This document shows, one piece after another, positions 1 through 64,000 of a stretch of 64,000 nucleotides of DNA. A model generated the notes under the pieces. The model worked only from the letters and a program-made list of their open reading frames with translations. It did no database searches and was not told the origin of the DNA. The position numbers and the translations under genes are program-made. Origin of the DNA: Catellatospora methionotrophica (lineage in GTDB: Bacteria; Actinomycetota; Actinomycetes; Mycobacteriales; Micromonosporaceae); the NCBI RefSeq assembly GCF_011297335.1, contig NZ_JAAOTJ010000025.1:1-64000 (forward strand). The letters are read 5' to 3'. Position 1 is the first letter of the stretch, and every line of letters starts with the position of its first letter.

Positions 1-7
1 CTGTGCC

Positions 8-68
8 GCAACTCTTAAAGACTTGCGGCCTCAGCGCGTGGCGGAGGCCGCAAGTCTTTAAGAGTTGC
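8..68. repeat. Family A intergenic inverted repeat, copy 1
   Basis: Perfect 25-bp inverted repeat: left arm 8-32, right arm 44-68, 11-base spacer. The arms begin GCAACTCTTAAAG. It lies just past the 3' end of the metallopeptidase gene on the minus strand and could act as a factor-independent terminator, although no clear T-run follows. Related copies lie at 2925-2987 and 42489-42523. Confidence 0.8.
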
Positions 69-100
69 CCCAGGTGGGAGGGGCGGGGTGGGCGGTGGTG

Positions 101-1138
101 TCAGTTGCCGAAGGTGTTGCACTGGCGGGGGTCGCCGGTGCGGTAGCCCTGGTCGAACCATTGCTGGCGTTGGGCGGAGGAGCCGTGGGTGAAGGCTTCC
201 TGGTTGATGCGGCCGGTGGCCTTCTGCTGGATGGCGTCGTCGCCTACGGCGGCGGCGGCTTCGAGGGCCTGGTCGATGTCCTGCTGGGTGATGGACTTGA
301 AGAGGGGCTGGCCGGTGGCGTCGGTGGTCTTGGCGGCCGCGTTGGCCCAGACTCCCGCGTAGCAGTCGGCCTGCAGTTCCATGGCGACGGAGTACTTGTT
401 GGCGTTGGCGGGGTCGCGCTGCTGGGCACGGCGCACCTGGGCCTCGGTGCCGAGCAGGGTCTGGATGTGGTGGCCGTACTCGTGGGCCAGCACGTACGCC
501 TGGGCGAACTGGCCCTTGGCGCCGAACCGGTTGGCCAGTTCGTCGTAGAAGCTCAGGTCGATGTAGACGTGGTTGTCGCCGGGGCAGTAGAACGGGCCGA
601 CACCGGCGGTGGCCGGACCGCACGCGGTGTTCACCGAGCCGGTGAAGAACCGGGTGGTCGCCGGCTGGTACGGCTGGCCGAGGTACTGCGGCATCGCGGA
701 GCGCCAGTACGCCTGGATCGAGTTGATGTAGAGCAGGTTGCGGCAGGCCGGGTTGTCGAAGCGTTTCGGGTTCGACTTGTCACACTGCTGCGCCAGCGCG
801 CTGCTGTTGACGTCGTTGGGGCCCGGCTGGTTCTGCTGCTGCTCGGGGGTCAGCCCGCCGACGCCGCTGAACAGGCTGGAGCCGCCGCCGGTGCAGATCA
901 GGAAGCCGACGCAGAGCGCGCCGACCAGCAGTACCGCCATGCCGATCTTGCTTTTCATGAGCATCGGCAGCAGCCCGGCCAGGCAGCCCGCGCCCGCGCC
1001 GCCCATCCCGCCGCCGCCCCCGCCGCCTCCGCCGCCCATGGGTGGGAAGTTGAAGCCGCCTCCGCCGCGCCCGCCCCCGGCGCCACGCATGTCCTCGACC
1101 TGTGACGGGTCGAGTTCGGCGTTCTCGTTGATGCTCAC
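101..1138 (-). CDS. Neutral zinc metallopeptidase, YpfJ-like, membrane anchored
   Basis: A 345-aa protein starting with GTG. The first ~50 residues are Gly-rich low complexity; one membrane segment follows at about residues 65-83 (KIGMAVLLVGALCVGFLI), so the catalytic part probably lies outside the cytoplasm. Residues 219-223 are the HEYGH zinc-binding helix (HExxH), and the segment MELQADCYAGVW near 253-264 supplies the conserved Glu and ADCxAGxW motif of the putative neutral zinc metallopeptidase family (PF04228). Length fits the family. Substrate is unknown. It is divergent from the ABC-F gene; no strong ribosome binding site precedes the start, so leaderless translation is possible. Confidence 0.9.
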   Translation of the reverse strand: MSINENAELDPSQVEDMRGAGGGRGGGGFNFPPMGGGGGGGGGGMGGAGAGCLAGLLPMLMKSKIGMAVLLVGALCVGFLICTGGGSSLFSGVGGLTPEQQQNQPGPNDVNSSALAQQCDKSNPKRFDNPACRNLLYINSIQAYWRSAMPQYLGQPYQPATTRFFTGSVNTACGPATAGVGPFYCPGDNHVYIDLSFYDELANRFGAKGQFAQAYVLAHEYGHHIQTLLGTEAQVRRAQQRDPANANKYSVAMELQADCYAGVWANAAAKTTDATGQPLFKSITQQDIDQALEAAAAVGDDAIQQKATGRINQEAFTHGSSAQRQQWFDQGYRTGDPRQCNTFGN

Positions 1139-1290
1139 GTTCGCCAGCGTAGGCAGTTTTGTGGCGAATCACACCCAAATCAGGCTGTCTCAAGGGTAAA
1201 TGCCGTGGCAGGGCGGCTCGGGGTGCTCGGTAGACTGGAGTCTCCTTCCCGAAGCCACCCGGTGGCCCACCCCCGACCTGGGAGCAATAC

Positions 1291-2889
<1,599 letters not shown>

Positions 2890-2924
2890 CCCCACCCCAC
2901 CCCACCCGCCAGCCCCACCCCCCG

Positions 2925-2987
2925 CGCAACTCTTAAAGAGTCGCGGCCACCGGCACCTGCCGAGGCCGCGACTCTTTCAAAGTTGCG
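2925..2987. repeat. Family A intergenic inverted repeat, copy 2
   Basis: Left arm 2925-2948 and right arm 2964-2987 pair over 24 bases with two mismatches, with a 15-base spacer. The left arm carries CGCAACTCTTAAAGAG, matching copy 1. It lies between the convergent ABC-F gene and the membrane protein gene and may terminate both transcripts. Confidence 0.75.
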
Positions 2988-3051
2988 GACCGAAACGGCG
3001 CGCGCCGCGCGACGGGCCGTGGTGGCGAGGCGCGGCGGCGGGGTGGGCGGG

Positions 3052-4365
3052 TCACCAGGGGGTGGAGAGGACGGCTTCGATGATCATGGCGGAGAGGGCG
3101 CCTACGGCGACCAGGGTCAGTGGGGCGGGGACGGGGTCGCCGCCGGGGCGTTCGGGGGCGACGGCGGCGATGGTGAGCCACGGGAAGTAGGGGAGCCAGG
3201 CGTGTTCCGCGCCGCCGCGGGCCAGGCCCGCCCCGACCGAGAAGAGCACCGCGCCGGACGCGCCCACCAGGAACGGCCAGCCGGGGGTGTTGCGCACCTT
3301 GCGCAGGCTGGCGTAGATGGGCGGCCCGGCGGCCAGCAGCAGCGCGCACACGCTGATCAGGCCCCACCACAGGGCTGACCGGTGCGGCTCGATGCGCTGG
3401 GCGAAGTCGGCGTACGCGGTGCCGAGCCCGTCGGTCCAGGTGAAGCCCAGCCGGGCCGCGCCGAGCACCGGCAGCAGTACGCCGAGCCCGGCGAACATGT
3501 TCAGGGCGGCGCGGCGACGGGCGAAGTTCAGGAACACCACGGACAGCCCCAGCCACGCCACGGCGTACGAGAACAGTGCCGCCGTGCCCAGCAGCAGCCC
3601 GGCCAGCACCGCCCACGCCGCGGCCCGCCAGCCGTGGCGGCGGGTGGCGCGCACCCCGGCCAGCGTCATCGCCGCGCCGATGGTGGCCACCACGGCGTCC
3701 ATCGACACCGCCGTCCACACCGCGTACGGCGCGAGCGCCAGCACGGGCGCGTACGGCCGCGCGGCGGCCTCGCCGCTCATGTCGCGTACGGCGGCCAGCA
3801 CCATCGGCACCGACAGCGCCCCGACAGCGGTCACCAGCAGCCCCAGCGCCAGGTGGTCGGTGACCCCGAGCCGCTGCACGGCCCACAGCACCAGCACCGG
3901 CGCGGGCGGGTGCCCCCGGGTGGCCGCGGTGTGCTCGGCCGAGCGGTCCGTGAAGCTGCGCAGGTAGCCCAGCGGGTCGTCGCCGACCTCCTGCACGTCG
4001 CCCAGGTAACTGTCCGGGGTCAGCGACCGGGTCAGCCCGTCGGAGCCGTCGACGAGCGCCAGCGAGACGGCCCAGGCGAAGAACGCGACGGTCGCCCCGA
4101 GGCTGACCGCCCACCACGGCAGTCGATGGATCCAGCCGCGCCAGGCGGCGCCGAGCACGGCTGTCGCGACGACGGGCGCCAGCAACGACATCGGCGACAG
4201 TTCGAGGCGATAGCGGCCCAGAAACGGCGCGCTCGCGGTGCCCAGCCGGGCCCCGGCGCGCACCGCCAGCCAGGTCGCGAGCAGGCCGAATGTCACCAGC
4301 ACGAACCAGCCGAACAGGTCTCGCCGTTCGCGGTCGCGGGTGCTCAGGGGGTCGACGGTGGTCAC
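3052..4365 (-). CDS. Polytopic membrane protein, possible GT-C type glycosyltransferase
   Basis: About 437 aa from the GTG at 4365; an ATG at 4416 in the same frame would add 17 residues that look less like coding sequence. At least ten hydrophobic segments are spread over the length. The first extracytoplasmic loop follows a membrane span and contains many acidic and aromatic residues, and the overall layout resembles actinobacterial GT-C glycosyltransferases or mannosyltransferase-like proteins that use lipid-linked sugars. No catalytic motif could be fixed, so the function is inference from topology only. Divergent from the small HTH gene. Confidence 0.7.
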   Translation of the reverse strand: MTTVDPLSTRDRERRDLFGWFVLVTFGLLATWLAVRAGARLGTASAPFLGRYRLELSPMSLLAPVVATAVLGAAWRGWIHRLPWWAVSLGATVAFFAWAVSLALVDGSDGLTRSLTPDSYLGDVQEVGDDPLGYLRSFTDRSAEHTAATRGHPPAPVLVLWAVQRLGVTDHLALGLLVTAVGALSVPMVLAAVRDMSGEAAARPYAPVLALAPYAVWTAVSMDAVVATIGAAMTLAGVRATRRHGWRAAAWAVLAGLLLGTAALFSYAVAWLGLSVVFLNFARRRAALNMFAGLGVLLPVLGAARLGFTWTDGLGTAYADFAQRIEPHRSALWWGLISVCALLLAAGPPIYASLRKVRNTPGWPFLVGASGAVLFSVGAGLARGGAEHAWLPYFPWLTIAAVAPERPGGDPVPAPLTLVAVGALSAMIIEAVLSTPW

Positions 4366-4502
4366 GGCGAGACACGCTATCGGGTACCCGACAGCACCGT
4401 GCGTGTCGGTTGGCATGGAATTGATATCTAGCGCATGATCGTCGGAGGCGGTCTAATAGGTTGGACCGCAAACCGCATCGTCCGGGACGTGAGGATTTCA
4501 AC

Positions 4503-4730
4503 ATGGCAGCCACCGGCACAGCTACCACCACCGAGAAGGGTCGCCGGATCGTCGGGACCGAACGCCAGACGCTCGCCAAGGACCTCGTGAAGCGCTACAC
4601 GTCGGGTGAGTCCATCCGCGCGCTGGCCGCGTCGACTGGCCGTTCGTACGGATTCATCCACCGCGTGCTCACCGAGTCCGGAGTCGCGCTGCGTCAGCGC
4701 GGCGGAGCCCGTCGGCGCAAGAAGGCATGA
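4503..4730 (+). CDS. Small helix-turn-helix protein
   Basis: A 75-aa basic protein. The ATG at 4503 is preceded by GTGAGGA at a proper distance; an upstream extension is possible but has no ribosome binding site. Residues ~22-62 (KDLVKRYTSGESIRALAAST, then GRSYGFIHRVL) form a helix-turn-helix like those of Hin/resolvase-type or WhiB-independent small actinobacterial regulators. The C-terminus is a run of Arg, Lys and Gly (RGGARRRKKA) that could contact DNA or RNA nonspecifically. Highly similar small proteins are common in actinomycetes and their role is not settled. It is followed closely by the enoyl-CoA hydratase gene. Confidence 0.85.
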   Translation: MAATGTATTTEKGRRIVGTERQTLAKDLVKRYTSGESIRALAASTGRSYGFIHRVLTESGVALRQRGGARRRKKA

Positions 4731-4766
4731 TTCACCCGCGCCACGCAGAGCTTGGGGAGCCGGTTG

Positions 4767-5528
4767 ATGTCTGAGATGGCAGCGGCCGGCTTTCGCATCA
4801 GCCAGGACGGTCCGGTCGCGACGGTGACATTGGACCGCCCGGAGGTGCGCAACGCGCAGACCCCCGAGCTCTGGGCAGGTCTCGCCGAAGCCGCACGGGG
4901 GCTCGCCGGCGATGTGCGCGTCGTGGTGGTGCGCGGGGAAGGGCGGTCCTTCTCCGCGGGCCTCGACCTGAAAGTGGTGCAGGGCGGCGAGTTCCAGCAG
5001 CTCGCCACCGTCAGCCCGGAGGAGTGCGCGGACCGGATCGCCGGTTTCCAGCAGGCCTTCTCCTGGCTCCGCCGACCTGATCTGATCACCATCGCCGCGG
5101 TGCAGGGCCACGCCATCGGCGCGGGCTTCCAGCTCGCACTGGCCTGCGACCTGCGCATCGCCGCCGAAGACGCCCTGTTCGCCATGGCGGAGGTGACGCT
5201 GGGGCTCGTGCCGGACCTCACCGGCACCAAGCGCCTGGTGGAGCTCGTCGGCTACGCCCGCGCGCTGGAGCTGTGCGTGACGGGCCGCCGGGTCAACGCG
5301 GCCGAGGCCGACCGGATCGGCCTGGTCAACCTCGTGGTGGCGCGCGACGAGCTGGACGCCGCCGCGGCCGATCTGGCCAATGCCGTGCTGGCCGCGCCGC
5401 GTGACGCGGTCGTCGAGATCAAGGCCCTGCTGGCCGCCGCGGGCGGTCGCGGCTTCGCCGTGCAGGAGCGCGCGGAGCGCGAGGCGCAGACGCGCCGCAT
5501 CCGCGACCTGGCCGGCCTGGGCGAGTGA
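4767..5528 (+). CDS. Enoyl-CoA hydratase/isomerase family protein
   Basis: A 253-aa crotonase-fold protein. The ATG at 4767 is chosen because GGGGAGC lies eight bases upstream; an in-frame TTG sits at 4752. The sequence shows the CoA-binding and oxyanion-hole segments of the family: SFSAGLDLKVV near residue 65 and AIGAGFQLALACDLRIAAE near residue 110, then ALFAMAEVTLGLVPD. The Glu of AEVTLG matches one catalytic Glu of hydratases. It likely acts in the cytoplasm on acyl-CoA esters, in beta-oxidation or a related pathway; the exact substrate cannot be told. Confidence 0.9.
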   Translation: MSEMAAAGFRISQDGPVATVTLDRPEVRNAQTPELWAGLAEAARGLAGDVRVVVVRGEGRSFSAGLDLKVVQGGEFQQLATVSPEECADRIAGFQQAFSWLRRPDLITIAAVQGHAIGAGFQLALACDLRIAAEDALFAMAEVTLGLVPDLTGTKRLVELVGYARALELCVTGRRVNAAEADRIGLVNLVVARDELDAAAADLANAVLAAPRDAVVEIKALLAAAGGRGFAVQERAEREAQTRRIRDLAGLGE

Positions 5529-5775
5529 CTTTCCGGCGGTATCGGTTCCGCCATCCCTTTCCCGCACCGTGACCCACTCTTTCGGGCGTCATACGAGTGG
5601 CTGATTCGTCATGGTGGAAAGACGGCCGCTCTCTCCTTTCCGGTGAGCGGGCGGCATCGGCGTCGTGTGCCATTGTCTGCCCAGCGGAATAGTTAATGAG
5701 CCGGGCTAAGGAATTTTCGTTCGGCGGGCCACGTTGAGCGGCACGTCGGGTCTTTCGCAGTGGGAGGTTTCACCG

Positions 5776-7701
5776 GTGACATATCCGGGTGGGGGAGCGG
5801 GCATGGAGACGCTGATGCGGTCCATGCGCCGTGGGCAGACCGTCGAGAACCGCAAGATCGGCAAGCCCACCGCGAAGCGGATCCTGTCCTTCGCCCGGCC
5901 GTACCGCCGTGAGATCGCGTTCTTCCTGGTGACCATCGTCGTCGGCGCGGTCATCGGGGTGGCGACACCGCTGCTGGCGGGCCGGGTCGTCACCGCGATC
6001 ACGCCCACGGACGGGGTCATGGCCGCGGGCGCGGGCCGGACCGTCGTCACGATCGCGGTCGTCATCGCGCTGCTGGCCCTCATCAGCGCCGGGCTGTCGC
6101 TGGTCGAGCGGTTCTACTCGGCCCGCATCGGCGAGGGCCTCATCTACGACCTGCGCACCCAGGTGTACGACCACGTGCAGCACATGCCGGTGCAGTTCTT
6201 CACCAGGGCGCAGACCGGCGCGCTGGTCAGCAGGCTCAACGGCGACGTGCTCGGCGCGCAGCGCGCGTTCACCTCGACGCTGTCCGGGGTCGTCGGCAAC
6301 CTCATCCAGCTCGTGCTCACCGTGGTCGTCATGCTGACCCTGTCGTGGCAGATCACCGTGCTGTCGCTGATCCTGCTGCCGGTGTTCATCCTGCCCGCGC
6401 GGCGGGTCGGCCACCGGCTGGCCGAGATCACCAAGGAGTCGTACGACCTCGGCGCGAAGATGAACGCGACCATGACCGAGCGGTTCGGGGTGGCCGGGGC
6501 GCTGCTGGTGAAGCTGTTCGGCCGCCCCGAGACTGAGTCCGGCCGCTTCGCCGAGCGCGCCGGGCGGGTACGCGACATCGGCGTGCAGAGCGCCATGTAC
6601 TCGCGCACCTTCTTCGCGGCCATGATGCTGGTCGCGGCGCTGGCCCAGGCCCTGGTCTACGGCCTGGGCGGCTGGTACGCCGTGCGGGGCAGCCTGGACG
6701 CGGGCGACGTCGTCGCGCTGGCGCTGCTGCTGACCCGCCTCTACGGCCCGATCACCGCGCTGTCGAACGTACGCATCGACGTGATGGGCGCGCTGGTCTC
6801 CTTCGACCGGGTCTTCGAGGTGCTCGACCTGCCGCCCGCGATCGCGGAGAAGCCCGGCGCGGTCGACGTGCCGCGGGGCTCCTCGAAGATCGAGTTCCGG
6901 GACGTCGCGTTCCGCTACCCGACCGCCGCCGAGATCTCGCTGGCCTCCCTGGAGGACGTCGCGACGCTGGAGCGCACCGTCACCGCCCCCGTGCTGCGCG
7001 GCGTCTCCTTCACCGTGGAACCCGGCCAGATGGTGGCGCTGGTCGGCAGCTCCGGCGCGGGCAAGTCCACCACCTCGATGCTGGTCAGCCGGATGTACGA
7101 CGCCACCAGCGGCGCGGTGCTCGTCGGCGACGTCGACGTACGCGACGCCACGCTGCAGTCGCTGCGCGACACCATCGGCGTCGTCACCCAGGACGCGCAC
7201 CTGTTCCACGAGACCATCGCGGAGAACCTGCGCTACGCCAAGCCCGACGCCACCGACGACGAGCTGTGGGCCGCGCTGGCGGCCGCGCAGATCGACACCC
7301 TGGTCCGGGCCACCCCCGACGGTCTCGACACCGTGGTGGGCGAGCGGGGCTACCGTTTCTCCGGCGGTGAGAAGCAGCGCATCGCCATCGCCCGCCTGCT
7401 GCTGAAGGCCCCCTCGATCGTCATCCTCGACGAGGCCACCGCCCACCTGGACTCCGAGAGCGAAGCCGCCGTCCAGCAGGCCCTGTCCACCGCCCTGGCC
7501 GGGCGCACCGCGCTGGTCATCGCCCACCGCCTGTCCACCGTCCGCGAAGCCGACCAGATCCTCGTCCTGGACCAGGGCCGCATCGTCCAGCGCGGCACCC
7601 ACGAACAGCTCCTGGCCTCCGGCGGCCTCTACGCCGACCTCTACCGCACCCAGTTCACCACCACCCCCACCTCACCCCGGCTGGCCGACACGCCTGCCTG
7701 A
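5776..7701 (+). CDS. ABC exporter, fused membrane and ATPase domains
   Basis: 641 aa from the GTG at 5776, chosen because GGAGG at 5763-5767 is ideally spaced. Six membrane helices (type I exporter transmembrane domain) occupy roughly residues 40-330 and are followed by an ATPase domain with Walker A GSSGAGKST, Q-loop VVTQDAHLFHETI, signature FSGGEKQR, Walker B IVILDEATAHLD and H-loop AHRLSTV. It is a half transporter that would work as a homodimer or with a partner in the plasma membrane. Substrate is unknown: lipids, peptides and drugs are all possible for this class. The gene ends 25 bases from the convergent SCO6045-like gene. Confidence 0.92.
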   Translation: MTYPGGGAGMETLMRSMRRGQTVENRKIGKPTAKRILSFARPYRREIAFFLVTIVVGAVIGVATPLLAGRVVTAITPTDGVMAAGAGRTVVTIAVVIALLALISAGLSLVERFYSARIGEGLIYDLRTQVYDHVQHMPVQFFTRAQTGALVSRLNGDVLGAQRAFTSTLSGVVGNLIQLVLTVVVMLTLSWQITVLSLILLPVFILPARRVGHRLAEITKESYDLGAKMNATMTERFGVAGALLVKLFGRPETESGRFAERAGRVRDIGVQSAMYSRTFFAAMMLVAALAQALVYGLGGWYAVRGSLDAGDVVALALLLTRLYGPITALSNVRIDVMGALVSFDRVFEVLDLPPAIAEKPGAVDVPRGSSKIEFRDVAFRYPTAAEISLASLEDVATLERTVTAPVLRGVSFTVEPGQMVALVGSSGAGKSTTSMLVSRMYDATSGAVLVGDVDVRDATLQSLRDTIGVVTQDAHLFHETIAENLRYAKPDATDDELWAALAAAQIDTLVRATPDGLDTVVGERGYRFSGGEKQRIAIARLLLKAPSIVILDEATAHLDSESEAAVQQALSTALAGRTALVIAHRLSTVREADQILVLDQGRIVQRGTHEQLLASGGLYADLYRTQFTTTPTSPRLADTPA

Positions 7702-7726
7702 CGGGTCCCACGGCGCAGCGGGGCGG

Positions 7727-8272
7727 TCAGCGGCGGCCGAGGGTGTGGGCGCGGCCACGCCAGCGCAGGTGCAGCTCTCCACCGTGGAGGCGGGCGGCCG
7801 GGCCGCGGCGTGGCCGGGGCGCGGTCTCGCCGTCGTACGCCCACAGCAGCTCGCGTAGCGCGAGTTCGCGCGCGGCCGCGGCATCGCGCGGCGGGTGGGC
7901 GCGGGCGAAGTCCCAGCCGTCGCGCAGCGAACCCTGCGGCGCGCGCCCCGCCGCCCAGGCCGAGAACGTCCGCGCCCACTGCCCGGGGCCCGCCGCAGCG
8001 GCCAGCCGGGGCCAGGTCCGCGCGACCTCCTCGGCCCGCTTGCGCAGCAGCGCGTCCCGCGTCGCGCCGACCGCCGCGGCATCGAAGCCGGCGGGCATCG
8101 CGGCTCCGGCCACCAGTGCGCGGACCAGCTCCTCCTGCCGCCGCGCCAGCCCACCGCCACCAGCGCCGACCGGGTGCCCTCGCAGCGCGATCCCGTCACC
8201 GCCGGCACCGACCGGCACCCGCTGCCGGGCGGGCTCGTCACCGGCCCGGCCGACCGTTGCGCCGCCGGTCAT
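7727..8272 (-). CDS. SCO6045-like protein, possible partner of the DUF692 enzyme
   Basis: A 181-aa protein whose ATG (8272-8270) overlaps the DUF692 stop as ATGA, so the two are translationally coupled. Visible segments: a Gly-rich N-terminus, a helical region RQEELVRALVAGAAMPAGFD and VGATRDALLRKRAEEVARTW that resembles the N-terminal helical domain of DUF2063/SCO6045-type partners, and a C-terminal Trp/Arg-rich part (GSLRDGWDFARAHPP, then RELLWAYDG). Partner proteins of this general kind accompany DUF692 (MNIO) enzymes in peptide-modifying clusters, where they bind the precursor. That role here is inference from position. No membrane segment or signal peptide. Confidence 0.75.
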   Translation of the reverse strand: MTGGATVGRAGDEPARQRVPVGAGGDGIALRGHPVGAGGGGLARRQEELVRALVAGAAMPAGFDAAAVGATRDALLRKRAEEVARTWPRLAAAAGPGQWARTFSAWAAGRAPQGSLRDGWDFARAHPPRDAAAARELALRELLWAYDGETAPRPRRGPAARLHGGELHLRWRGRAHTLGRR

Positions 8273-9108
8273 CGGGCCGGGGCTCCGGTGATCGCCGGGT
8301 AGCCGGTCGCGGCGGACAGGGCGTCGAGTTCGGCGCGCAGGGCCGCGGCGGGCGGGTAGTGGCCGTCGCGCTCCAGCAGGACCGCGGGCGGGCGCTGGCG
8401 CGCGCACAGCTCGCCCAGCAGCTCCAGCACCTCGCCGGGCACCGGGTCGGTATGCGTGTCGTGGTACCGCCCCTCGTGCAGGCGGCCCCCGGCGACGTGC
8501 ACGTACGCCATGCGCTCCAGCGGGAGCCGGGTCAGCAGATCGACCGGGTCCTCGCCCCGGTTGAGCGCGTTGGCGTACACGTTGGCGATGTCGAGCAGCA
8601 GCAGCGCGTCGGTGCGTTCCAGGATCTCGGTGAGGAACGCGGCCTCGGTCAGCTCGTCGTCGGGCCAATCGAACAGCGCCGCGATCGGCTCCAGCGCCAG
8701 CGGCACGCCGAGCTCGGCGGTGGTGCGCGCGACGTTGGCGACCACCGCGTCGACGGCCTCGCGGCTGCGCGGCAGCGGCAGCAGGTGACCGGCCTCCACG
8801 CCGCCCGCGCGTACGTACGCGATGTGCTCGCTGACCAGCGGTGCGCCGACGGCGCGGGCAGCGGCGGCCAGGTGCTCGACCCGGTGCGGGTCGACCGGCT
8901 CGGCTCCGCCGAGGGACAGCTTCACCCCGTGCGGCACCACGGCGACACCGGCCGCGAGCAGCTTCGCCAGCGCCTCCGGGGGCTCACCGGAGTGCGGTAG
9001 CGACTCGGCGACGACCTCGACGAAACGCAGGCCGGGCAGCTCGGCGACGAAGCCGGAGATCTCGGGGCGCCAGCCGATGCCGATGCCCCGTCCGGCCAGC
9101 GGGGTCAT
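8269..9108 (-). CDS. DUF692 family multinuclear iron enzyme (MNIO)
   Basis: A 279-aa TIM-barrel protein of the DUF692 family, whose studied members (MbnB, TglH and relatives) are iron-dependent oxidases that modify cysteines in peptides. Candidate metal ligands are visible at the usual spacing: His60 (PHGVKLSLGG), His95 (SEHIAY), Glu140 (LALEPI), Asp173 and Asn176 (LLDIANVYANALN), His204 (YVHVAGG), Asp217 and His219 (HDTHTDP), Glu246 (LLERDGHYP). The start at 9108 overlaps the stop of the TIGR04222-type gene and its own stop overlaps the next start, so all three genes are coupled. The likely substrate is the Cys-rich tail of the upstream gene product; that is inference. Confidence 0.9.
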   Translation of the reverse strand: MTPLAGRGIGIGWRPEISGFVAELPGLRFVEVVAESLPHSGEPPEALAKLLAAGVAVVPHGVKLSLGGAEPVDPHRVEHLAAAARAVGAPLVSEHIAYVRAGGVEAGHLLPLPRSREAVDAVVANVARTTAELGVPLALEPIAALFDWPDDELTEAAFLTEILERTDALLLLDIANVYANALNRGEDPVDLLTRLPLERMAYVHVAGGRLHEGRYHDTHTDPVPGEVLELLGELCARQRPPAVLLERDGHYPPAAALRAELDALSAATGYPAITGAPAR

Positions 9109-10031
9109 CCTCCGCACCCGCCTCCGCCGCACGAGGAGCCGCCGCCGCATGAGGAACCGCTGCTGCAGGAGGAACCGCCGCCGCTGTCGCCGCCGCTCGA
9201 TCCGCCGCCGTCGGAGCCGCTGTAGAAGGGGCCGTACGCGCCGCTGGTGTCGTCGCGCTCCGGGATCTCGCTCTCCCCGGCGAAGGCAGGGTCGGCGGCC
9301 CACAGCACGGCGGTGCCGAACAGGCCGACCGCCAGCGCGGTCTGCGCCGGGCCGTAGGTGTCCCAGGCGGGCCGCGACGCGGGGCGCAGGTGGTTGAAGT
9401 GGCGCTTGGCCTGGAGCAGCGCGTTCTCGGCGGCCCTGGTACGGCGCGGCTTGCGCACGAACAGCACCAGGCCGAGGATGCCGACCGGGATCACCAGCAG
9501 CACCAGGAACGTCACCGGGCGGTCGTTGGCGATCCCGGAGAGGATCCGGACCACGCCGACCGCGAACAGCGCGAGCAGGAGCAGCGGGCCGCGCCGGGCG
9601 CGGGACACCACGTCGGGACCGACGGTGAGGCCGCCGCGGCGCAGCTCCTCGCCGATGGCGGCCAGCGCCTCGGCCACCGAGCGGTCGGTGTGCAGCTCCT
9701 TGGTGCGCAGCCCGTTGCCCACGGCGTGCAGCACCGCGGCGTCCAGCGGGGTGCCGCCCGGCGGCAGCCCGCCGGTGCGGGTGAGCCGCCCGGCGCTGTC
9801 GGCCGCCACGACACCGCTCTGGCGCAGGAAGGTCAGCGACGAGTACACCGCCAGCGCCGCGCCGCCGTTGAGGTAGGCCGTGTGCTGCGGGGACAACTGG
9901 TCCACGCGGACCTGGCCGGGTCCGGCGAACAGGCGGGACCGGTGGATCAGCGTGCCCACCAGCACCACCGCCGCGGCGGCCGCGAACAGCATCAGGAAGG
10001 TGGGGCCAGAGATGCCCCAGGTGTCCGCCAC
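9105..10031 (-). CDS. TIGR04222-type membrane protein with Ser/Gly/Cys-rich tail
   Basis: 308 aa from the GTG at 10031, five bases after AAGGAG. Hydrophobic spans at about residues 10-30, 148-170, 172-193 and 230-250 indicate a membrane protein. The tail after residue 270 is low complexity, made of Ser, Gly and Cys, and ends GGGSSCGGGGCGG. All four cysteines in the protein (residues 289, 295, 301, 306) lie in the last 20 residues. This architecture matches the family called TIGR04222, which is recurrently encoded beside DUF692 genes. The tail looks like a built-in substrate for modification. The stop overlaps the DUF692 start as ATGA. Confidence 0.85.
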   Translation of the reverse strand: MADTWGISGPTFLMLFAAAAAVVLVGTLIHRSRLFAGPGQVRVDQLSPQHTAYLNGGAALAVYSSLTFLRQSGVVAADSAGRLTRTGGLPPGGTPLDAAVLHAVGNGLRTKELHTDRSVAEALAAIGEELRRGGLTVGPDVVSRARRGPLLLLALFAVGVVRILSGIANDRPVTFLVLLVIPVGILGLVLFVRKPRRTRAAENALLQAKRHFNHLRPASRPAWDTYGPAQTALAVGLFGTAVLWAADPAFAGESEIPERDDTSGAYGPFYSGSDGGGSSGGDSGGGSSCSSGSSCGGGSSCGGGGCGG

Positions 10032-10078
10032 GGGAGCTCCTTCGACGAGGGAGCCCTCATGATGGACCATCGCCGCAA

Positions 10079-10837
10079 TCAGCGGGAGACCAGGACGCTC
10101 AGGCAGGTGACGCAGCCTTCGAGCTTCTCGAACTCGCCGATGTCCACCACGACCGGCGTGTATCCGAGATCGGCCAGCAGCTCGGCGGTGCGCGGCGCGG
10201 ACGCGGCCAGCAGCACCCGGTCGCCGCCGAGCGGCACCACGTGGCTGCCGCCCTCCTCCTCGACCGGCCGCACGGCGGGGAACAGCCCCGTCGGCACCAG
10301 GTGCGGCAGGGCCAGGAAGGTGCCGTCGGGCAGCGCGGTGACCGCGGACTTCAGGTGCAGCACCGCGCCGAGCGGCACCGGCACGACGGTGCGTCCCAGC
10401 GGGGCGAGCAGCGCCCGCAGCTGGCGGATGCCCTCGGCGTTGGTGCGCCCGCCGCGTCCGACGTAGACGGTCGTGCCGACCTGGAGCACGTCGCCGCCCT
10501 CCAGGGTGCCCGGCTCGGCGATGTGCGCGGTGCGCAGGCCCAGTTCCAGTACGGCCTGCTCGACGCCGGAGATCTCGCCGCGGCGGGCCGGGGCCCCGGG
10601 GTGGGTCAGCACGGCGAGGTCGTCGACGACCACCACCGCGTCCTCGACGAAGACCGCGTCGGGGCAGTCGTCGGCGGCCGGGGCCGGGTAGACCTCCCAC
10701 CCGGCCGAGGCCAGCGCGTCGGCGTACGCCATGTGCTGGGCGCGGGCCAGGGACAGGTCGATGTCGCTGCGGCCGATGTGGGTGACGATGCCGTCGGCGA
10801 GCCGGGAACCGGGCTCGCGGACCAGGGCGGTTCTCAT
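10079..10837 (-). CDS. ddaH: Dimethylarginine dimethylaminohydrolase-type enzyme
   Basis: A 252-aa guanidine-modifying enzyme of the DDAH/arginine deiminase superfamily, expected to hydrolyse methylated arginine to citrulline and methylamines, or a related substrate. Conserved marks: FVEDAVVVVDDLAVLTHPGA (residues ~63-82), the EGGDVL motif (113-118), His161 in VLHLKSAVT as catalytic base, and a C-terminal GCVTCLSV in which Cys245 aligns with the nucleophile. The ATG at 10837 overlaps the stop of the 34-aa microprotein gene as ATGA, so the pair is coupled. The TIGR04222-type gene starts 47 bases downstream and may be in the same transcript. Confidence 0.88.
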   Translation of the reverse strand: MRTALVREPGSRLADGIVTHIGRSDIDLSLARAQHMAYADALASAGWEVYPAPAADDCPDAVFVEDAVVVVDDLAVLTHPGAPARRGEISGVEQAVLELGLRTAHIAEPGTLEGGDVLQVGTTVYVGRGGRTNAEGIRQLRALLAPLGRTVVPVPLGAVLHLKSAVTALPDGTFLALPHLVPTGLFPAVRPVEEEGGSHVVPLGGDRVLLAASAPRTAELLADLGYTPVVVDIGEFEKLEGCVTCLSVLVSR

Positions 10838-10938
10838 CTCTTACGTAGTACCAGGAAGACCACCAGCGCGACCACCACCACGGTGGCGCAGCAGACCGTG
10901 CCGCCGAGGAGCAGATGCCAAGGTTTGAGGGCGCCCAT
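10834..10938 (-). CDS. 34-aa single-span membrane microprotein
   Basis: A very short gene reading MGALKPWHLLLGGTVCCATV then VVVALVVFLVLRKR. It has one hydrophobic span (residues ~9-30), two adjacent cysteines at its start, and a basic C-terminus, so it is predicted to sit in the membrane with the tail in the cytoplasm. Its TGA overlaps the ddaH ATG (ATGA), which strongly supports real translation. The N-terminal MGALKPWH resembles the start of actinobacterial TatA proteins but the amphipathic helix is missing. No clear ribosome binding site. Function unknown. Confidence 0.65.
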   Translation of the reverse strand: MGALKPWHLLLGGTVCCATVVVVALVVFLVLRKR

Positions 10939-10978
10939 GGGCGGCACTGTAGCGGCCGAAAGCTCTCCAGAAAATATC

Positions 10979-11008
10979 TTGTCGATGCGTGGATCTCGTG
11001 GCTAATGT
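10979..11008 (+). promoter_or_regulatory. Predicted sigma-A type promoter of micro-ORF locus
   Basis: TTGTCG at 10979-10984 and TAATGT at 11003-11008 are separated by 18 bases. This would start a transcript near 11015, only a few bases before the extended Shine-Dalgarno at 11023. Confidence 0.5.
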
Positions 11009-11040
11009 CGGCGGTACACGGGAAAGGAGGTGGTCCAGCT

Positions 11041-11079
11041 TTGAGTAGCTACAGGACACGTGAGGTGGCTGCCCGCTAG
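11041..11079 (+). CDS. 12-aa micro-ORF behind an extended Shine-Dalgarno
   Basis: TTG-initiated 12-codon frame reading (M)SSYRTREVAAR and ending in TAG. It is preceded by AAAGGAGGTGGTCC (11023-11036), a nearly complete complement of the 16S rRNA 3' end, with ten bases between AGGAGG and the TTG. With the promoter just upstream this looks like a dedicated short transcript, either a leader peptide or a dual-function small RNA. No downstream gene on the plus strand lies close enough to be an obvious attenuation target. Coding status is inferred from the ribosome binding site only. Confidence 0.45.
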   Translation: MSSYRTREVAAR

Positions 11080-11268
11080 GCGGCTGTCATCGACTGCACT
11101 TCTGTCGATACCTGAAGGTTCGACTGGAGCGTCGAGGCCGTGTGTCAGCGGCCCTGGCGAATCCAAGGGAGCCACCCGATTCCCGGGGGAACGTCCGGTT
11201 TGTCCAGCCGGCCCGCGCACCCGCGCGGTACCCCCGGGTTTCGTCATTCCCGGAGCCGGATGTCCGCT

Positions 11269-11841
11269 TCAGCGGCGGCGGACGGTCTCCTCGATCAGGT
11301 CCAGCACCGGGCCGAAGTCGTCGGCCGAGCCGCCCATCGCCAGCCGCTTGACCAGCCCGTCGTACGCCAGCTCCAGGAAGTGCGCCAGCACGTCCAGCGG
11401 CACGTCCTCGCGCAGCACGCCGGCGCCGGCCTGACGCTGCAGGCGCTCGCGGGTCGCGGTGTCGATCGCCTCGCTGTGCTGCGCCCACCGCTTGGCGAAC
11501 GCGGGGTCCGTGCGCAGCCGCCGGGCCACCTCCAGCTGCGTGCCCAGCCAGCCGGCCGCGTCGGGGTCCTGGGCGTGCGCCAGCAGGTCCCGCATCACCT
11601 GGACCAGGCCGTTCGCGGCGACCGTGGCGGCCATCTCGACCGCGTCGTCCTCGGCGACGGCCAGGAACAGCGAGTCCTTGTCTCGGAAGTGGTGGAAGAT
11701 CGCGCCCCGGGACAGCCCGGTCGCCTGCTCCAGGCGGCGCACCGTGGCGCCCTCGTAGCCGTAGCGGGCGAAGCAGGCGCGGGCCGCGGCGAGGATCTCG
11801 TGGCGGCGCGCATCGAGCTGATCCTGACTCACCCTGGGCAC
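11269..11841 (-). CDS. TetR family regulator, possible aconitase repressor (AcnR-like)
   Basis: 190 aa from the GTG at 11841 (another in-frame GTG follows three codons later). The N-terminal helix-turn-helix is clear at residues ~15-60: ILAAARACFARYGYEGATVR, then LEQATGLSRGAIFHHFRDKD, the typical TetR DNA-binding domain. The rest is an all-helical ligand or dimer domain. The start of the protein resembles AcnR of corynebacteria. The upstream region has the perfect palindrome CCGTACGTACGG (11878-11889), and a close variant lies upstream of the aconitase gene in this window (19507-19522), which supports autoregulation plus control of aconitase. That assignment is inference. Confidence 0.8.
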   Translation of the reverse strand: MPRVSQDQLDARRHEILAAARACFARYGYEGATVRRLEQATGLSRGAIFHHFRDKDSLFLAVAEDDAVEMAATVAANGLVQVMRDLLAHAQDPDAAGWLGTQLEVARRLRTDPAFAKRWAQHSEAIDTATRERLQRQAGAGVLREDVPLDVLAHFLELAYDGLVKRLAMGGSADDFGPVLDLIEETVRRR

Positions 11842-11877
11842 ATGCCGATCTTCGCAGGTCGGCCCGGCACATGCAAT

Positions 11878-11889
11878 CCGTACGTACGG
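11878..11889. promoter_or_regulatory. Putative TetR operator CCGTACGTACGG
   Basis: Perfect 12-bp palindrome, 36 bases upstream of the TetR start, followed by CTTG. The aconitase upstream region carries CCGTACGTCCGTCTTG at 19507-19522. Confidence 0.5.
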
Positions 11890-12073
11890 CTTGACACCTG
11901 GTAGGGGCCCGGCCACCGCCGATGATGGCAGATCTAGGACGCAATGCGCGCGTGACCGTCGCATGGAAGAATCCTCCGCGGCCGGCGTGCGTTGAGCGTC
12001 GGGGACAGTAAGGCGACACCGTGCGAACCGTTGCAGGCCAAGGGTCTGCGGCCCGCCGGGGAGGAAACGAGCT

Positions 12074-13531
12074 GTGGACCTGGAACAGTTGACCGAGACC
12101 TGGGTGCCGACCTGGGTGATGGTGCTGGTGGTGTCGATCCTGACGATCTCCCTGCTGATCGGCGTGCCGCTGGCACGCTCGGCCGGGCGGCGGCGAGGCG
12201 TCCGGCTGGCCAACCCGGGCGGGTACGCCACCCGCGCGGACAAGGCCAAGGACACCGGCCTGTTCCTGGCCGCGCTGATCCCGACGCTGCTGGTCTGGCT
12301 CGCCGTGATGGGCGTGTCCTTCATCGGCCTCACCGGCTTCGCCAACGACGTCATGGGCTGGAACCACTGGACCAACGTCCTGGTCCCGCTCAGCCTCGAC
12401 GGCATCAGCATCTCCTTCGGCGCGTGGGCGTTCGTCGCGGTCAAGCGCGGGCGGCACCCCGGCCGGGCATACAAGATCGTGCTCGCCGCGGCGACCGTCT
12501 CGGCGACCCTGAACTTCGTGCACGGCCGCGACAAGTGGTCCATCTGGGCGGGCCTCTACCTGGCGTTCCTGTCGTTCGCGGGCATGGCGATGTTCCACGA
12601 GCTGCTCGACCAGTTCATGGCCGGCTACGACGACGAGGTCGCGCTCAAGACCCGCTACCCGCGCTTCGGCCAGCGCTGGTTCTACGCGCCGATCTCCACG
12701 TTCTCCGCGCGCCGGGCCTGGATCGTGCACCCGCCCGCCGAGGGGCTGCGGCCCAGCGTGCGCAACGCGCTGACGCACCTGGAGGACACCCGCGAGGCCA
12801 AGCGCCAGCGGCGGCTGTACGGCGCGCAGCTGGTGCGCGAGGAGCAGCAGGCCAAGCTGGTCGAGGTCCACGCCCGCGCCGAGGTGCGCCGGGCCCGCTC
12901 GGCGAGCTGGCGTCCCGGGGCCGCACCGGGCACCGTGCCCCAGGTGTCGCACCAGCCGATGCCCCACCAGCCCATGCCGCCCCACCAGCCTGTCCCACAC
13001 CACCAGCCCGTGCCGCCACACGACCCCGTGTCGCACCAGCAGAATGTTCCGCACCTGCAGAACGGGCACCAGCAGAACGGGCACGAGCCTTACCCGCCGC
13101 AGTCCCTGTACCAGCCGACGCCGCAACAGGAAGCCGTCACCGAGCCCCCGCCGGCCTACCAGCCGGAGCCCGCAGCGGTGCCGCAGGACCTGGTGCCGGA
13201 GCGCGACGAGCGGGGTACGGTCCTCGGCCCGGACCTGCGGGCCACCCTGGAGTCGGTGTGGAGCGCGCCGACCGGCCGCGAGCCGATGGGGCACCGGCCG
13301 CTGTCGGACACCAGCGAGATCACCTCGCGCGGCATGCTCAACCACCTCCAGGAGCCGGTCCAGCGGATGATCGCCGAAGCGGACGCGCGTGGCGAGCAGG
13401 TCAGCGTGGCCTTCGTCCGCGAGTGGACGGCCCGCGAATACGGGCGTACGCCGGGGGAGAACTGGGCCCGCAACCAGATCAAGGCAGTCCGGCAGCGCGA
13501 TGCCCTCGGCGTGGACGCGGATCTGGTGTGA
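12074..13531 (+). CDS. DUF2637-type membrane protein with Pro/His/Gln-rich linker
   Basis: 485 aa from the GTG at 12074, preceded by GGGGAGG. Four hydrophobic segments lie in the first ~185 residues (for example WVMVLVVSILTISLLIGVPL and LFLAALIPTLLVWLAVMGV), with the stretch PLSLDGISISFGAWAF that marks DUF2637 proteins. A charged helix follows, then a low-complexity linker (~residues 295-350) rich in His, Pro and Gln in a HQPMP-type repeat. The C-terminal ~70 residues are helical (VSVAFVREWTAREYGRTPGE then NWARNQIKAVRQRDA) and look like a DNA-binding or replication/transfer-associated domain. DUF2637 proteins are common on actinomycete mobile elements and chromosomes; function not established. 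Confidence 0.72.
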   Translation: MDLEQLTETWVPTWVMVLVVSILTISLLIGVPLARSAGRRRGVRLANPGGYATRADKAKDTGLFLAALIPTLLVWLAVMGVSFIGLTGFANDVMGWNHWTNVLVPLSLDGISISFGAWAFVAVKRGRHPGRAYKIVLAAATVSATLNFVHGRDKWSIWAGLYLAFLSFAGMAMFHELLDQFMAGYDDEVALKTRYPRFGQRWFYAPISTFSARRAWIVHPPAEGLRPSVRNALTHLEDTREAKRQRRLYGAQLVREEQQAKLVEVHARAEVRRARSASWRPGAAPGTVPQVSHQPMPHQPMPPHQPVPHHQPVPPHDPVSHQQNVPHLQNGHQQNGHEPYPPQSLYQPTPQQEAVTEPPPAYQPEPAAVPQDLVPERDERGTVLGPDLRATLESVWSAPTGREPMGHRPLSDTSEITSRGMLNHLQEPVQRMIAEADARGEQVSVAFVREWTAREYGRTPGENWARNQIKAVRQRDALGVDADLV

Positions 13532-13614
13532 CCAGGCATCGATTTCGTTTCCGCGGGGTTTCCCGCACAAAGGGGGGCTTCACCAGCGTGTCCTGAGTCA
13601 CGTAAGGTGCCCGC

Positions 13615-14283
13615 GTGCCTCTGTTGCTGTTGGACCTCGACAACACACTGGTCGACCGCGAGGGCGCCTTCCGGATGTGGGGTACTCGGTTCCTGTCCGA
13701 GATCAGCGCCCCGCCGTACGACATCGACTGGTTGGTGGACGCCGACGCGGACGGCCTGACCTCGCGCTGGGACCTGGCCGACGCGATCCGTGACCGGTAT
13801 CGACTGCGCAACTCCGTGATCGACCTGGTCGAGGAGTTGCACGAGGGGCAGATCGAGGCCACCCGGCTGGACCCGATGGTCGGGGCCGCGCTGCGGATCG
13901 CCGCCGAGGCGGGCTGGGTCCCGGTGATAGTCACCAACGGTGAGACCCGCCAGCAGGAAGCCAAGATCCGGCGTACCGGACTGGACCGGTTCGTGGCCGA
14001 CTGGGTCGTCTCGCAGGAGGTCGACTGCCGCAAGCCCAACCCGCGCATCTTCGAGATCGCCGCGGAGCGGGCCCGGATGCGGCTGCGCGGCGCCTGGCTG
14101 ATCGGCGACAGCCCCGAAGCCGACATCGGCGGCGCGACCACCATCGGCATCCCCAGCGTATGGATCCACCGCGGCCGCCAGTGGACCGAGCGCCGCTTCG
14201 GCCCGACCCGCATCGCCGAGGGCGCGATCCAGGCCGTGGCCGCGGTCCTCGCCGCCGACCCGCCCCACCGGATGGCCCGCTGA
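13615..14283 (+). CDS. HAD family hydrolase
   Basis: 222 aa from the GTG at 13615. The four HAD motifs are visible: DLDNT (residues 7-11) with the nucleophile Asp, VIVTNGE (~107), a Lys in the CRKPNPRIFE segment, and GDSPEADIGGA near 165. The helical cap insert between motifs I and II fits a class I HAD phosphatase. It probably dephosphorylates a small cytoplasmic metabolite; substrate unknown. It follows the DUF2637 gene by 83 bases with no obvious terminator, so they could share a transcript. Confidence 0.88.
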   Translation: MPLLLLDLDNTLVDREGAFRMWGTRFLSEISAPPYDIDWLVDADADGLTSRWDLADAIRDRYRLRNSVIDLVEELHEGQIEATRLDPMVGAALRIAAEAGWVPVIVTNGETRQQEAKIRRTGLDRFVADWVVSQEVDCRKPNPRIFEIAAERARMRLRGAWLIGDSPEADIGGATTIGIPSVWIHRGRQWTERRFGPTRIAEGAIQAVAAVLAADPPHRMAR

Positions 14284-14316
14284 CCCGGTGTGACGCGGGT
14301 CGCTCCGGAAAATCGG

Positions 14317-14346
14317 TTGACAGGTGCGGGGAGGTGGCGGAAGACT
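14317..14346 (+). promoter_or_regulatory. Possible promoter upstream of the RIO kinase gene
   Basis: TTGACA at 14317-14322 and AAGACT at 14341-14346 with an 18-base spacer. The -10 match is weak. A pyrimidine-rich tract (about 14440-14462) lies just before the kinase ribosome binding site. Confidence 0.3.
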
Positions 14347-14479
14347 CGTCCGCGTTGTGCGAGATCCCGGAAACTGATCCGGGTCGAGAGAGAAGGGGGT
14401 TGAGCCGAATGGTTGCCGTCGCTGTGCGCTGCGCACTTTCCGCCTCTTTCTTCTTCTCTCCGACCGAGGAGCTTTTCCA

Positions 14480-15406
14480 GTGCGAGAGCACGACTTTCCG
14501 CGCGCCGGCCGCGTCAACCGCCGGAACCGCTTCGACGACGAACTGACCTTCGAGAAGTCGCACGCCGAGGACGTCGAGTGGGACGAGACCCCCGACAAGC
14601 CCGAATTCGGTGATCGCTGGTCCACCTGGGACCTGTCGACGCCCACCGAGCGCGGGCCGTTGCCGCACCCCGACTGGCTCGTCACCGAGCTGGCCGCGGT
14701 CGACGTGGAACGCGGGGTCCTGAAGACCGGCAAGGAGGCCGACGTCTTCCTGCTGCACCGCCACGTGCCCGGCACCGACCGGGGCTGCCTGCTGGCGGCC
14801 AAGCGCTACCGCAGCCACGACCACCGCATGTTCCACCGCGACTCCGGCTACCTCGAAGGCCGCCGCGACAAGGAGTCCCGGGTCAACCGGGCCATGGCCA
14901 ACCGCAGCGCGTTCGGCAAGGAGGCCATCGCCGGGCAGTGGGCGGCGGCCGAGTTCGGCGCGCTGGCCCGGCTGTGGGAGATCGCGCGGCAGCTCGACGT
15001 CGCGCCGTTCACCCCGTACCCGGTGCAGATCCTGGGCACCGAGGTGCTGCAGGAGTTCATCGGCGCGCCCGACGGCACCGCCGCGCCCCGGCTCGCCCAG
15101 GTCCGCACCGACGAGAACGGCCTGGCCGACCTGTGGGCGCAGCTCATGCTCGGCCTGACCGTACTGGCCAGGGCCGGGTTCGCGCACGGCGACCTGTCGC
15201 CGTACAACATCCTCGTGCACGAGGGGCGGCTGGTCATCATCGATCTGCCGCAGATCGTGGACGTGGTGGCCAACCCGCAGGGCAAACGGTTCCTGGCCCG
15301 CGACGTGCACAACGTGGCGACCTGGTTCACCGCCCGCGGCCTGACCGGCCTCGACGAGGCGGCCATCACGGCCGAACTCCTCGCCGAAGCAGGCATGCGC
15401 ACCTGA
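14480..15406 (+). CDS. RIO1-like protein kinase
   Basis: 308 aa from the GTG at 14480, preceded by GAGGAGC. The RIO fold is clear: GVLKTGKEADVFLLHR (residues ~80-94, the ATP-binding Lys segment), the catalytic loop HGDLSPYNILVHE near residue 235, and the metal-binding IDLPQIVD near residue 253. The RIO-specific DLPQ replaces the DFG of eukaryote-type kinases. RIO kinases phosphorylate Ser and act in ribosome biogenesis in archaea and eukaryotes; the bacterial role is less well known. The 80 N-terminal residues are charged and probably disordered. Confidence 0.88.
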   Translation: MREHDFPRAGRVNRRNRFDDELTFEKSHAEDVEWDETPDKPEFGDRWSTWDLSTPTERGPLPHPDWLVTELAAVDVERGVLKTGKEADVFLLHRHVPGTDRGCLLAAKRYRSHDHRMFHRDSGYLEGRRDKESRVNRAMANRSAFGKEAIAGQWAAAEFGALARLWEIARQLDVAPFTPYPVQILGTEVLQEFIGAPDGTAAPRLAQVRTDENGLADLWAQLMLGLTVLARAGFAHGDLSPYNILVHEGRLVIIDLPQIVDVVANPQGKRFLARDVHNVATWFTARGLTGLDEAAITAELLAEAGMRT

Positions 15407-15420
15407 CCCGCGCGGCGGGG

Positions 15421-15489
15421 CGATGATCGCTGTTTCCGGTCAGAAGCTGTGGTTAGACCGCACTTTCTGACCGGAAACAGCGATCATCG
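15421..15489. repeat. Family B intergenic inverted repeat, copy 1
   Basis: Left arm 15421-15445 and right arm 15465-15489 are perfectly complementary over 25 bases, beginning CGATGATCGCTGTTT. The 19-base spacer contains GGTTAGACC. It lies between the convergent RIO kinase and pirin genes and may terminate both. Confidence 0.8.
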
Positions 15490-15528
15490 TCTGTCGTGGC
15501 TGGGCCGCCCGCGCTGGCCGGGGCGGGG

Positions 15529-16488
15529 TCAGCGGACGCGGCCTCGGGGCTTGAGCTGGGCGTTGGGGAGTACGGGGGCGGGTAGCGGGGGGCCGTTGTA
15601 GCCGGTCACCTGGCCGAAGCGGGGGTCCGCCGCCATCCACTGCTCGCGGGCGGCGGCGACGTCGTCATGGCTGCGCCCGACGAAGTTCCACCACATCACG
15701 ATCTCCTCAGCGAACGGCTCCCCGCCGAGCAGCAGCACCCGCGCCGGGTCGTCCGCCGCCACATCGAGCGAGGTCCGCTCGCGGCCGAGGTAGAGCAGGG
15801 TGCCGGGCTCCAGCGGTACGCCGTCGACGTGGGCGGTGCCGTCCAGCACCAGCGCCGCGTACTCGAAATCGGGGCGCAGCGGCAGTGTGATCGCCGTGTG
15901 CGCGGTCAGTGCGGCTTCCGCGCCGACCAGCGGGGTGTACGCCGTCGCGGGCGACACCGCGCCCAGCAGCTCACCCATGATCACTGTCACGACGGCCCCG
16001 TCCAGCGCGACGACAGGCAGGTCAGGGTGGTGCTCGAAGGCCGGGGCGACCGCACGAGCCGCCTCCGGCAGGGCCACCCACAACTGCACACCGTGCAGCG
16101 GCGTGGTGCGCGGCACGGGCGACTCCTCAGAGTGCGAGATGCCGTGCCCAGCCGTCATCAGGTTGAGCTGACCCGGCCGCACCAGCGCCCTGCTGCCGAC
16201 GCTGTCGCGGTGCAGCACCTCACCCTCGACCAGCCAGGTGACCGTCTGCAGCCCGGTGTGCGGATGCGGCGCTACGCGCATGTCGTGCTCAGCGGGCCCG
16301 TACTGGTCGACGAAACACCACGCCCCGACCATGCGCCGATCCTTGTGCGGCAACGTCCGGCTGACCACCATCCCGCGCGGCCCACCGAGCACCACCTCGC
16401 GCCCCGGCATCAGCTCATGCGTCGGCCCCTCCGGCGCCGCCTCGCCCCCGCAAGCAGTCTCCACCGGCGCAGCCTCGACGTTGCTCAT
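15529..16488 (-). CDS. Pirin family protein
   Basis: A 319-aa bicupin. The N-terminal cupin holds the pirin metal ligands in APHPHTGLQTVTWLVEGEV (His, His, His) and HSEESP (Glu region), and the conserved GHGISHSE stretch. The C-terminal half (from ~residue 190) is the pirin C-terminal cupin. Members bind iron and either act as quercetin dioxygenases or regulate redox enzymes; role here is unknown. A second pirin is at 20702-21706. Upstream, towards aconitase, two inverted repeats (families B and D) lie between the genes. Confidence 0.88.
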   Translation of the reverse strand: MSNVEAAPVETACGGEAAPEGPTHELMPGREVVLGGPRGMVVSRTLPHKDRRMVGAWCFVDQYGPAEHDMRVAPHPHTGLQTVTWLVEGEVLHRDSVGSRALVRPGQLNLMTAGHGISHSEESPVPRTTPLHGVQLWVALPEAARAVAPAFEHHPDLPVVALDGAVVTVIMGELLGAVSPATAYTPLVGAEAALTAHTAITLPLRPDFEYAALVLDGTAHVDGVPLEPGTLLYLGRERTSLDVAADDPARVLLLGGEPFAEEIVMWWNFVGRSHDDVAAAREQWMAADPRFGQVTGYNGPPLPAPVLPNAQLKPRGRVR

Positions 16489-16524
16489 GCAACTACCCTA
16501 GCCCCGCCGCTCCGCCCCATCCAA

Positions 16525-16585
16525 GATCGCCGTTTCGTGTCACTTCCCCGGGTCAGACCACAGGTTTCGACACGAACCGGCGATC
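16525..16585. repeat. Family B intergenic inverted repeat, copy 2
   Basis: Arms 16525-16541 and 16569-16585 pair over 17 bases with one mismatch; outer arm GATCGCCG as in copy 3. The spacer contains GGTCAGACC. It lies just upstream of the pirin gene and next to a family D hairpin. Confidence 0.75.
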
Positions 16586-16610
16586 ATGCCCCGGCCCCGC
16601 GCCCAGAGCG

Positions 16611-16661
16611 AAGGAAGGGCGCCTTCCCCACGCAGAACGCGTGGGGAAGGTGCCCTTCCTT
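16611..16661. repeat. Family D intergenic inverted repeat, copy 1
   Basis: Arms 16611-16633 and 16639-16661 pair over 23 bases with one mismatch and a 5-base loop. The arm contains AAGGGCGCCTTCCCC-like sequence. It sits immediately after the aconitase stop and probably acts as its terminator. Confidence 0.75.
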
Positions 16662-16677
16662 CCTGGCTACGGGCCGG

Positions 16678-19401
<2,724 letters not shown>

Positions 19402-19466
19402 GTCGTACTCCTTCACAGCGGGTCTTGTTTCCACCTGAGTCTTTCGCAGGGGCTGGCACGTCAGCA

Positions 19467-19484
19467 GGTAAGGCAATGCTTACC
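19467..19484. promoter_or_regulatory. GGTAAG-N6-CTTACC palindrome, possible iron-regulator site
   Basis: An 18-base imperfect palindrome with perfect six-base arms, 66 bases upstream of the aconitase start. Aconitase is controlled by iron regulators in other actinobacteria. The site shares the TAAGGC/GCTTA pattern of DtxR/IdeR boxes but not the full consensus. Confidence 0.35.
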
Positions 19485-19506
19485 GGCCGCGATGCCGCCA
19501 CCCAAA

Positions 19507-19522
19507 CCGTACGTCCGTCTTG
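19507..19522. promoter_or_regulatory. Putative TetR (AcnR-like) operator upstream of aconitase
   Basis: CCGTACGTCCGTCTTG differs at two positions from CCGTACGTACGGCTTG, found upstream of the TetR gene at 11878-11893. It lies about 106 bases upstream of the aconitase start and 34 bases before the VOC gene start, so it could also affect the divergent gene. Confidence 0.45.
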
Positions 19523-19555
19523 TTTAGTGCGCAAGTCCGTGCCAGACTCCGGGAT

Positions 19556-19915
19556 GTGATTCACCACGTACAGGTCGCCTGCCCCCGGGGCAGCGAGGAC
19601 GTGCTGCGCGGCTTCTACGTCGGCGTCCTCGGCATGACCGAGAAACCCAAACCCCCGGCGCTCGCGGTCCGCGGCGGCTGCTGGTTCCACGACGAGTTCG
19701 GCAGCGAGTTGCACCTCGGTGTCGAGGACGACTTCCGCCCCGCCCGCAAGGCCCACCCAGCCCTGCTGCGCCCCGACCTCGACGCCCTGGCGGCCCGCAT
19801 CGAGGCCGCCGGATACCCGGTGACCTGGGGCAACGACGAGGTCCCCGGCGTCCGCCGCTTCCACACCGAGGACCCCCACGCCAACCGCCTCGAATTCGTG
19901 CTCGTCGAGCAGTAG
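19556..19915 (+). CDS. VOC (glyoxalase/bleomycin resistance) superfamily protein
   Basis: 119 aa from the GTG at 19556. It is a compact two-module VOC fold protein: IHHVQVACPRGSEDVLRGFY opens the first beta-alpha module, with His as likely metal ligand, and FHTEDPHANRLEFVLVEQ closes the second, with Glu as likely last ligand. Such proteins are metal-dependent enzymes, dioxygenases or resistance proteins. No strong ribosome binding site is seen at the start, so leaderless expression is possible. It is divergent from aconitase. Confidence 0.85.
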   Translation: MIHHVQVACPRGSEDVLRGFYVGVLGMTEKPKPPALAVRGGCWFHDEFGSELHLGVEDDFRPARKAHPALLRPDLDALAARIEAAGYPVTWGNDEVPGVRRFHTEDPHANRLEFVLVEQ

Positions 19916-19983
19916 GCGGCCGGAGGGCCACCGGCTGCGAATTGGTGCTCCACCAGCGGAGCGGGCGGTGGCACGATCCGATC

Positions 19984-20628
19984 ATGATCTCTACGGGCGC
20001 GGTCCTCGGGGTGTTCGCGGTGGCGCTGGCCATGGTGCTCACCCCGGGGCCCAACATGATGTATCTCGTGTCACGCAGCATCACCCAGGGCCGCCGGGCG
20101 GGGCTGGTCTCGCTGGGCGGCGTCGCGGTCGGCTTCCTGGTCTACCTGACGGCCACGAACCTCGGGCTGTCCGCGCTGTTCGTGGCGGTGCCGTCGCTCT
20201 ACCTCGCGGTCAAGCTCGCCGGTGCCGCATACCTCGGCTGGCTGGCTTTCAAGACCCTGCGACCCGGCGGCGTATCGGTGTTCGAGCCCACCGCCCTGCC
20301 GCCCGACTCGAACCGCCGCCTGTTCACCATGGGCCTGGTCACCAACCTGCTCAACCCCAAGATCGCCATCATGTACCTCTCCCTGATCCCCCAGTTCATC
20401 GAGCCGGAGGCCGGTAACGTGCTGGCACAGGGCTTCCTGCTCGGCGCGGTGCAGATCGTCGTCGCGGTCACGGTCAACGGCCTGATCGCCCTGGCGGCGG
20501 GCACGATCGCCGGGTTCCTGTCCGGGCGTCCGGTATGGCTGCGCGTCCAGCGCTACCTGATGGGCACGGTGCTCGGCGCGCTCGCCGTCCGCATGGCCAC
20601 CGACCACGCCCGCCCGACGCCCGCCTGA
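19984..20628 (+). CDS. LysE family amino acid exporter (RhtB type)
   Basis: A 214-aa membrane protein with six hydrophobic segments. The N-terminus has the LysE/RhtB signature AVALAMVLTPGPNMMYLVSR followed by QGRRAGLVSLGGVAVG, and a second conserved stretch is GLVTNLLNPKIAIMYLSLIP. Members export amino acids or derivatives such as homoserine lactone. Start at 19984 is chosen for fit to the family; the upstream in-frame ATG at 19942 lacks a ribosome binding site. It sits between the VOC gene and the second pirin gene. Confidence 0.88.
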   Translation: MISTGAVLGVFAVALAMVLTPGPNMMYLVSRSITQGRRAGLVSLGGVAVGFLVYLTATNLGLSALFVAVPSLYLAVKLAGAAYLGWLAFKTLRPGGVSVFEPTALPPDSNRRLFTMGLVTNLLNPKIAIMYLSLIPQFIEPEAGNVLAQGFLLGAVQIVVAVTVNGLIALAAGTIAGFLSGRPVWLRVQRYLMGTVLGALAVRMATDHARPTPA

Positions 20629-20648
20629 CCGGGAATGTTTGGACGATC

Positions 20649-20662
20649 GTTGACTGTTCAAC
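20649..20662. promoter_or_regulatory. GTTGA-N4-TCAAC palindrome upstream of pirin gene
   Basis: Five-base arms with a four-base centre, followed by CTATTGTC, 40 bases before the second pirin start. This resembles a MarR-type operator (TTGA..TCAA), and pirin genes are often next to MarR genes. No MarR gene is present in the window. Confidence 0.35.
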
Positions 20663-20701
20663 TATTGTCAGGGGAACTAAGCTAGTACAGAGGAGGGCGT
20701 C

Positions 20702-21706
20702 ATGCCTGCCGTTACCGTCGATGACCTGTTGGTGCTGCCCCGGGTGCCCGTGCCGGCCCAGGCCGCGGTGGAGCGGAAGGTCACGTCGGTGACCGCCGCG
20801 CCGTCCGGGTTCGAGGGGGAGGGTTTCCCGGTCCGCCGCGCGTTCGCGGGGGTGGACCTGAAGACCCTGGACCCGTTCATCCACATGGACCAGATGGGCG
20901 AGGTCGACTACGCGCCGGGTGAGCCGAAGGGGACCCCGTGGCACCCGCACCGGGGCTTCGAGACGGTCACCTACCTGCTCGACGGCATCTTCCGGCACCA
21001 GGACTCGCACGGCGGCGGCGGCCTGATCTCCGACGGCGACACGCAGTGGATGACCGCCGGCAGCGGCCTGCTGCACATCGAGGCCCCGCCGGAGGAGCTG
21101 GTCATGTCGGGCGGCCTGTTCCACGGCTTCCAGCTGTGGGTCAACCTGCCCGCCAAGATGAAGATGTCCGCGCCGCGTTACCAGGACATCCGGGCCGGTC
21201 AGGTGTCGCTGCTCAGCTCGCCCGACGGCGGTGTGCTGCTGCGCGTCATCGCCGGTGACGTGGCCGGGCACGCGGGGCCGGGTGTCACGCACACGCCGAT
21301 CGCGCTGGTGCACGCCACGCTCGCGCCGGGGGCGCAGCTGCGGCTGCCGTGGCGGCCGGACTTCAACGCGCTGGTCTACACGCTGGCCGGGTCCGGTTCG
21401 GTCGGCACCGACCGGCGTCCGGCGAAGCTGGGCGACCTGGCCGTGTTCGGGGCCGGTGACGTGATCACCATCGAGGCCGACGCGTCGCAGGACAGCCGCA
21501 ACGCGGCCGGGATGGATGTGCTCATTCTCGGCGGCCAGCCGATCCGCGAGCCGGTGATGGCGTACGGGCCGTTCGTGATGAACACCAAGGCCGAGCTGGT
21601 CCAGGCGTTCGAGGACTACCAGGCGGGCAAGCTCGGCGTCATCCCGAGCACGCCCCGCCGGGTCGACGTCGGCAACGCCGACCACCCCGGCCACGACGTC
21701 CTCTGA
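20702..21706 (+). CDS. Pirin family protein, second copy
   Basis: A 334-aa bicupin with a GAGGAGG ribosome binding site. Pirin marks are clear: GTPWHPHRGFETVTYLLDGI (metal-binding His, His, with Glu), QDSHGGGGLISDGDTQWMTAG and GLLHIEAPPEELVMSGGLFH. The C-terminal cupin spans about residues 200-300. Its best-known relatives are iron-binding quercetin 2,3-dioxygenases or redox regulators. It is clearly diverged from the pirin at 15529-16488, so it is not a recent duplicate. A possible MarR-type operator lies just upstream. Confidence 0.88.
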   Translation: MPAVTVDDLLVLPRVPVPAQAAVERKVTSVTAAPSGFEGEGFPVRRAFAGVDLKTLDPFIHMDQMGEVDYAPGEPKGTPWHPHRGFETVTYLLDGIFRHQDSHGGGGLISDGDTQWMTAGSGLLHIEAPPEELVMSGGLFHGFQLWVNLPAKMKMSAPRYQDIRAGQVSLLSSPDGGVLLRVIAGDVAGHAGPGVTHTPIALVHATLAPGAQLRLPWRPDFNALVYTLAGSGSVGTDRRPAKLGDLAVFGAGDVITIEADASQDSRNAAGMDVLILGGQPIREPVMAYGPFVMNTKAELVQAFEDYQAGKLGVIPSTPRRVDVGNADHPGHDVL

Positions 21707-21721
21707 CCTCAGGCAGTCCAC

Positions 21722-21761
21722 AAGGGCGCCTTCCCCGCGTGAAGCGTGGGAAGGCGCCCTT
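21722..21761. repeat. Family D intergenic inverted repeat, copy 2
   Basis: Perfect 14-bp arms 21722-21735 and 21748-21761, followed by TTTCT. The arm AAGGGCGCCTTCCC is shared with 16611-16661. It is probably the bidirectional terminator of the pirin gene and the convergent small gene. Confidence 0.75.
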
Positions 21762-21779
21762 TCTCGTGCCCGCCTGCCC

Positions 21780-21941
21780 TCACGGGACGGGGGGCAGGGG
21801 CGGCGTCGGGATGGGGAGTTCGGGGATCGGCGGGAGGCTCGGGTCGATGGGCAGTCCGGGTGCGGCGCCGCCGAGCACGATGGAGATCAGGCTGGCCAGC
21901 AGGTCGTTGATGCTGGTCAGCAGTTCGGTGATGGCATCCAT
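21780..21941 (-). CDS. 53-aa small protein with proline-rich tail
   Basis: Short gene from the ATG at 21941, preceded by GGAAGGTGG. The first half (MDAITELLTSINDLLASLIS) is an amphipathic or hydrophobic helix with a Leu/Ile heptad feel; the second half is almost only Pro, Ile, Leu and Val (PSLPPIPELPIPTPPLPPVP). No signal peptide is obvious. Similar tiny proteins occur in other actinomycetes; function unknown. Its upstream region is shared with the divergent amylopullulanase. Confidence 0.6.
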   Translation of the reverse strand: MDAITELLTSINDLLASLISIVLGGAAPGLPIDPSLPPIPELPIPTPPLPPVP

Positions 21942-22095
21942 GGGATCCACCTTCCGTAGCGCGGTCGCGGAGGTGTGGCGACCGATTAGGACCATTTGAT
22001 AGCTAATACCCGACATGTGACAAGGGTTGACGAGCTTTCGGAGGACCACGGACGGGGTGATCTTTCAGGCGGATGCCGTCTACACGTCAAAGATT

Positions 22096-22107
22096 GCAAG
22101 GGCTTGC
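22096..22107. promoter_or_regulatory. LacI-type operator upstream of amylopullulanase
   Basis: GCAAGGGCTTGC has perfect five-base arms. Together with the flanking TTGCGGAAA and TTGCCC it resembles the CTTGCA-type operators bound by MalR-like LacI regulators in front of actinomycete maltose and amylase genes. It lies about 80 bases before the start codon. Confidence 0.45.
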
Positions 22108-22187
22108 GGAAACATTTCAGTTGCCCGTATGTTGCGGCTGTTGCTCGTGTGACGCCCCCGACACTTCACCCCTCCCGGAGAAGGCCC

Positions 22188-25100
22188 ATGGCAGCCCTAC
22201 GCGCCCTCGTGCGCCCCGCGGCACTTCGCAAAGCGTTGAGAAACCCCCGCACCCTGCTCATCGGACTGCTGGCGCTGGTGCTGGCGGCGGCCCCGTTCGT
22301 AGTTGTCCGCGCGATGAGCGGCGACGGGCCCACCCAGTGGGTCGAGGCTGGTGACACCTACTGGGCCGACGAACCCACCGAGGCCGCGCTCGCGCAGAAG
22401 AGCACGCCACGGCGAAGGGCCGAGCAGTTCTACTTCGTGCTGCCGGACCGGTTCGCCAACGGCGACCCCCGCAACGACAGGGGCGGGCTGTCCGGCGACC
22501 GGCTCAAGACCGGCCTGGACAAGACCGACAAGGGCTTCTACCACGGCGGCGACCTGGCAGGCCTGATCGACAAGCTGGACTACGTGCAGGGCCTGGGCAC
22601 GACCGCGATCTGGCTCGCGCCGGTGTTCCAGAACCGGCCGGTGCAGGGCACGGGCGCGGACGCCTCGGCCGGTTACCACGGCTACTGGATCACCGACTTC
22701 ACCCAGGTCGACCCGCACTTCGGCACCAACGCCGACCTGAAGAAGCTGGTCAAGCTCGCGCACCAGCGGGGCATCAAGATCTACCTAGACGTCATCGTGA
22801 ACCACACCGCCGACGTCATCGCGTACGAGGAGAACCAGTACTCGTACGTGGACAAGAAGACCAGCCCGTACACCGACGCGGCCGGGCGGGCGTTCGAGGA
22901 CGTGAACCACGCCGACGGCAGGAACGGGTTCCCGAAGACGGATCGCACGTCGATGCCGTACACCCCGGTGTTCAAGAGCCCTGCCGACGCGAAGGCGAAG
23001 ACGCCCGCGTGGCTGAACGACCCGACGATGTACCACAACCGGGGCGACTCGACGTTCTCCGGCGAGAACAGCACCTACGGCGACTTCTTCGGCCTGGACG
23101 ACCTGTGGACCGAGCGGCCCGAGGTCGTGCGCGGCATGACCCAGGTGTACTCGGACTGGATCTCCTCCACCGGCGTCGACGGCTTCCGCCTGGACACGGC
23201 CAAGCACGTGAACATGGAGTTCTGGCCGCAGTTCAGCCAGGGCATCGCGATCAACGCGCGCAAGGCGGGCAAGCCCGACTTCTTCATGTTCGGCGAGGTC
23301 TACTCGGCCGACCCGAACATCATGTCGAGCTACGTGCGCCAGGGCCGCCTGCAGGCCACCCTCGACTTCGGCTTCCAGGCCGCCGCGCAGGGCTTCGTCA
23401 CCGGCGGCTCGGGCCAGGGCCTGGCCGACCTGTACGCCGCAGACGGCCTCTACACCTCGCCCGGCACCGACGCGTCCACCCTGCCGACGTTCCTCGGCAA
23501 CCACGACATGGGCCGCATCGGCACGTTCATCAGCAACAGCGGTGTCGACACCGCGACGGCGCTGCAGCGCGACCGGCTCGCGCACGAGCTGATGTTCCTG
23601 ACCCGTGGCCAGCCGGTCGTCTACTCCGGCGACGAGCAGGGCTTCACCGGCAACGGCGGGGACAAGGACGCCCGGCAGGACATGTTCGCCAGCCAGGTCG
23701 CCGACTACCTCGACGACGACCTGCTCGGCACCGACCGCACCCACGCCTCAGACCAGTTCGACACCGCGCACCCGCTCTACCGCGCGATCGCCGGGCTGGG
23801 CGCGCTGCGCCAGGCACATGCGGCTCTGCGTGACGGCGTGCAGGTGACCCGGCACGCGGGCGACGGCGTGTTCGCGTTCTCCCGCATCGACCCGGCGCAG
23901 CGCGTCGAGTACCTGGTGGCGTCGAACAGCGGCACCGGCCCGAAGACCGTCACCGTGGACACCGCGACCGCGAACGCCGCGTTCGGGCAGCTCTACCCGG
24001 TCGCGGGCGACGGCGCGACGGCCGCCGCCGACGGCAGGGTGACCATCACGGTCCCCGCGCTGTCCAGCATCGTGCTGCGCGCCGACCGGGCCCTGCCGAG
24101 CGCCGCTGCCCCGCAGATCGCGATCACCGCCCCGGATGCGGGCGCGAAGGTCGCCACCCGGACCGCCGTCACCGCCCGGGTCACCGGCGACCCGCTGTCC
24201 ACGGTCACCTTCGCGGCGCGGGTCGGCACCGGCCCGTGGAAGCTGCTCGGCACCTCGAACGCCGTCGGCGAGCACACCGTGTCCCACGACCTGACCGGCC
24301 TGGCCGGTGGCACGGCCGTCACCTACAAGGCCGTCGTACGCGACAGCGCGGGCCGCACCGCGTCCACGACCAGCGCCATCACCGTCGCCTCGCCCGCACA
24401 GGCCGCGCAGCGGGAGTACGTGCTGGTCCACTACCAGCGCGGTGACGGCGACTACGACCCGTGGGGCCTCTACACCTGGGGCGACATCGACGGCTCGATG
24501 GAGCACCCGTGGCCGCAGGGCCAGCCGTTCGCCGGAGAGGACTCCTACGGGCGTTTCGCCTGGGTGAAGGTCAAGCCGGGCGCGACCAGCGTCGGGTTTC
24601 TCGTCGTCGACGGTTCCGGCGGCAAGGACGTCGACGCGGACCGCAGCGTCGACCCGAGCCGGGTCGGCGAGATCTGGCTGAAATCGGGCGACGCGACCGT
24701 CTACCCCTCCCGCGCGGCGGCCACCGGCAAGGTCGACATGCACTACCGCCGGACCGACGGGAACTACAGCGGCTGGGGCCTGCACCTGTGGGGTGACGGA
24801 CTGGCCTCCGGGGCGGGCACCGACTGGTCCGCTCCGCGCCAGCCGGACGGCACGGACGCTTTCGGCGCACACTGGAGTGTGCCCGTCGGCGACGCGACCA
24901 AGCCGGTGAACTTCATCGTGCACCGGGGCGACGAGAAGGACCCGAACGCCGACCTCGCCATGGACATGGGCGTCGGCGAGGCCTGGCTCGCGCCCGGCGA
25001 CGCGACCGTGCACCCGACCCGGGCCGCCGCCGAGCAGACCGCTGTGCTGCACCTGCGCCGCGCGGACGGGAACTACGACGGCTGGGGCCTGCACCTCTGG

Positions 25101-27935
25101 GACGGCAACGCCAACCCCGTGGAGTGGGGCAGCCCGATGCTGCCGACCGGCACCGACGCGTTCGGCGCGTACTGGCGGATCCCGCTGGTCGACGGCGCGA
25201 CCGGGGTGAACTACATCATCCACAAGGGCGACGAGAAGGACCTGCCGGGCGACCAGCGGCTGAACCTCGCGACGTTCGGCAACGAGGCCTGGATCCTGTC
25301 CGGCCGGCAGGCCTACCTGCGGCCGTCGGTCAAGGGCGCGGCTCTGGACATCGACCTGACCACGTCGTCCGCCCAGTTCCTCGACCGGGGCACCATCGCG
25401 TGGAACAAGCACGACCCTGACGGCAAGGTGTACGACCTGGTCGTGGCCCCGAACGGCGGCCTGTCCGTGGTGGACGGCGCGCTGGCCGGGGACTTCACGA
25501 AGATCCGGCTGTCCGCGTCGGGCGGCCTGTCCGAGGCGCAGCGGCAGAGGTTCCCGCACCTGTGGGCGTACGGGGCGTTCGACGTGAACTCCACGGTCGC
25601 GGGCCTCAGGAACGCGCTGCGTGGGCAGCTCGTGGTCACCGAGAGCGACCACGAGGGCAGGCTGCTGTCCGCGACCGGGGTGCAGATCCCGGGCGCGCTC
25701 GACGACGTGTACTCCGCCGCGGCCAAGGCCGTGCTCGGACCGGTGTTCACTAAGGGCAGGCCCAGCCTGGCGCTGTGGGCCCCGACCGCCAAGGACGTGA
25801 AACTGGAGCTGTTCGACAGCCCGTCGGCGACCCCGCGGACCGTGTCCATGGTCCGCGACGACACCACCGGCGTGTGGAAGGTCGACGGGTCCGCCGACTG
25901 GACCGGTAAGTACTACCGGTTCCAGGTCACCGTGTGGCAGCCCGCCAAGGGGCAGGTCGTCACCGCGTCGGTCACCGACCCGTACGCCGTCGCGCTGTCG
26001 GCGAACTCGACGCACAGCCAGCTCGTCGACCTGGCCAAGCTGCCGGGCGCGGCGGTGAAGTCCCCGTCCTACACGGGCCGGGCCCAGATCCAGGAGCTGT
26101 CGGTGCGCGACTTCTCCGTCGCGGACCCGACGGTGCCGCAGGACCGGCGGGGCACGTACGCCGCGTTCACCGACCCGCAGACCGCAGGCATGCGGCACCT
26201 CAGGTCGCTGGCCGACGCCGGGGTCTCGCACCTGCACCTGCTGCCGGTGTTCGACTTCGCGACCATCCCGGAGCGGCGCGCCGACCAGCAGCAGCCCGCC
26301 TGCGACCTGGCGTCGCTGCCCCGGGACTCGGCGCGGCAGCAGGAGTGCGTCGGCGCGGCCGCCGCGACCGACGGCTACAACTGGGGCTACGACCCGCTGC
26401 ACTACACCGTGCCCGAGGGCGGCTACGCGACCGACCCCGAAGGCAGCGCCCGCAACGTCGAATTCCAGTCCATGGTGGACGGCATCCACCGGTCCGGCCT
26501 GCGCGTCGTGCTCGACGTCGTCTACAACCACACCTCGGCGGCGGGCGACGACCCGAAGTCGGTGCTCGACCGGATCGTGCCCGGCTACTACCAGCGGCTG
26601 CTCGACGACGGCACGGTGGCCAACTCGACCTGCTGCGCCAACACCGCCCCCGAGCACGCCATGATGGGCAAGCTCGTGGTCGACTCGCTGGTCACCTGGG
26701 CGAAGACGTACCGGGTGGACGGGTTCCGGTTCGACCTGATGGGACACCACCCGAAGCAGAACCTGCTCGACGTGCGGGCCGCGCTGGACAAGCTGACCCT
26801 GGCCGAGGACGGCGTCGACGGCAGGGCGATCCTGCTCTACGGCGAGGGCTGGAACTTCGGCGAGGTCGCCAACGACGCCCGGTTCGTGCAGGCCACCCAG
26901 GCCAACATGGCCGGCACGGGCATCGCCACGTTCAACGACCGGCTGCGTGACGCCGTACGCGGCGGGGGGCCGTTCGACGACAACCCGCGGATCCAGGGCT
27001 TCGCGTCGGGGCTGTTCACCGACCCGAACGGGGACGCGGCCAACGGCACCGCCGAGCAGCAGCGGGCGCGGCTGCTGCACCAGCAGGACCAGATCAAGGT
27101 CGGCCTGACCGGCAACCTGGCCGGGTTCACGTTCAACGACTCGGCGGGCAACAGGGTCAGCGGCGCGGAGGTGGACTACAACGGCGCACCGGCCGGGTAC
27201 ACCAAGGCCCCGGCGGAGGCGGTCACCTACGTCGACGCGCACGACAACGAGATCCTGTTCGACGCGCTGGCCTACAAGCTGCCCGCGAGCACCCCGGCGC
27301 TGGACCGGGCCCGGATGCAGGTGCTGGCGCTGTCGACGGTGGTGCTCAGCCAGGGCACCGGGTTCGTCACCGCCGGTTCTGACCTGCTGCGCAGCAAGTC
27401 GCTGGACCGCAACTCGTACAACTCCGGCGACTGGTTCAACGCCATCCGCTGGGACTGCGCGAGCGGCAACGGGTTCGGGCTCGGCCTGCCCCCGGCGGCC
27501 GACAACGAGAGCAAGTGGGCGTACGCGAAACCCCTGCTGGCCGATCCGGCCATGGTGCCCTCGTGCGAGGCGATCAACCTCGCCGGGGACCGGTTCGCCG
27601 AGCTGCTGCGGGTCCGCGCGTCCAGCCCGCTGTTCTCCCTGCGTACGCAGGCCGACGTGCAGCAGGCGGTGTCGTTCCCGCTGTCCGGGGCCGCCGAGAC
27701 CCCGGGCGTGATCACGATGGTGATCCGGAAGGACGGCAGGACGGTCGTGGTGGTCTTCAACGCCACCACGTCGAGCACCACGCAGACCGTCGCGTCCCTC
27801 AAGAACGCGCGGCTCGGCCTGCACCCGGTGCTCGCCGGCTCGGCCGACCCGCTGGTGCGGCAGTCCGCGTACACGGCGTCCACGGGCGGGTTCACCGTTC
27901 CGGGCCGTACCGTGGCGGTCTTCGTCACGAAGTGA
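22188..27935 (+). CDS. pulA: Amylopullulanase with two GH13 domains and three PUD/CBM41 repeats
   Basis: 1,915 aa from the ATG at 22188, preceded by GGAGAAGG. Residues ~20-45 are an uncleaved-looking hydrophobic segment ([17 protein letters not shown]), so it is exported or membrane anchored. The first catalytic domain (~70-640) is alpha-amylase type with Asp336 (DGFRLD), Glu370 (FGEVY) and Asp440 (GNHD). Three pullulanase-associated starch-binding modules follow at ~745-1060 (repeated [16 protein letters not shown]). The second GH13 domain is pullulanase type: Asp1520 region at [11 protein letters not shown] (aspartate at 1516), Glu1553 (YGEGWNF) and Asp1686 (VDAHDNE). It would cut both alpha-1,4 and alpha-1,6 bonds of glycogen or pullulan. 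Confidence 0.9.
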
Positions 27936-27942
27936 CACGGGA

Positions 27943-27973
27943 AGGGCGGGCGTCCCCGTGGGACGCCCGCCCT
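27943..27973 (+). terminator. Terminator after amylopullulanase gene
   Basis: Perfect 14-bp stem (27943-27956 with 27960-27973), a three-base loop, then CTTGC. Likely serves the amylopullulanase gene and possibly the convergent aminopeptidase gene. Confidence 0.7.
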
Positions 27974-28028
27974 CTTGCATCGATCCCTACCTTCCCGACG
28001 CGGCAGCGCGCCCGGTTGGTGGGGTGGA

Positions 28029-29474
28029 TCAGCCGGGCAGTCGCGGGCCCTGCTCGCGCTGGGCGGCGAACCAGGTCTCGACCTCGGTCGACGTGCGGGG
28101 CAGGCCCGCCGAGAGGTTGACCGCGCCGTCCTTGGTGACCAGCACGTCGTCCTCGATGCGGATGCCGACGCCGCGCAGCTCGGCGGGGACCAGCTCGTCC
28201 TCGGGCTGGAAGTACAGGCCCGGCTCGACGGTGAGCACGTAGCCCTCGTCCAGCGCGCCGTCCTTGTACGTCTCGTGCCGGGCGTGCGCGCAGTCGTGTA
28301 CGTCGATGCCGAGCATGTGGCCGAAGCCGTGCAGGGTCCACCGGCGGTAGATGGTGGACTCCTTAGACATCGCCTCGTCCACGCTCACCGGCAGGATGCC
28401 CAGCTCGTGCAGCCCTTCGGCGAGCACCCGCATGCAGGTGGTGTGCACGTCGGCGAACTTGACGCCCGGCTTGATGAAGTCCATGCCGGCCTGCTGCGAA
28501 GCGTGCACGATGTCGTACACCTGGCGCTGCAGTGGCGTGAACGTGCCGCTGACCGGCAGCGTACGGGTCACGTCGGCGGTGTAGAGGTTGCGGTTCTCGA
28601 TGCCCATGTCCAGCAGCAGCAGCTCGCCCGGGGTCGTCCGGCCGTCGTTGCGGATCCAGTGCAGCACGGTGGCGTTGCCGCCCGCGCCGACGATCGAGCT
28701 GTACCCGACGGTGTTGCCGTCGTGGCGGGCACGCAGGCCGAACACGCCGTCGATCAGGCGCTCGGAGATCGCGCGGTCGGCCGGGATGATCCGGGCCACG
28801 TCCTCGAAGCCGCGTACGGTCGCGTCGATCGCGTCCTGCAGCTGCGCGATCTCCCACTCGTCCTTGACCAGCTTCATCTCGGAGATCGTGTACGCCAGCT
28901 CGCGGTCGCGCTCCGGGGTGGTCGCCCGGACCAGGCCGTCGACGTGCGGGTCGAGGCCGCGCAGCACCCGGGTGCGGCCGGGCGCGAGGTCGTTGAGGAC
29001 GTCGGCGAGCGTGTCGAGGTGCGCGGTCTCCACGCCCAGCTCGGCGGACTTCTCGCGCAGCGTGTGGCGGCGGCCGATCCACAGCTCGCCGTAGCGGCGG
29101 TCCTTGAAGAACTCGTCGGTGTCGCGCGGCGAGCGCGGGCGCACGTACAGCACGGCGTCGTGGCCCGAGCCGTTGGGCCGCAGGACCAGCACGCTCTCCG
29201 GGTCGTGTTCCCCGGTCAGGTAGACGAAGTCGCTGCCCGGACGGTACGGGAAGTCGGTGTCGTTGGCCCGCACCATCTCGCGCCCGGACGGGATCACCAG
29301 CGTCTCGCCGGGGAACGCGGCCGACAGCGCGGAGCGCCGCTTGGCATGGTTCGGGGCCTCCGCCCGCAGGGTCACCGGGAGCTCGGTGTCGCTCCATCCG
29401 GTGCGCATGAACTGCAGGAACTTCTCCGGGTACGCAGGGTCGTGCGACTCGGTGCCCTTCTTCTCTTCAGTCAT
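28029..29474 (-). CDS. pepP: Xaa-Pro aminopeptidase (aminopeptidase P)
   Basis: A 481-aa pita-bread metallopeptidase that removes the first residue before proline from peptides. The N-terminal domain (creatinase-like) covers ~1-180, and the catalytic domain shows the metal ligands of the M24 family: LLLDMGIENRNLYTADVTRT (Asp, Asp), HGFGHMLGIDVHDC (His), LTVEPGLYFQP (Glu) and GVGIRIEDDVLV (Glu). A GGAGG site precedes the start. It lies downstream of asnB on the opposite strand with a shared upstream region, so the two are divergent. Confidence 0.92.
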   Translation of the reverse strand: MTEEKKGTESHDPAYPEKFLQFMRTGWSDTELPVTLRAEAPNHAKRRSALSAAFPGETLVIPSGREMVRANDTDFPYRPGSDFVYLTGEHDPESVLVLRPNGSGHDAVLYVRPRSPRDTDEFFKDRRYGELWIGRRHTLREKSAELGVETAHLDTLADVLNDLAPGRTRVLRGLDPHVDGLVRATTPERDRELAYTISEMKLVKDEWEIAQLQDAIDATVRGFEDVARIIPADRAISERLIDGVFGLRARHDGNTVGYSSIVGAGGNATVLHWIRNDGRTTPGELLLLDMGIENRNLYTADVTRTLPVSGTFTPLQRQVYDIVHASQQAGMDFIKPGVKFADVHTTCMRVLAEGLHELGILPVSVDEAMSKESTIYRRWTLHGFGHMLGIDVHDCAHARHETYKDGALDEGYVLTVEPGLYFQPEDELVPAELRGVGIRIEDDVLVTKDGAVNLSAGLPRTSTEVETWFAAQREQGPRLPG

Positions 29475-29547
29475 ATTGCCGTCCTCCGGGCATGGTCTTC
29501 GTGTGTTCCGAGCCTATCGCCCGCCGCTAGCTGGCATGATTGCCCAC

Positions 29548-31557
29548 GTGTGTGGACTTTTGGCCTTTTTCAGTAGTCAGGGCACGGTTGATGCGTACTC
29601 GGGCCCCCTTCGCGAGGCCCTGGAACGGCTGCACCACCGGGGTCCCGACGACACCGGGCTGGACGTCGTCGACACCGACGCGATCTTCGCGCACAAGCGG
29701 CTGGCGATCATCGACGTCGAGTTCTCCAAGGAGCCGCTGCCCTGGTCGCCGCCCGGCCCGGACAGCGCCGACTCGGCCGAGGCCCGCTACCTGCTCACCT
29801 TCAACGGGGAGATCTACAACTACCTGGAGTTGCGCCAGGAGCTGATCGACGAGCACGGCGCGAAGTTCGCCACCCAGGGTGACGGTGAGGTCATCGTGGC
29901 GGGATACCACTACTGGGGAGAGGCGGTCCTGGACCGGCTGCGGGGCATGTTCGCCTTCGTGATCTGGGACCGGCACGAGCGGCTGGCCTTCGGGGCGCGC
30001 GACGGGTTCGGCATCAAGCCCCTGCACTACCTGCAGACCGTCGACGGGCTGTTCCTGGCCAGCGAGAAGAAGGCGCTGCTCCCGTTCGCGCCCAGCGCCG
30101 CGGCGGGCAACGCGGGCATCGACCCCGTGCAGTTGTCGCACCTGCTGACCTTCCAGTACGTGCCGGAGCCGCACACGCTGCACCACGGCATCGAGCGCAT
30201 CGGCTCGGGGGAGTGCCTGACCTGGCGGCCCGGCCCGGTCGGCGAGCGCACCGGCGGGCAGCTGACCAAGCGCCGCTGGTTCCGGCCGGTGCTGCGCCCG
30301 CGGCTGTCGGTCGACGACCCGAAGCGGCTGTTCGCCCAGATCCACGAGACGCTGCGCGAGAGCGTACGGCTGCACATGCGCTCCGACGTGCCCGTCGGCG
30401 CGTTCCTGTCCAGCGGCATCGACTCCACCGCTGTGGTCGCGCTGGCCCGCGAGTGGAATCCGAACATCCTGACCTTCACGGTCGGCTTCGACGTGCCCGG
30501 CTACTCCGAGATCGACGTGGCCCAGGAGTCGGCCCGGCACCTCGGCGTCACCACGATCCCGACCAAGATCGGCGCGAAGGAGATGATGGAGGCGCTGCCG
30601 CGCATCGTCTGGCACCTCGACGACCCGGTCGCCGACCCGTCCCTGGTCCCGCTCTACCACGTCGCGCAGACCGCCGCGAAGCACGTCACCGTGGTGCTGT
30701 CGGGTGAGGGCGCGGACGAGTTCTTCGGCGGATACGGCATCTACCGCGAGCCGCTGTCGCTGGCCCCGCTGACCGGGCTGCCGCACTCGTTCCAGCGCGG
30801 CCTGCGCGCCATCTCCAAGGCGATCCCGCGCGGCATGCGCGGCAAGAGCTACCTGGAGCGCGGCACCACCCCGCTGACCGAGCGGTTCAGCGGCAACTCG
30901 CGCATCTTCACCGACGACGCCGAGATCCGCCGCCTGCTGCGCCGCCGCGAGTCGCTCGACGCCCGCTTCACCGACGTGACCGCCCCGCTGTACGCCGAAG
31001 CGGCCGCCGACGGCCTCGACGACGTGGCCACCATGCAGTACGTCGACATCCACACCTGGCTGCGCGGCGACGTGCTGGTCAAGGCCGACCGCATGTCCAT
31101 GGCGCACTCGCTGGAACTGCGGGTGCCGTTCCTGGACCGCGAGGTCTTCGCCGTCGCGTCGAAGATCCCGCTGGAGCTGAAGGTGCCGCCGCGCTCCCAC
31201 GCGACGAAGTACGCCATGCGCCGGGCCCTGGAACAGGTCGTGCCGCCCGCCATCGTGAACCGGCCGAAGCTGGGCTTCCCGACCCCGACCCGGGTCTGGC
31301 TGGCCGGCGAGATGTACGACTGGGCCCGCGAGATCCTGCACACCTCCGGCGCCGACGACCTGCTCGACCTGTCCTATGTCGACGGCCTGCTCAAGGAGCA
31401 CCGGGCCGGGGGCGCGGACAACTCCCGCAAGATCTGGACGGTGCTCGTCTTCTGCGTCTGGCACTCCATCTTCGTGGCCCGCACGCTCGATCCGGGCGTC
31501 GGCCGCAACGAGTCCGCCCTGCTGACGAAACCCGTCGTCGGCTCCATGGTTTCCTAA
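29548..31557 (+). CDS. asnB: Asparagine synthase (glutamine-hydrolysing)
   Basis: 669 aa from the GTG at 29548. This start is chosen because the second codon is Cys (VCGLLAFFSS), the class II amidotransferase nucleophile that must become the mature N-terminus. The glutaminase domain (to ~residue 210) shows FNGEIYNY and the GDGEV stretch; the synthetase domain carries the ATP-binding SSGIDSTAVV motif near residue 290 and SGEGADEFFGGYGIY. It makes asparagine from aspartate and glutamine using ATP, or amidates a related substrate. No clear Shine-Dalgarno is seen, so it may be leaderless. Confidence 0.9.
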   Translation: MCGLLAFFSSQGTVDAYSGPLREALERLHHRGPDDTGLDVVDTDAIFAHKRLAIIDVEFSKEPLPWSPPGPDSADSAEARYLLTFNGEIYNYLELRQELIDEHGAKFATQGDGEVIVAGYHYWGEAVLDRLRGMFAFVIWDRHERLAFGARDGFGIKPLHYLQTVDGLFLASEKKALLPFAPSAAAGNAGIDPVQLSHLLTFQYVPEPHTLHHGIERIGSGECLTWRPGPVGERTGGQLTKRRWFRPVLRPRLSVDDPKRLFAQIHETLRESVRLHMRSDVPVGAFLSSGIDSTAVVALAREWNPNILTFTVGFDVPGYSEIDVAQESARHLGVTTIPTKIGAKEMMEALPRIVWHLDDPVADPSLVPLYHVAQTAAKHVTVVLSGEGADEFFGGYGIYREPLSLAPLTGLPHSFQRGLRAISKAIPRGMRGKSYLERGTTPLTERFSGNSRIFTDDAEIRRLLRRRESLDARFTDVTAPLYAEAAADGLDDVATMQYVDIHTWLRGDVLVKADRMSMAHSLELRVPFLDREVFAVASKIPLELKVPPRSHATKYAMRRALEQVVPPAIVNRPKLGFPTPTRVWLAGEMYDWAREILHTSGADDLLDLSYVDGLLKEHRAGGADNSRKIWTVLVFCVWHSIFVARTLDPGVGRNESALLTKPVVGSMVS

Positions 31558-31675
31558 CCGTCACCGTAGTGACATGCTGACTCTGACAACAGACGCCGCG
31601 CACGCGTCCGCACTGTCACACCGTCCAGGTGCGACACCGCAGGCCGCGACCGGTGGAACCGTCAGGGGAGGCGGG

Positions 31676-32161
31676 ATGGCGCAGCCGGTCCTGGTGGAAG
31701 TCTCGTCCCTGCTCAGACCAGATGCTCTGGTCGCCGCCCGGGGGCTCTGGCGCGCGCCGGGCCCCCCTCGGCTGCTGCACGCCGACATCGCGGGCCTGCC
31801 CGACAGTGCGGTGCCCTGGCTGTGGGAGGTGGCGGAGGAGTTCGGCCGCGACGCCGACCTGACCGTGCTGAGCGGCGCCGACGTGGTCCGCAGGCACGGG
31901 CCGGTCCCGCCGCTGCGGCCCGCCCGGCGGCTGCGTGCTCTGGGCCGTGGCGCGGTGCTGCTGGTGTGCGGCCCGGCGGTGTCGATCCTGATCTGCGACG
32001 ACCCGGACGGCAGGCCCCGCGCCGACGGTCCGAATGACGTCGTGATCGGACTGCCGGTCACGCCGACGTTACCGAACCTGCAGGCCGCGCTGGGTTCCGG
32101 CGGTGTGCCGTGGGACGCACCGGGCTGGTTGGATCTAGCGAATCACGCCGCCGCGGCCTAA
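31676..32161 (+). CDS. Conserved hypothetical, 161 aa
   Basis: Starts at the ATG at 31676, which follows AGGGGAGGCGGG; an in-frame ATG at 31574 lacks a ribosome binding site. The protein is a compact alpha/beta domain without membrane segment: MAQPVLVEVSSLLRPDALVA, a central VLSGADVVRRHGPVPPLRPA and a hydrophobic strand GRGAVLLVCGPAVSILICDD. It ends in Ala repeats. I do not recognise the family. The next gene starts nine bases after its stop, so the three genes to 33200 look like one operon. Confidence 0.65.
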   Translation: MAQPVLVEVSSLLRPDALVAARGLWRAPGPPRLLHADIAGLPDSAVPWLWEVAEEFGRDADLTVLSGADVVRRHGPVPPLRPARRLRALGRGAVLLVCGPAVSILICDDPDGRPRADGPNDVVIGLPVTPTLPNLQAALGSGGVPWDAPGWLDLANHAAAA

Positions 32162-32170
32162 GGTGCCTTA

Positions 32171-32626
32171 GTGCCCCACGTACCAGACACGGACAACGAC
32201 GACACCTCACCCGAAGGCCTCTTCGCCGTGCTGCGCCACGCGGTGCTCGACGGCCCCGGTTCGACGCCGTCGCGGGTGCGCCACGTCGTCGCCCACGCCA
32301 AGCTCGACGAGGTCTCCCACGAGCTGCGCGGCTACGTCGACACGATGCGCGAGCACGCCTGGAGCAGCACCGACGAGCAGGTCCGCGACCTGCTGACCGT
32401 GGGCTGGTCCGAGGACCAGGTGTACGAGCTGACCGTGGCCGTGGCGCTGGGCGCCGGGCAGCGGCGGCTGGACGCCGGGCTCGCCGCGATCACGCGGGCG
32501 CGGACCCGGTCGGCCGACGAGGCCACGGTCCCGGTCGTCGTGCCCGCCCAGCCGGCCGCGCCCCAGCCGGCCGCGCCCCGGCCGGACAGCCTGCGGGCGG
32601 AGGTGGCGCGGCATGCGGCTGCCTAG
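32171..32626 (+). CDS. CMD/AhpD-like accessory protein, 151 aa
   Basis: A GTG-started helical protein. The segment DEVSHELRGYVDTMREHAWS is followed by LLTVGWSEDQVYELTVAVAL, a pattern like the helical half of carboxymuconolactone decarboxylase/AhpD proteins but without the CxxC thiols. The tail is Pro/Ala repeats (VVPAQPAAPQPAAPRPDS). Its end overlaps the start of the next gene by 14 bases, suggesting coupled translation and possibly a complex of the two products. Confidence 0.65.
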   Translation: MPHVPDTDNDDTSPEGLFAVLRHAVLDGPGSTPSRVRHVVAHAKLDEVSHELRGYVDTMREHAWSSTDEQVRDLLTVGWSEDQVYELTVAVALGAGQRRLDAGLAAITRARTRSADEATVPVVVPAQPAAPQPAAPRPDSLRAEVARHAAA

Positions 32627-33200
32627 CCTGAGCCGTTCCTGGCGCTTCAGCGACCGGGTCAAACTCAAGATGATCCGGCTCGCCAGCGGCCGCCCGCCCG
32701 CCGACATCCTCAAGATCCTGCACTACCGCCGGGAGTTCTTCGGCGAGCCGTTCAGCGCCTGGGTGCACCAGGTGCTGCGCGGCCCGTCCGAGTGGAGCAT
32801 CGCCGAGCGGGAGCTGATGGCGACCTTCGTGTCGCACCTCAACCAGTGCCGCTTCTGCGAGGGCAGCCACGGCGCGATCGTCGACGCGACGCTCGGGCGC
32901 GAACTGACCGCCGCGGTGCTGGCCGACTGGCGCACCGCACCGCTGCGGCCCGCGCTGCGGGCGGCGCTGGCGCTGCTGGAGCCGCTGACCCTGCGCCCCG
33001 GCGACGTCGGCCCCGAGTTGGTCGAGGCGGCCTACGCGGCCGGCGTCACCGAGCAGGGTGCACGCGACGTCGTGCACATCTGCGCGATCTTCTGCACCAT
33101 CAACCGGGTCGCCGACGCGGTCGACTTCGCGATCCCGGACGACAAGGGCTTCCAGGGCGACGCCTACCAGCTGCTCAAGCGCGGTTACGCGATCGGCTGA
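32613..33200 (+). CDS. Carboxymuconolactone decarboxylase/AhpD-like protein
   Basis: 195 aa. The AhpD-type thiol motif is present: SHLNQCRFCEGSHGAIV (Cys-x-x-Cys followed by His), with the upstream helix WSIAERELMATFV typical of peroxidase-linked proteins of this family. These proteins use the cysteine pair to reduce peroxides or act as decarboxylases. It overlaps the preceding gene by 14 bases and is 2 bases from the convergent MBL gene stop. Substrate unknown. Confidence 0.85.
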   Translation: MRLPSLSRSWRFSDRVKLKMIRLASGRPPADILKILHYRREFFGEPFSAWVHQVLRGPSEWSIAERELMATFVSHLNQCRFCEGSHGAIVDATLGRELTAAVLADWRTAPLRPALRAALALLEPLTLRPGDVGPELVEAAYAAGVTEQGARDVVHICAIFCTINRVADAVDFAIPDDKGFQGDAYQLLKRGYAIG

Positions 33201-33202
33201 GC

Positions 33203-34054
33203 TCAGCCGATCGTGTTCGGCGTGGCCGCGTCCAGCTGGGCGTAGCCGCGCCGGACCGCGTGCTCGGCCTCGCGCAGCCCGGCCTCGCCCCAGCGGGCCA
33301 GCGAACTGGCAGCGGCCACCTTCGCCACGTCGCCGCCGTCGCGGTGCGCCTCGCGGATCAGCCAGTCCAGGGCGGCCAGCTCGTCATGGGCCATGGTCAG
33401 GAATTCGAGGTCGACGGGCTCACCGTGGCCCGGCACCACCACCGTGTCCGGCCCGACCGTACGCGCCAGCGCGCGCAGCGTCTCCGGCCAGTCCAGCGGG
33501 TACGCGTCGGCGAACCCCGGCGGGGCGCCCTCCTCGACCAGGTCACCGGCGACCAGCACGTCGTCGACGCGTACCACCAGGTCACCGGCGGTGTGGCCGC
33601 GGCCGTGCCAGGCCAGGCTCACCTGGCGGCCGCCGATGTCGATCAGTTCCTCGCGCTCCACCGGGCTGTCCGGCGCGCGCAGCGTCACCCGGCCCAGCTC
33701 CCGGGCGACGTGCTCGTCGTCGGCGAGCAGTTCCTGTTCCCAGGCGCGCTGCCACTGGCGGCCGTGCTCGCGTAGCTCGCGTACGCACTCGCGGTGCCCC
33801 CAGATCGGGGTCGCCGGCCCGGCCAGCGTCGCGTTGCCGAAGCAGTGGTCGAAGTGGAAGTGCGTGTTCACGATGCCCAGCGGCTTGGCGGTCACCCGCA
33901 GCACGGCTTCGGCCAGTTCCCGGGCCTGGGCCTCGGTGGACAGCGTGTCCACCAGCAGCGCGCCGGTCTCACCGGTGATCAGCGTGCAGTTGACCCGCAG
34001 GTACGGGTACACCAGCACGAACACCCCGTCGGCGAGCTCGGTGAACTCCGTCAT
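33203..34054 (-). CDS. MBL fold metallo-hydrolase
   Basis: A 283-aa metallo-beta-lactamase fold protein. The zinc motif NTHFHFDHCFGN (HxHxDH) is clear near residue 62-73, followed by further His and Asp ligands in LAWHGRGHTAGDLVVRVDDV and VPGHGEPV. It may hydrolyse thioesters or lactones. Its start overlaps the stop of the hotdog thioesterase gene (ATGA), so the two are coupled and may share a thioester substrate. Confidence 0.88.
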   Translation of the reverse strand: MTEFTELADGVFVLVYPYLRVNCTLITGETGALLVDTLSTEAQARELAEAVLRVTAKPLGIVNTHFHFDHCFGNATLAGPATPIWGHRECVRELREHGRQWQRAWEQELLADDEHVARELGRVTLRAPDSPVEREELIDIGGRQVSLAWHGRGHTAGDLVVRVDDVLVAGDLVEEGAPPGFADAYPLDWPETLRALARTVGPDTVVVPGHGEPVDLEFLTMAHDELAALDWLIREAHRDGGDVAKVAAASSLARWGEAGLREAEHAVRRGYAQLDAATPNTIG

Positions 34055-34437
34055 GCCCCCGTCGCCTTCTCCACGAAGCGGTGCCGGTCCACCAGCACCC
34101 GCTCCACCCGACCCTCCGCCGCCACCGCCTCGCCGTCGCGCACGGTCACCTCGAAGGTGAGCTTGCGGCCGTCGACCTTGGTCAGCAGCGCCTCCGCCAC
34201 CACGGTACGGCCTACCGGCGTCGGCGACCGGTGATCCAGCTCGACACGCGTCCCGACCGTGGTCTGCCCGGATTCCAGCACCCGCGCGGTCGCCGCGACC
34301 GTGGCCGCCTCCACCAGCGCGACCACCCGCGGCGTGCCGAGCACGCCGACGTCACCCGAGCCGAGCGCCTGCGCCGTGTCCGCGTCACTCACCGTCAACT
34401 GCACCTTCGCCGTCAGGCCTGCCGTGAGCTGCTGCAT
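34051..34437 (-). CDS. Hotdog-fold thioesterase, FlK-like
   Basis: 128 aa from the ATG at 34437. The sequence fits the small hotdog thioesterase fold: GDVGVLGTPRVVALVEAATV forms the central helix with a Glu, then RVELDHRSPTPVGRTVVAEA. The stop overlaps the MBL gene start. Likely a CoA-thioesterase of unknown specificity; a FlK-type fluoroacetyl-CoA activity cannot be claimed. Confidence 0.75.
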   Translation of the reverse strand: MQQLTAGLTAKVQLTVSDADTAQALGSGDVGVLGTPRVVALVEAATVAATARVLESGQTTVGTRVELDHRSPTPVGRTVVAEALLTKVDGRKLTFEVTVRDGEAVAAEGRVERVLVDRHRFVEKATGA

Positions 34438-34542
34438 GCGCCACAGCCTAGGCGCACATCCGGCCACCCGCACCCGCCCGGCTGGGGTCACCCGCCGGGG
34501 TGGCGTGCTCCGGCACGTACACATTGGAGGTGATCATGCCGG

Positions 34543-34707
34543 TCAGCGCCCCGCGACCCAATAGAGCTGCTTGTGTCCGCGGGCCTCCATCTCGGCGGCC
34601 AGCGCGTCGGCCTCCTCGCGGCTCTCGCACCGGCGGACCTCGTACCGGTTGCCGTTGTCGTCCTGCCGCCACACGACCCAGTGCGCCGGTCTGTCCTCAG
34701 CGGTCAT
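34543..34707 (-). CDS. SPOR-like small protein, 54 aa
   Basis: Tiny acidic/basic protein MTAEDRPAHWVVWRQDDNGN then RYEVRRCESREEADALAAEM, ending VAGR. The alternating strand-helix pattern (HWVVWRQ...RYEV, then EADALAAEM, then KQLYWVAG) resembles a single SPOR-type beta-alpha-beta unit. Common in Micromonosporaceae. It lies eight bases after the large PH-domain gene and may belong to its operon. Function unknown. Confidence 0.7.
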   Translation of the reverse strand: MTAEDRPAHWVVWRQDDNGNRYEVRRCESREEADALAAEMEARGHKQLYWVAGR

Positions 34708-34715
34708 CGGTCTCC

Positions 34716-36128
34716 TCACACGGCTAGGGCGCGGGCCGCGCGGGCTCGGGTGGTGAGCTCGTCGGCCCAGGTGAAGGCCTCGGCGAGCGGGCGGTGCGCC
34801 GCCGCGGCCGGGGTCGACCCGGCGACGTCGACGTACACCGTGGCCAGGCCGAGGCGACGCTGCCAGGGACCCTCGGTGACGCGCACGCTCTGGATCCGGG
34901 CGTACGGCACCACGGTCAGCTGGCGGGTCAGCAGGCCGTCGACGGTGGCGAACGCGTGCTCGGTCAGTCCCGCCGCCAGCACCCGGCGGCGCAGCGGAGC
35001 CAGCCAGCGGGCCTGGTCGGGCACCGGGGACAGGCGCAGCGCCGTGATGTCCAGGCCGGGCAGGGCCAGCGGGATGATCGCCCGCGCGGTGTCGACGGTC
35101 GCCACCGGCAGCAGCCGGTCGGTCTCGGCCCGGCTCTGCTGGCCGTCGGCGCTCACCGCGTTCTGTCCCGCGACGGCGAGGGTGACCCGCAGCCAGCCCT
35201 TGCCGCGCCAGAGCAGCGGCCAGGTCACCGCCAGCGACTGGATGCGCTGCGCGCCGACCACCTGGCTGCGCGTCTCCAGGAGCCCGTGCCGGATGCGCAG
35301 GCGCTCCTGCGCGGCCCGCCCGATCCGGAAGTTCCAGAAGTTGAGGATGCGCATCACGGGCGCGCCGATGGTGCCCGCGACCGCGGTGACCATGCTGGCG
35401 ACCGCGAAGACGCCGAAGTCGCTGTTGAAGGCCAGCTGGCCGACGATGTAGAGGACGGCCAGCGGGGTGAACATGACCGGCGGGGTCAGGAACTGGCTGA
35501 CCACCACGTCGTTGTTGTCGACCCGGTAGAGGTCGGGCTCCTCGGGCCGGGCCGCCTCGGGCGCGGCGGTCTCGGCGGCCGGGGCAGCGGTGCGGCTGGC
35601 CAGCGCCAGTAGGCGGGTACGCAGCGCGTCGGCCTCGGCCAGCGGCAGGAACGCCAGCGGGGCCTCCGCCTTGCCCGCACCGGCGACGTCCAGCTTCAGC
35701 TCGGCGAGCCGGGCCGGGCGGGCCAGCACCGGCTGCACCACCTCGATCGACTGGAGCCGCTCCAGCGGCACCGCGCGGGTGCGTCGGAACAGCACGCCCT
35801 CGTGGATGCGCAGCTCCCGGCCGACCACCTCGTAACCGGTGAAGCGCCAGGCGACGGCCGAGTAGAGCAGTACGAGCACCAGCAGGCCGAGCAGCACCAG
35901 GGCGTACCTGTCCGCCCCGAGGTTCTGCAGGCCGCGCCACGAAACGGCGGCGACGACCAGGAAAAGCGTGCGCACGCTCTTCAGCACAGGGCTGAGCGGG
36001 TGCAGCCGCTGTCGCCCGAGCACCGGCTGCCCCGGCCCGACGACCGGGGCGTGCGGAGGCTCAGCGATGGCGGGCTGCTCCGGCCCGGCGGGCGCCGGAG
36101 GATCAGGCGGTGTCGCAGGTGTGGTCAC
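34716..36128 (-). CDS. PH-domain membrane protein (YdbT-type, three PH repeats)
   Basis: 470 aa from the GTG at 36128, whose TGA-overlap with the preceding gene (GTGA at 36125-36128) indicates coupling. Two membrane spans follow a Pro-rich N-terminus (LFLVVAAVSW and LVLLGLLVLVLLYSAVAW), and bacterial PH domains (bPH2) recur: YEVVGRELRIHEGVLFRRTR, then RIRHGLLETRSQVVGAQRIQ, then LLTRQLTVVPYARIQSVRVT. The repeat of the arginine-aromatic core is the bPH2 signature. Role in membrane homeostasis is inferred from the family. Confidence 0.85.
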   Translation of the reverse strand: MTTPATPPDPPAPAGPEQPAIAEPPHAPVVGPGQPVLGRQRLHPLSPVLKSVRTLFLVVAAVSWRGLQNLGADRYALVLLGLLVLVLLYSAVAWRFTGYEVVGRELRIHEGVLFRRTRAVPLERLQSIEVVQPVLARPARLAELKLDVAGAGKAEAPLAFLPLAEADALRTRLLALASRTAAPAAETAAPEAARPEEPDLYRVDNNDVVVSQFLTPPVMFTPLAVLYIVGQLAFNSDFGVFAVASMVTAVAGTIGAPVMRILNFWNFRIGRAAQERLRIRHGLLETRSQVVGAQRIQSLAVTWPLLWRGKGWLRVTLAVAGQNAVSADGQQSRAETDRLLPVATVDTARAIIPLALPGLDITALRLSPVPDQARWLAPLRRRVLAAGLTEHAFATVDGLLTRQLTVVPYARIQSVRVTEGPWQRRLGLATVYVDVAGSTPAAAAHRPLAEAFTWADELTTRARAARALAV

Positions 36129-36667
36129 AGGCCCTCACCGGCGTCCTCGCCGAGCGCCGCGAGCCGGTCGCGCAGGCGGGCGGCCTCGGCCGGCTCCAGG
36201 CCGGGGATGGTCGCGTCGGAGGCCGCGGCGGCGGTGTGCAGCTGCACGGTGGCCAGGCCGAAGGCGCGTTCCAGCGGCCCGGCGACGACGTCGACGAACT
36301 GCATGCGGGCGTACGGGACGATGGACAGGTGCCGGACCATGCGGCCGTGCCGGACCAGCAGGTCGCGCTCGCGCTCGGCGTAGCCGTAGGAGCGGGCGGC
36401 GCGCACCCCGACCACGCCGCGCACCACGGTGAACGCGAGCACCACGACGCCCGCCGACACGGCCCACCAGGAACCGGTGAGGAACCAGAGCACCGCGCAG
36501 ACGGCGAGCATCACGGCGGTGCTGATGGCGATCCTGGTCAGTTCCAGGCCCACCAGCCGGGCCGAGACGGGACGCCAGGTGACCTCGCCCGGCCAGGGGT
36601 CGAGGGCGCTGCGCGCGGGGTCGGCCGACGCGGTGTGCAGGACTGCTTCGGGGCGCGGCTCGGTCAC
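36125..36667 (-). CDS. PH-domain membrane protein, YdbS-like, 180 aa
   Basis: Shorter partner of the next gene. Two hydrophobic spans in the middle (ISTAVMLAVCAVLWFLTG and WWAVSAGVVVLAFTVVRG) precede one bPH2 domain: ERDLLVRHGRMVRHLSIVPY then ARMQFVDVVAGPLERAF. The YdbS/YdbT pair is a common two-gene unit. The stop overlaps the GTG of the longer partner. Confidence 0.85.
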   Translation of the reverse strand: MTEPRPEAVLHTASADPARSALDPWPGEVTWRPVSARLVGLELTRIAISTAVMLAVCAVLWFLTGSWWAVSAGVVVLAFTVVRGVVGVRAARSYGYAERERDLLVRHGRMVRHLSIVPYARMQFVDVVAGPLERAFGLATVQLHTAAAASDATIPGLEPAEAARLRDRLAALGEDAGEGL

Positions 36668-36684
36668 GTTCCGACGATAGACGA

Positions 36685-36885
36685 TCAGGCCACGGGCAGC
36701 GTCTCGCGCAGGAAGCCCCGCGCGGACAGGAAGTCGGCCAGGGTCTGGCGGTGCTCGCCGCAGGCGAGCCAGGTCTTGCGCCGCTCGGGATCGTGCAGCT
36801 TGGGGTTGTTCCAGCGCAGCTCCCAGACGGCTGCGGCACGGCAGCCCTTGCGCGAGCAGATCAGGGGAGCCCCGGCCTCTAACAC
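36685..36885 (-). CDS. Small zinc-ribbon-like protein, 66 aa
   Basis: A 66-aa protein with GTG start. Cysteine pairs are visible: CSRKGC (residues 10-15) and CGEH (~43-46), so a short zinc site is likely. The rest (RWNNPKLHDPERRKTWLAC) is rich in basic and aromatic residues. Actinobacterial homologues are often labelled by wrong names such as acetone carboxylase subunit. Function unknown; it could bind nucleic acid. Confidence 0.7.
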   Translation of the reverse strand: MLEAGAPLICSRKGCRAAAVWELRWNNPKLHDPERRKTWLACGEHRQTLADFLSARGFLRETLPVA

Positions 36886-37090
36886 GTGCTGGAGCCTACC
36901 GGGGCGGCGAAAAAGCCCGAGCTCGGCTCGGGCTGCGGTGGTGCTTGGCGTGCCGGGCGGCCACGGGGGAAGCCGCCCGGCAACGCACGAATATTAACCA
37001 CGCGCCGGGTGCGGAGGGAAGAGTGCGACGGCATCCGATCGGATGAAAACACTCGCCGTCGCGACCGGCCGAGCGCCCCTGATGGTTTCG

Positions 37091-37102
37091 CCGTAATTAC
37101 GG
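37091..37102. promoter_or_regulatory. CCGTAATTACGG palindrome upstream of moxR
   Basis: Perfect 12-bp palindrome, 74 bases before the moxR start, in an AT-richer segment (attatta near 36991 and aattac). It may be an operator for the MoxR operon; no regulator in this window matches. Confidence 0.3.
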
Positions 37103-37176
37103 CACTATGCCGCATAAGTCGGCTGTTCGTGCGAGGCTGGGGCAGGTCAGAACCCGTCGGTAATCGAGGAGCCGTG

Positions 37177-38238
37177 GTGCAGCCCATCACCTACGACAAC
37201 GCCGCCGGCCCCGAGCTCACGGGCCGCGCCGACGCCGCCCCCGCCACGGTCGTCACCCCCGCTCAGGACGCGACGCTGCTGGAGCGTGCGCTGTTCGAGG
37301 TCAAGAAGGTGATCGTCGGCCAGGATCGGCTGATCGAGCGCATGTTCGTGGCGCTGCTGGCGCGCGGGCACTGCCTGCTGGAGGGCGTGCCCGGGGTGGC
37401 CAAGACCCTGGCCGTGGAGACCCTGGCCACCGTCGTGGGCGGCACGTTCGCGCGGGTGCAGTTCACCCCCGACCTGGTGCCCGCCGACATCGTCGGCACC
37501 CGCATCTACCGCACCGGCAGCGAGACCTTCGACGTCGAGCTGGGCCCGGTGTTCGTCAACTTCCTGCTCACCGACGAGATCAACCGTGCGCCCGCCAAGG
37601 TGCAGTCGGCGCTGCTGGAGGTCATGGCCGAGCGGCACGTGTCGCTGGGCGGGGTCACCCACGCCGTGCCGGACCCGTTCCTGGTCATGGCCACCCAGAA
37701 CCCGATCGAGCAGGAAGGCGTGTACCCGCTGCCCGAGGCGCAGCGCGACCGCTTCCTGCTGAAGATCCTGGTGGGATATCCGACCGACACCGAGGAACGC
37801 GAGATCGTGTACCGGATGGGCGTCGCGCCGCCGCGCGCCGAGCCCGTGCTGTCCACCGAGACCCTGAAAGGCCTGCAGGAACGCGCCGACCAGGTGTTCG
37901 TCCACAATGCCCTGATCGACTACTCGGTCCGGCTGGTGCTGGCCACCCGCGCCCCGGCCGACCACGGCCTGCCCGACATCGCCCGGCTCATCCAGTACGG
38001 CGCGAGCCCACGGGCCTCGCTCGGCCTGGTCCGGGCCACCCGGGCGCTGGCGCTGCTGCGCGGCCGCGACTACGCGCTGCCGCAGGACGTGCTCGACATC
38101 GCCCCGGACATCCTGCGGCACCGGCTGGTGCTCAGCTACGACGCGCTGGCCGACGAGATCCCCGCTGACTACGTGGTGGGCCGGGTGCTGGCGGCGGTGC
38201 CGCTGCCCTCGGTCGCCCCGCGCCAGCAGGCGACATGA
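37177..38238 (+). CDS. MoxR family AAA+ ATPase
   Basis: 353 aa from the GTG at 37177, six bases after GAGGA; another GTG is directly upstream. Walker A is GVPGVAKT near residue 75, Walker B FLLTDEINRAPAK, sensor 1 VMATQNPIEQEGVYPLPEAQ, and the arginine-finger segment DRFLLKI. MoxR ATPases act as chaperones that assemble or insert metal cofactors or proteins with von Willebrand A partners. The gene starts a three-gene operon with DUF58 and VWA genes, all overlapping. Confidence 0.92.
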   Translation: MQPITYDNAAGPELTGRADAAPATVVTPAQDATLLERALFEVKKVIVGQDRLIERMFVALLARGHCLLEGVPGVAKTLAVETLATVVGGTFARVQFTPDLVPADIVGTRIYRTGSETFDVELGPVFVNFLLTDEINRAPAKVQSALLEVMAERHVSLGGVTHAVPDPFLVMATQNPIEQEGVYPLPEAQRDRFLLKILVGYPTDTEEREIVYRMGVAPPRAEPVLSTETLKGLQERADQVFVHNALIDYSVRLVLATRAPADHGLPDIARLIQYGASPRASLGLVRATRALALLRGRDYALPQDVLDIAPDILRHRLVLSYDALADEIPADYVVGRVLAAVPLPSVAPRQQAT

Positions 38239-39206
38239 CCGCGGCCGCGTCCGAGCGCGTCGCCGGGCAGGCGACCGCGCCGGAGCGGGCCGGGGGACAG
38301 GCCGCGCTGCGGCGGCTGCAGCTGCTGGTCAACCGCCGCCTGGACGGCCTGCTGCAGGGCGACTACCTGGGTCTGCTGCCCGGACCGGGCAGTGAGGCGG
38401 GGGAGTCGCGCGAATACCGGGCGGGCGACGACGTACGCCGGATGGACTGGCCGGTCACCGCCCGCACCACGGTGCCGCACGTCCGGCTGACCGTGGCCGA
38501 CCGGGAACTGGAGACCTGGCTGGCCGTGGACCTGTCGCCCAGCCTCGACTTCGGCACCGCCCGGATGCTCAAGCGCGACCTGGTGCTGGCGGCGACCGCG
38601 GCGATGACCCACCTGACCGTGCGCGGCGGCAACCGCGTCGGCGCGGTGATCAACGCCGGCGGCCCGGAACTGGTCCGCAGGCCCGCCCGCCCCGGCCGCC
38701 GCGAGGCGCAGGGCCTGCTGCGTACGGTGGCCCGCCTGATCGACGAGGGTGCGCCCGCGCGGGCCCGGCAGCGTCCCGCCGACAGCCTCGCCCCGCTGAT
38801 CGAGGCGCTGAACAGCCCGCCGCGCCGCCGGGGGCTGGCCGTGGTGATCTCGGACTTCCTCGACCCGCCCGAGCGCTGGGCCTGGCAGCTGCGCAAGCTC
38901 GCCACCCGGCACGAGGTGCTGGCCGTCGAGGTGCTCGACCCGTGCGAGCTGGAACTGCCCGCCGCCGGGGTGCTCGAACTGCGCGACCCGGAGACCGGCG
39001 CGCTGCACGAGGTGCAGACCGGCGACCGTGACCTGCGCCGCCGCTACGCCCAGGCCGCGCAGCAGCAGCGCGAGCTGATCGCCGACGCGGTGCGCACCGC
39101 CGGGGCACGGCGGGTACGGCTGCGCACCGACTCCGACTGGCTGCTCGACCTGGTGCGGTTCGTGGCCGCGCAACGACACCGCCGTTCCCGCGGGGGGAGC
39201 CGATGA
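38235..39206 (+). CDS. DUF58 domain protein
   Basis: 323 aa; its ATG overlaps the moxR stop (ATGA). The DUF58 core is visible: LPGPGSEAGESREYRAGDDV then RRMDWPVTARTT, the conserved RxYxxGDDxRxxDW-type motif, followed by a VWA-like fold with ETWLAVDLSPSLDFGTA (near residue 95). Partner of MoxR in the operon, and thought to be part of a stress or maturation module. Its stop overlaps the VWA gene start. Confidence 0.88.
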   Translation: MTAAASERVAGQATAPERAGGQAALRRLQLLVNRRLDGLLQGDYLGLLPGPGSEAGESREYRAGDDVRRMDWPVTARTTVPHVRLTVADRELETWLAVDLSPSLDFGTARMLKRDLVLAATAAMTHLTVRGGNRVGAVINAGGPELVRRPARPGRREAQGLLRTVARLIDEGAPARARQRPADSLAPLIEALNSPPRRRGLAVVISDFLDPPERWAWQLRKLATRHEVLAVEVLDPCELELPAAGVLELRDPETGALHEVQTGDRDLRRRYAQAAQQQRELIADAVRTAGARRVRLRTDSDWLLDLVRFVAAQRHRRSRGGSR

Positions 39207-40162
39207 TCCGTTTCCTGGATCCGATGTGGCTGCTGGCACTGATCCCGGTGCTGGCGCTGGCCGGGGCGTACGCCGCCCGGCACCTGCTGCGGCGGTTCCG
39301 CCGCGACACGGCGCTGCCGTTCGCGAACCTGGAACTGCTGCGCTCGCTGGTGCCCCGCGGGCTGGGCTGGCGGCGGCACGTGGCCGCCGGGCTGTTCCTG
39401 GCCGGGCTGTTCTCACTGGTGACGGCGCTGGCCCGGCCGTCGGTGGAGGTCGACGAGCCGCTGGAGCGGGCGACCATCATCCTGGCCATCGACGTGTCGC
39501 TGTCGATGCAGGCCGACGACGTGGAGCCGACCCGGATGCAGGCCGCGCAGGACGCGGCCAAGCAGTTCGTGCAGGAGCTTCCCACCTCGTACAACCTGGG
39601 CCTGGTGTCCTTCGCGAAGTCGGCCAACGTGCTGGTCTCGCCGGGCAAGGACCGGGAGGCGGTCAACGAGGCGATCGACGCGCTGGAACTGGCCGAGGCG
39701 ACGGCGACCGGCGAGGCGGTGTTCACCTCGCTCGACGCGATCAAGGCGGTGCCCGGAGCCGGGGCCGAGGGGCCGCCACCGGCGCGGATCGTGCTGCTGT
39801 CCGACGGCTACCGCACGTACGGCCGGGCGATCGAGGACGCGGCGGTCGCGGCGGTGGAGGCGAACGTGCCGGTGACCACGATCGCGTTCGGCACCGACGC
39901 GGGCATGGTCGACATCGCGGGCCAGTTGCAGCGGGTGCCGGTGGACCGGCAGGCCCTGGCCGAGCTGGCCGAGACTACCGGCGGTTTCTTCTACGAGGCG
40001 GCGTCGGCGGCCGAGTTGACCCAGGTGTACCAGGACATGGGCTCGTCGATCGGGCACAAGACGGTGCCCAAGGAGGTCTCGCAGTGGTTCGCGGCGGCGG
40101 CGCTGCTGCTGGGCCTGGGCGCGGGCGCGCTCAGCCTGCTGTGGACCTCGCGCCTGCCCTGA
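39203..40162 (+). CDS. VWA domain membrane protein, BatA-like
   Basis: 319 aa. A short N-terminal hydrophobic hairpin (PMWLLALIPVLALAGAYAA and HVAAGLFLAGLFSLVTALA) precedes a von Willebrand A domain with MIDAS-like DVSLSM (IILAIDVSLSMQADDV, near residue 95) and VLLSDGYRTYG. The C-terminal LLLGLGAGALSLLWTSRL is a final membrane span. BatA-type proteins work with MoxR and DUF58 proteins. A hairpin (40181-40234) follows the gene. Confidence 0.85.
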   Translation: MIRFLDPMWLLALIPVLALAGAYAARHLLRRFRRDTALPFANLELLRSLVPRGLGWRRHVAAGLFLAGLFSLVTALARPSVEVDEPLERATIILAIDVSLSMQADDVEPTRMQAAQDAAKQFVQELPTSYNLGLVSFAKSANVLVSPGKDREAVNEAIDALELAEATATGEAVFTSLDAIKAVPGAGAEGPPPARIVLLSDGYRTYGRAIEDAAVAAVEANVPVTTIAFGTDAGMVDIAGQLQRVPVDRQALAELAETTGGFFYEAASAAELTQVYQDMGSSIGHKTVPKEVSQWFAAAALLLGLGAGALSLLWTSRLP

Positions 40163-40180
40163 CGTGGGCAGGAGACGCTT

Positions 40181-40234
40181 GCTCTGCACCCGTCCGCGCA
40201 ACCGTCTGAGGTGTTGCGCGGGCGGGTGCAGAGC
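40181..40234. repeat. Family E intergenic inverted repeat
   Basis: Arms 40181-40202 and 40213-40234 pair over 22 bases with one mismatch; spacer ten bases. The arm reads GCTCTGCACCC at its start. It lies 19 bases after the VWA stop and may terminate it. Only one copy is seen in the window. Confidence 0.7.
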
Positions 40235-40288
40235 ACACGCGGGTGGGTATGGCGCACCGGCGGCGTTGCGGGCGCGCACTGCCGGGGC

Positions 40289-40369
40289 TCAGCGGCTGAC
40301 CAGCAGGAAGATGGCTCCGACCCAGGTCGCGGCGAGGGTGAAGCCCAGCGGGGCGAGGTAACGGCTCAT
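40289..40369 (-). CDS. 26-aa membrane microprotein
   Basis: MSRYLAPLGFTLAATWVGAI then FLLVSR, one hydrophobic span with a basic end at each side. The ATG at 40369 is preceded by CCGGAGCC, a good ribosome binding site. It sits alone on the minus strand between the VWA gene and fabG, and may be on the same transcript as the 18-aa ORF 158 bases upstream. No family recognised; similar 26-30 aa small membrane proteins act as stress or transporter regulators in other bacteria, but that is not shown here. Confidence 0.55.
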   Translation of the reverse strand: MSRYLAPLGFTLAATWVGAIFLLVSR

Positions 40370-40526
40370 GACGGCTCCGGTGACTGTGTTGTGCAGGCAA
40401 CTACAGGGACACGCGGGTGTGAGTCATGACCAGGTCAAGGCGCAGGCCTCCCAGCCGGTGGAAGACGCACCGGCTCGGTTTTGGCGGGAGGACGCGCGGG
40501 AATGCGAGGCAGGTCAGGCGCAGGAG

Positions 40527-40583
40527 TCAGCGCGCGACGGCTCGCGGGACCCGGCCATGACTCGGAGGATCGCTATCTCGCAT
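40527..40583 (-). CDS. 18-aa leader-type ORF with extended Shine-Dalgarno
   Basis: Frame reading MRDSDPPSHGRVPRAVAR and stop. It is preceded by TAAGGAGGTGATCGCT, a near-perfect complement of the 16S rRNA 3' end, with eight bases to the ATG at 40583. A TATGAT -10 element lies about 45 bases upstream on the same strand. It looks like a short leader peptide for the 26-aa microprotein gene further on. Translation is supported only by the ribosome binding site. Confidence 0.4.
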   Translation of the reverse strand: MRDSDPPSHGRVPRAVAR

Positions 40584-40627
40584 AGCGATCACCTCCTTAG
40601 GCCGAATTCCAGCTCGCAAACGTCGTG

Positions 40628-40633
40628 ATCATA
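40628..40633 (-). promoter_or_regulatory. Putative -10 element TATGAT for the microprotein transcript
   Basis: On the minus strand, 45 bases upstream of the 18-aa ORF start. No strong -35 hexamer is seen at 16-18 bases distance, so an alternative sigma factor or extended -10 use is possible. Confidence 0.3.
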
Positions 40634-40727
40634 CCGTATGGGCGATGGTGGACCGCATCAGCCGTACCGGCAGGGTTTCCGTGTCCACCCGACCGAGTCG
40701 TTTGGCGGACCTCCACAAAGATTATAG

Positions 40728-41528
<801 letters not shown>

Positions 41529-41679
41529 CCCCTGACGCGGTCGACCATGAACTTCTGGCCGCCGGTGGGGAGTCCACGGCGGTCCGCCGTCCAGGCGGTC
41601 GCCGGGACGAGCCACTGGCGGAGTGCGGGGCGGCGGGTCGCCACCCCTGCACCGTGATCATCGAATTAAGGGAGTAGAC

Positions 41680-42441
41680 GTGCTGCTGGAAGGTAAGCGC
41701 ATCCTGGTCACGGGTGTGATCACGGAGCAGTCGATCGCGTTCAACGTGGCGAAGATCGCGCAGGAGCAGGGCGCGACGGTCGTGCTGACGGGGTTCGGGC
41801 GGATGTCGCTGGTCGAGCGGATCGCCAAGCGCCTGCCCGTCACCGCGCCCGTGATCGAGCTGGACGCGACGAACCCGGAGCAGCTGGCGGCCCTGGCCGA
41901 CAACGTGCGCGGGTACGTCGACGGGCTCGACGGCGTCGTGCACTCGATCGGCTTCGCCCCGGCCACCGCGCTGGGCGGCACGTTCCTGCAGACCCCGTGG
42001 GAGGACGTGGCCACGGCGCTGCACGTGTCCACCTACTCCTACAAGGCGCTGGCCATGGCCACCCTGCCGCTCATGCCGAACGGCGGCTCGATCGTCGGGC
42101 TGACCTTCGACGCGACCGTGGCCTGGCCGGTGTACGACTGGATGGGCGTGGCCAAGGCCGGGCTGGAGTCGGCCTCGCGCTACCTCGCCAACTACCTGGG
42201 CGACCAGGGCATCCGCAGCAACCTGGTCTCGGCCGGCCCGCTGCGCACGATGGCCGCCAAGTCGATCCCGGGCTTCGAGAAGTTCGAGGAGTCCTGGTCC
42301 GAGCGCGCCCCGCTGGGCTGGAACCTCACCGACACCGCCCCGACGGCCAAAGCCGTCTGCGCCCTGCTCTCCGACTGGTTCCCCGCCACCACCGGCGAGA
42401 TCATCCACGTCGACGGCGGCTACCACGCGCTCGGCGCCTAG
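41680..42441 (+). CDS. inhA: Enoyl-ACP reductase (InhA-type)
   Basis: 253 aa from the GTG at 41680 with AAGGGAG upstream. Clear InhA traits: VTGVITEQSIAFNVAKIAQE (NADH binding), HSIGFAP with Ser89, and YDWMGVAKAGLES with the catalytic Tyr152-x6-Lys159 pair, plus RSNLVSAGPLRT. It performs the last, NADH-dependent reduction in fatty acid elongation. A short gap (151 bases) separates it from fabG, so there may be a separate weak promoter. A family A hairpin follows before hemH. Confidence 0.94.
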   Translation: MLLEGKRILVTGVITEQSIAFNVAKIAQEQGATVVLTGFGRMSLVERIAKRLPVTAPVIELDATNPEQLAALADNVRGYVDGLDGVVHSIGFAPATALGGTFLQTPWEDVATALHVSTYSYKALAMATLPLMPNGGSIVGLTFDATVAWPVYDWMGVAKAGLESASRYLANYLGDQGIRSNLVSAGPLRTMAAKSIPGFEKFEESWSERAPLGWNLTDTAPTAKAVCALLSDWFPATTGEIIHVDGGYHALGA

Positions 42442-42488
42442 CCCCCCACCTGCCGCAACTCTTAAACAGTCGCGCGCACCGGCACACT

Positions 42489-42523
42489 CTCAGGCCGCAA
42501 CTCCATAAGAGTTGCGGCCTGAG
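42489..42523. repeat. Family A intergenic inverted repeat, copy 3
   Basis: Perfect 15-bp arms (42489-42503 and 42509-42523) with a five-base loop, containing CCGCAACTC. A partial outer element CCGCAACTCTTAAAC is present at 42453-42467, matching the other family A copies, so this copy seems rearranged. Located between inhA and hemH. Confidence 0.7.
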
Positions 42524-42580
42524 TGGTGACCGGGGTGGGCGATGTGTGGGCCCTTCGGGCGGGGTTCTAGCCTTTTACGC

Positions 42581-43621
42581 ATGTACGACGCCTTCCTGCT
42601 GTTGTCGTTCGGCGGACCGGAGCACCCGGACGAAGTGCTGCCCTTCCTGCACAACGTGACGCGCGGCCGCGGCGTGCCCCCGGAGCGGCTGGCCGAGGTC
42701 GCCGAGCACTACCTGCGCTTCGGCGGGGTGTCGCCGATCAACGAGCAGTGCCGCGAGCTGGTCGCCGCGATCCGCGCCGACTTCGCCGCCAACGCGCTCG
42801 ACCTGCCGGTGTACTGGGGCAACCGGAACTGGCGGCCGATGCTCGCCGACACCCTGGCCCAGATGCGCGACCACGGCATCGAGCGCGCGGTGGCCCTGGC
42901 GACCAGCGCGTACGGGTCGTACTCGTCGTGCCGGCAGTACCTGCAGGACATCTCGTCGGCGCGGGCCGCGGTCGGGCCGCGTGCCCCGCTCGTGGACAAG
43001 CTGCGCCACTTCCACGACCACCCGGGGTTCGTCGAGCCGTTCGCCGACGCGGTCACCGCGGCGTTGTCGACGCTCGACGCGACCCAGCACGAGACGACCC
43101 GGCTGGTGTTCACCGCGCACTCGATCCCGGTCGCCATGGCCGAGACGGCCGGGCCGACCGGCGGGCGCTACGAGGCGCAGCTGCGCGAGACCGGGCGGCT
43201 GGTCGCCGAACGCGGCGCGCCCGGCCTGGCCTGGGACCTGGTCTGGCAGAGCCGCTCGGGCGCCCCGCACGTGCCGTGGCTGGAGCCCGACGTCAACGAC
43301 CATCTGGAGACGCTGGCCAAGGAGGGGGTGACCCAGGTGGTGGTGAGCCCGATCGGGTTCGTCTCCGACCACCTGGAGGTGCTGTGGGACCTCGACGAGG
43401 AGGCCGCGGCGACGGCCCGGCGGCTGGGCCTGGGATTCGCCCGCGCGGGCACGCCGGGAGCCGACCCGCGGTTCGTGGCGATGGTGCGCGATCTCGTGCT
43501 GGAGCGCATGGCACCAGGCGGCCGGGAGCGGACCGCGCTCGGTAGGCTCGAACACTGGGATGTCTGTGCGAGCAACTGCTGCCCGCCGCCGGTGCGCAGC
43601 AACAGAGAGGGAACCCGATGA
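42581..43621 (+). CDS. hemH: Ferrochelatase (coproporphyrin type)
   Basis: 346 aa from the ATG at 42581. It inserts iron into a porphyrin, in Actinobacteria into coproporphyrin III. Visible: LLSFGGPEHPDEVLPFL at the start, SAYGSYSSCRQYLQDI with an internal Cys, VFTAHSIPVAMAE (catalytic His) and VVVSPIGFVSDHLEVLWDLD. The C-terminus WDVCASNCCPPP carries three clustered cysteines that, with the internal Cys, would bind the [2Fe-2S] cluster known from mycobacterial ferrochelatase. No ribosome binding site is seen; a TAGCCT element close upstream suggests a leaderless message. Its stop overlaps the next start. Confidence 0.93.
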   Translation: MYDAFLLLSFGGPEHPDEVLPFLHNVTRGRGVPPERLAEVAEHYLRFGGVSPINEQCRELVAAIRADFAANALDLPVYWGNRNWRPMLADTLAQMRDHGIERAVALATSAYGSYSSCRQYLQDISSARAAVGPRAPLVDKLRHFHDHPGFVEPFADAVTAALSTLDATQHETTRLVFTAHSIPVAMAETAGPTGGRYEAQLRETGRLVAERGAPGLAWDLVWQSRSGAPHVPWLEPDVNDHLETLAKEGVTQVVVSPIGFVSDHLEVLWDLDEEAAATARRLGLGFARAGTPGADPRFVAMVRDLVLERMAPGGRERTALGRLEHWDVCASNCCPPPVRSNREGTR

Positions 43622-44433
43622 CCGACCGCAAGCCGATCGCCGCCTGGTTGACCGACATGGACGGCGTACTGGTCCACGAGGGTGAGCCGGTGCCCGGCGC
43701 GACGGAGTTCATCGGCCGGCTGCGGGCCTCTGGGCTGCCGTTCCTGGTGCTCACCAACAACTCCATCTACACCCCGCGCGACCTGCACGCGCGCCTGACC
43801 CGGCTGGGCTTCGACCTGCCGGAGTCGGCGATCTGGACCTCGGCGCTGGCCACCGCGCAGTTCCTGGCCGACCAGCGGCCGGGCGGCACGGCGTACGTCA
43901 TCGGCGAGGCGGGCCTGACCACGGCGCTGCACGCGGCGGGCTACATCATGACCGACTACGAGCCGGACTACGTGGTGCTGGGCGAGACCCGCAACTACAG
44001 CTTCGAGGCGATCACCACGGCGATCCGCCTGATCAACAAGGGCGCGCGGTTCATCTGCACCAATCCCGACGCGACCGGACCGTCCAACGAGGGCGCGCTG
44101 CCCGCCGCGGGCTCGGTCGCGGCGCTGATCACCAAGGCCACCGGCATCGAGCCGTACTTCGTGGGCAAGCCGAATCCGATGATGATGCGCTCGGCGCTCA
44201 ACAAGATCGGCGCGCATTCGGAGTCGGCCGCGATGATCGGCGACCGGATGGACACCGACGTGCTGTGCGGCCTGGAGGCCGGGCTGCACACGATCCTGGT
44301 GCTCACCGGCATCGCCACCAAGGCCGATGTGGAGCGCCACCCGTACCGCCCGTCCCGGGTCATCAACTCCGTCGCCGACCTGATCGACGAGGTCCAGCCG
44401 ATCGAGCAACCCACCGAACCCCAGCCCGCCTGA
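43618..44433 (+). CDS. HAD-IIA family phosphatase, NagD-like
   Basis: 271 aa; its ATG overlaps the hemH stop (ATGA). HAD motifs: WLTDMDGVLVHEG (residues ~10-22), LTNNS (~44), a Lys in GKPNPMMMRSALN, and MIGDRMDTDVLCGLEAGL. The class IIA cap between motifs II and III fits. Substrate is unknown; candidates are sugar phosphates, nucleotides or phosphoglycolate. Coupling to hemH suggests co-expression, not necessarily a shared pathway. Confidence 0.9.
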   Translation: MTDRKPIAAWLTDMDGVLVHEGEPVPGATEFIGRLRASGLPFLVLTNNSIYTPRDLHARLTRLGFDLPESAIWTSALATAQFLADQRPGGTAYVIGEAGLTTALHAAGYIMTDYEPDYVVLGETRNYSFEAITTAIRLINKGARFICTNPDATGPSNEGALPAAGSVAALITKATGIEPYFVGKPNPMMMRSALNKIGAHSESAAMIGDRMDTDVLCGLEAGLHTILVLTGIATKADVERHPYRPSRVINSVADLIDEVQPIEQPTEPQPA

Positions 44434-44472
44434 CCCCGGCCACCTGGTCCCGCCCCACCCCTGTTTCGCATC

Positions 44473-44531
44473 GACGCTGGCCTATCACATCGAAAAATCG
44501 GCGCTCATTTTCGATGTGATAGGCCAGCGTC
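44473..44531. repeat. Family C intergenic inverted repeat, copy 1
   Basis: Perfect 24-bp arms (44473-44496 and 44508-44531) with an 11-base spacer; outer arm GACGCTGGCCTATC. Lies between two convergent genes (44433 and 44549) and is probably their bidirectional terminator. Copy 2 is at 62199-62257. Confidence 0.8.
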
Positions 44532-44548
44532 TATTGGAAAAGCGGGGG

Positions 44549-45331
44549 TCAGCTCTCGAAGGGGGCGTTGCAGGCGGCCATGAGGGCGGCTCGGCAGGCG
44601 CCGGCGAGGGGGCGCAGGGCGTCGTCGCGCTGCTGGGCCTCGAAGCTGTTCAGCGCCCCGCCCGGCGCGGCCTGCCCAGCCAGGCTCAGCACCCGGTCGA
44701 GGACGCAGGCGCGGGCGTAGAGCCGCCGGGCCCTCGGGTCGTAGCCCGGGGGCAGGTCGGTCTCGGCGTCGGGTTTGCGCAGGGCCTGCAGCGCCCCGGC
44801 CAGCTCGGGACGCCACTGCGCGACGTCCAGGCGTACCAGCCGGGTGGTGGTCTCGGTCAGCGCCAGGCTCAGCGCGCCGTCGGCCTCGCGCACCCCCGGC
44901 AGCAGCGCGCTCGGGGCTTCGGGCAGCTCGAACGCCCGCCACAGCACCGTGGTGAAGGTGACGCCGGAACCGGACGTGTGCTGCCGGGTCTCCGGCACCA
45001 GGCCGAGCCGGCAGGCGACCACGCCCTCGCCGCTGACCAGGGCGTGGCTCGTGAACGGGCCGGGGCCGGGCAGGCCGCGCGGGTCGCCGGGCACGGGCAG
45101 CACCAGCCGGATCTCGTCGGGGTGCAGCTTGGCCAGCGCGGGCAGCGCCTCGCGCAGCTCGACCTCCTCGCGCCACTGGCCGGGAAGGTCGCGCACATGC
45201 TGCTCCTCCTCGGCGGTCAGGTCGTCGAGGATCTCGTCGAAGGACACCAGTCCGGCGCGCCAGGCCCGGGTCCACGCGACGAAGCGGGCGGACCGGCGCG
45301 TGGTCAGGGTCTCCTGCGCTGCGGGGGACAT
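44549..45331 (-). CDS. Conserved hypothetical protein, 260 aa
   Basis: Soluble alpha/beta protein without known motifs. Visible segments: ARFVAWTRAWRAGLVSFDEI and LDDLTAEEEQHVRDLPGQW near the start (acidic helices), then LRLVLPVPGDPRGLPGPGPF and GVVACRLGLVPETRQHTSGS. It is close to a group of conserved actinobacterial proteins, but I do not recognise a family. It lies divergent from the DUF3097 gene. Confidence 0.7.
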   Translation of the reverse strand: MSPAAQETLTTRRSARFVAWTRAWRAGLVSFDEILDDLTAEEEQHVRDLPGQWREEVELREALPALAKLHPDEIRLVLPVPGDPRGLPGPGPFTSHALVSGEGVVACRLGLVPETRQHTSGSGVTFTTVLWRAFELPEAPSALLPGVREADGALSLALTETTTRLVRLDVAQWRPELAGALQALRKPDAETDLPPGYDPRARRLYARACVLDRVLSLAGQAAPGGALNSFEAQQRDDALRPLAGACRAALMAACNAPFES

Positions 45332-45421
45332 GCCGACCAGGGTACGTGCTGTTCCCGGGGTTTGTCCCGGACCGGCGCGTCATTGAGCGCATGACGCGCG
45401 CGCGGACTAGGGTGCCGTCGC

Positions 45422-46237
45422 ATGCGCTACAGCGATGATGTGCTCGATTCCTTCGACCGCCGCAAGCCCCACCGGGTGACCCCCGAACATGATGCTGAGC
45501 TGGGCATGGTCGTCGAGGACGCGGGCAGCGGCTTCTGCGGTGAGATCGTGGGCTTCGAGTACGGCGCGGTGACCCTGGAGGACCGCCACGGCCGCCGCAG
45601 GCACTTCCCCCTCGAACCCGCCGCCTTCCTACTGGATGGGACGGTGGTCACGCTGCGCCGCCCGCAGCCGTCCGCCACCCCCGCCCGGCCGCGCCGCACC
45701 GCGTCCGGATCGGTCGCCGCCGCGCCGACCCGCGCCCAGGTCGCCCGCGCGGGCCGGATCTGGGTCGAGGGCCTGCACGACGCCGAGCTGCTGGAACGGA
45801 TCTGGGGCGACGACCTGCGCGGCGAGGCGATCGTGGTGGAGCCGCTGCACGGCGTCGACGACCTGCCCGCCGCGGTGCGCGAGTTCGCACCCGGCCCCGG
45901 CAGGCGGCTGGGGGTGCTGGTGGACCACCTGGTCAGCGGCACCAAGGAGGCCCGCCTGGCGCAGGCCGTGGACAGCCCGCACTGCCTGATCGCCGGACAC
46001 CCCTACGTGGACGTCTGGCAGGCGGTCAAGCCGTCGCGGCTGGGCATGGAGGAGTGGCCCGTCGTGCCGCGCGGGCACCCGTGGAAGGAGGGCATCTGCG
46101 CCGCGCTCGGCGTCGGGGAGCCGGCGCTGTTCTGGCGGCGGCTGCTGTCGCGCGTGGACAGCTACCACGACCTGGAGACGCCACTGGTCAACTCGGTGGA
46201 GCGGCTCATCGACTTCGTGACCGCGCCGCAGGAGTAG
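45422..46237 (+). CDS. DUF3097 domain protein
   Basis: 271 aa, with ATG at 45422. N-terminal small beta domain (EHDAELGMVVEDAGSGFCGE then IVGFEYGAVTLEDRHGRRRH) and a C-terminal domain with RIWVEGLHDAELLERIWGDD and LGVLVDHLVSGTKEARLAQA, features of DUF3097, an actinobacteria-specific protein related to primase-like Toprim folds. The 3' end is followed by two more in-frame copies of an 18-bp unit that encodes the last residues plus stop (46219-46272). Confidence 0.82.
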   Translation: MRYSDDVLDSFDRRKPHRVTPEHDAELGMVVEDAGSGFCGEIVGFEYGAVTLEDRHGRRRHFPLEPAAFLLDGTVVTLRRPQPSATPARPRRTASGSVAAAPTRAQVARAGRIWVEGLHDAELLERIWGDDLRGEAIVVEPLHGVDDLPAAVREFAPGPGRRLGVLVDHLVSGTKEARLAQAVDSPHCLIAGHPYVDVWQAVKPSRLGMEEWPVVPRGHPWKEGICAALGVGEPALFWRRLLSRVDSYHDLETPLVNSVERLIDFVTAPQE

Positions 46238-46272
46238 ACCGCGCCACAGGAGTAGACCGCGCCGCAGGAGTG
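46219..46272. repeat. 18-bp tandem repeat covering the DUF3097 stop
   Basis: Three consecutive copies (46219-46236, 46237-46254, 46255-46272) of GACCGCGCCGCAGGAGTA, with one change in copy 2 and one in copy 3. In the DUF3097 frame (one base later) each encodes Thr-Ala-Pro-Gln-Glu-stop, so the stop codon is duplicated in tandem and the end of the gene on the minus side is nearby. Confidence 0.85.
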
Positions 46273-46273
46273 G

Positions 46274-47590
46274 TCAGGGCTGCCGGGTGTGCACGAACGT
46301 GGCGATGTCCAGCTCGACCGGGGCGCGCTCGGCGTCGCGGCGCACCCGCATCACCTCGCCGTCGTTGCTGCCGCTGTGGCAGCGCCACACGTCCGCGCCC
46401 TCCGTGGTGAACCGCCACGGCGTGCCGGGCACCGTGACCGGGGTGAACACCAGCTCGCCCGCGGCCGCGTCGAAGCGGGCGGCGAACTCCCGGCCCATCC
46501 ACCACCAGGTGCCCTCCAGCTCGTGCGGCTGGCCCACGGGCTGGGGCTGCCAGGGCGCGGGCCGCTCCGGCTCGGCGTCGAGGACCTCGGCCAGCAGTTG
46601 CCGGCTCAGCTCGGCCATCCGCCGCCCGTGCAGGGTGTACGCGTTGGCGAAGGTCACCACGCCGGTCCGGCTCGGCCGGTGCGCCCACAGGTGGGCCAGG
46701 TAGCCGGGCATCGAGCCGCCGTGTCCGGCGAAGATGCGCTCGCCGCTGCGGACCAGCTCCAGCCCGAGGCCGTGGCCGGTGGTCCAGGCGTCCAGGTCGG
46801 TCATCACCACCGGGGCGCACATCTCGGCCAGCGTCGCCGGGGCGAGGATCGCCGGGTCCGGCTCGGCCAGGAAGGCGGCCCACTTGACCAGGTCGTCGGC
46901 GGTGGACCAGAGCTGCCCGGCGGGCGCCATCGCGCCCGCGTCGGTGCGCGGCTCCTCCTGCAGCGTGCCGTGCCAGGGGTGCACCACGTAGCCGCGGGCG
47001 AACGGCTCGGTCGCGGCGTAGCTGGTGCGGGTCATGCCCAGCGGCTCCAGCAGCCGCTTGGTGACCAGGTCCGTCCAGCGCAGACCGGTGATCCGGTGGG
47101 CGACCGCGCCGAGCAGCCCGTACGCCAGGTTGGAGTAGTGGTAGGCGCGGTGCGGCGGGTAGGCGAGCTTGTCCGGGGTCAGCGCGGCGAGGAAGGTGTC
47201 CAGGTCGGGGCCGTCGTGCCGCTCCCACCACAGGCCGTCGGGCTCGCGCTGCAGGCCGGAGATGTGCCCGAGCAGCTGCCGCAGCGTGATCGCGCTGCCG
47301 ACCGGGGTGCCGGGCAGGTGCCGGTAGAGCAGGTCGTCCAGCGCCAGCGCGCCCTCGTCGCGCAGCTGCATCATCAGCACCGCGGTCAGCGTCTTGCTGA
47401 TCGAGCCGATCCGGAACTGGGTGTCGCCGGTCGGCGCGGTCCCGGTGGCCGGGTCCGTGCCGGCCACGGCCAGGTGGGCCGGTCGCCCGTCGCGCACCAC
47501 AGCCGCCACCAGGCAGGGGGTACGCCCCTGCGCCTGCGCCCCGGCGACCAGCTCGTCGATCCGGGCCGCGGTCTGCGTGTTCAGCGTCAT
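46274..47590 (-). CDS. Serine hydrolase, beta-lactamase/class C-like
   Basis: 438 aa from the ATG at 47590, preceded by GGTGGAG. The class C/esterase motifs are visible: FRIGSISKTLTAVLM with Ser-x-x-Lys (SISK, near residue 65), the Tyr-x-Asn of AYHYSNLAYGLLG, and the HGGSMPGY segment taking the place of the KTG. No signal peptide, so cytoplasmic, likely an esterase or D-aminopeptidase instead of an antibiotic hydrolase. The C-terminal ~110 residues (DUF-type beta barrel, from PQPVGQPHELEGTWWWM) are common in this group. Confidence 0.87.
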   Translation of the reverse strand: MTLNTQTAARIDELVAGAQAQGRTPCLVAAVVRDGRPAHLAVAGTDPATGTAPTGDTQFRIGSISKTLTAVLMMQLRDEGALALDDLLYRHLPGTPVGSAITLRQLLGHISGLQREPDGLWWERHDGPDLDTFLAALTPDKLAYPPHRAYHYSNLAYGLLGAVAHRITGLRWTDLVTKRLLEPLGMTRTSYAATEPFARGYVVHPWHGTLQEEPRTDAGAMAPAGQLWSTADDLVKWAAFLAEPDPAILAPATLAEMCAPVVMTDLDAWTTGHGLGLELVRSGERIFAGHGGSMPGYLAHLWAHRPSRTGVVTFANAYTLHGRRMAELSRQLLAEVLDAEPERPAPWQPQPVGQPHELEGTWWWMGREFAARFDAAAGELVFTPVTVPGTPWRFTTEGADVWRCHSGSNDGEVMRVRRDAERAPVELDIATFVHTRQP

Positions 47591-47774
47591 CGTCACTCCA
47601 CCCTGTGCGCACCGATCCACCCGTGCGCTGCCACCTGCGCTGGACAACCTATGCGGACAACGGCGTCCGGGCCAAGGCGTTACCCCGGCTGGCTGCGCGT
47701 ACCTCGGGATCTGGCCGAACGTACGAGGAGATCCACACCCCCCATCACTGGCGCGAGCGTGACACGATCAGCAC

Positions 47775-48209
47775 GTGGAAGATTGGATGTGGTGGCTACT
47801 CCTCGCAGCGATGGCGGTGATCGCGGAGCTCTTCACCGGCACGTTCGTGCTGCTGATGCTGGCTGCCGGCGCGCTGGTCGCCTCGCTGGTGGGTCTGGGC
47901 GGGGCACCCGGCTGGATCCAGGGCATCGTGTTCATCGTGGTGTCCGTTCTCTCGCTGGCGGTCGTGCGCCCGTGGATGAAGCACCGCTGGTTCCGTCAGG
48001 ACGCCGATGCCGCCGCCATGGGGCTGTCGGTCACCGAAGGCTCGGACGCGCTCGTCATGGAGCGGGTCGACGCCGACAACGGCCTGGTCAAGATCGGCGG
48101 CGAGCTCTGGCGGGCCCGGCCGTACGACGCCACGAAGGCATATGTCCCGGGTGACCGGGTCCGGGTTGTGAAAGTGGACGGCGCGACGGCGCTGGTCTGG
48201 AGGGATTGA
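47775..48209 (+). CDS. NfeD family membrane protein
   Basis: 144 aa with a GTG start. Two membrane spans (MWWLLLAAMAVIAELFTG and FVLLMLAAGALVASLVGLGG/IVFIVVSVLSLAVV) precede a soluble C-terminal OB-fold with GLVKIGGELWRARP and VRVVKVDGATALVWRD. Such short NfeD proteins pair with SPFH proteins, the next gene, to organise membrane microdomains. The next ATG overlaps its stop by one base (TGATG). Confidence 0.9.
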   Translation: MEDWMWWLLLAAMAVIAELFTGTFVLLMLAAGALVASLVGLGGAPGWIQGIVFIVVSVLSLAVVRPWMKHRWFRQDADAAAMGLSVTEGSDALVMERVDADNGLVKIGGELWRARPYDATKAYVPGDRVRVVKVDGATALVWRD

Positions 48210-49216
48210 TGGAGACTTTTATCACCGCGCTGGTGGCCATCATCGCGCTGATCGTCCTGATCACGTTGATCAAGATGGTCAAGATCGTGCCGCAGCAGCG
48301 CAACGACGTGGTCGAGCGCCTCGGCAAGTACAACCGCACGCTGACCCCGGGCCTGAACATCCTGGTGCCGTTCATCGACGCCGTCCGGACCAAGGTCGAC
48401 CTGCGCGAGCAGGTGGTCAGCTTCCCGCCGCAGCCGGTGATCACCTCGGACAACCTGGTGGTCTCCATCGACACCGTGCTGTACTTCAAGGTCATCGACC
48501 CGGTGCGGGCCACCTACGAGATCGCGAACTTCCTGCAGGCGATCGAGCAGCTGACCGTCACCACGCTGCGTAACGTCATCGGCTCGATGGACCTGGAGCG
48601 CTCGCTGACCAGCCGCGAGGAGGTCAACCGGCAGCTGTCGGTGGTGCTCGACGAGAACACCGGCCGCTGGGGCGTCAAGGTGACCCGCGTCGAGATCAAG
48701 GCGATCGAGCCGCCGCCGAGCATCCGCGACTCCATGGAGAAGCAGATGCGCGCCGAGCGTGACCGCCGCGCCGCGATCCTCAACGCCGAAGGCGTCAAGC
48801 AGTCCCAGATCCTCACCGCCGAGGGCGACAAGCAGGCGGCCGTGCTGCGCGCCGACGGTGACCGGCAGGCCCGCATCCTGCAGGCCGAGGGCCAGGCCAA
48901 GGCGATCAAGCTGGTCGTCGACGCCATCCACGTGTCCGCGCCCGACAACAAGGTGATGGCCTGGCAGTACCTGCAGGCCCTCCCGCAGATCGCGGCCGGC
49001 GCGTCGAACAAGCTGTGGATCGTCCCGGTCGAGCTGACCAAGGCGCTGGACGGCATCGCGTCGACCTTCGGCGGCCTGCGCAGCGACCCGGAGGCCGCCG
49101 AGGCCGCCCGCGAGTCGGGCGCCGAGACCGAGGCCGAGGCCGCCCGCATGGCGGCGGAGGCGGCCGCGGCCGTCAAGGAGATCGAGATCGAGGCGAGCCG
49201 TCTTCCCAAGGAGTGA
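48209..49216 (+). CDS. SPFH/stomatin-like membrane protein (QmcA type)
   Basis: 335 aa from the ATG at 48209, after GGAGGGA. An N-terminal membrane span (FITALVAIIALIVLITLIKM) is followed by the SPFH domain (VPQQRNDVVERLGKYNRTLT, then FPPQPVITSDNLVVSIDTVL) and by a long coiled-coil region rich in Ala, Glu and Gln (about 165-260). It forms multimers at the membrane with NfeD. The Glu/Ala-rich tail ends in IEASRLPKE. A terminator follows. Confidence 0.92.
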   Translation: METFITALVAIIALIVLITLIKMVKIVPQQRNDVVERLGKYNRTLTPGLNILVPFIDAVRTKVDLREQVVSFPPQPVITSDNLVVSIDTVLYFKVIDPVRATYEIANFLQAIEQLTVTTLRNVIGSMDLERSLTSREEVNRQLSVVLDENTGRWGVKVTRVEIKAIEPPPSIRDSMEKQMRAERDRRAAILNAEGVKQSQILTAEGDKQAAVLRADGDRQARILQAEGQAKAIKLVVDAIHVSAPDNKVMAWQYLQALPQIAAGASNKLWIVPVELTKALDGIASTFGGLRSDPEAAEAARESGAETEAEAARMAAEAAAAVKEIEIEASRLPKE

Positions 49217-49232
49217 CGGACAGGCACGAAAG

Positions 49233-49261
49233 AGGGCCGGCAGCGTCGACTGCCGGCCCTT
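49233..49261 (+). terminator. Terminator after NfeD-SPFH genes
   Basis: 11-bp perfect stem (49233-49243 with 49250-49260) with a six-base loop, ending TT. Placed between convergent genes, it may serve both. Confidence 0.7.
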
Positions 49262-49275
49262 CGTCGTGTACGCGG

Positions 49276-50013
49276 TCAGCGCGGGTCGCGCCCCATCAGC
49301 AGCTTCCACGGCACGAGCGCCGACTCGATCTGCACGCCGAGGCTCATCTTCGACACGCCCTCCTCACGCTCCGTGAAGTGGATCGGCACCTCGGCGATGC
49401 GCAGCCCCTGGCGTACGACCCGGTGGTTCATCTCCACCTGGAAGGCGTAGCCGTTGCTCTGCACCGAGGCGACGTCGATCGCGCGCAGGGTCGACGCGCG
49501 CCAGGCCTTGAAGCCCGCGGTGGCGTCCTTGACCCGCAGCCGCAGGATCGCGTTGACGTAGAAGTTGGCCCACGCCGACAGGGCCTTGCGGTGCCACGGC
49601 CAGTCGCTGGCGACCGCGCCGCCCGGCACGTAGCGCGAGCCCAGCACGACGCCCGCGTCGGTCTCCGCCAGCGTCTGCAGCATCGCCGGGATCGCGGTCG
49701 TCGGGTGGGACAGGTCGGCGTCCATCTGGATCACGATGTCGGCGTCCTCGTCCAGCGCCCGGGTCATGCCCGCGACGTACGCGCGGCCCAGCCCGTCCTT
49801 GGCCGTGCGGTGCAGCACCCCGACCGGGATGGGCCCCTGCAGGGCCAGCTTGTCGGCGACCTCACCCGTGCCGTCCGGCGAGTTGTCGTCGACCACCAGC
49901 ACGTGCAGGTTCGCGAGCGGCAGCGCCGCCAGCAGGTCGACGAGCTTCGGCAGGTTGTCGCGCTCGTTGTAGGTGGGCACGACCACGGTGATCTTCGGAG
50001 CGGTGCTCTTCAT
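49276..50013 (-). CDS. Polyprenol monophosphomannose synthase (GT2, Ppm1-type)
   Basis: 245 aa. A GT2 glycosyltransferase: VVVPTYNERDNLPKLV and LVVDDNSPDGTG (DxD-like DDNSPDGT), MDADLSHP (donor binding), GSRYVPGGAV, and GFKAWRAS. It transfers mannose from GDP-mannose to polyprenol phosphate, supplying lipid-linked mannose for cell envelope lipoglycans and protein mannosylation. Only the catalytic domain is present; no membrane span is seen, as in some actinobacterial enzymes where the membrane half is a separate gene. Confidence 0.9.
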   Translation of the reverse strand: MKSTAPKITVVVPTYNERDNLPKLVDLLAALPLANLHVLVVDDNSPDGTGEVADKLALQGPIPVGVLHRTAKDGLGRAYVAGMTRALDEDADIVIQMDADLSHPTTAIPAMLQTLAETDAGVVLGSRYVPGGAVASDWPWHRKALSAWANFYVNAILRLRVKDATAGFKAWRASTLRAIDVASVQSNGYAFQVEMNHRVVRQGLRIAEVPIHFTEREEGVSKMSLGVQIESALVPWKLLMGRDPR

Positions 50014-50171
50014 CGATACCTCAGGATTGGGGACGTCCGACCGGCTGAGCAGGTCAGGGCAGACGGCCGATGGACGGGCGGCGGTGGCCGATCCTACCTT
50101 CCGCAGGGCCCGATCGCCCCTAGCCCGGTGTCGCCGCCGGGCCGCGCCGCCCCGGACGGCAGAATCGGGAC

Positions 50172-50969
50172 GTGGAACTGATCACGGATCCGGGCGATGA
50201 GCGCATCGCCGACTACCGGGCGCTGACCGACGTCGAGCTGCGTACGCGCTGGGAGCCGCCGCACGGGCTGTTCATCGCCGAGGGGGAGCTGGTGCTGCGC
50301 CGCGCGCTGCGGGCCGGTTACCGGCCGCGCTCGTTCCTGGTCGAGGCCAAGCGCGCGGGGCAGGTCGCCGACCTCGACGGCGCCCCGGTGTACGGGGCCG
50401 ACCCGGAGGTGCTGGAGCAGGTCACCGGCTTCCACGTACACCGGGGCGTGCTGGCCAGCTTCCACCGCCAGCCCGCGCTGCCCGCCTCGGAGGTGCTGGC
50501 CGCCGCGCGCCGGGTGGTGATCCTGGAGGACATCAACAACCACACGAACATCGGCGCGATCTTCCGTGGCGTGGCGGCGCTCGGCGTCGACGCCGTCCTG
50601 CTGTCGCCGACCTGCGCCGATCCGCTGTACCGGCGCAGCGTGCGGGTGAGCATGGGCGAGGTGTTCGCGATCCCGTACGCCAAGCTCGACCCGTGGCCGC
50701 AGGCGCTGTCGGAGGTGCGTGACGCGGGTTACACCATCCTCGCGATGACCCCGGCCGCCGACGCGGTGCCGATGCAGCAGCTCACCGACAGCCAGCGGCT
50801 GCGCCCGGCACTGCTGCTGGGCGCGGAGGGGCCCGGCCTGTCCCGGCACGCCCTGGACGCCAGCGACGTGCGGGTGCGCCTGCCCATGCGGCGCGGCGTC
50901 GACTCCCTCAACGTCGCCGCCGCGACCGCCGTCGCCTGCTGGGAGCTCTCCCGCGACGACCCCGCCTGA
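50172..50969 (+). CDS. TrmH (SPOUT) family RNA methyltransferase
   Basis: 265 aa from the GTG at 50172. The N-terminal domain resembles the RNA-binding part of TrmH-type enzymes, and the SPOUT catalytic domain shows LEDINNHTNIGAIFRGVAAL (motif 1), LLSPTCADPLYRRSVRVSMG (motif 2) and LGAEGPGLSRHAL with VRLPMRRGVDSLNVA (motif 3), the knot that binds SAM. It methylates the 2'-O of a ribose in rRNA or tRNA; the site cannot be predicted. It is divergent from the mannosyltransferase. Confidence 0.9.
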   Translation: MELITDPGDERIADYRALTDVELRTRWEPPHGLFIAEGELVLRRALRAGYRPRSFLVEAKRAGQVADLDGAPVYGADPEVLEQVTGFHVHRGVLASFHRQPALPASEVLAAARRVVILEDINNHTNIGAIFRGVAALGVDAVLLSPTCADPLYRRSVRVSMGEVFAIPYAKLDPWPQALSEVRDAGYTILAMTPAADAVPMQQLTDSQRLRPALLLGAEGPGLSRHALDASDVRVRLPMRRGVDSLNVAAATAVACWELSRDDPA

Positions 50970-51008
50970 GGGGCGGCGGCCGTGGCGGCAGTCTCGTACG
51001 CTGCCGCC

Positions 51009-51500
51009 GTGACCCAGCCACACCACCCTGCGGGACGGTTCGGACTTGCCCGGTGGAGACGCCGCCTGGGCTGGTGGAGCGTCCCCGTGGGAGCGCTCGC
51101 CGCCGCCGGGCTCATGCACTCGATCGCCCTGGCCGCGCGCTGGGCCTTCGGCGCGCCTGCTCCGCAGCCCTTCAGCTGGCGTGGCTTCGCGCTGATGTGG
51201 CTCATCTTCGCCGCGATCTCGACGTTGTCCGGGTGGTGGGATCGGCGGCGCTCGGCGGTGGCCGAACCCGAGGAACAACCCGGTGCGCCACGGGCGCTGC
51301 GGATCTTCAGCGACGCGGCCGGCGTCGCGTGGGCCGCGACCGCCGTCGCGGCGTACACGATGGCCGTCGACAGCGAACTGCCGCTGCCCTGGGCGGCTTT
51401 GGCGACCGCGCTCGCCTTCGTGCCGATGGGAGTGGCCCACCACCTGACCGACCGGTATGAACCCGCACCGGCGACGGCCGCCCCGCAACCGGCGCCGTGA
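51009..51500 (+). CDS. DUF-type membrane protein, 163 aa
   Basis: GTG start at 51009 with a TACGCT element five to ten bases upstream, so probably leaderless. Four hydrophobic segments (SVPVGALAAAGLMHSIALAA, then FALMWLIFAAISTLSG, VAWAATAVAAYTMAV and WAALATALAFVPMGVAHH) make it an integral membrane protein. No family recognised. It may be in the same transcript as the preceding TrmH gene. Confidence 0.7.
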   Translation: MTQPHHPAGRFGLARWRRRLGWWSVPVGALAAAGLMHSIALAARWAFGAPAPQPFSWRGFALMWLIFAAISTLSGWWDRRRSAVAEPEEQPGAPRALRIFSDAAGVAWAATAVAAYTMAVDSELPLPWAALATALAFVPMGVAHHLTDRYEPAPATAAPQPAP

Positions 51501-51617
51501 CGCGGGCAGTGCGCTCGCCGCGCGGTGCGCGCCTGCGTAGTCTGGTGATCACAGCCGGGCTGCGAGGGATGGGACCTGCTCCATGCGTACCGCCGACGGG
51601 CTCATCGTGGAGCATCG

Positions 51618-53384
51618 GTGACCGCGGTGTTCCCGACCGTCCGTGAGGTGATCGCGCTGGACCCGGTGCGGGTCGGCGCGCCGCGGCTGGTGGCGGGGGA
51701 GTCGGGGCTCGACCGGCCGGTGCGCTGGGTGCACTCGGCGGAGGTGCCCGACATCGCGACCCTGCTGCGCGGCGGCGAGCTGGTGCTGACCACCGGCATC
51801 GGGCTGCCCTCCGACGACGCGGGGGTGCGCGCGTTCATCAGCGACCTGGCCGAAGTGGGCGTCGCCGGGCTGATCGTGGAGCTGGGACGGCGGTACACGG
51901 CCAGCGTGCCGCGGGTGATGGCGGCCGCCGCGCAGAAGCTGGGCATGCCGCTGGTCGAGCTGCGCCGACCGACGCCGTTCGTGCAGATCACCGAGGCGGT
52001 GCACGCGCTGATCGTGGACGCGCAGCTGGCCGAGCTGCGTGCCACCGAGCAGATCCACCAGCGCTTCACCGAGCTGAGCGTCGAGGGGGCCGAGCCCGCC
52101 GAGGTGGTGCACCAGGCCGCGCAGCTCGCAGGGTGCCCCGTGGTGCTCGAGAACCTGGCCCGGCAGGTGCTGGCCTACGACGCCGCCGGAGATCGCGCGG
52201 AGATGCTGCTGGACGGCTGGGAGCAGCACTCCCGCCGGGTCAAGGCGACGCCGTCGGGCAGCGGCCGGACCGGCTACGACCCGGACACGGGCTGGCTGGT
52301 GACGCCGGTCGGGGCCCGTGGCCAGGACTGGGGGCGGCTGCTGCTGCGCTGGCCCGCCTCGGGGGCGATGCAGGACCTGACCGGGCACACGCCGGACCCC
52401 GGGCTGGGCGCCCTGCCCCGGTTCCCGGCCGTGGTCGCGCCGGACGGGACTGGCGCGCCGGAGGCAGCCGAGCCGGGCCCGGGGCAGCCGGACCGGGCCG
52501 TCACGCCGCCGACCAGGCTGACCATCCTGCTGGAGCGGGCAGCCTCGACGCTGGCGCTGGGGCGGCTGATCCGGCGCGACGCCGAGGGACTGGCGCGGCA
52601 GTTGCACGGCACGCTGCTGTCGGCGCTGCTGGACCACAGCCTGCCGGTGTCGGAGGTGGCGCTGCGGGCCGCCGCGCTGGGCATCCAGCTGGAGCGCCGC
52701 CGCCTGGTCGGGGTGGTGGTCCGGCACCGCGACGAGTCGCTGACGGCGGGCACCGAAGCGGCCCAGGCCGCCCTGCGCGACCTGGCCGACGCCGTGTCGC
52801 AGGCGGTGCGCGAGGCCAAGCAGATCGGGCTGACCAGCGCCGTCGACGACCGGGCGGTGGGTGCGCTGCTGGCGGTGCGCGGGGAGGAGGAGCCCGCGCT
52901 GGAGTCGTTCGCCGCCGCGCTGCGCCGGGGGCGGCCGGACACCCTGCTGATCGCGGCGGGTTCGGGCGTCGACAGCCTGCGCGAGGCCCGGCGTTCGCTG
53001 GTGGAGGCCCGGCAGGTGGCGCAGGCGGCCCGGCACGATCCGAGTGGTCCGGCGGTGCACCGGCTGCCCAATGTCGGCCTGCCGGGGCTGCTGCACCTGC
53101 TGCGCGACGAGCCGCGGCTGCAGACGTTCGTGGAGCGGCAGCTCGGGGCGCTGCTGACCTACGACGCGGAGCATCCGAAGGACGCGCTGCTGCCCACGCT
53201 GCGGATGTTCCTGGAGCACGGGCGCAACAAGTCGATCGCGGCGGGCGCGGCGCACCTGTCCCGGCCTGCCTTCTACGAGCGGCTGGCTCGCATCGAGCGC
53301 ATTCTGGGAGTAGACCTGGACTCGGTGCAGGCGTGCCTGTCGCTGCACGTGGCGCTGCTGGCTAGGGACGCGTTGCGGGGCTGA
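51618..53384 (+). CDS. PucR family transcriptional regulator
   Basis: 588 aa from the GTG at 51618. The N-terminal PucR sensor domain (residues ~10-130, ESGLDRPVRWVHSAEVPDIA) is followed by a central GGDEF-like fold (CdaR type) and a C-terminal helix-turn-helix: LLPTLRMFLEHGRNKSIAAG, then AAHLSRPAFYERLARIERIL. PucR regulators activate purine, GABA, proline and similar catabolic genes. It is followed on the same strand by the aminotransferase and dehydrogenase, which it probably controls. Confidence 0.9.
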   Translation: MTAVFPTVREVIALDPVRVGAPRLVAGESGLDRPVRWVHSAEVPDIATLLRGGELVLTTGIGLPSDDAGVRAFISDLAEVGVAGLIVELGRRYTASVPRVMAAAAQKLGMPLVELRRPTPFVQITEAVHALIVDAQLAELRATEQIHQRFTELSVEGAEPAEVVHQAAQLAGCPVVLENLARQVLAYDAAGDRAEMLLDGWEQHSRRVKATPSGSGRTGYDPDTGWLVTPVGARGQDWGRLLLRWPASGAMQDLTGHTPDPGLGALPRFPAVVAPDGTGAPEAAEPGPGQPDRAVTPPTRLTILLERAASTLALGRLIRRDAEGLARQLHGTLLSALLDHSLPVSEVALRAAALGIQLERRRLVGVVVRHRDESLTAGTEAAQAALRDLADAVSQAVREAKQIGLTSAVDDRAVGALLAVRGEEEPALESFAAALRRGRPDTLLIAAGSGVDSLREARRSLVEARQVAQAARHDPSGPAVHRLPNVGLPGLLHLLRDEPRLQTFVERQLGALLTYDAEHPKDALLPTLRMFLEHGRNKSIAAGAAHLSRPAFYERLARIERILGVDLDSVQACLSLHVALLARDALRG

Positions 53385-53578
53385 CCCACAGAAATACTGA
53401 GGCAAAGCCTTCGATTCTTAGGCGGGATGCGCGGCGCGTACCCTCGTGGCTTGACGACCTGTCAGGCGGACACGGCGTCGGCTGGCAGGATGTAGCTTGC
53501 CCGGGGCTCCCGGAGCTGGGAGCGTCGGGGTGATCTGACACACAGCCGTATACCGCCCGCCGAAGGACGTGTTAGCCC

Positions 53579-54876
53579 ATGAGCACCGATGAACTGCTCA
53601 GCCGCCACCGCGCTGTCATGCCCAACTGGATCAGCCCGCTGTACGCCGAGCCGATCGAGCTCGTCTCCGGCGAGGGCTGCCGGGTCGCCGACGCCTCGGG
53701 GCGCACCTACCTTGATTTCTTCGGCGGCGTGCTCACCAACATGATCGGGTACGACATCCCGGAGATCTCCGACGCGGTCCGCGCCCAGATCGACCGGGGC
53801 ATCGCCCACTCCTCGACGCTGTACCTGATCCGCAAGCAGGTCGAGCTGGCCGAGAAGATCGCGAAGGTGTCCGGCATCCCGGACGCGAAGGTGTTCCTGG
53901 CCAACTCCGGCACCGAGGCCAACGACACCGCGCTGATGCTGGCCACGCAGTACCGGCGGAGCAACCAGATCCTCGCGGTGCGCAACAGCTACCACGGCCG
54001 CAGCTTCGCCGCGCTCGCCGTCACCGGCCAGCGCAGCTGGTCGGCGACCTCGCTGTCCCCGTTGAGCGTCAGCTACCTGCACTCCGGCGACCGGCTGCGC
54101 GGTGTGTTCGCCGGGCTGTCCGACGCCGAGTACATCGCGCGCTCGGTCACCGACCTGCGCGAGGTGCTGGCCACCACGACCGCGGGCGACGTGGCCTGCC
54201 TGATCGCCGAGCCGATCCAGGGAGTGGGCGGCTTCGTCGCGCCGCCCGACGGCTACTTCAAGGCGATCAAGGAGGTGCTCGACGAGCACGGCATCCTCTG
54301 GATCTCCGACGAGGTGCAGACCGGCTGGGGCCGCACCGGCGAGCACTTCTGGGGCTACCAGGCCCATGACGCGGTGCCGGACATGCTGACCTTCGCCAAG
54401 GGCATCGGCAACGGGTTCGCCCTCGGTGGCGTGATCGCCCGCGCCGAGGTCATGGACTGCCTGAGCGCGGTCTCGTTCAACACCTTCGGCGGCAACCCGA
54501 TCAGCGCCTCGGCCGGTCAGGCGGTGCTCGACTACGTGCTCTCGCACGACCTGCAGTCCAACGCCGCCCGGGTCGGCGACGTGCTCCACGCGGGCGTACG
54601 CGGGCTGGCGTCGCCGATCGTGGCCGAGGTACGCGGCAAGGGCCTCATGCTCGCGTTCGAGCTGGTCCGCCCCGGCACCCTGGACCCGGCTCCGGAGCTG
54701 GCGCTGCGGGTGCTGGAGGAGACCAAGGCCAACGGGCTGCTGGTCGGCAAGGGCGGCCTGTACGGCAACGTGATCCGGATGGGCCCGCCGCTGACCCTCA
54801 CCGAGGCCGAGGCCAAGGAAGGCCTGGACATCCTGGCCGCCGCGCTGGCGGCGGCACATCAGCAGGCGGTGACGGC

Positions 54877-54880
<4 letters not shown>
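53579..54880 (+). CDS. Class III PLP aminotransferase
   Basis: 433 aa with an AAGGACG ribosome binding site. It is a fold type I aminotransferase: LANSGTEANDTALMLATQYR (PLP phosphate binding), WISDEVQTGWGRTG (Asp), and Lys274 in TFAKGIGNGFALGG that forms the internal aldimine. Class III enzymes of this kind use beta-alanine, GABA, or other omega-amino acids with pyruvate or 2-oxoglutarate. Next to a semialdehyde dehydrogenase, the likely product is malonate or methylmalonate semialdehyde. Stop overlaps the next start (ATGA). Confidence 0.9.
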
Positions 54881-56370
<1,490 letters not shown>

Positions 56371-56383
56371 GGCCCACGGCGAT

Positions 56384-56444
56384 GATCGCCGTTTGAGGTC
56401 GAGAAGTGGGGTCTGACCCCAGCTCCTGACCTCAAACGGCGATC
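56384..56444. repeat. Family B intergenic inverted repeat, copy 3
   Basis: Perfect 17-bp arms (56384-56400 and 56428-56444), outer arm GATCGCCGTTT. The spacer contains GGGGTCTGACCCC, itself palindromic and matching the GGTCTGACC/GGTCAGACC core of the other copies. It lies just after mmsA. Confidence 0.8.
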
Positions 56445-56748
56445 TTGCGCTAGTGGCGGCGGGGTGGCGGGGGAGGTGCGGTGGAGGCGGGGAACTTGTA
56501 GGGTCGGGCTCCGATCGTGCTGGTCAGACAGCATGGTCGGGGTTTTTTCATGTCCGGGCGGGGAGATGGTGAAACTTTTCACCGGGGTGGGTAGGGGTAG
56601 GGCTCACCGGCGGGGTCGTGAACGCCTGGAGGCGGCTTATGGGGGTTCTGTAGAAAGTCTGCGTAACGTTTCTGCGGCGACATCTTGCCTAGTGACGACG
56701 GCGGCCGTAAGAATCCTTCAGAACACGGCCGAAACTTGTAGGGAAATA

Positions 56749-56763
56749 CCAGACCGTCTCTGG
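56749..56763. promoter_or_regulatory. CCAGA-N5-TCTGG palindrome ahead of ngcE
   Basis: Overlaps the sequence just before the AAGGAG ribosome binding site of the sugar-binding protein gene. It has partial similarity to DasR (dre) sites (ACTGGTCTAGACCAGT) but lacks the TCTAGA core. Weak evidence. Confidence 0.25.
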
Positions 56764-56775
56764 CAAGGAGTGGGA

Positions 56776-58206
56776 ATGGCACAGTCCGACCTGAACCGGC
56801 GTACGGTGCTGCGGCGTGCCGCCGCGGCGGGCGTGCTCGCCGGACCGGCCGCGGGGCTGCTCAGCAGCTGCGCGCTCGGCGACGACACGTCCGGCGACAC
56901 GTCCGGCAAATTCGAGGGCACCAAGAGCGACAAGAACCCCCTGGGTGTTAAAGAGGACGCTCCGCTGGACGTCGTCATCTTCAACGGGGGCTTCGGCGAG
57001 GACTACGCCAAGGCCCACGAGGCGATGTACAAGGAGACCTACCCCAAGGCCGAGGTCAAGCACTCGGCCGTGGTGGAGATCAACAAGGAACTGCAGCCGC
57101 GCTTCGTCGACGGCACCCCGCCGGACTTCGTGAACAACTCCGGCGCCGGGCAGATCGACCTGGGCGGCCTGGTCGCGCAGGGCGCGCTCGCCGACCTCAC
57201 CCCGCTGCTGGACGCGCCGAGCCTGGACGTGGCCGGCAAGAAGGTGCGGGACACGCTGCTGCCCGGCACGGTCGACAGCGGCAGCTTCGACGGCAAGACG
57301 TACGTGCTCAACTACGCGTACACCGTCTACGGCATCTGGTACTCGGACAAGCTGTTCAAGGCCAAGGGCTGGGAGTACGCGAAGACCTGGGACGAGCACA
57401 TCGCCCTGTGCAAGAAGATCAAGGCTGCGGGCATCGCGCCGTGGACCTACCAGGGCAAGCACCCGCGCTACATGTCGTGGCCGGTCATCTCCACGGCGAT
57501 CAAGTTCGGCGGGCCGCAGGTCGCGATGGCGATCGACAACCTGGAGCCGAACGCGTGGACCTCCGACGCGATGAAGGCCGCCGCCGAGGCGTGGTACCAG
57601 ATCGTCAAGGACAAGTACATCCTCGAGGGCTCGCCCGGCCTGGACCACAAGCAGTCGCAGACCGAGTGGTGCAAGGGCAACGCCGCGTTCATCTCCTGCG
57701 GTTCCTGGCTGGAGAGCGAGCAGAAGGCGGTCACCCCCGAGGGCTTCAACATGGCCGTCGCCCCGACCCCGAGCCTCGGCTCGGGCGACAAGCTGCCGTT
57801 CGCCGCCATCCGCGGCACCGCCGGTGAGCCGTTCGTGGTGCCCGCCAAGGCGAAGAACGAGCGCGGCGGCATGGAGCTCATGCGGCACATGCTGTCGATG
57901 AAGGGCGCCAAGGACTTCACCGGCAAGGTCTCCAGCCTGTCCGTGGTGGCCGGGGCGGCCGACGGGGTCACCCTGCCGTTCGGTCTGACCAGCGCGGTCA
58001 AGGCGCTGGCCGACTCGGGCAGCAACGGCTTCAACTGGGTCTACAACGTGTACTACCGCAAGCTGGAGCGCGAGCTGGTGGACGCGGCGTGCGGCGAGTT
58101 CTTCTCCGGGCGCACCACGCCCGCGGAGTTCCTCGCGGCCTGCCAGAAGGGCGCGGACCTGATCGCGGCCGACACCAGCTTCAAGAAGTACAAGCGCAGC
58201 GCGTGA
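56776..58206 (+). CDS. ngcE: N-acetylglucosamine/chitobiose-binding lipoprotein (NgcE-like)
   Basis: 476 aa from the ATG at 56776 after AAGGAG. Residues ~8-30 are a twin-arginine signal with lipobox: NRRTVLRRAAAAGVLAGPAA followed by GLLSSCALG, so it is exported folded and lipid-anchored. The mature part is a cluster B-type sugar-binding protein; DVVIFNGGFGEDYAKAHEAM, GIWYSDKLFKAKGWEYAKTW and EWCKGNAAFISCGSWLESEQ fit the NgcE family that binds N-acetylglucosamine and chitobiose. It heads an operon with two permease genes. No ATPase is encoded here; these importers share the ATPase MsiK. Confidence 0.88.
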   Translation: MAQSDLNRRTVLRRAAAAGVLAGPAAGLLSSCALGDDTSGDTSGKFEGTKSDKNPLGVKEDAPLDVVIFNGGFGEDYAKAHEAMYKETYPKAEVKHSAVVEINKELQPRFVDGTPPDFVNNSGAGQIDLGGLVAQGALADLTPLLDAPSLDVAGKKVRDTLLPGTVDSGSFDGKTYVLNYAYTVYGIWYSDKLFKAKGWEYAKTWDEHIALCKKIKAAGIAPWTYQGKHPRYMSWPVISTAIKFGGPQVAMAIDNLEPNAWTSDAMKAAAEAWYQIVKDKYILEGSPGLDHKQSQTEWCKGNAAFISCGSWLESEQKAVTPEGFNMAVAPTPSLGSGDKLPFAAIRGTAGEPFVVPAKAKNERGGMELMRHMLSMKGAKDFTGKVSSLSVVAGAADGVTLPFGLTSAVKALADSGSNGFNWVYNVYYRKLERELVDAACGEFFSGRTTPAEFLAACQKGADLIAADTSFKKYKRSA

Positions 58207-58281
58207 CGCGCTGACCTCGGCGTCCGCCACGTGCACCAGGCGTGGCGGACGCCGATTCGCACTCAACGAGGAGGGCAAAAC

Positions 58282-59193
58282 GTGAGACACGGGAAGTATC
58301 CGCTGCTGGCGGCGTTCCTGTTGCCACCGCTGGCGCTGTACGGCTACTTCGTGGTGTCCCCGTACGCCCAGTCGTTCCTGATCGCGATGACGAACTGGCA
58401 GGGGCTGTCCCCGGCGTACGAGTTCGTCGGCTTCGACAACTTCAAGCGCATCATGGGCGACGAGTACGTGTGGAACGCCCTGCTCAACAACCTGTGGCTG
58501 CTGGTGCTGCTGCCGCTGCTGACGATCGCGCTCGGGCTGTTCCTGGCCACGATGCTCAACGTCGGCGGGCGCGGCGGGCGCAGCACGGTCACCGGTGTGC
58601 GCGGCTCCGCGCTGTACAAGGTGATCTACTTCGCGCCGCAGATGCTGTCGGTGTCGATCGTCGGCGTGCTCTGGGCCGAGGTCTACAACCCGCGCAGCGG
58701 CCTGCTCAACTCGGCGCTGCGGGCGGTCGGCCTGGACGGGCTGGCCAAGGTCTGGCTCGGCGACCCGGCGTACGCCTTCTGGGCCGTGCTCGCGGTCATG
58801 GTCTGGGCGAACGTCGGCTTCTACGTGGTGCTGTTCGGCGCGGCCATGCAGTCGGTGCCCCGTGACATCTACGAGGCCGCCGCCCTGGACGGGGCCAGCC
58901 GCCTGACCACCCTGGTGCGCATCACCGTGCCGCTGCTCTGGGACACCATCCAGGTCGCCTGGGTCTACCTGGCCATCCTCGCGCTGGACGGCTTCGCGCT
59001 GATCCACGTGATGACCCGCGGCGGCCCGAACTTCTCCACCGACGTCGTCGGCCTGCGGCTCTACACCGAGGCGTTCGGCGACTACAAGTGGGGCTACGCG
59101 TCGGCCATCGGTGTCGTGATGTTCTTCGTGACCCTCAGCGTCACCGTGCTGTCCCTGCGCCTGACCCGCCGCGAGAGGATCGAGCATTCATGA
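58282..59193 (+). CDS. ngcF: Sugar ABC permease (NgcF-like)
   Basis: 303 aa from the GTG at 58282, with GAGGAGGG upstream. Six membrane segments; the inner-membrane-protein signature loop EAAALDGASRLTTLVRITVP (the EAA motif) contacts the ATPase. First permease of the importer, 75 bases after ngcE. Its stop overlaps the next start (ATGA). Confidence 0.9.
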   Translation: MRHGKYPLLAAFLLPPLALYGYFVVSPYAQSFLIAMTNWQGLSPAYEFVGFDNFKRIMGDEYVWNALLNNLWLLVLLPLLTIALGLFLATMLNVGGRGGRSTVTGVRGSALYKVIYFAPQMLSVSIVGVLWAEVYNPRSGLLNSALRAVGLDGLAKVWLGDPAYAFWAVLAVMVWANVGFYVVLFGAAMQSVPRDIYEAAALDGASRLTTLVRITVPLLWDTIQVAWVYLAILALDGFALIHVMTRGGPNFSTDVVGLRLYTEAFGDYKWGYASAIGVVMFFVTLSVTVLSLRLTRRERIEHS

Positions 59194-60125
59194 GCGAGCA
59201 GACGATGGACGCGGCCGTCATCGAGCGCGGCCCGCAGGCCGACCAGGCCGACCGTCCGACGAAGCAGGCGGAGCAGGAGGCCGGCCGGGGGCGGAGGGTC
59301 TTCGACGGCACGCTCAACGTGTTCTCGCACGCGTTCCTGGTGGTGTGGGGCCTGCTGACCGCGCTGCCGCTGCTGTGGGTGGTGCTCAGCTCGTTCAAGG
59401 ACGACGCGGAGATCCTCGGCGACCCGTGGGGGCTGCCCAGCGCGCTGCGCTTCGACAACTTCGCCCGCGCCTGGACGCACGGCCACATCGGGCAGTACTT
59501 CGTGAACACCGGCATCGTGCTCGTCGGCTCGCTGACGCTGACCATGCTGCTCGGCGCGACCGCCGCGTACGCCCTGGCCCGCTACAAGTTCGTGGGCAGC
59601 CGCCTGGTCTACTTCGTGTTCGTCGGCGGCATGATGTTCCCGGTCGTGCTGGCGTTCGTGCCGCTGTTCAAGATCGTCGGTGGGGTCGGGCTGCGCGACA
59701 CCCTGCCCGGCCTGATGCTGATCTACACGGCGTACTCGCTGCCGTTCACGGTCTTCTTCCTCACCGCGTTCTTCCGCACCCTGCCCGACGCGGTCGCCGA
59801 GGCGGCCTACATCGACGGGTGCGGGCCGTTCCGGACCTTCTTCAGGGTCATGCTGCCGATGGCCAAACCCGGCCTGATCAGCGTCGGCATCTTCAACTTC
59901 CTCGGCCACTGGAACCAGTACCTGCTGCCCGTCGTCCTGATCACCTCGGACGAGAAGCAGGTGCTCGCGCAGGGCCTGGCCAACCTCGCGATCAGCGAGG
60001 GCTACCGCGGCGACTACTCGCGGCTGTTCGCCGGGCTCACCCTGGCCATGCTGCCCGTGCTCGTGGTGTACGCCGTCTTCCAGCGCCAGGTGCAGTCCGG
60101 CCTGACCGCCGGGCAGATGAAGTGA
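59190..60125 (+). CDS. ngcG: Sugar ABC permease (NgcG-like)
   Basis: 311 aa; ATG at 59190 overlaps the ngcF stop. A charged N-terminus (~45 residues) precedes six membrane segments, and the EAA loop is EAAYIDGCGPFRTFFRVMLP. Second permease of the importer, completing NgcEFG. A terminator hairpin follows at 60196. Confidence 0.9.
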   Translation: MSEQTMDAAVIERGPQADQADRPTKQAEQEAGRGRRVFDGTLNVFSHAFLVVWGLLTALPLLWVVLSSFKDDAEILGDPWGLPSALRFDNFARAWTHGHIGQYFVNTGIVLVGSLTLTMLLGATAAYALARYKFVGSRLVYFVFVGGMMFPVVLAFVPLFKIVGGVGLRDTLPGLMLIYTAYSLPFTVFFLTAFFRTLPDAVAEAAYIDGCGPFRTFFRVMLPMAKPGLISVGIFNFLGHWNQYLLPVVLITSDEKQVLAQGLANLAISEGYRGDYSRLFAGLTLAMLPVLVVYAVFQRQVQSGLTAGQMK

Positions 60126-60195
60126 GTCCTAGCACAGCCGTGCCATAGGGGACGCCCGTACGGGGCGACGACCAGCGTTTATCCATCTCGGGATC

Positions 60196-60219
60196 GAGGG
60201 CGGGGGTGACCCCGCCCTC
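60196..60219 (+). terminator. Terminator after ngcEFG
   Basis: Perfect 10-bp GC-only-rich stem (60196-60205 with 60210-60219), four-base loop. It lies 70 bases after the last permease and 58 bases before the PspC gene start. Confidence 0.55.
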
Positions 60220-60277
60220 TACCGTCGAAGACAGCCGCGGCGAACACGCCGCACCGCACTTCGGGGAGTTGACCAAG

Positions 60278-60469
60278 ATGGCCTCAACGGGTCGGCGGCT
60301 GTACCGGCCGCGTCACGGTCGCATGATCGCGGGTGTCTGCGCCGGGCTGGCGCAGCGCTTCAACATGCCCGCCTGGCTGGTCCGACTGCTGTTCCTGCTG
60401 TCGTGCCTGCTGCCGGGACCGCAGTTCATCGTCTACATCGCGATGTGGGTGATCGTCCCCGAGGAGTGA
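60278..60469 (+). CDS. PspC domain protein, 63 aa
   Basis: ATG at 60278, after CGGGGAG. A single PspC domain: basic start (RRLYRPRHGRMIAGVCAGLA) then QRFNMPAWLVRLLFLLSCLL and a second hydrophobic stretch (FIVYIAMWVIVPEE). PspC proteins sit in the membrane and sense envelope stress; this minimal form is common in actinobacteria. Confidence 0.9.
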   Translation: MASTGRRLYRPRHGRMIAGVCAGLAQRFNMPAWLVRLLFLLSCLLPGPQFIVYIAMWVIVPEE

Positions 60470-60566
60470 GCGCGGGGCTTTCGCGTCGCGTGATCGACGA
60501 GGGCTGTGCCGGGGGCCTCCGGCACGGCCCTCGTGCCGTTCACGCAGGCCTGCGCTGCCCGCCTGC

Positions 60567-62099
60567 TCAGGAGTCCTCGCCGGACAGCGCCGCGCCGATC
60601 GCGCGGACCGCGTCCAGCGTGTCGGCCTCGGCGGCGCTCTTGTCCTCGCGGTAGCCGAGCACCCGCGCGAAGCGCAGCGTCACCCCGCCCGGGTAGCGGG
60701 TGCTGCGCTGCACCCCGTCGAACGCGATCTCCACGACGAGTTCGGGCCGCACCGTGACCTGGAAGTCGTCGCGCTGCACCGCCAGTTCCAGCAGGCGCTC
60801 GGTCTGCCAGGTCAGCATCGCGTCGGTCAGGCCCTTGAACGTCTTGCCCAGCATCACGAACCCGCCGTCGGCGGCCCGCGCCCCCAGGTGCAGGTTGGAC
60901 AGCCAGCCGCGCCGCCGCCCGTTGCCCCACTCGGCGGCCAGGATCACCAGGTCGAGCGTGTGCCGGGGCTTGACCTTCACCCAGCCCGCGCCGCGCCGGC
61001 CCACCTCGTACGCCGCCTGCGCCGCCTTCACCACCACGCCCTCATGCCCGGCCGCCAGCGCCGCCGCGAACGCGTCCTGCGCCTGCTCGGGCGTCTCGGC
61101 GAAGGTCCGCTCCACCCGCATCGCCGCGGGCAGCATCGCGTCGAGCGCGGCCCAGCGCGCGGTGCCCGGCTCGTCGATCCAGTCCGTGCCGTCCAGATGC
61201 AACAGATCGAAGAAGTACGAGGTCAGGGCCCCCGAGGCGCGCTGCGCCGCGCGGCCCGACGTCTCCTGGAACGGGCGCGGCCGCCCGCGCTCGTCCACCG
61301 CGATCGCCTCCCCGTCGAGCACCACCGTGCGCACCGGCAGCGCGCGCACCGCGGCCACGATCTCGGGCACGCGGGCGGTGATGTCGTCCAGGCTGCGGCT
61401 GAATACGGCGACCTCGTCGCCGTCGCGGTGCGCTTGGATGCGGATGCCGTCCAGCTTCGCGTCGACCGCCGCCGGGACACCCGTCGCGACCAGCGCCTGA
61501 GCCGGGTCCGGCGCGGACTGGGCCAGCATCGGCGCGAGTGCCGTGCCGACCGACAGCCGCAACGCCGACAGCCCCGCCTCGCCCTCGGTCAGCGCGGTCG
61601 TGGCGACCGCCTTCAGGTCCCCCGACAGCAGCAGCGCCCGGCGAACCACCGCCGCGGGCACGCCCGTGGCCAGCGCGACCGCGTCGGCCAGCAGCCCCGC
61701 CTGCGCGCCCTGCCGCAACTCGCCCCGGATCAGGCCGCTGAGCAGCAGTTGCTCGTCCGCCGTAGCCGCGCCGAACAGCGCCCCCACCGCGTCGCGCCGC
61801 CGCGCCTGCGAACCCTGCCCGCTGATCAGCCCGATCGACTCCAGCGCCGCGTCCACGGTGCGGATGTCGAGAGTGGCCGCGTCGGCGGGCGGCGGCAGCT
61901 CGCGCAGCGAGGCCCAGCCCACGCCGATCTGCCGCTGGCGCAGCTCGCCGCTGAGGTAGGCGGCCCCCGCCGCGATCTCGACCGGATCACCGCCCGCGGC
62001 AAGCTCCCGCAACGCCGCGGCCAGCAGTTCCACCTTCGCCTTGCGGCCCGAGGTGGCGGTCACGGCGGCCGACGTCGCGGCGATCCCGGCGAACAGCAT
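60567..62099 (-). CDS. ATP-dependent DNA ligase
   Basis: 510 aa from the ATG at 62099. The N-terminal ~200 residues are the DNA-binding alpha-helical domain. Lys215 in AKLDGIRIQAHR is the adenylated lysine of motif I (KxDG), followed by the adenylation domain (SRSLDDITARVPEI, then EAIAVDERGRPRPFQ with motif III) and the OB domain with motif VI (RYPGGVTLRFARVLGYREDK). It is a stand-alone LigB-type ligase for repair, unlike the NAD-dependent replicative ligase. An extra upstream ATG exists at 62165. Confidence 0.9.
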   Translation of the reverse strand: MLFAGIAATSAAVTATSGRKAKVELLAAALRELAAGGDPVEIAAGAAYLSGELRQRQIGVGWASLRELPPPADAATLDIRTVDAALESIGLISGQGSQARRRDAVGALFGAATADEQLLLSGLIRGELRQGAQAGLLADAVALATGVPAAVVRRALLLSGDLKAVATTALTEGEAGLSALRLSVGTALAPMLAQSAPDPAQALVATGVPAAVDAKLDGIRIQAHRDGDEVAVFSRSLDDITARVPEIVAAVRALPVRTVVLDGEAIAVDERGRPRPFQETSGRAAQRASGALTSYFFDLLHLDGTDWIDEPGTARWAALDAMLPAAMRVERTFAETPEQAQDAFAAALAAGHEGVVVKAAQAAYEVGRRGAGWVKVKPRHTLDLVILAAEWGNGRRRGWLSNLHLGARAADGGFVMLGKTFKGLTDAMLTWQTERLLELAVQRDDFQVTVRPELVVEIAFDGVQRSTRYPGGVTLRFARVLGYREDKSAAEADTLDAVRAIGAALSGEDS

Positions 62100-62198
62100 G
62101 CCCCCATCCTGGCAGCCCACCCCGACACCCCACCCCCGAAACCACCCCGTCCCCGCCGACCGCACTCCCGACCGGCGTTCAGCGCCACGTTCCGCATT

Positions 62199-62257
62199 GA
62201 CGTTGGCCTATCGGGATGACTTCGATCTCCAAAAAGTCATCCGGATAGGCCAACGTC
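62199..62257. repeat. Family C intergenic inverted repeat, copy 2
   Basis: 24-bp arms (62199-62222 and 62234-62257) with one mismatch and an 11-base spacer; outer arm GACGTTGGCCTATC, matching copy 1 at 44473. Just upstream of the ligase gene and downstream of the acetyltransferase, at the end of the latter's transcript. Confidence 0.8.
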
Positions 62258-62262
62258 GATTC

Positions 62263-62290
62263 GGGGCGGGGCGGGGCGGGGCGGGGCGGG
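62263..62290. repeat. GGGGC tandem repeat
   Basis: Five copies of GGGGC followed by GGG (62263-62290), in a row right before the acetyltransferase stop codon. Four or more G-runs of at least three could form a G-quadruplex on the plus strand. Confidence 0.75.
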
Positions 62291-63523
62291 TTAGAAGATT
62301 TCCAGGCCTTGGGGGGCTCGGGTCCAGGTGAAGGCGGGGGCGGTGGTGGTCATGGAGCCGGGGTGGAGTTCGTCGACGCGGCCGGCGGCGGCGAGCGAGC
62401 CGAGGCTGTTGCCGCCGAGGTAGACGGCGGCCAGGGTGGCGGTGTCCAGGCGCAGGTGGGGCTCGTCGGTGGTGGGTTCGCAGGTGGCGTGGTCGGGGCC
62501 GCCGCGAAGCCGGAACACGCCGCCGCTGCCGGGCAGCAGCTCGTCGACGACGTCCAGCACCACGTCGACCTCGGTGGCGTACCGGCGGCCGGACAGCGCG
62601 GCGGGCACGTCGAGCAGGCGGGCCCACAGGCCGTCGCCCATCCGCATGCCGAGGCGGCGCGGGTCGTTGGCCAGGTACTGCAGGGGCTCGTCGACCGCGC
62701 CGAGCCAGAGCCCGACCTTGCGGGTGAGGTCGACGTTGAGCAGGAAGTCCCACACCATGGTGTACGCCGCCGGAGTCGCCGCGATCGCCTCCATGACGCC
62801 GATCTCGCCGTTCGGCCCGCTGTTGTCCCAGTCGGAGCGGAAGCGGTAGAGGGCGTAGCCGACGGGGGTGTCCCCGTCGTGGCAGACGACGCCCTGCAGC
62901 GGGCCGGACCCGCCACGGTGCCAGGCCTGGTCGGCGAGGCGGTAGTCCCACCAGCGGGAGTCGCGGCTGGCGAAGCCGGGGCGGGACGGGCGCAGCTGCT
63001 CGTAGAGCGCGGTGACCTGGGCCCGGTGCCCGGCGGCGGGACCGGCCGACAGGCGCAGGCCGTCGAGCCGCGTCTTGTCGAAGCGGGAGCCGTCGATGCG
63101 CGCCTCGCGGCGGTCGATCTCGAAGCCGAGGCGGCGGCTGGCCAGGCCGTAGCCGTACCGGCCGTAGATGCCCCCCTCGCTGGCCCACAGCAGTGCCAGC
63201 GGCTCGCCGCGGTCGCGGATCTCGCCGAGCTGCCGGGTGAGCATCGCCGAGGCCAGCCCGCGGCGGCGATGCGTGCCCGCCACGGCGACGACCGTGACGA
63301 ACCCGGCGGGCAGCACGCCGCCGGGCACGGTCAGCTCACGGGTGTACGTCCCGACGTGGCCGACGACCTCGTCGCCGTCCACGGCCAGCACCGACCGGGC
63401 GGGCTCGAACAGGGCCCGTTCCTCGTCCCACTCCCGCCCGCCGCCGTCGTTCAGGAAGGTGCGCTGGACCAGCTGATTGACCTGGTCGAAGTCGCCGTCG
63501 GCACCGGTTCGCAAAGTCACCAT
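62291..63523 (-). CDS. Eis-like GNAT acetyltransferase
   Basis: 410 aa. The N-terminal GNAT domain shows the acetyl-CoA site VTVVAVAGTHRRRGLASAML (V-x-x-x-x-R-R-x-G), with GGIYGRYGYGLASRRLGFEI near residue 120, followed by a second GNAT-like and a sterol-carrier-type C-terminal domain. It ends exactly in Phe (LEIF), as does mycobacterial Eis, where the terminal carboxylate acts in catalysis. Eis enzymes acetylate amines of aminoglycosides and other lysine-like amines. Not shown to confer resistance here. Confidence 0.85.
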   Translation of the reverse strand: MVTLRTGADGDFDQVNQLVQRTFLNDGGGREWDEERALFEPARSVLAVDGDEVVGHVGTYTRELTVPGGVLPAGFVTVVAVAGTHRRRGLASAMLTRQLGEIRDRGEPLALLWASEGGIYGRYGYGLASRRLGFEIDRREARIDGSRFDKTRLDGLRLSAGPAAGHRAQVTALYEQLRPSRPGFASRDSRWWDYRLADQAWHRGGSGPLQGVVCHDGDTPVGYALYRFRSDWDNSGPNGEIGVMEAIAATPAAYTMVWDFLLNVDLTRKVGLWLGAVDEPLQYLANDPRRLGMRMGDGLWARLLDVPAALSGRRYATEVDVVLDVVDELLPGSGGVFRLRGGPDHATCEPTTDEPHLRLDTATLAAVYLGGNSLGSLAAAGRVDELHPGSMTTTAPAFTWTRAPQGLEIF

Positions 63524-63580
63524 AGGAGGTTCTTAACCCGCGGGCGGCGGCCGCGGCAACCCTGTTCGCGGCGTGGCGGC

Positions 63581-63901
63581 TCAGCCCGTGCGCCCGGCCC
63601 ACCAGGCTTCGACGTCGGCGGCCAGTGAACTGTCCCGCTCGGCGCGCTCGGTGAGGGCTTCCAGCCACCGTCCGACCAGCTCGGAGACGCGGTGCAGGTC
63701 CTCGGGGCGCACCTGCGGGTGCTCGGCGAAGTACGCCAGCAGGCCCTGGGTCTCGGGGCGGCCCGCGTCGCACCGCGGGCAGAGGCCGACGGTGCGGGTG
63801 CGGGTGGAGCGGGGCAGCGGCACCTGCGCGGTCAGGCACAGCGCTTCGGCGCAGCTGCCGCAGCGGGTGCCACCGGCGGCCCGGACCTTGACGTCCGTCA
63901 T
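63581..63901 (-). CDS. Zinc-ribbon-like protein, 106 aa
   Basis: From the ATG at 63901. Two Cys-x-x-Cys pairs (CGSCAEALC, then LCPRCDAG) in the first 50 residues form a likely zinc ribbon; the C-terminal half is a helical segment (HRVSELVGRWLEALTERAER). No obvious ribosome binding site, leaderless expression possible. Conserved in actinomycetes as unknown protein. The 99 bases beyond it to the window end show no further gene. Confidence 0.7.
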   Translation of the reverse strand: MTDVKVRAAGGTRCGSCAEALCLTAQVPLPRSTRTRTVGLCPRCDAGRPETQGLLAYFAEHPQVRPEDLHRVSELVGRWLEALTERAERDSSLAADVEAWWAGRTG

Positions 63902-64000
63902 CGCGGCGACTCGGGAGCGAACTGGCAGACCTGCACCGGAGCAGGTTACCGGGCGCACCGGCCCGCGCCCCGCCAGCCCCGCACCGTTGCGCGTCCGCGC

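Follow-up and report, generated by a model that had tools for sequence, protein, structure and literature searches.

To our knowledge, the MNIO (DUF692) enzymes characterised so far act on peptides or small proteins. Antoine et al. 2025 (PMC12452194) describe clusters of a TIGR04222 protein, an MNIO and a PME-type 2 partner, and propose that a C-terminal cysteine segment is possibly modified. Among the examples given are a 300-aa TIGR04222 protein from Micromonospora and a partner of 158 aa in M. matsumotoense; our M. matsumotoense locus L304, which agrees with the latter in length and setting, likewise encodes a 158-aa partner adjoining the same gene pair. TetR, AcnR, aconitase and DUF2207 are absent from the main text of that paper.

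We analysed such a locus in a stretch of 64,000 nucleotides from the soil bacterium Catellatospora methionotrophica (the window). The trio belongs to a widespread set already predicted in print, Micromonospora included, so an initial annotation erred in calling the arrangement undescribed. Judged from sequence, it is probably a protein-modifying MNIO system of the published kind. New here are the tracking of tail cysteines with the MNIO, a favoured cytoplasmic placement of the tail, a weak fold match of the partner to MbnC, and an AcnR-like repressor gene in front of the Micromonosporaceae trio.

The three-gene set and its parts

The trio is read on the minus strand from a TIGR04222 membrane protein through the MNIO, an iron enzyme, to a small partner, with the ATGA overlap at both junctions that the initial annotation had reported. 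The parts are as follows.

9105..10031, minus strand: TIGR04222 membrane protein, proposed substrate, 308 aa (TIGR04222 domain 141.7 bits against a curated cut-off of 43; sequence)
9930..10007, minus strand: transmembrane helix 1, residues 9-34 (AlphaFold2 helix, block-mean pLDDT 96-98 from residue 11; hydropathy)
9528..9593, minus strand: transmembrane helix 2, residues 147-168 (AlphaFold2 model, hydropathy)
9456..9512, minus strand: transmembrane helix 3, residues 174-192 (AlphaFold2 model, hydropathy)
9108..9272, minus strand: disordered Ser/Gly tail, residues 254-308, with Cys289/295/301/306 and a CGG end (low pLDDT, Cys positions)
8269..9108, minus strand: MNIO (DUF692, MbnB_TglH_ChrH) enzyme, 279 aa (PF05114 263.5 bits against a cut-off of 25; conserved His/Asp/Glu/Asn set)
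7727..8272, minus strand: partner protein, PME-type 2-like, 181 aa, lacking cysteine (AlphaFold2 pLDDT 88.2; weak MbnC fold match)
11272..11841, minus strand: AcnR-like TetR regulator, candidate local regulator of the trio (similarity to AcnR 4af5; recurrent position)

The first gene begins with a GTG preceded by AAGGAG; starting instead at the in-frame ATG at 10070 would lengthen its product by 13 residues. The recurrence of the trio is far from chance. Among 80 named loci, picked solely by MNIO similarity, a TIGR04222 gene lies upstream of the MNIO in every one, with ATGA at its stop in 60, and the partner gene is present in 77; the three misses are stretches of about 5.9 kb that end at a contig end.

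The enzyme falls under the cut-off of each of the five NCBIfam models that it matches. Its best match is MNIO_BufB (NF050167), at 180.6 bits against an equivalog cut-off of 310 bits, and the MbnB model gives 24.7 bits against 325. No substitution occurs at H60, H95, E140, D173, N176, H204, D217 or H219 in any of 135 aligned rows, among which the enzyme of the window stands twice (P0001 and L001), and E246 is conserved in 134 of 134. We take the invariant positions to be metal ligands; of the earlier description, a DUF692 enzyme with all expected ligands, the family score and the invariance stand on data. Where two solved MNIOs carry Glu-Asn, this enzyme has Glu-Pro.

The third gene had been likened to partner proteins, and this holds by position and by a weak resemblance of fold. 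Searches with the partner find nothing in Pfam at E<=1 or in NCBIfam at E<=0.1, and its profile reaches a best E of 3.1 against PDB sequences. Among the best 50 of 165 fold matches in the PDB, the first is MbnC of the MbnABC complex (probability 0.90, E 0.11, TM 0.33), a statistically weak match; 3dee and 8hi7 are absent from these 50, and the search returned nothing at E<=0.001. The protein is encoded with an MNIO and matches neither DUF2063 nor another Pfam family, two traits of PME-type 2 partners; a third trait is a fold related to NGO1945/TglI, and here the first of the matches listed is MbnC. SCO6045, to which the initial annotation likened this protein, is listed as a hypothetical protein in the one paper found to mention it.

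Cysteine tails and the presence of the MNIO

C289, C295, C301 and C306 are the sole cysteines of the TIGR04222 protein, all in the C-terminal Ser/Gly tail, in agreement with the initial annotation. In 93 Micromonosporaceae copies, 362 of 418 tail cysteines are followed by Gly, the commonest Cys-Cys step is 6 (170 cases), and 82 copies end in CGG.

We scored a copy as Cys-tailed when its last 45 residues hold at least 2 Cys and a Gly+Ser fraction of at least 0.45, a rule set in this analysis that counts L045 (2 Cys), L236 (6 Cys) and the second copy of L214 (3 Cys) as Cys-less. Tracking used 181 rows, namely copies with closed frames, a score of at least 60 and at least 120 aligned residues; a set of 171 loci excludes short duplicates and the weakest TIGR04222 matches. 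Because coordinates came from only the best matches of a search of 300 Micromonosporaceae genomes, with discordant loci added afterwards, the fetched loci lean to high scorers. In that search, 212 genomes match TIGR04222 strongly (E no higher than 2.7e-20, a threshold chosen after the list was seen), and 210 of them also have an MNIO.

All 126 Cys-tailed copies lie in MNIO-bearing genomes, with the MNIO at most 3 kb away for 121 and elsewhere in the genome for 5; the 16 copies examined from genomes without an MNIO, one from each, all lack a Cys tail. Gly/Ser-rich tails hold at least 2 Cys in 123 of 126 cases in MNIO-bearing genomes versus 0 of 3 in MNIO-less ones. A near miss is L231, from an MNIO-less genome, with 5 Cys and a Gly+Ser fraction of 0.44; its frame runs through unknown bases, and the Gly/Asp/Ser run ahead of the gap has no Cys. 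Eight genomes of genus g4, probably Micromonospora, carry a second paralogue (L077-L084) with neither tail Cys nor an adjacent MNIO. Genome G074, an assembly of 380 contigs, has acnR and the TIGR04222 gene together, no MNIO match, and a Gly-run tail with one Cys.

Loss of the tail cysteines with the enzyme kept had been named beforehand as evidence against the pairing. Such loss, leaving a tail that is Cys-less or nearly so, is seen in Virgisporangium aurantiacum (L242/L346) and in L217 of genome G793, where the tail Cys array is absent. It is also seen in genus g50 (inferred Streptomyces): of 20 loci, 11 have an MNIO-partner fusion with only a Cys-less TIGR04222 gene nearby, in a different architecture. 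Among the 80 named close MNIO homologues, by contrast, 78 have a Cys tail upstream of the MNIO; of the other two, L305 owes its apparent lack of one to a frameshift, the next reading frame still encoding the Cys tail. In four g50 genomes, TIGR04222-like genes at other places each contain a single Cys, within a C-terminal Gly run or next to it. A tree-aware test on a FastTree tree is not significant. With an adjacent MNIO as the trait, supported branches give 6 independent pairs, of which on average 2.9 change in the same direction, 0.1 in the opposite one and 3.0 show no difference (median p 0.25); with an MNIO at any place in the genome as the trait, there are 3 pairs, of which 1.2 change in the same direction and 0 in the opposite one (median p 1).

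It is quite unlikely, in our judgement, that the tail cysteines are not the substrate, with the MNIO acting on another protein or peptide and the tail binding metal or forming disulfides unaided. The g50 fusions and the enzymes of V. aurantiacum and L217 would suit that account, but it is opposed by the confinement of Cys tails to MNIO-bearing genomes, by the scarcity of Cys in all three Gly/Ser tails of MNIO-less genomes, and by an ORF scan of 14 loci lacking a Cys-tailed TIGR04222 gene, which revealed no other Cys/Gly/Ser tail. The tail cysteines are likely the target of the MNIO. The initial proposal of a membrane-anchored Cys tail as substrate is supported in this sense, by association.

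Topology and the placement of the tail

The AlphaFold2 model of the TIGR04222 protein has three long helices, a region at 228-253 split into short helices, and a tail with pLDDT below 50 at residues 263-301 and 303-308. Lys+Arg are in excess on the loop1/loop3 side versus the other side in 80 of 80 homologues. Alignment A1 holds 79 of 109 listed non-redundant copies and the protein of the window, whose own copy L001 was left out; alignment A2 uses 76 of 82. Since A1 homologues start 4 residues before the domain, the charge on the N-side of helix 1 was checked separately on extended copies: the C-side has more Lys+Arg in 103 of 105 copies, each read from the nearest upstream Met, and when the count takes in the full 15 residues preceding the domain, whatever the start, the rule holds in 99 of 116, with 12 tied and 5 reversed. 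Of the weak relatives, 5 of 5 scanned are DUF2207 proteins, and most of these have a hydrophobic stretch at the N-terminus, followed by one TM, a positive loop and a TM pair. Because the model, the charge bias and homology to DUF2207_C point the same way, we favour three membrane helices with the N-terminus out and the tail in the cytoplasm. The favoured placement contradicts the published periplasmic one, and together with hydropathy the same evidence turns away from the surface appendage envisaged in the initial annotation.

The published placement would require an extra hydrophobic segment, residues 225-247, to cross the membrane, so that a tail modified in the cytosol would end up outside, serving as a tethered metal binder like a bufferin. 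In the accessible part of their text, Antoine et al. 2025 (PMC12452194) predict large extracytoplasmic domains and a periplasmic tail, and the hydropathy of this segment is at least 1.6 in 17 of 64 Cys-tailed proteins versus 1 of 16 others, as a fourth helix with an outside tail would predict. We nevertheless find it rather unlikely. AlphaFold2 breaks the segment, with high confidence, into helices of 11, 6 and 6 residues; its insertion sum is +4.8 versus -1.8 to +0.8 for the three helices; many homologues have charged residues within it; and the positive loop is the large one. The DPAFA that ends this last hydrophobic segment resembles a signal-peptidase A-x-A site, and many Micromonosporaceae copies have a D-P-x-F-A motif ahead of the tail, so that a modified tail might be cut free as a secreted RiPP. 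We rejected this internal signal peptide, which we hold to be very improbable, because Cys-less paralogues without an adjacent MNIO keep a DPxFA-type motif (L077-L079, L081, L083 and L084, as aligned) and the model has no fourth membrane helix, the segment probably not being one. We also rejected a winged-helix/RRE-like domain for in-cis recognition within the TIGR04222 protein, for which a fold search with the whole model returned no match at E<=0.001.

Regulation, proposed mechanism and known systems

The regulator upstream scores 204.6 bits to C. glutamicum AcnR 4af5 over residues 7-190, versus 40.1 bits for the best non-AcnR TetR chain. Of 51 fetched Micromonosporaceae loci with an adjacent MNIO, 49 have an AcnR-like gene upstream of the trio, and in 76 of 80 named loci one lies within the stretch on the same strand. 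In Micromonosporaceae, trio and acnR are probably under common control, a link that would connect the trio to citrate/iron status and point to citrate and iron as conditions of interest. A C. glutamicum-like AcnR box was rejected: the pattern has 19 matches versus 11.7 expected, a number reached in 5 of 100 shuffles, and none lies in the gap upstream of acnR. Of 81 Micromonosporaceae stretches, counting L001 and mostly about 7-9 kb long, 7 contain DDAH and 10 an ABC relative; we rejected DDAH and the ABC transporter as parts of the system.

We propose that the TIGR04222 protein is anchored by three helices, N-terminus out, with its folded domain, small C-terminal helical subdomain and disordered Ser/Gly/Cys tail all in the cytoplasm. 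A cytosolic MNIO, docked by the small MbnC-like/DUF2063-like partner, would oxidise the tail cysteines, most likely those of the xCG sites that recur every 5-7 residues, turning them into heterocyclic sulfur ligands, 5-thiooxazole for example. The product would be a membrane-tethered metal-binding tail facing the cytoplasm. We consider it an even call whether the trio is dedicated to the post-translational modification of a single membrane protein and yields such a tail. A fuller version, tentative and on the doubtful side, has the MNIO modify a folded membrane protein in situ, making of the thiooxazole-type ligands an intracellular membrane-docked copper/iron buffer or sensor whose expression is tied via acnR to citrate and to aconitase, an iron-sulfur enzyme; the Glu-Pro clade variant may run a reaction not yet seen. 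If the tail is modified, the reach of MNIO enzymes would extend to integral membrane proteins throughout a large bacterial family; the side of the tail decides between a surface metal trap and an internal one.

The nearest described systems are the clusters of PMC12452194, with the same three components and C-terminal Ser/Gly/Cys tail; there the tail is placed in the periplasm, whereas here the cytoplasm is favoured. The DUF2207 membrane proteins (PF09972 + PF20990) are weakly matched by TIGR04222 in their C-terminal half, and several also end in Gly/Ser tails, but those inspected hold no Cys, and the protein here lacks the DUF2207 N-terminal domain. With MbnB-MbnC, the enzyme shares its Pfam family and the partner a weakly similar fold; the methanobactin substrate is a small peptide, whereas the proposed substrate here is a membrane protein. 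Bufferins and captophorins (BufB-BufC, FonBC, 5-thiooxazole peptides), as the accessible parts of their descriptions present them, share a Cys-rich repetitive substrate with xCG sites and a partner protein; in NCBIfam the MNIO matches BufB best, and the EGKCG units of the 5-thiooxazole peptides recall the Cys-Gly pattern of the tail. According to the same sources, their substrates mostly have Sec signal peptides and their partners are of the DUF2063-RRE type. In this locus the MNIO gene has as its neighbour a gene for a polytopic TIGR04222 protein, the proposed substrate, in place of the small Sec substrate of bufferin systems, and the short partner has neither DUF2063 nor any other Pfam match.

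Trio genes and their products

Three minus-strand genes lie at positions 7727-10031 and overlap by ATGA at both junctions, as the initial annotation had described them:

10031-9105, minus strand: TIGR04222 membrane protein (141.7 bits against a cut-off of 43)
9108-8269, minus strand: MNIO (DUF692) enzyme (PF05114, 263.5 bits against a cut-off of 25)
8272-7727, minus strand: partner protein, 181 aa

The only cysteines of the TIGR04222 protein, at 289, 295, 301, and 306, all fall in its Ser/Gly tail, and the enzyme keeps the conserved His/Asp/Glu/Asn set in alignment; both points had been read correctly at the outset. The closest named MNIOs belong to Catellatospora species, the C. coxensis enzyme being 97% identical to that of the window, which makes Catellatospora the most likely source. 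The window enzyme has its best curated-model score with BufB, yet well under the equivalog cut-off. The partner had no family match in the same scans (NCBIfam and Pfam models).

Cysteine tails and the MNIO enzyme

Strong TIGR04222 matches (E 2.7e-20 or better) occur in 212 of 300 Micromonosporaceae genomes; an MNIO is found in 210 of these and in 10 of the 88 genomes without such a match (Fisher p 5e-58, relatedness ignored). At the locus level, we counted 181 usable TIGR04222 copies from 171 fetched loci and scored a Cys tail as at least 2 Cys and Gly+Ser of at least 0.45 in the last 45 residues. A Cys tail accompanied an adjacent MNIO in 121 copies and stood without one in 5; 22 copies had the MNIO and no Cys tail, and 33 had neither. 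None of 16 copies from 16 MNIO-less genomes carried a Cys tail by this rule; the near miss, L231, is accounted for by an assembly gap, and some MNIO-less relatives (L230, L233, and L239) retain a Gly/Ser tail without the Cys array. A tree-aware test leans the same way without reaching significance (median p 0.25 for an adjacent MNIO, 1 for an MNIO in the genome). Sampling in reverse, from 80 named loci picked by MNIO similarity, recovered a TIGR04222 gene in 80/80 and a Cys tail in 78/80. One miss, Verrucosispora sioxanthis (L305, 4000-5100), is a frameshift that may be an assembly error, with the Cys tail present in the next frame; the other, Virgisporangium aurantiacum (L346 / L242), is a true loss, where MNIO and partner are kept and the tail is short and acidic with a single Cys.

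Loss of tail cysteines beside a kept DUF692 gene, named initially as evidence against a tail substrate, was thus found in V. aurantiacum, and also in L217 and in 11 of 20 loci of genus g50 (probably Streptomyces), and was absent from 78 of the 80 named loci. These 11 g50 loci encode a one-frame MNIO-partner fusion with only a Cys-less TIGR04222 copy in the stretch, and the link between enzyme and Cys tail therefore has exceptions; 8 others pair a Cys-tailed copy with an MNIO, and in L180 the MNIO is absent from the stretch. Across L174-L193 of this genus, MNIO and partner share one ORF in 11/11 loci examined, often near a TIGR04222 protein without tail Cys. The TIGR04222 gene of 5 of the 11 fusion loci is preceded by a ~1-1.5 kb gap encoding a protein that resembles DUF4142 by eye. 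Other variants include a second, Cys-less TIGR04222 paralogue without adjoining MNIO or partner in eight genomes of genus g4 (L077-L084), and one MNIO beside tandem TIGR04222 copies with differing tails (L034, L035, L038, L044, L061, L208, L213, and L214).

Tail grammar was read from 93 family copies with a Cys tail and adjacent MNIO: 83 have 3-6 Cys; Ser or Gly precedes the Cys in 412/418 cases, Gly follows it in 362/418, and successive Cys are most often 6 residues apart (170 cases; 5 in 50, 7 in 43). CGG ends the protein in 82/93. FonA, a published 5-thiooxazole peptide, carries repeated KCG units. We consider it likely that the tail is a substrate of the MNIO; thiooxazole-type chemistry on it is a tentative proposal, falling a little short of an even chance.

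Side of the membrane

The initial annotation envisaged a surface appendage, and the published placement of the tail is periplasmic (Antoine et al. 2025). Built on 80 sequences and with a mean pLDDT of 87.8, the AlphaFold2 model shows long helices at 9-34, 147-168, and 174-192, shorter ones of 11, 6, and 6 residues at 228-253, and a disordered tail. Mean Lys+Arg counts over 80 aligned proteins are 14.6 for loop 1 (between helices 1 and 2) and 6.0 for loop 3, against 0.1 for the first 8 positions and 0.8 for the hairpin between helices 2 and 3; loops 1 and 3 together exceed the other side in 80/80 with flanks limited to ~18 residues, and by 14 to 1 in the window protein. As the aligned homologues had been trimmed close to where the domain begins, helix 1 was rechecked with more N-terminal sequence: its C-side is more positive in 103/105 copies (2 tied) read from the nearest upstream Met, and in 99/116 (12 tied, 5 reversed) with 15 upstream residues and any start.

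In other parts of the phylum, weak TIGR04222 matches fall on DUF2207 proteins (L107-L122; PF09972 + PF20990 in 5/5 scanned), to whose C-terminal half TIGR04222 is distantly related. Among 9 such weakly matching ORFs, the 5 scanned with Pfam included, 6 share one order of elements: a hydrophobic stretch at the N-terminus, then a long region, a single TM, a loop, and a pair of TMs; the profile alignment begins within the TM preceding the loop in 5/9. This layout would place loop 1 and the C-terminus inside, provided the N-terminal stretch is a signal peptide. Model, charge bias, and kinship all oppose periplasmic placement and favour the cytoplasmic side over a surface appendage; we think the tail probably faces the cytoplasm. 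On the other side, hydropathy of segment 4, a further hydrophobic stretch before the tail, is at least 1.6 in 17/64 Cys-tailed proteins, which would suit a less likely reading with a fourth helix and the tail outside. The joint statement, a cytoplasm-facing MNIO substrate tail with thiooxazole-type chemistry, is evenly poised.

Neighbourhood and known systems

Among the minus-strand genes upstream of the trio are:

11841-11272, minus strand: AcnR-like TetR regulator (scores 204.6 bits with C. glutamicum AcnR and at most 40.1 with any other TetR)
16687-19320, minus strand: aconitase (sole match over the family cut-off in the genome)

The aconitase gene is ~5 kb upstream of the AcnR-like repressor gene, and most of the fetched Micromonosporaceae loci have such a repressor gene ahead of the trio. 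Of 60 loci, 49 carry it upstream in the same orientation: 49/51 with an adjacent MNIO vs 0/9 without. Its frame ends 35-225 nt ahead of the TIGR04222 domain in 41/49. Of the 80 named loci, 76 have it in the stretch in the same orientation; the four exceptions are two Actinomadura, one Actinoallomurus MAG, and one unclassified Actinomycetes MAG. Simple synteny around acn could account for the linkage, as could co-transcription with acnR; a search for an AcnR box yielded no regulatory site. A dimethylargininase gene (10079-10837, minus strand, 392.5 bits) sits between acnR and trio; relatives occur in 7/81 Micromonosporaceae stretches.

The arrangement, initially thought undescribed, has been reported as TIGR04222 + MNIO + PME-type 2 clusters. 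In that survey (Antoine et al. 2025, PMC12452194), TIGR04222 proteins, with Ser/Gly-rich C-termini and interspersed Cys, account for 40% of >1,000 proteins that have Cys but no signal peptide and whose genes precede an MNIO gene; PME-type 2 partners are encoded in at least 10% of those clusters; C-proximal Cys are absent from over a quarter of the family, and the MNIO from one third of TIGR04222-bearing genomes. Among the structures modelled are those of a Micromonospora TIGR04222 protein and of a partner of 158 residues from M. matsumotoense; chemistry and role are left open there. Our M. matsumotoense locus (L304) encodes a 158-aa partner beside the same gene pair. We found no experimental study of the arrangement in the open-licence literature, judged mostly from listings.

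The partner's suggested resemblance to partner proteins stands in part: its AlphaFold2 model (pLDDT 88.2; six helices and three C-terminal strands) has MbnC of the MbnABC complex as first PDB match (prob 0.90), but with weak statistics (E 0.11, TM 0.33). Position 141, next to the conserved Glu140 of the enzyme, is occupied by Pro in 94/135 aligned enzymes, 37 others having Asn and 4 His; the Glu-Pro pair is a clade feature, its counterpart in the solved MNIOs 3bww and 8hci being Glu-Asn. The trio is of a known kind, predicted in print, to which we add a proposed topology, a link to DUF2207 proteins, a Cys-versus-tail control, and the linkage with acnR.
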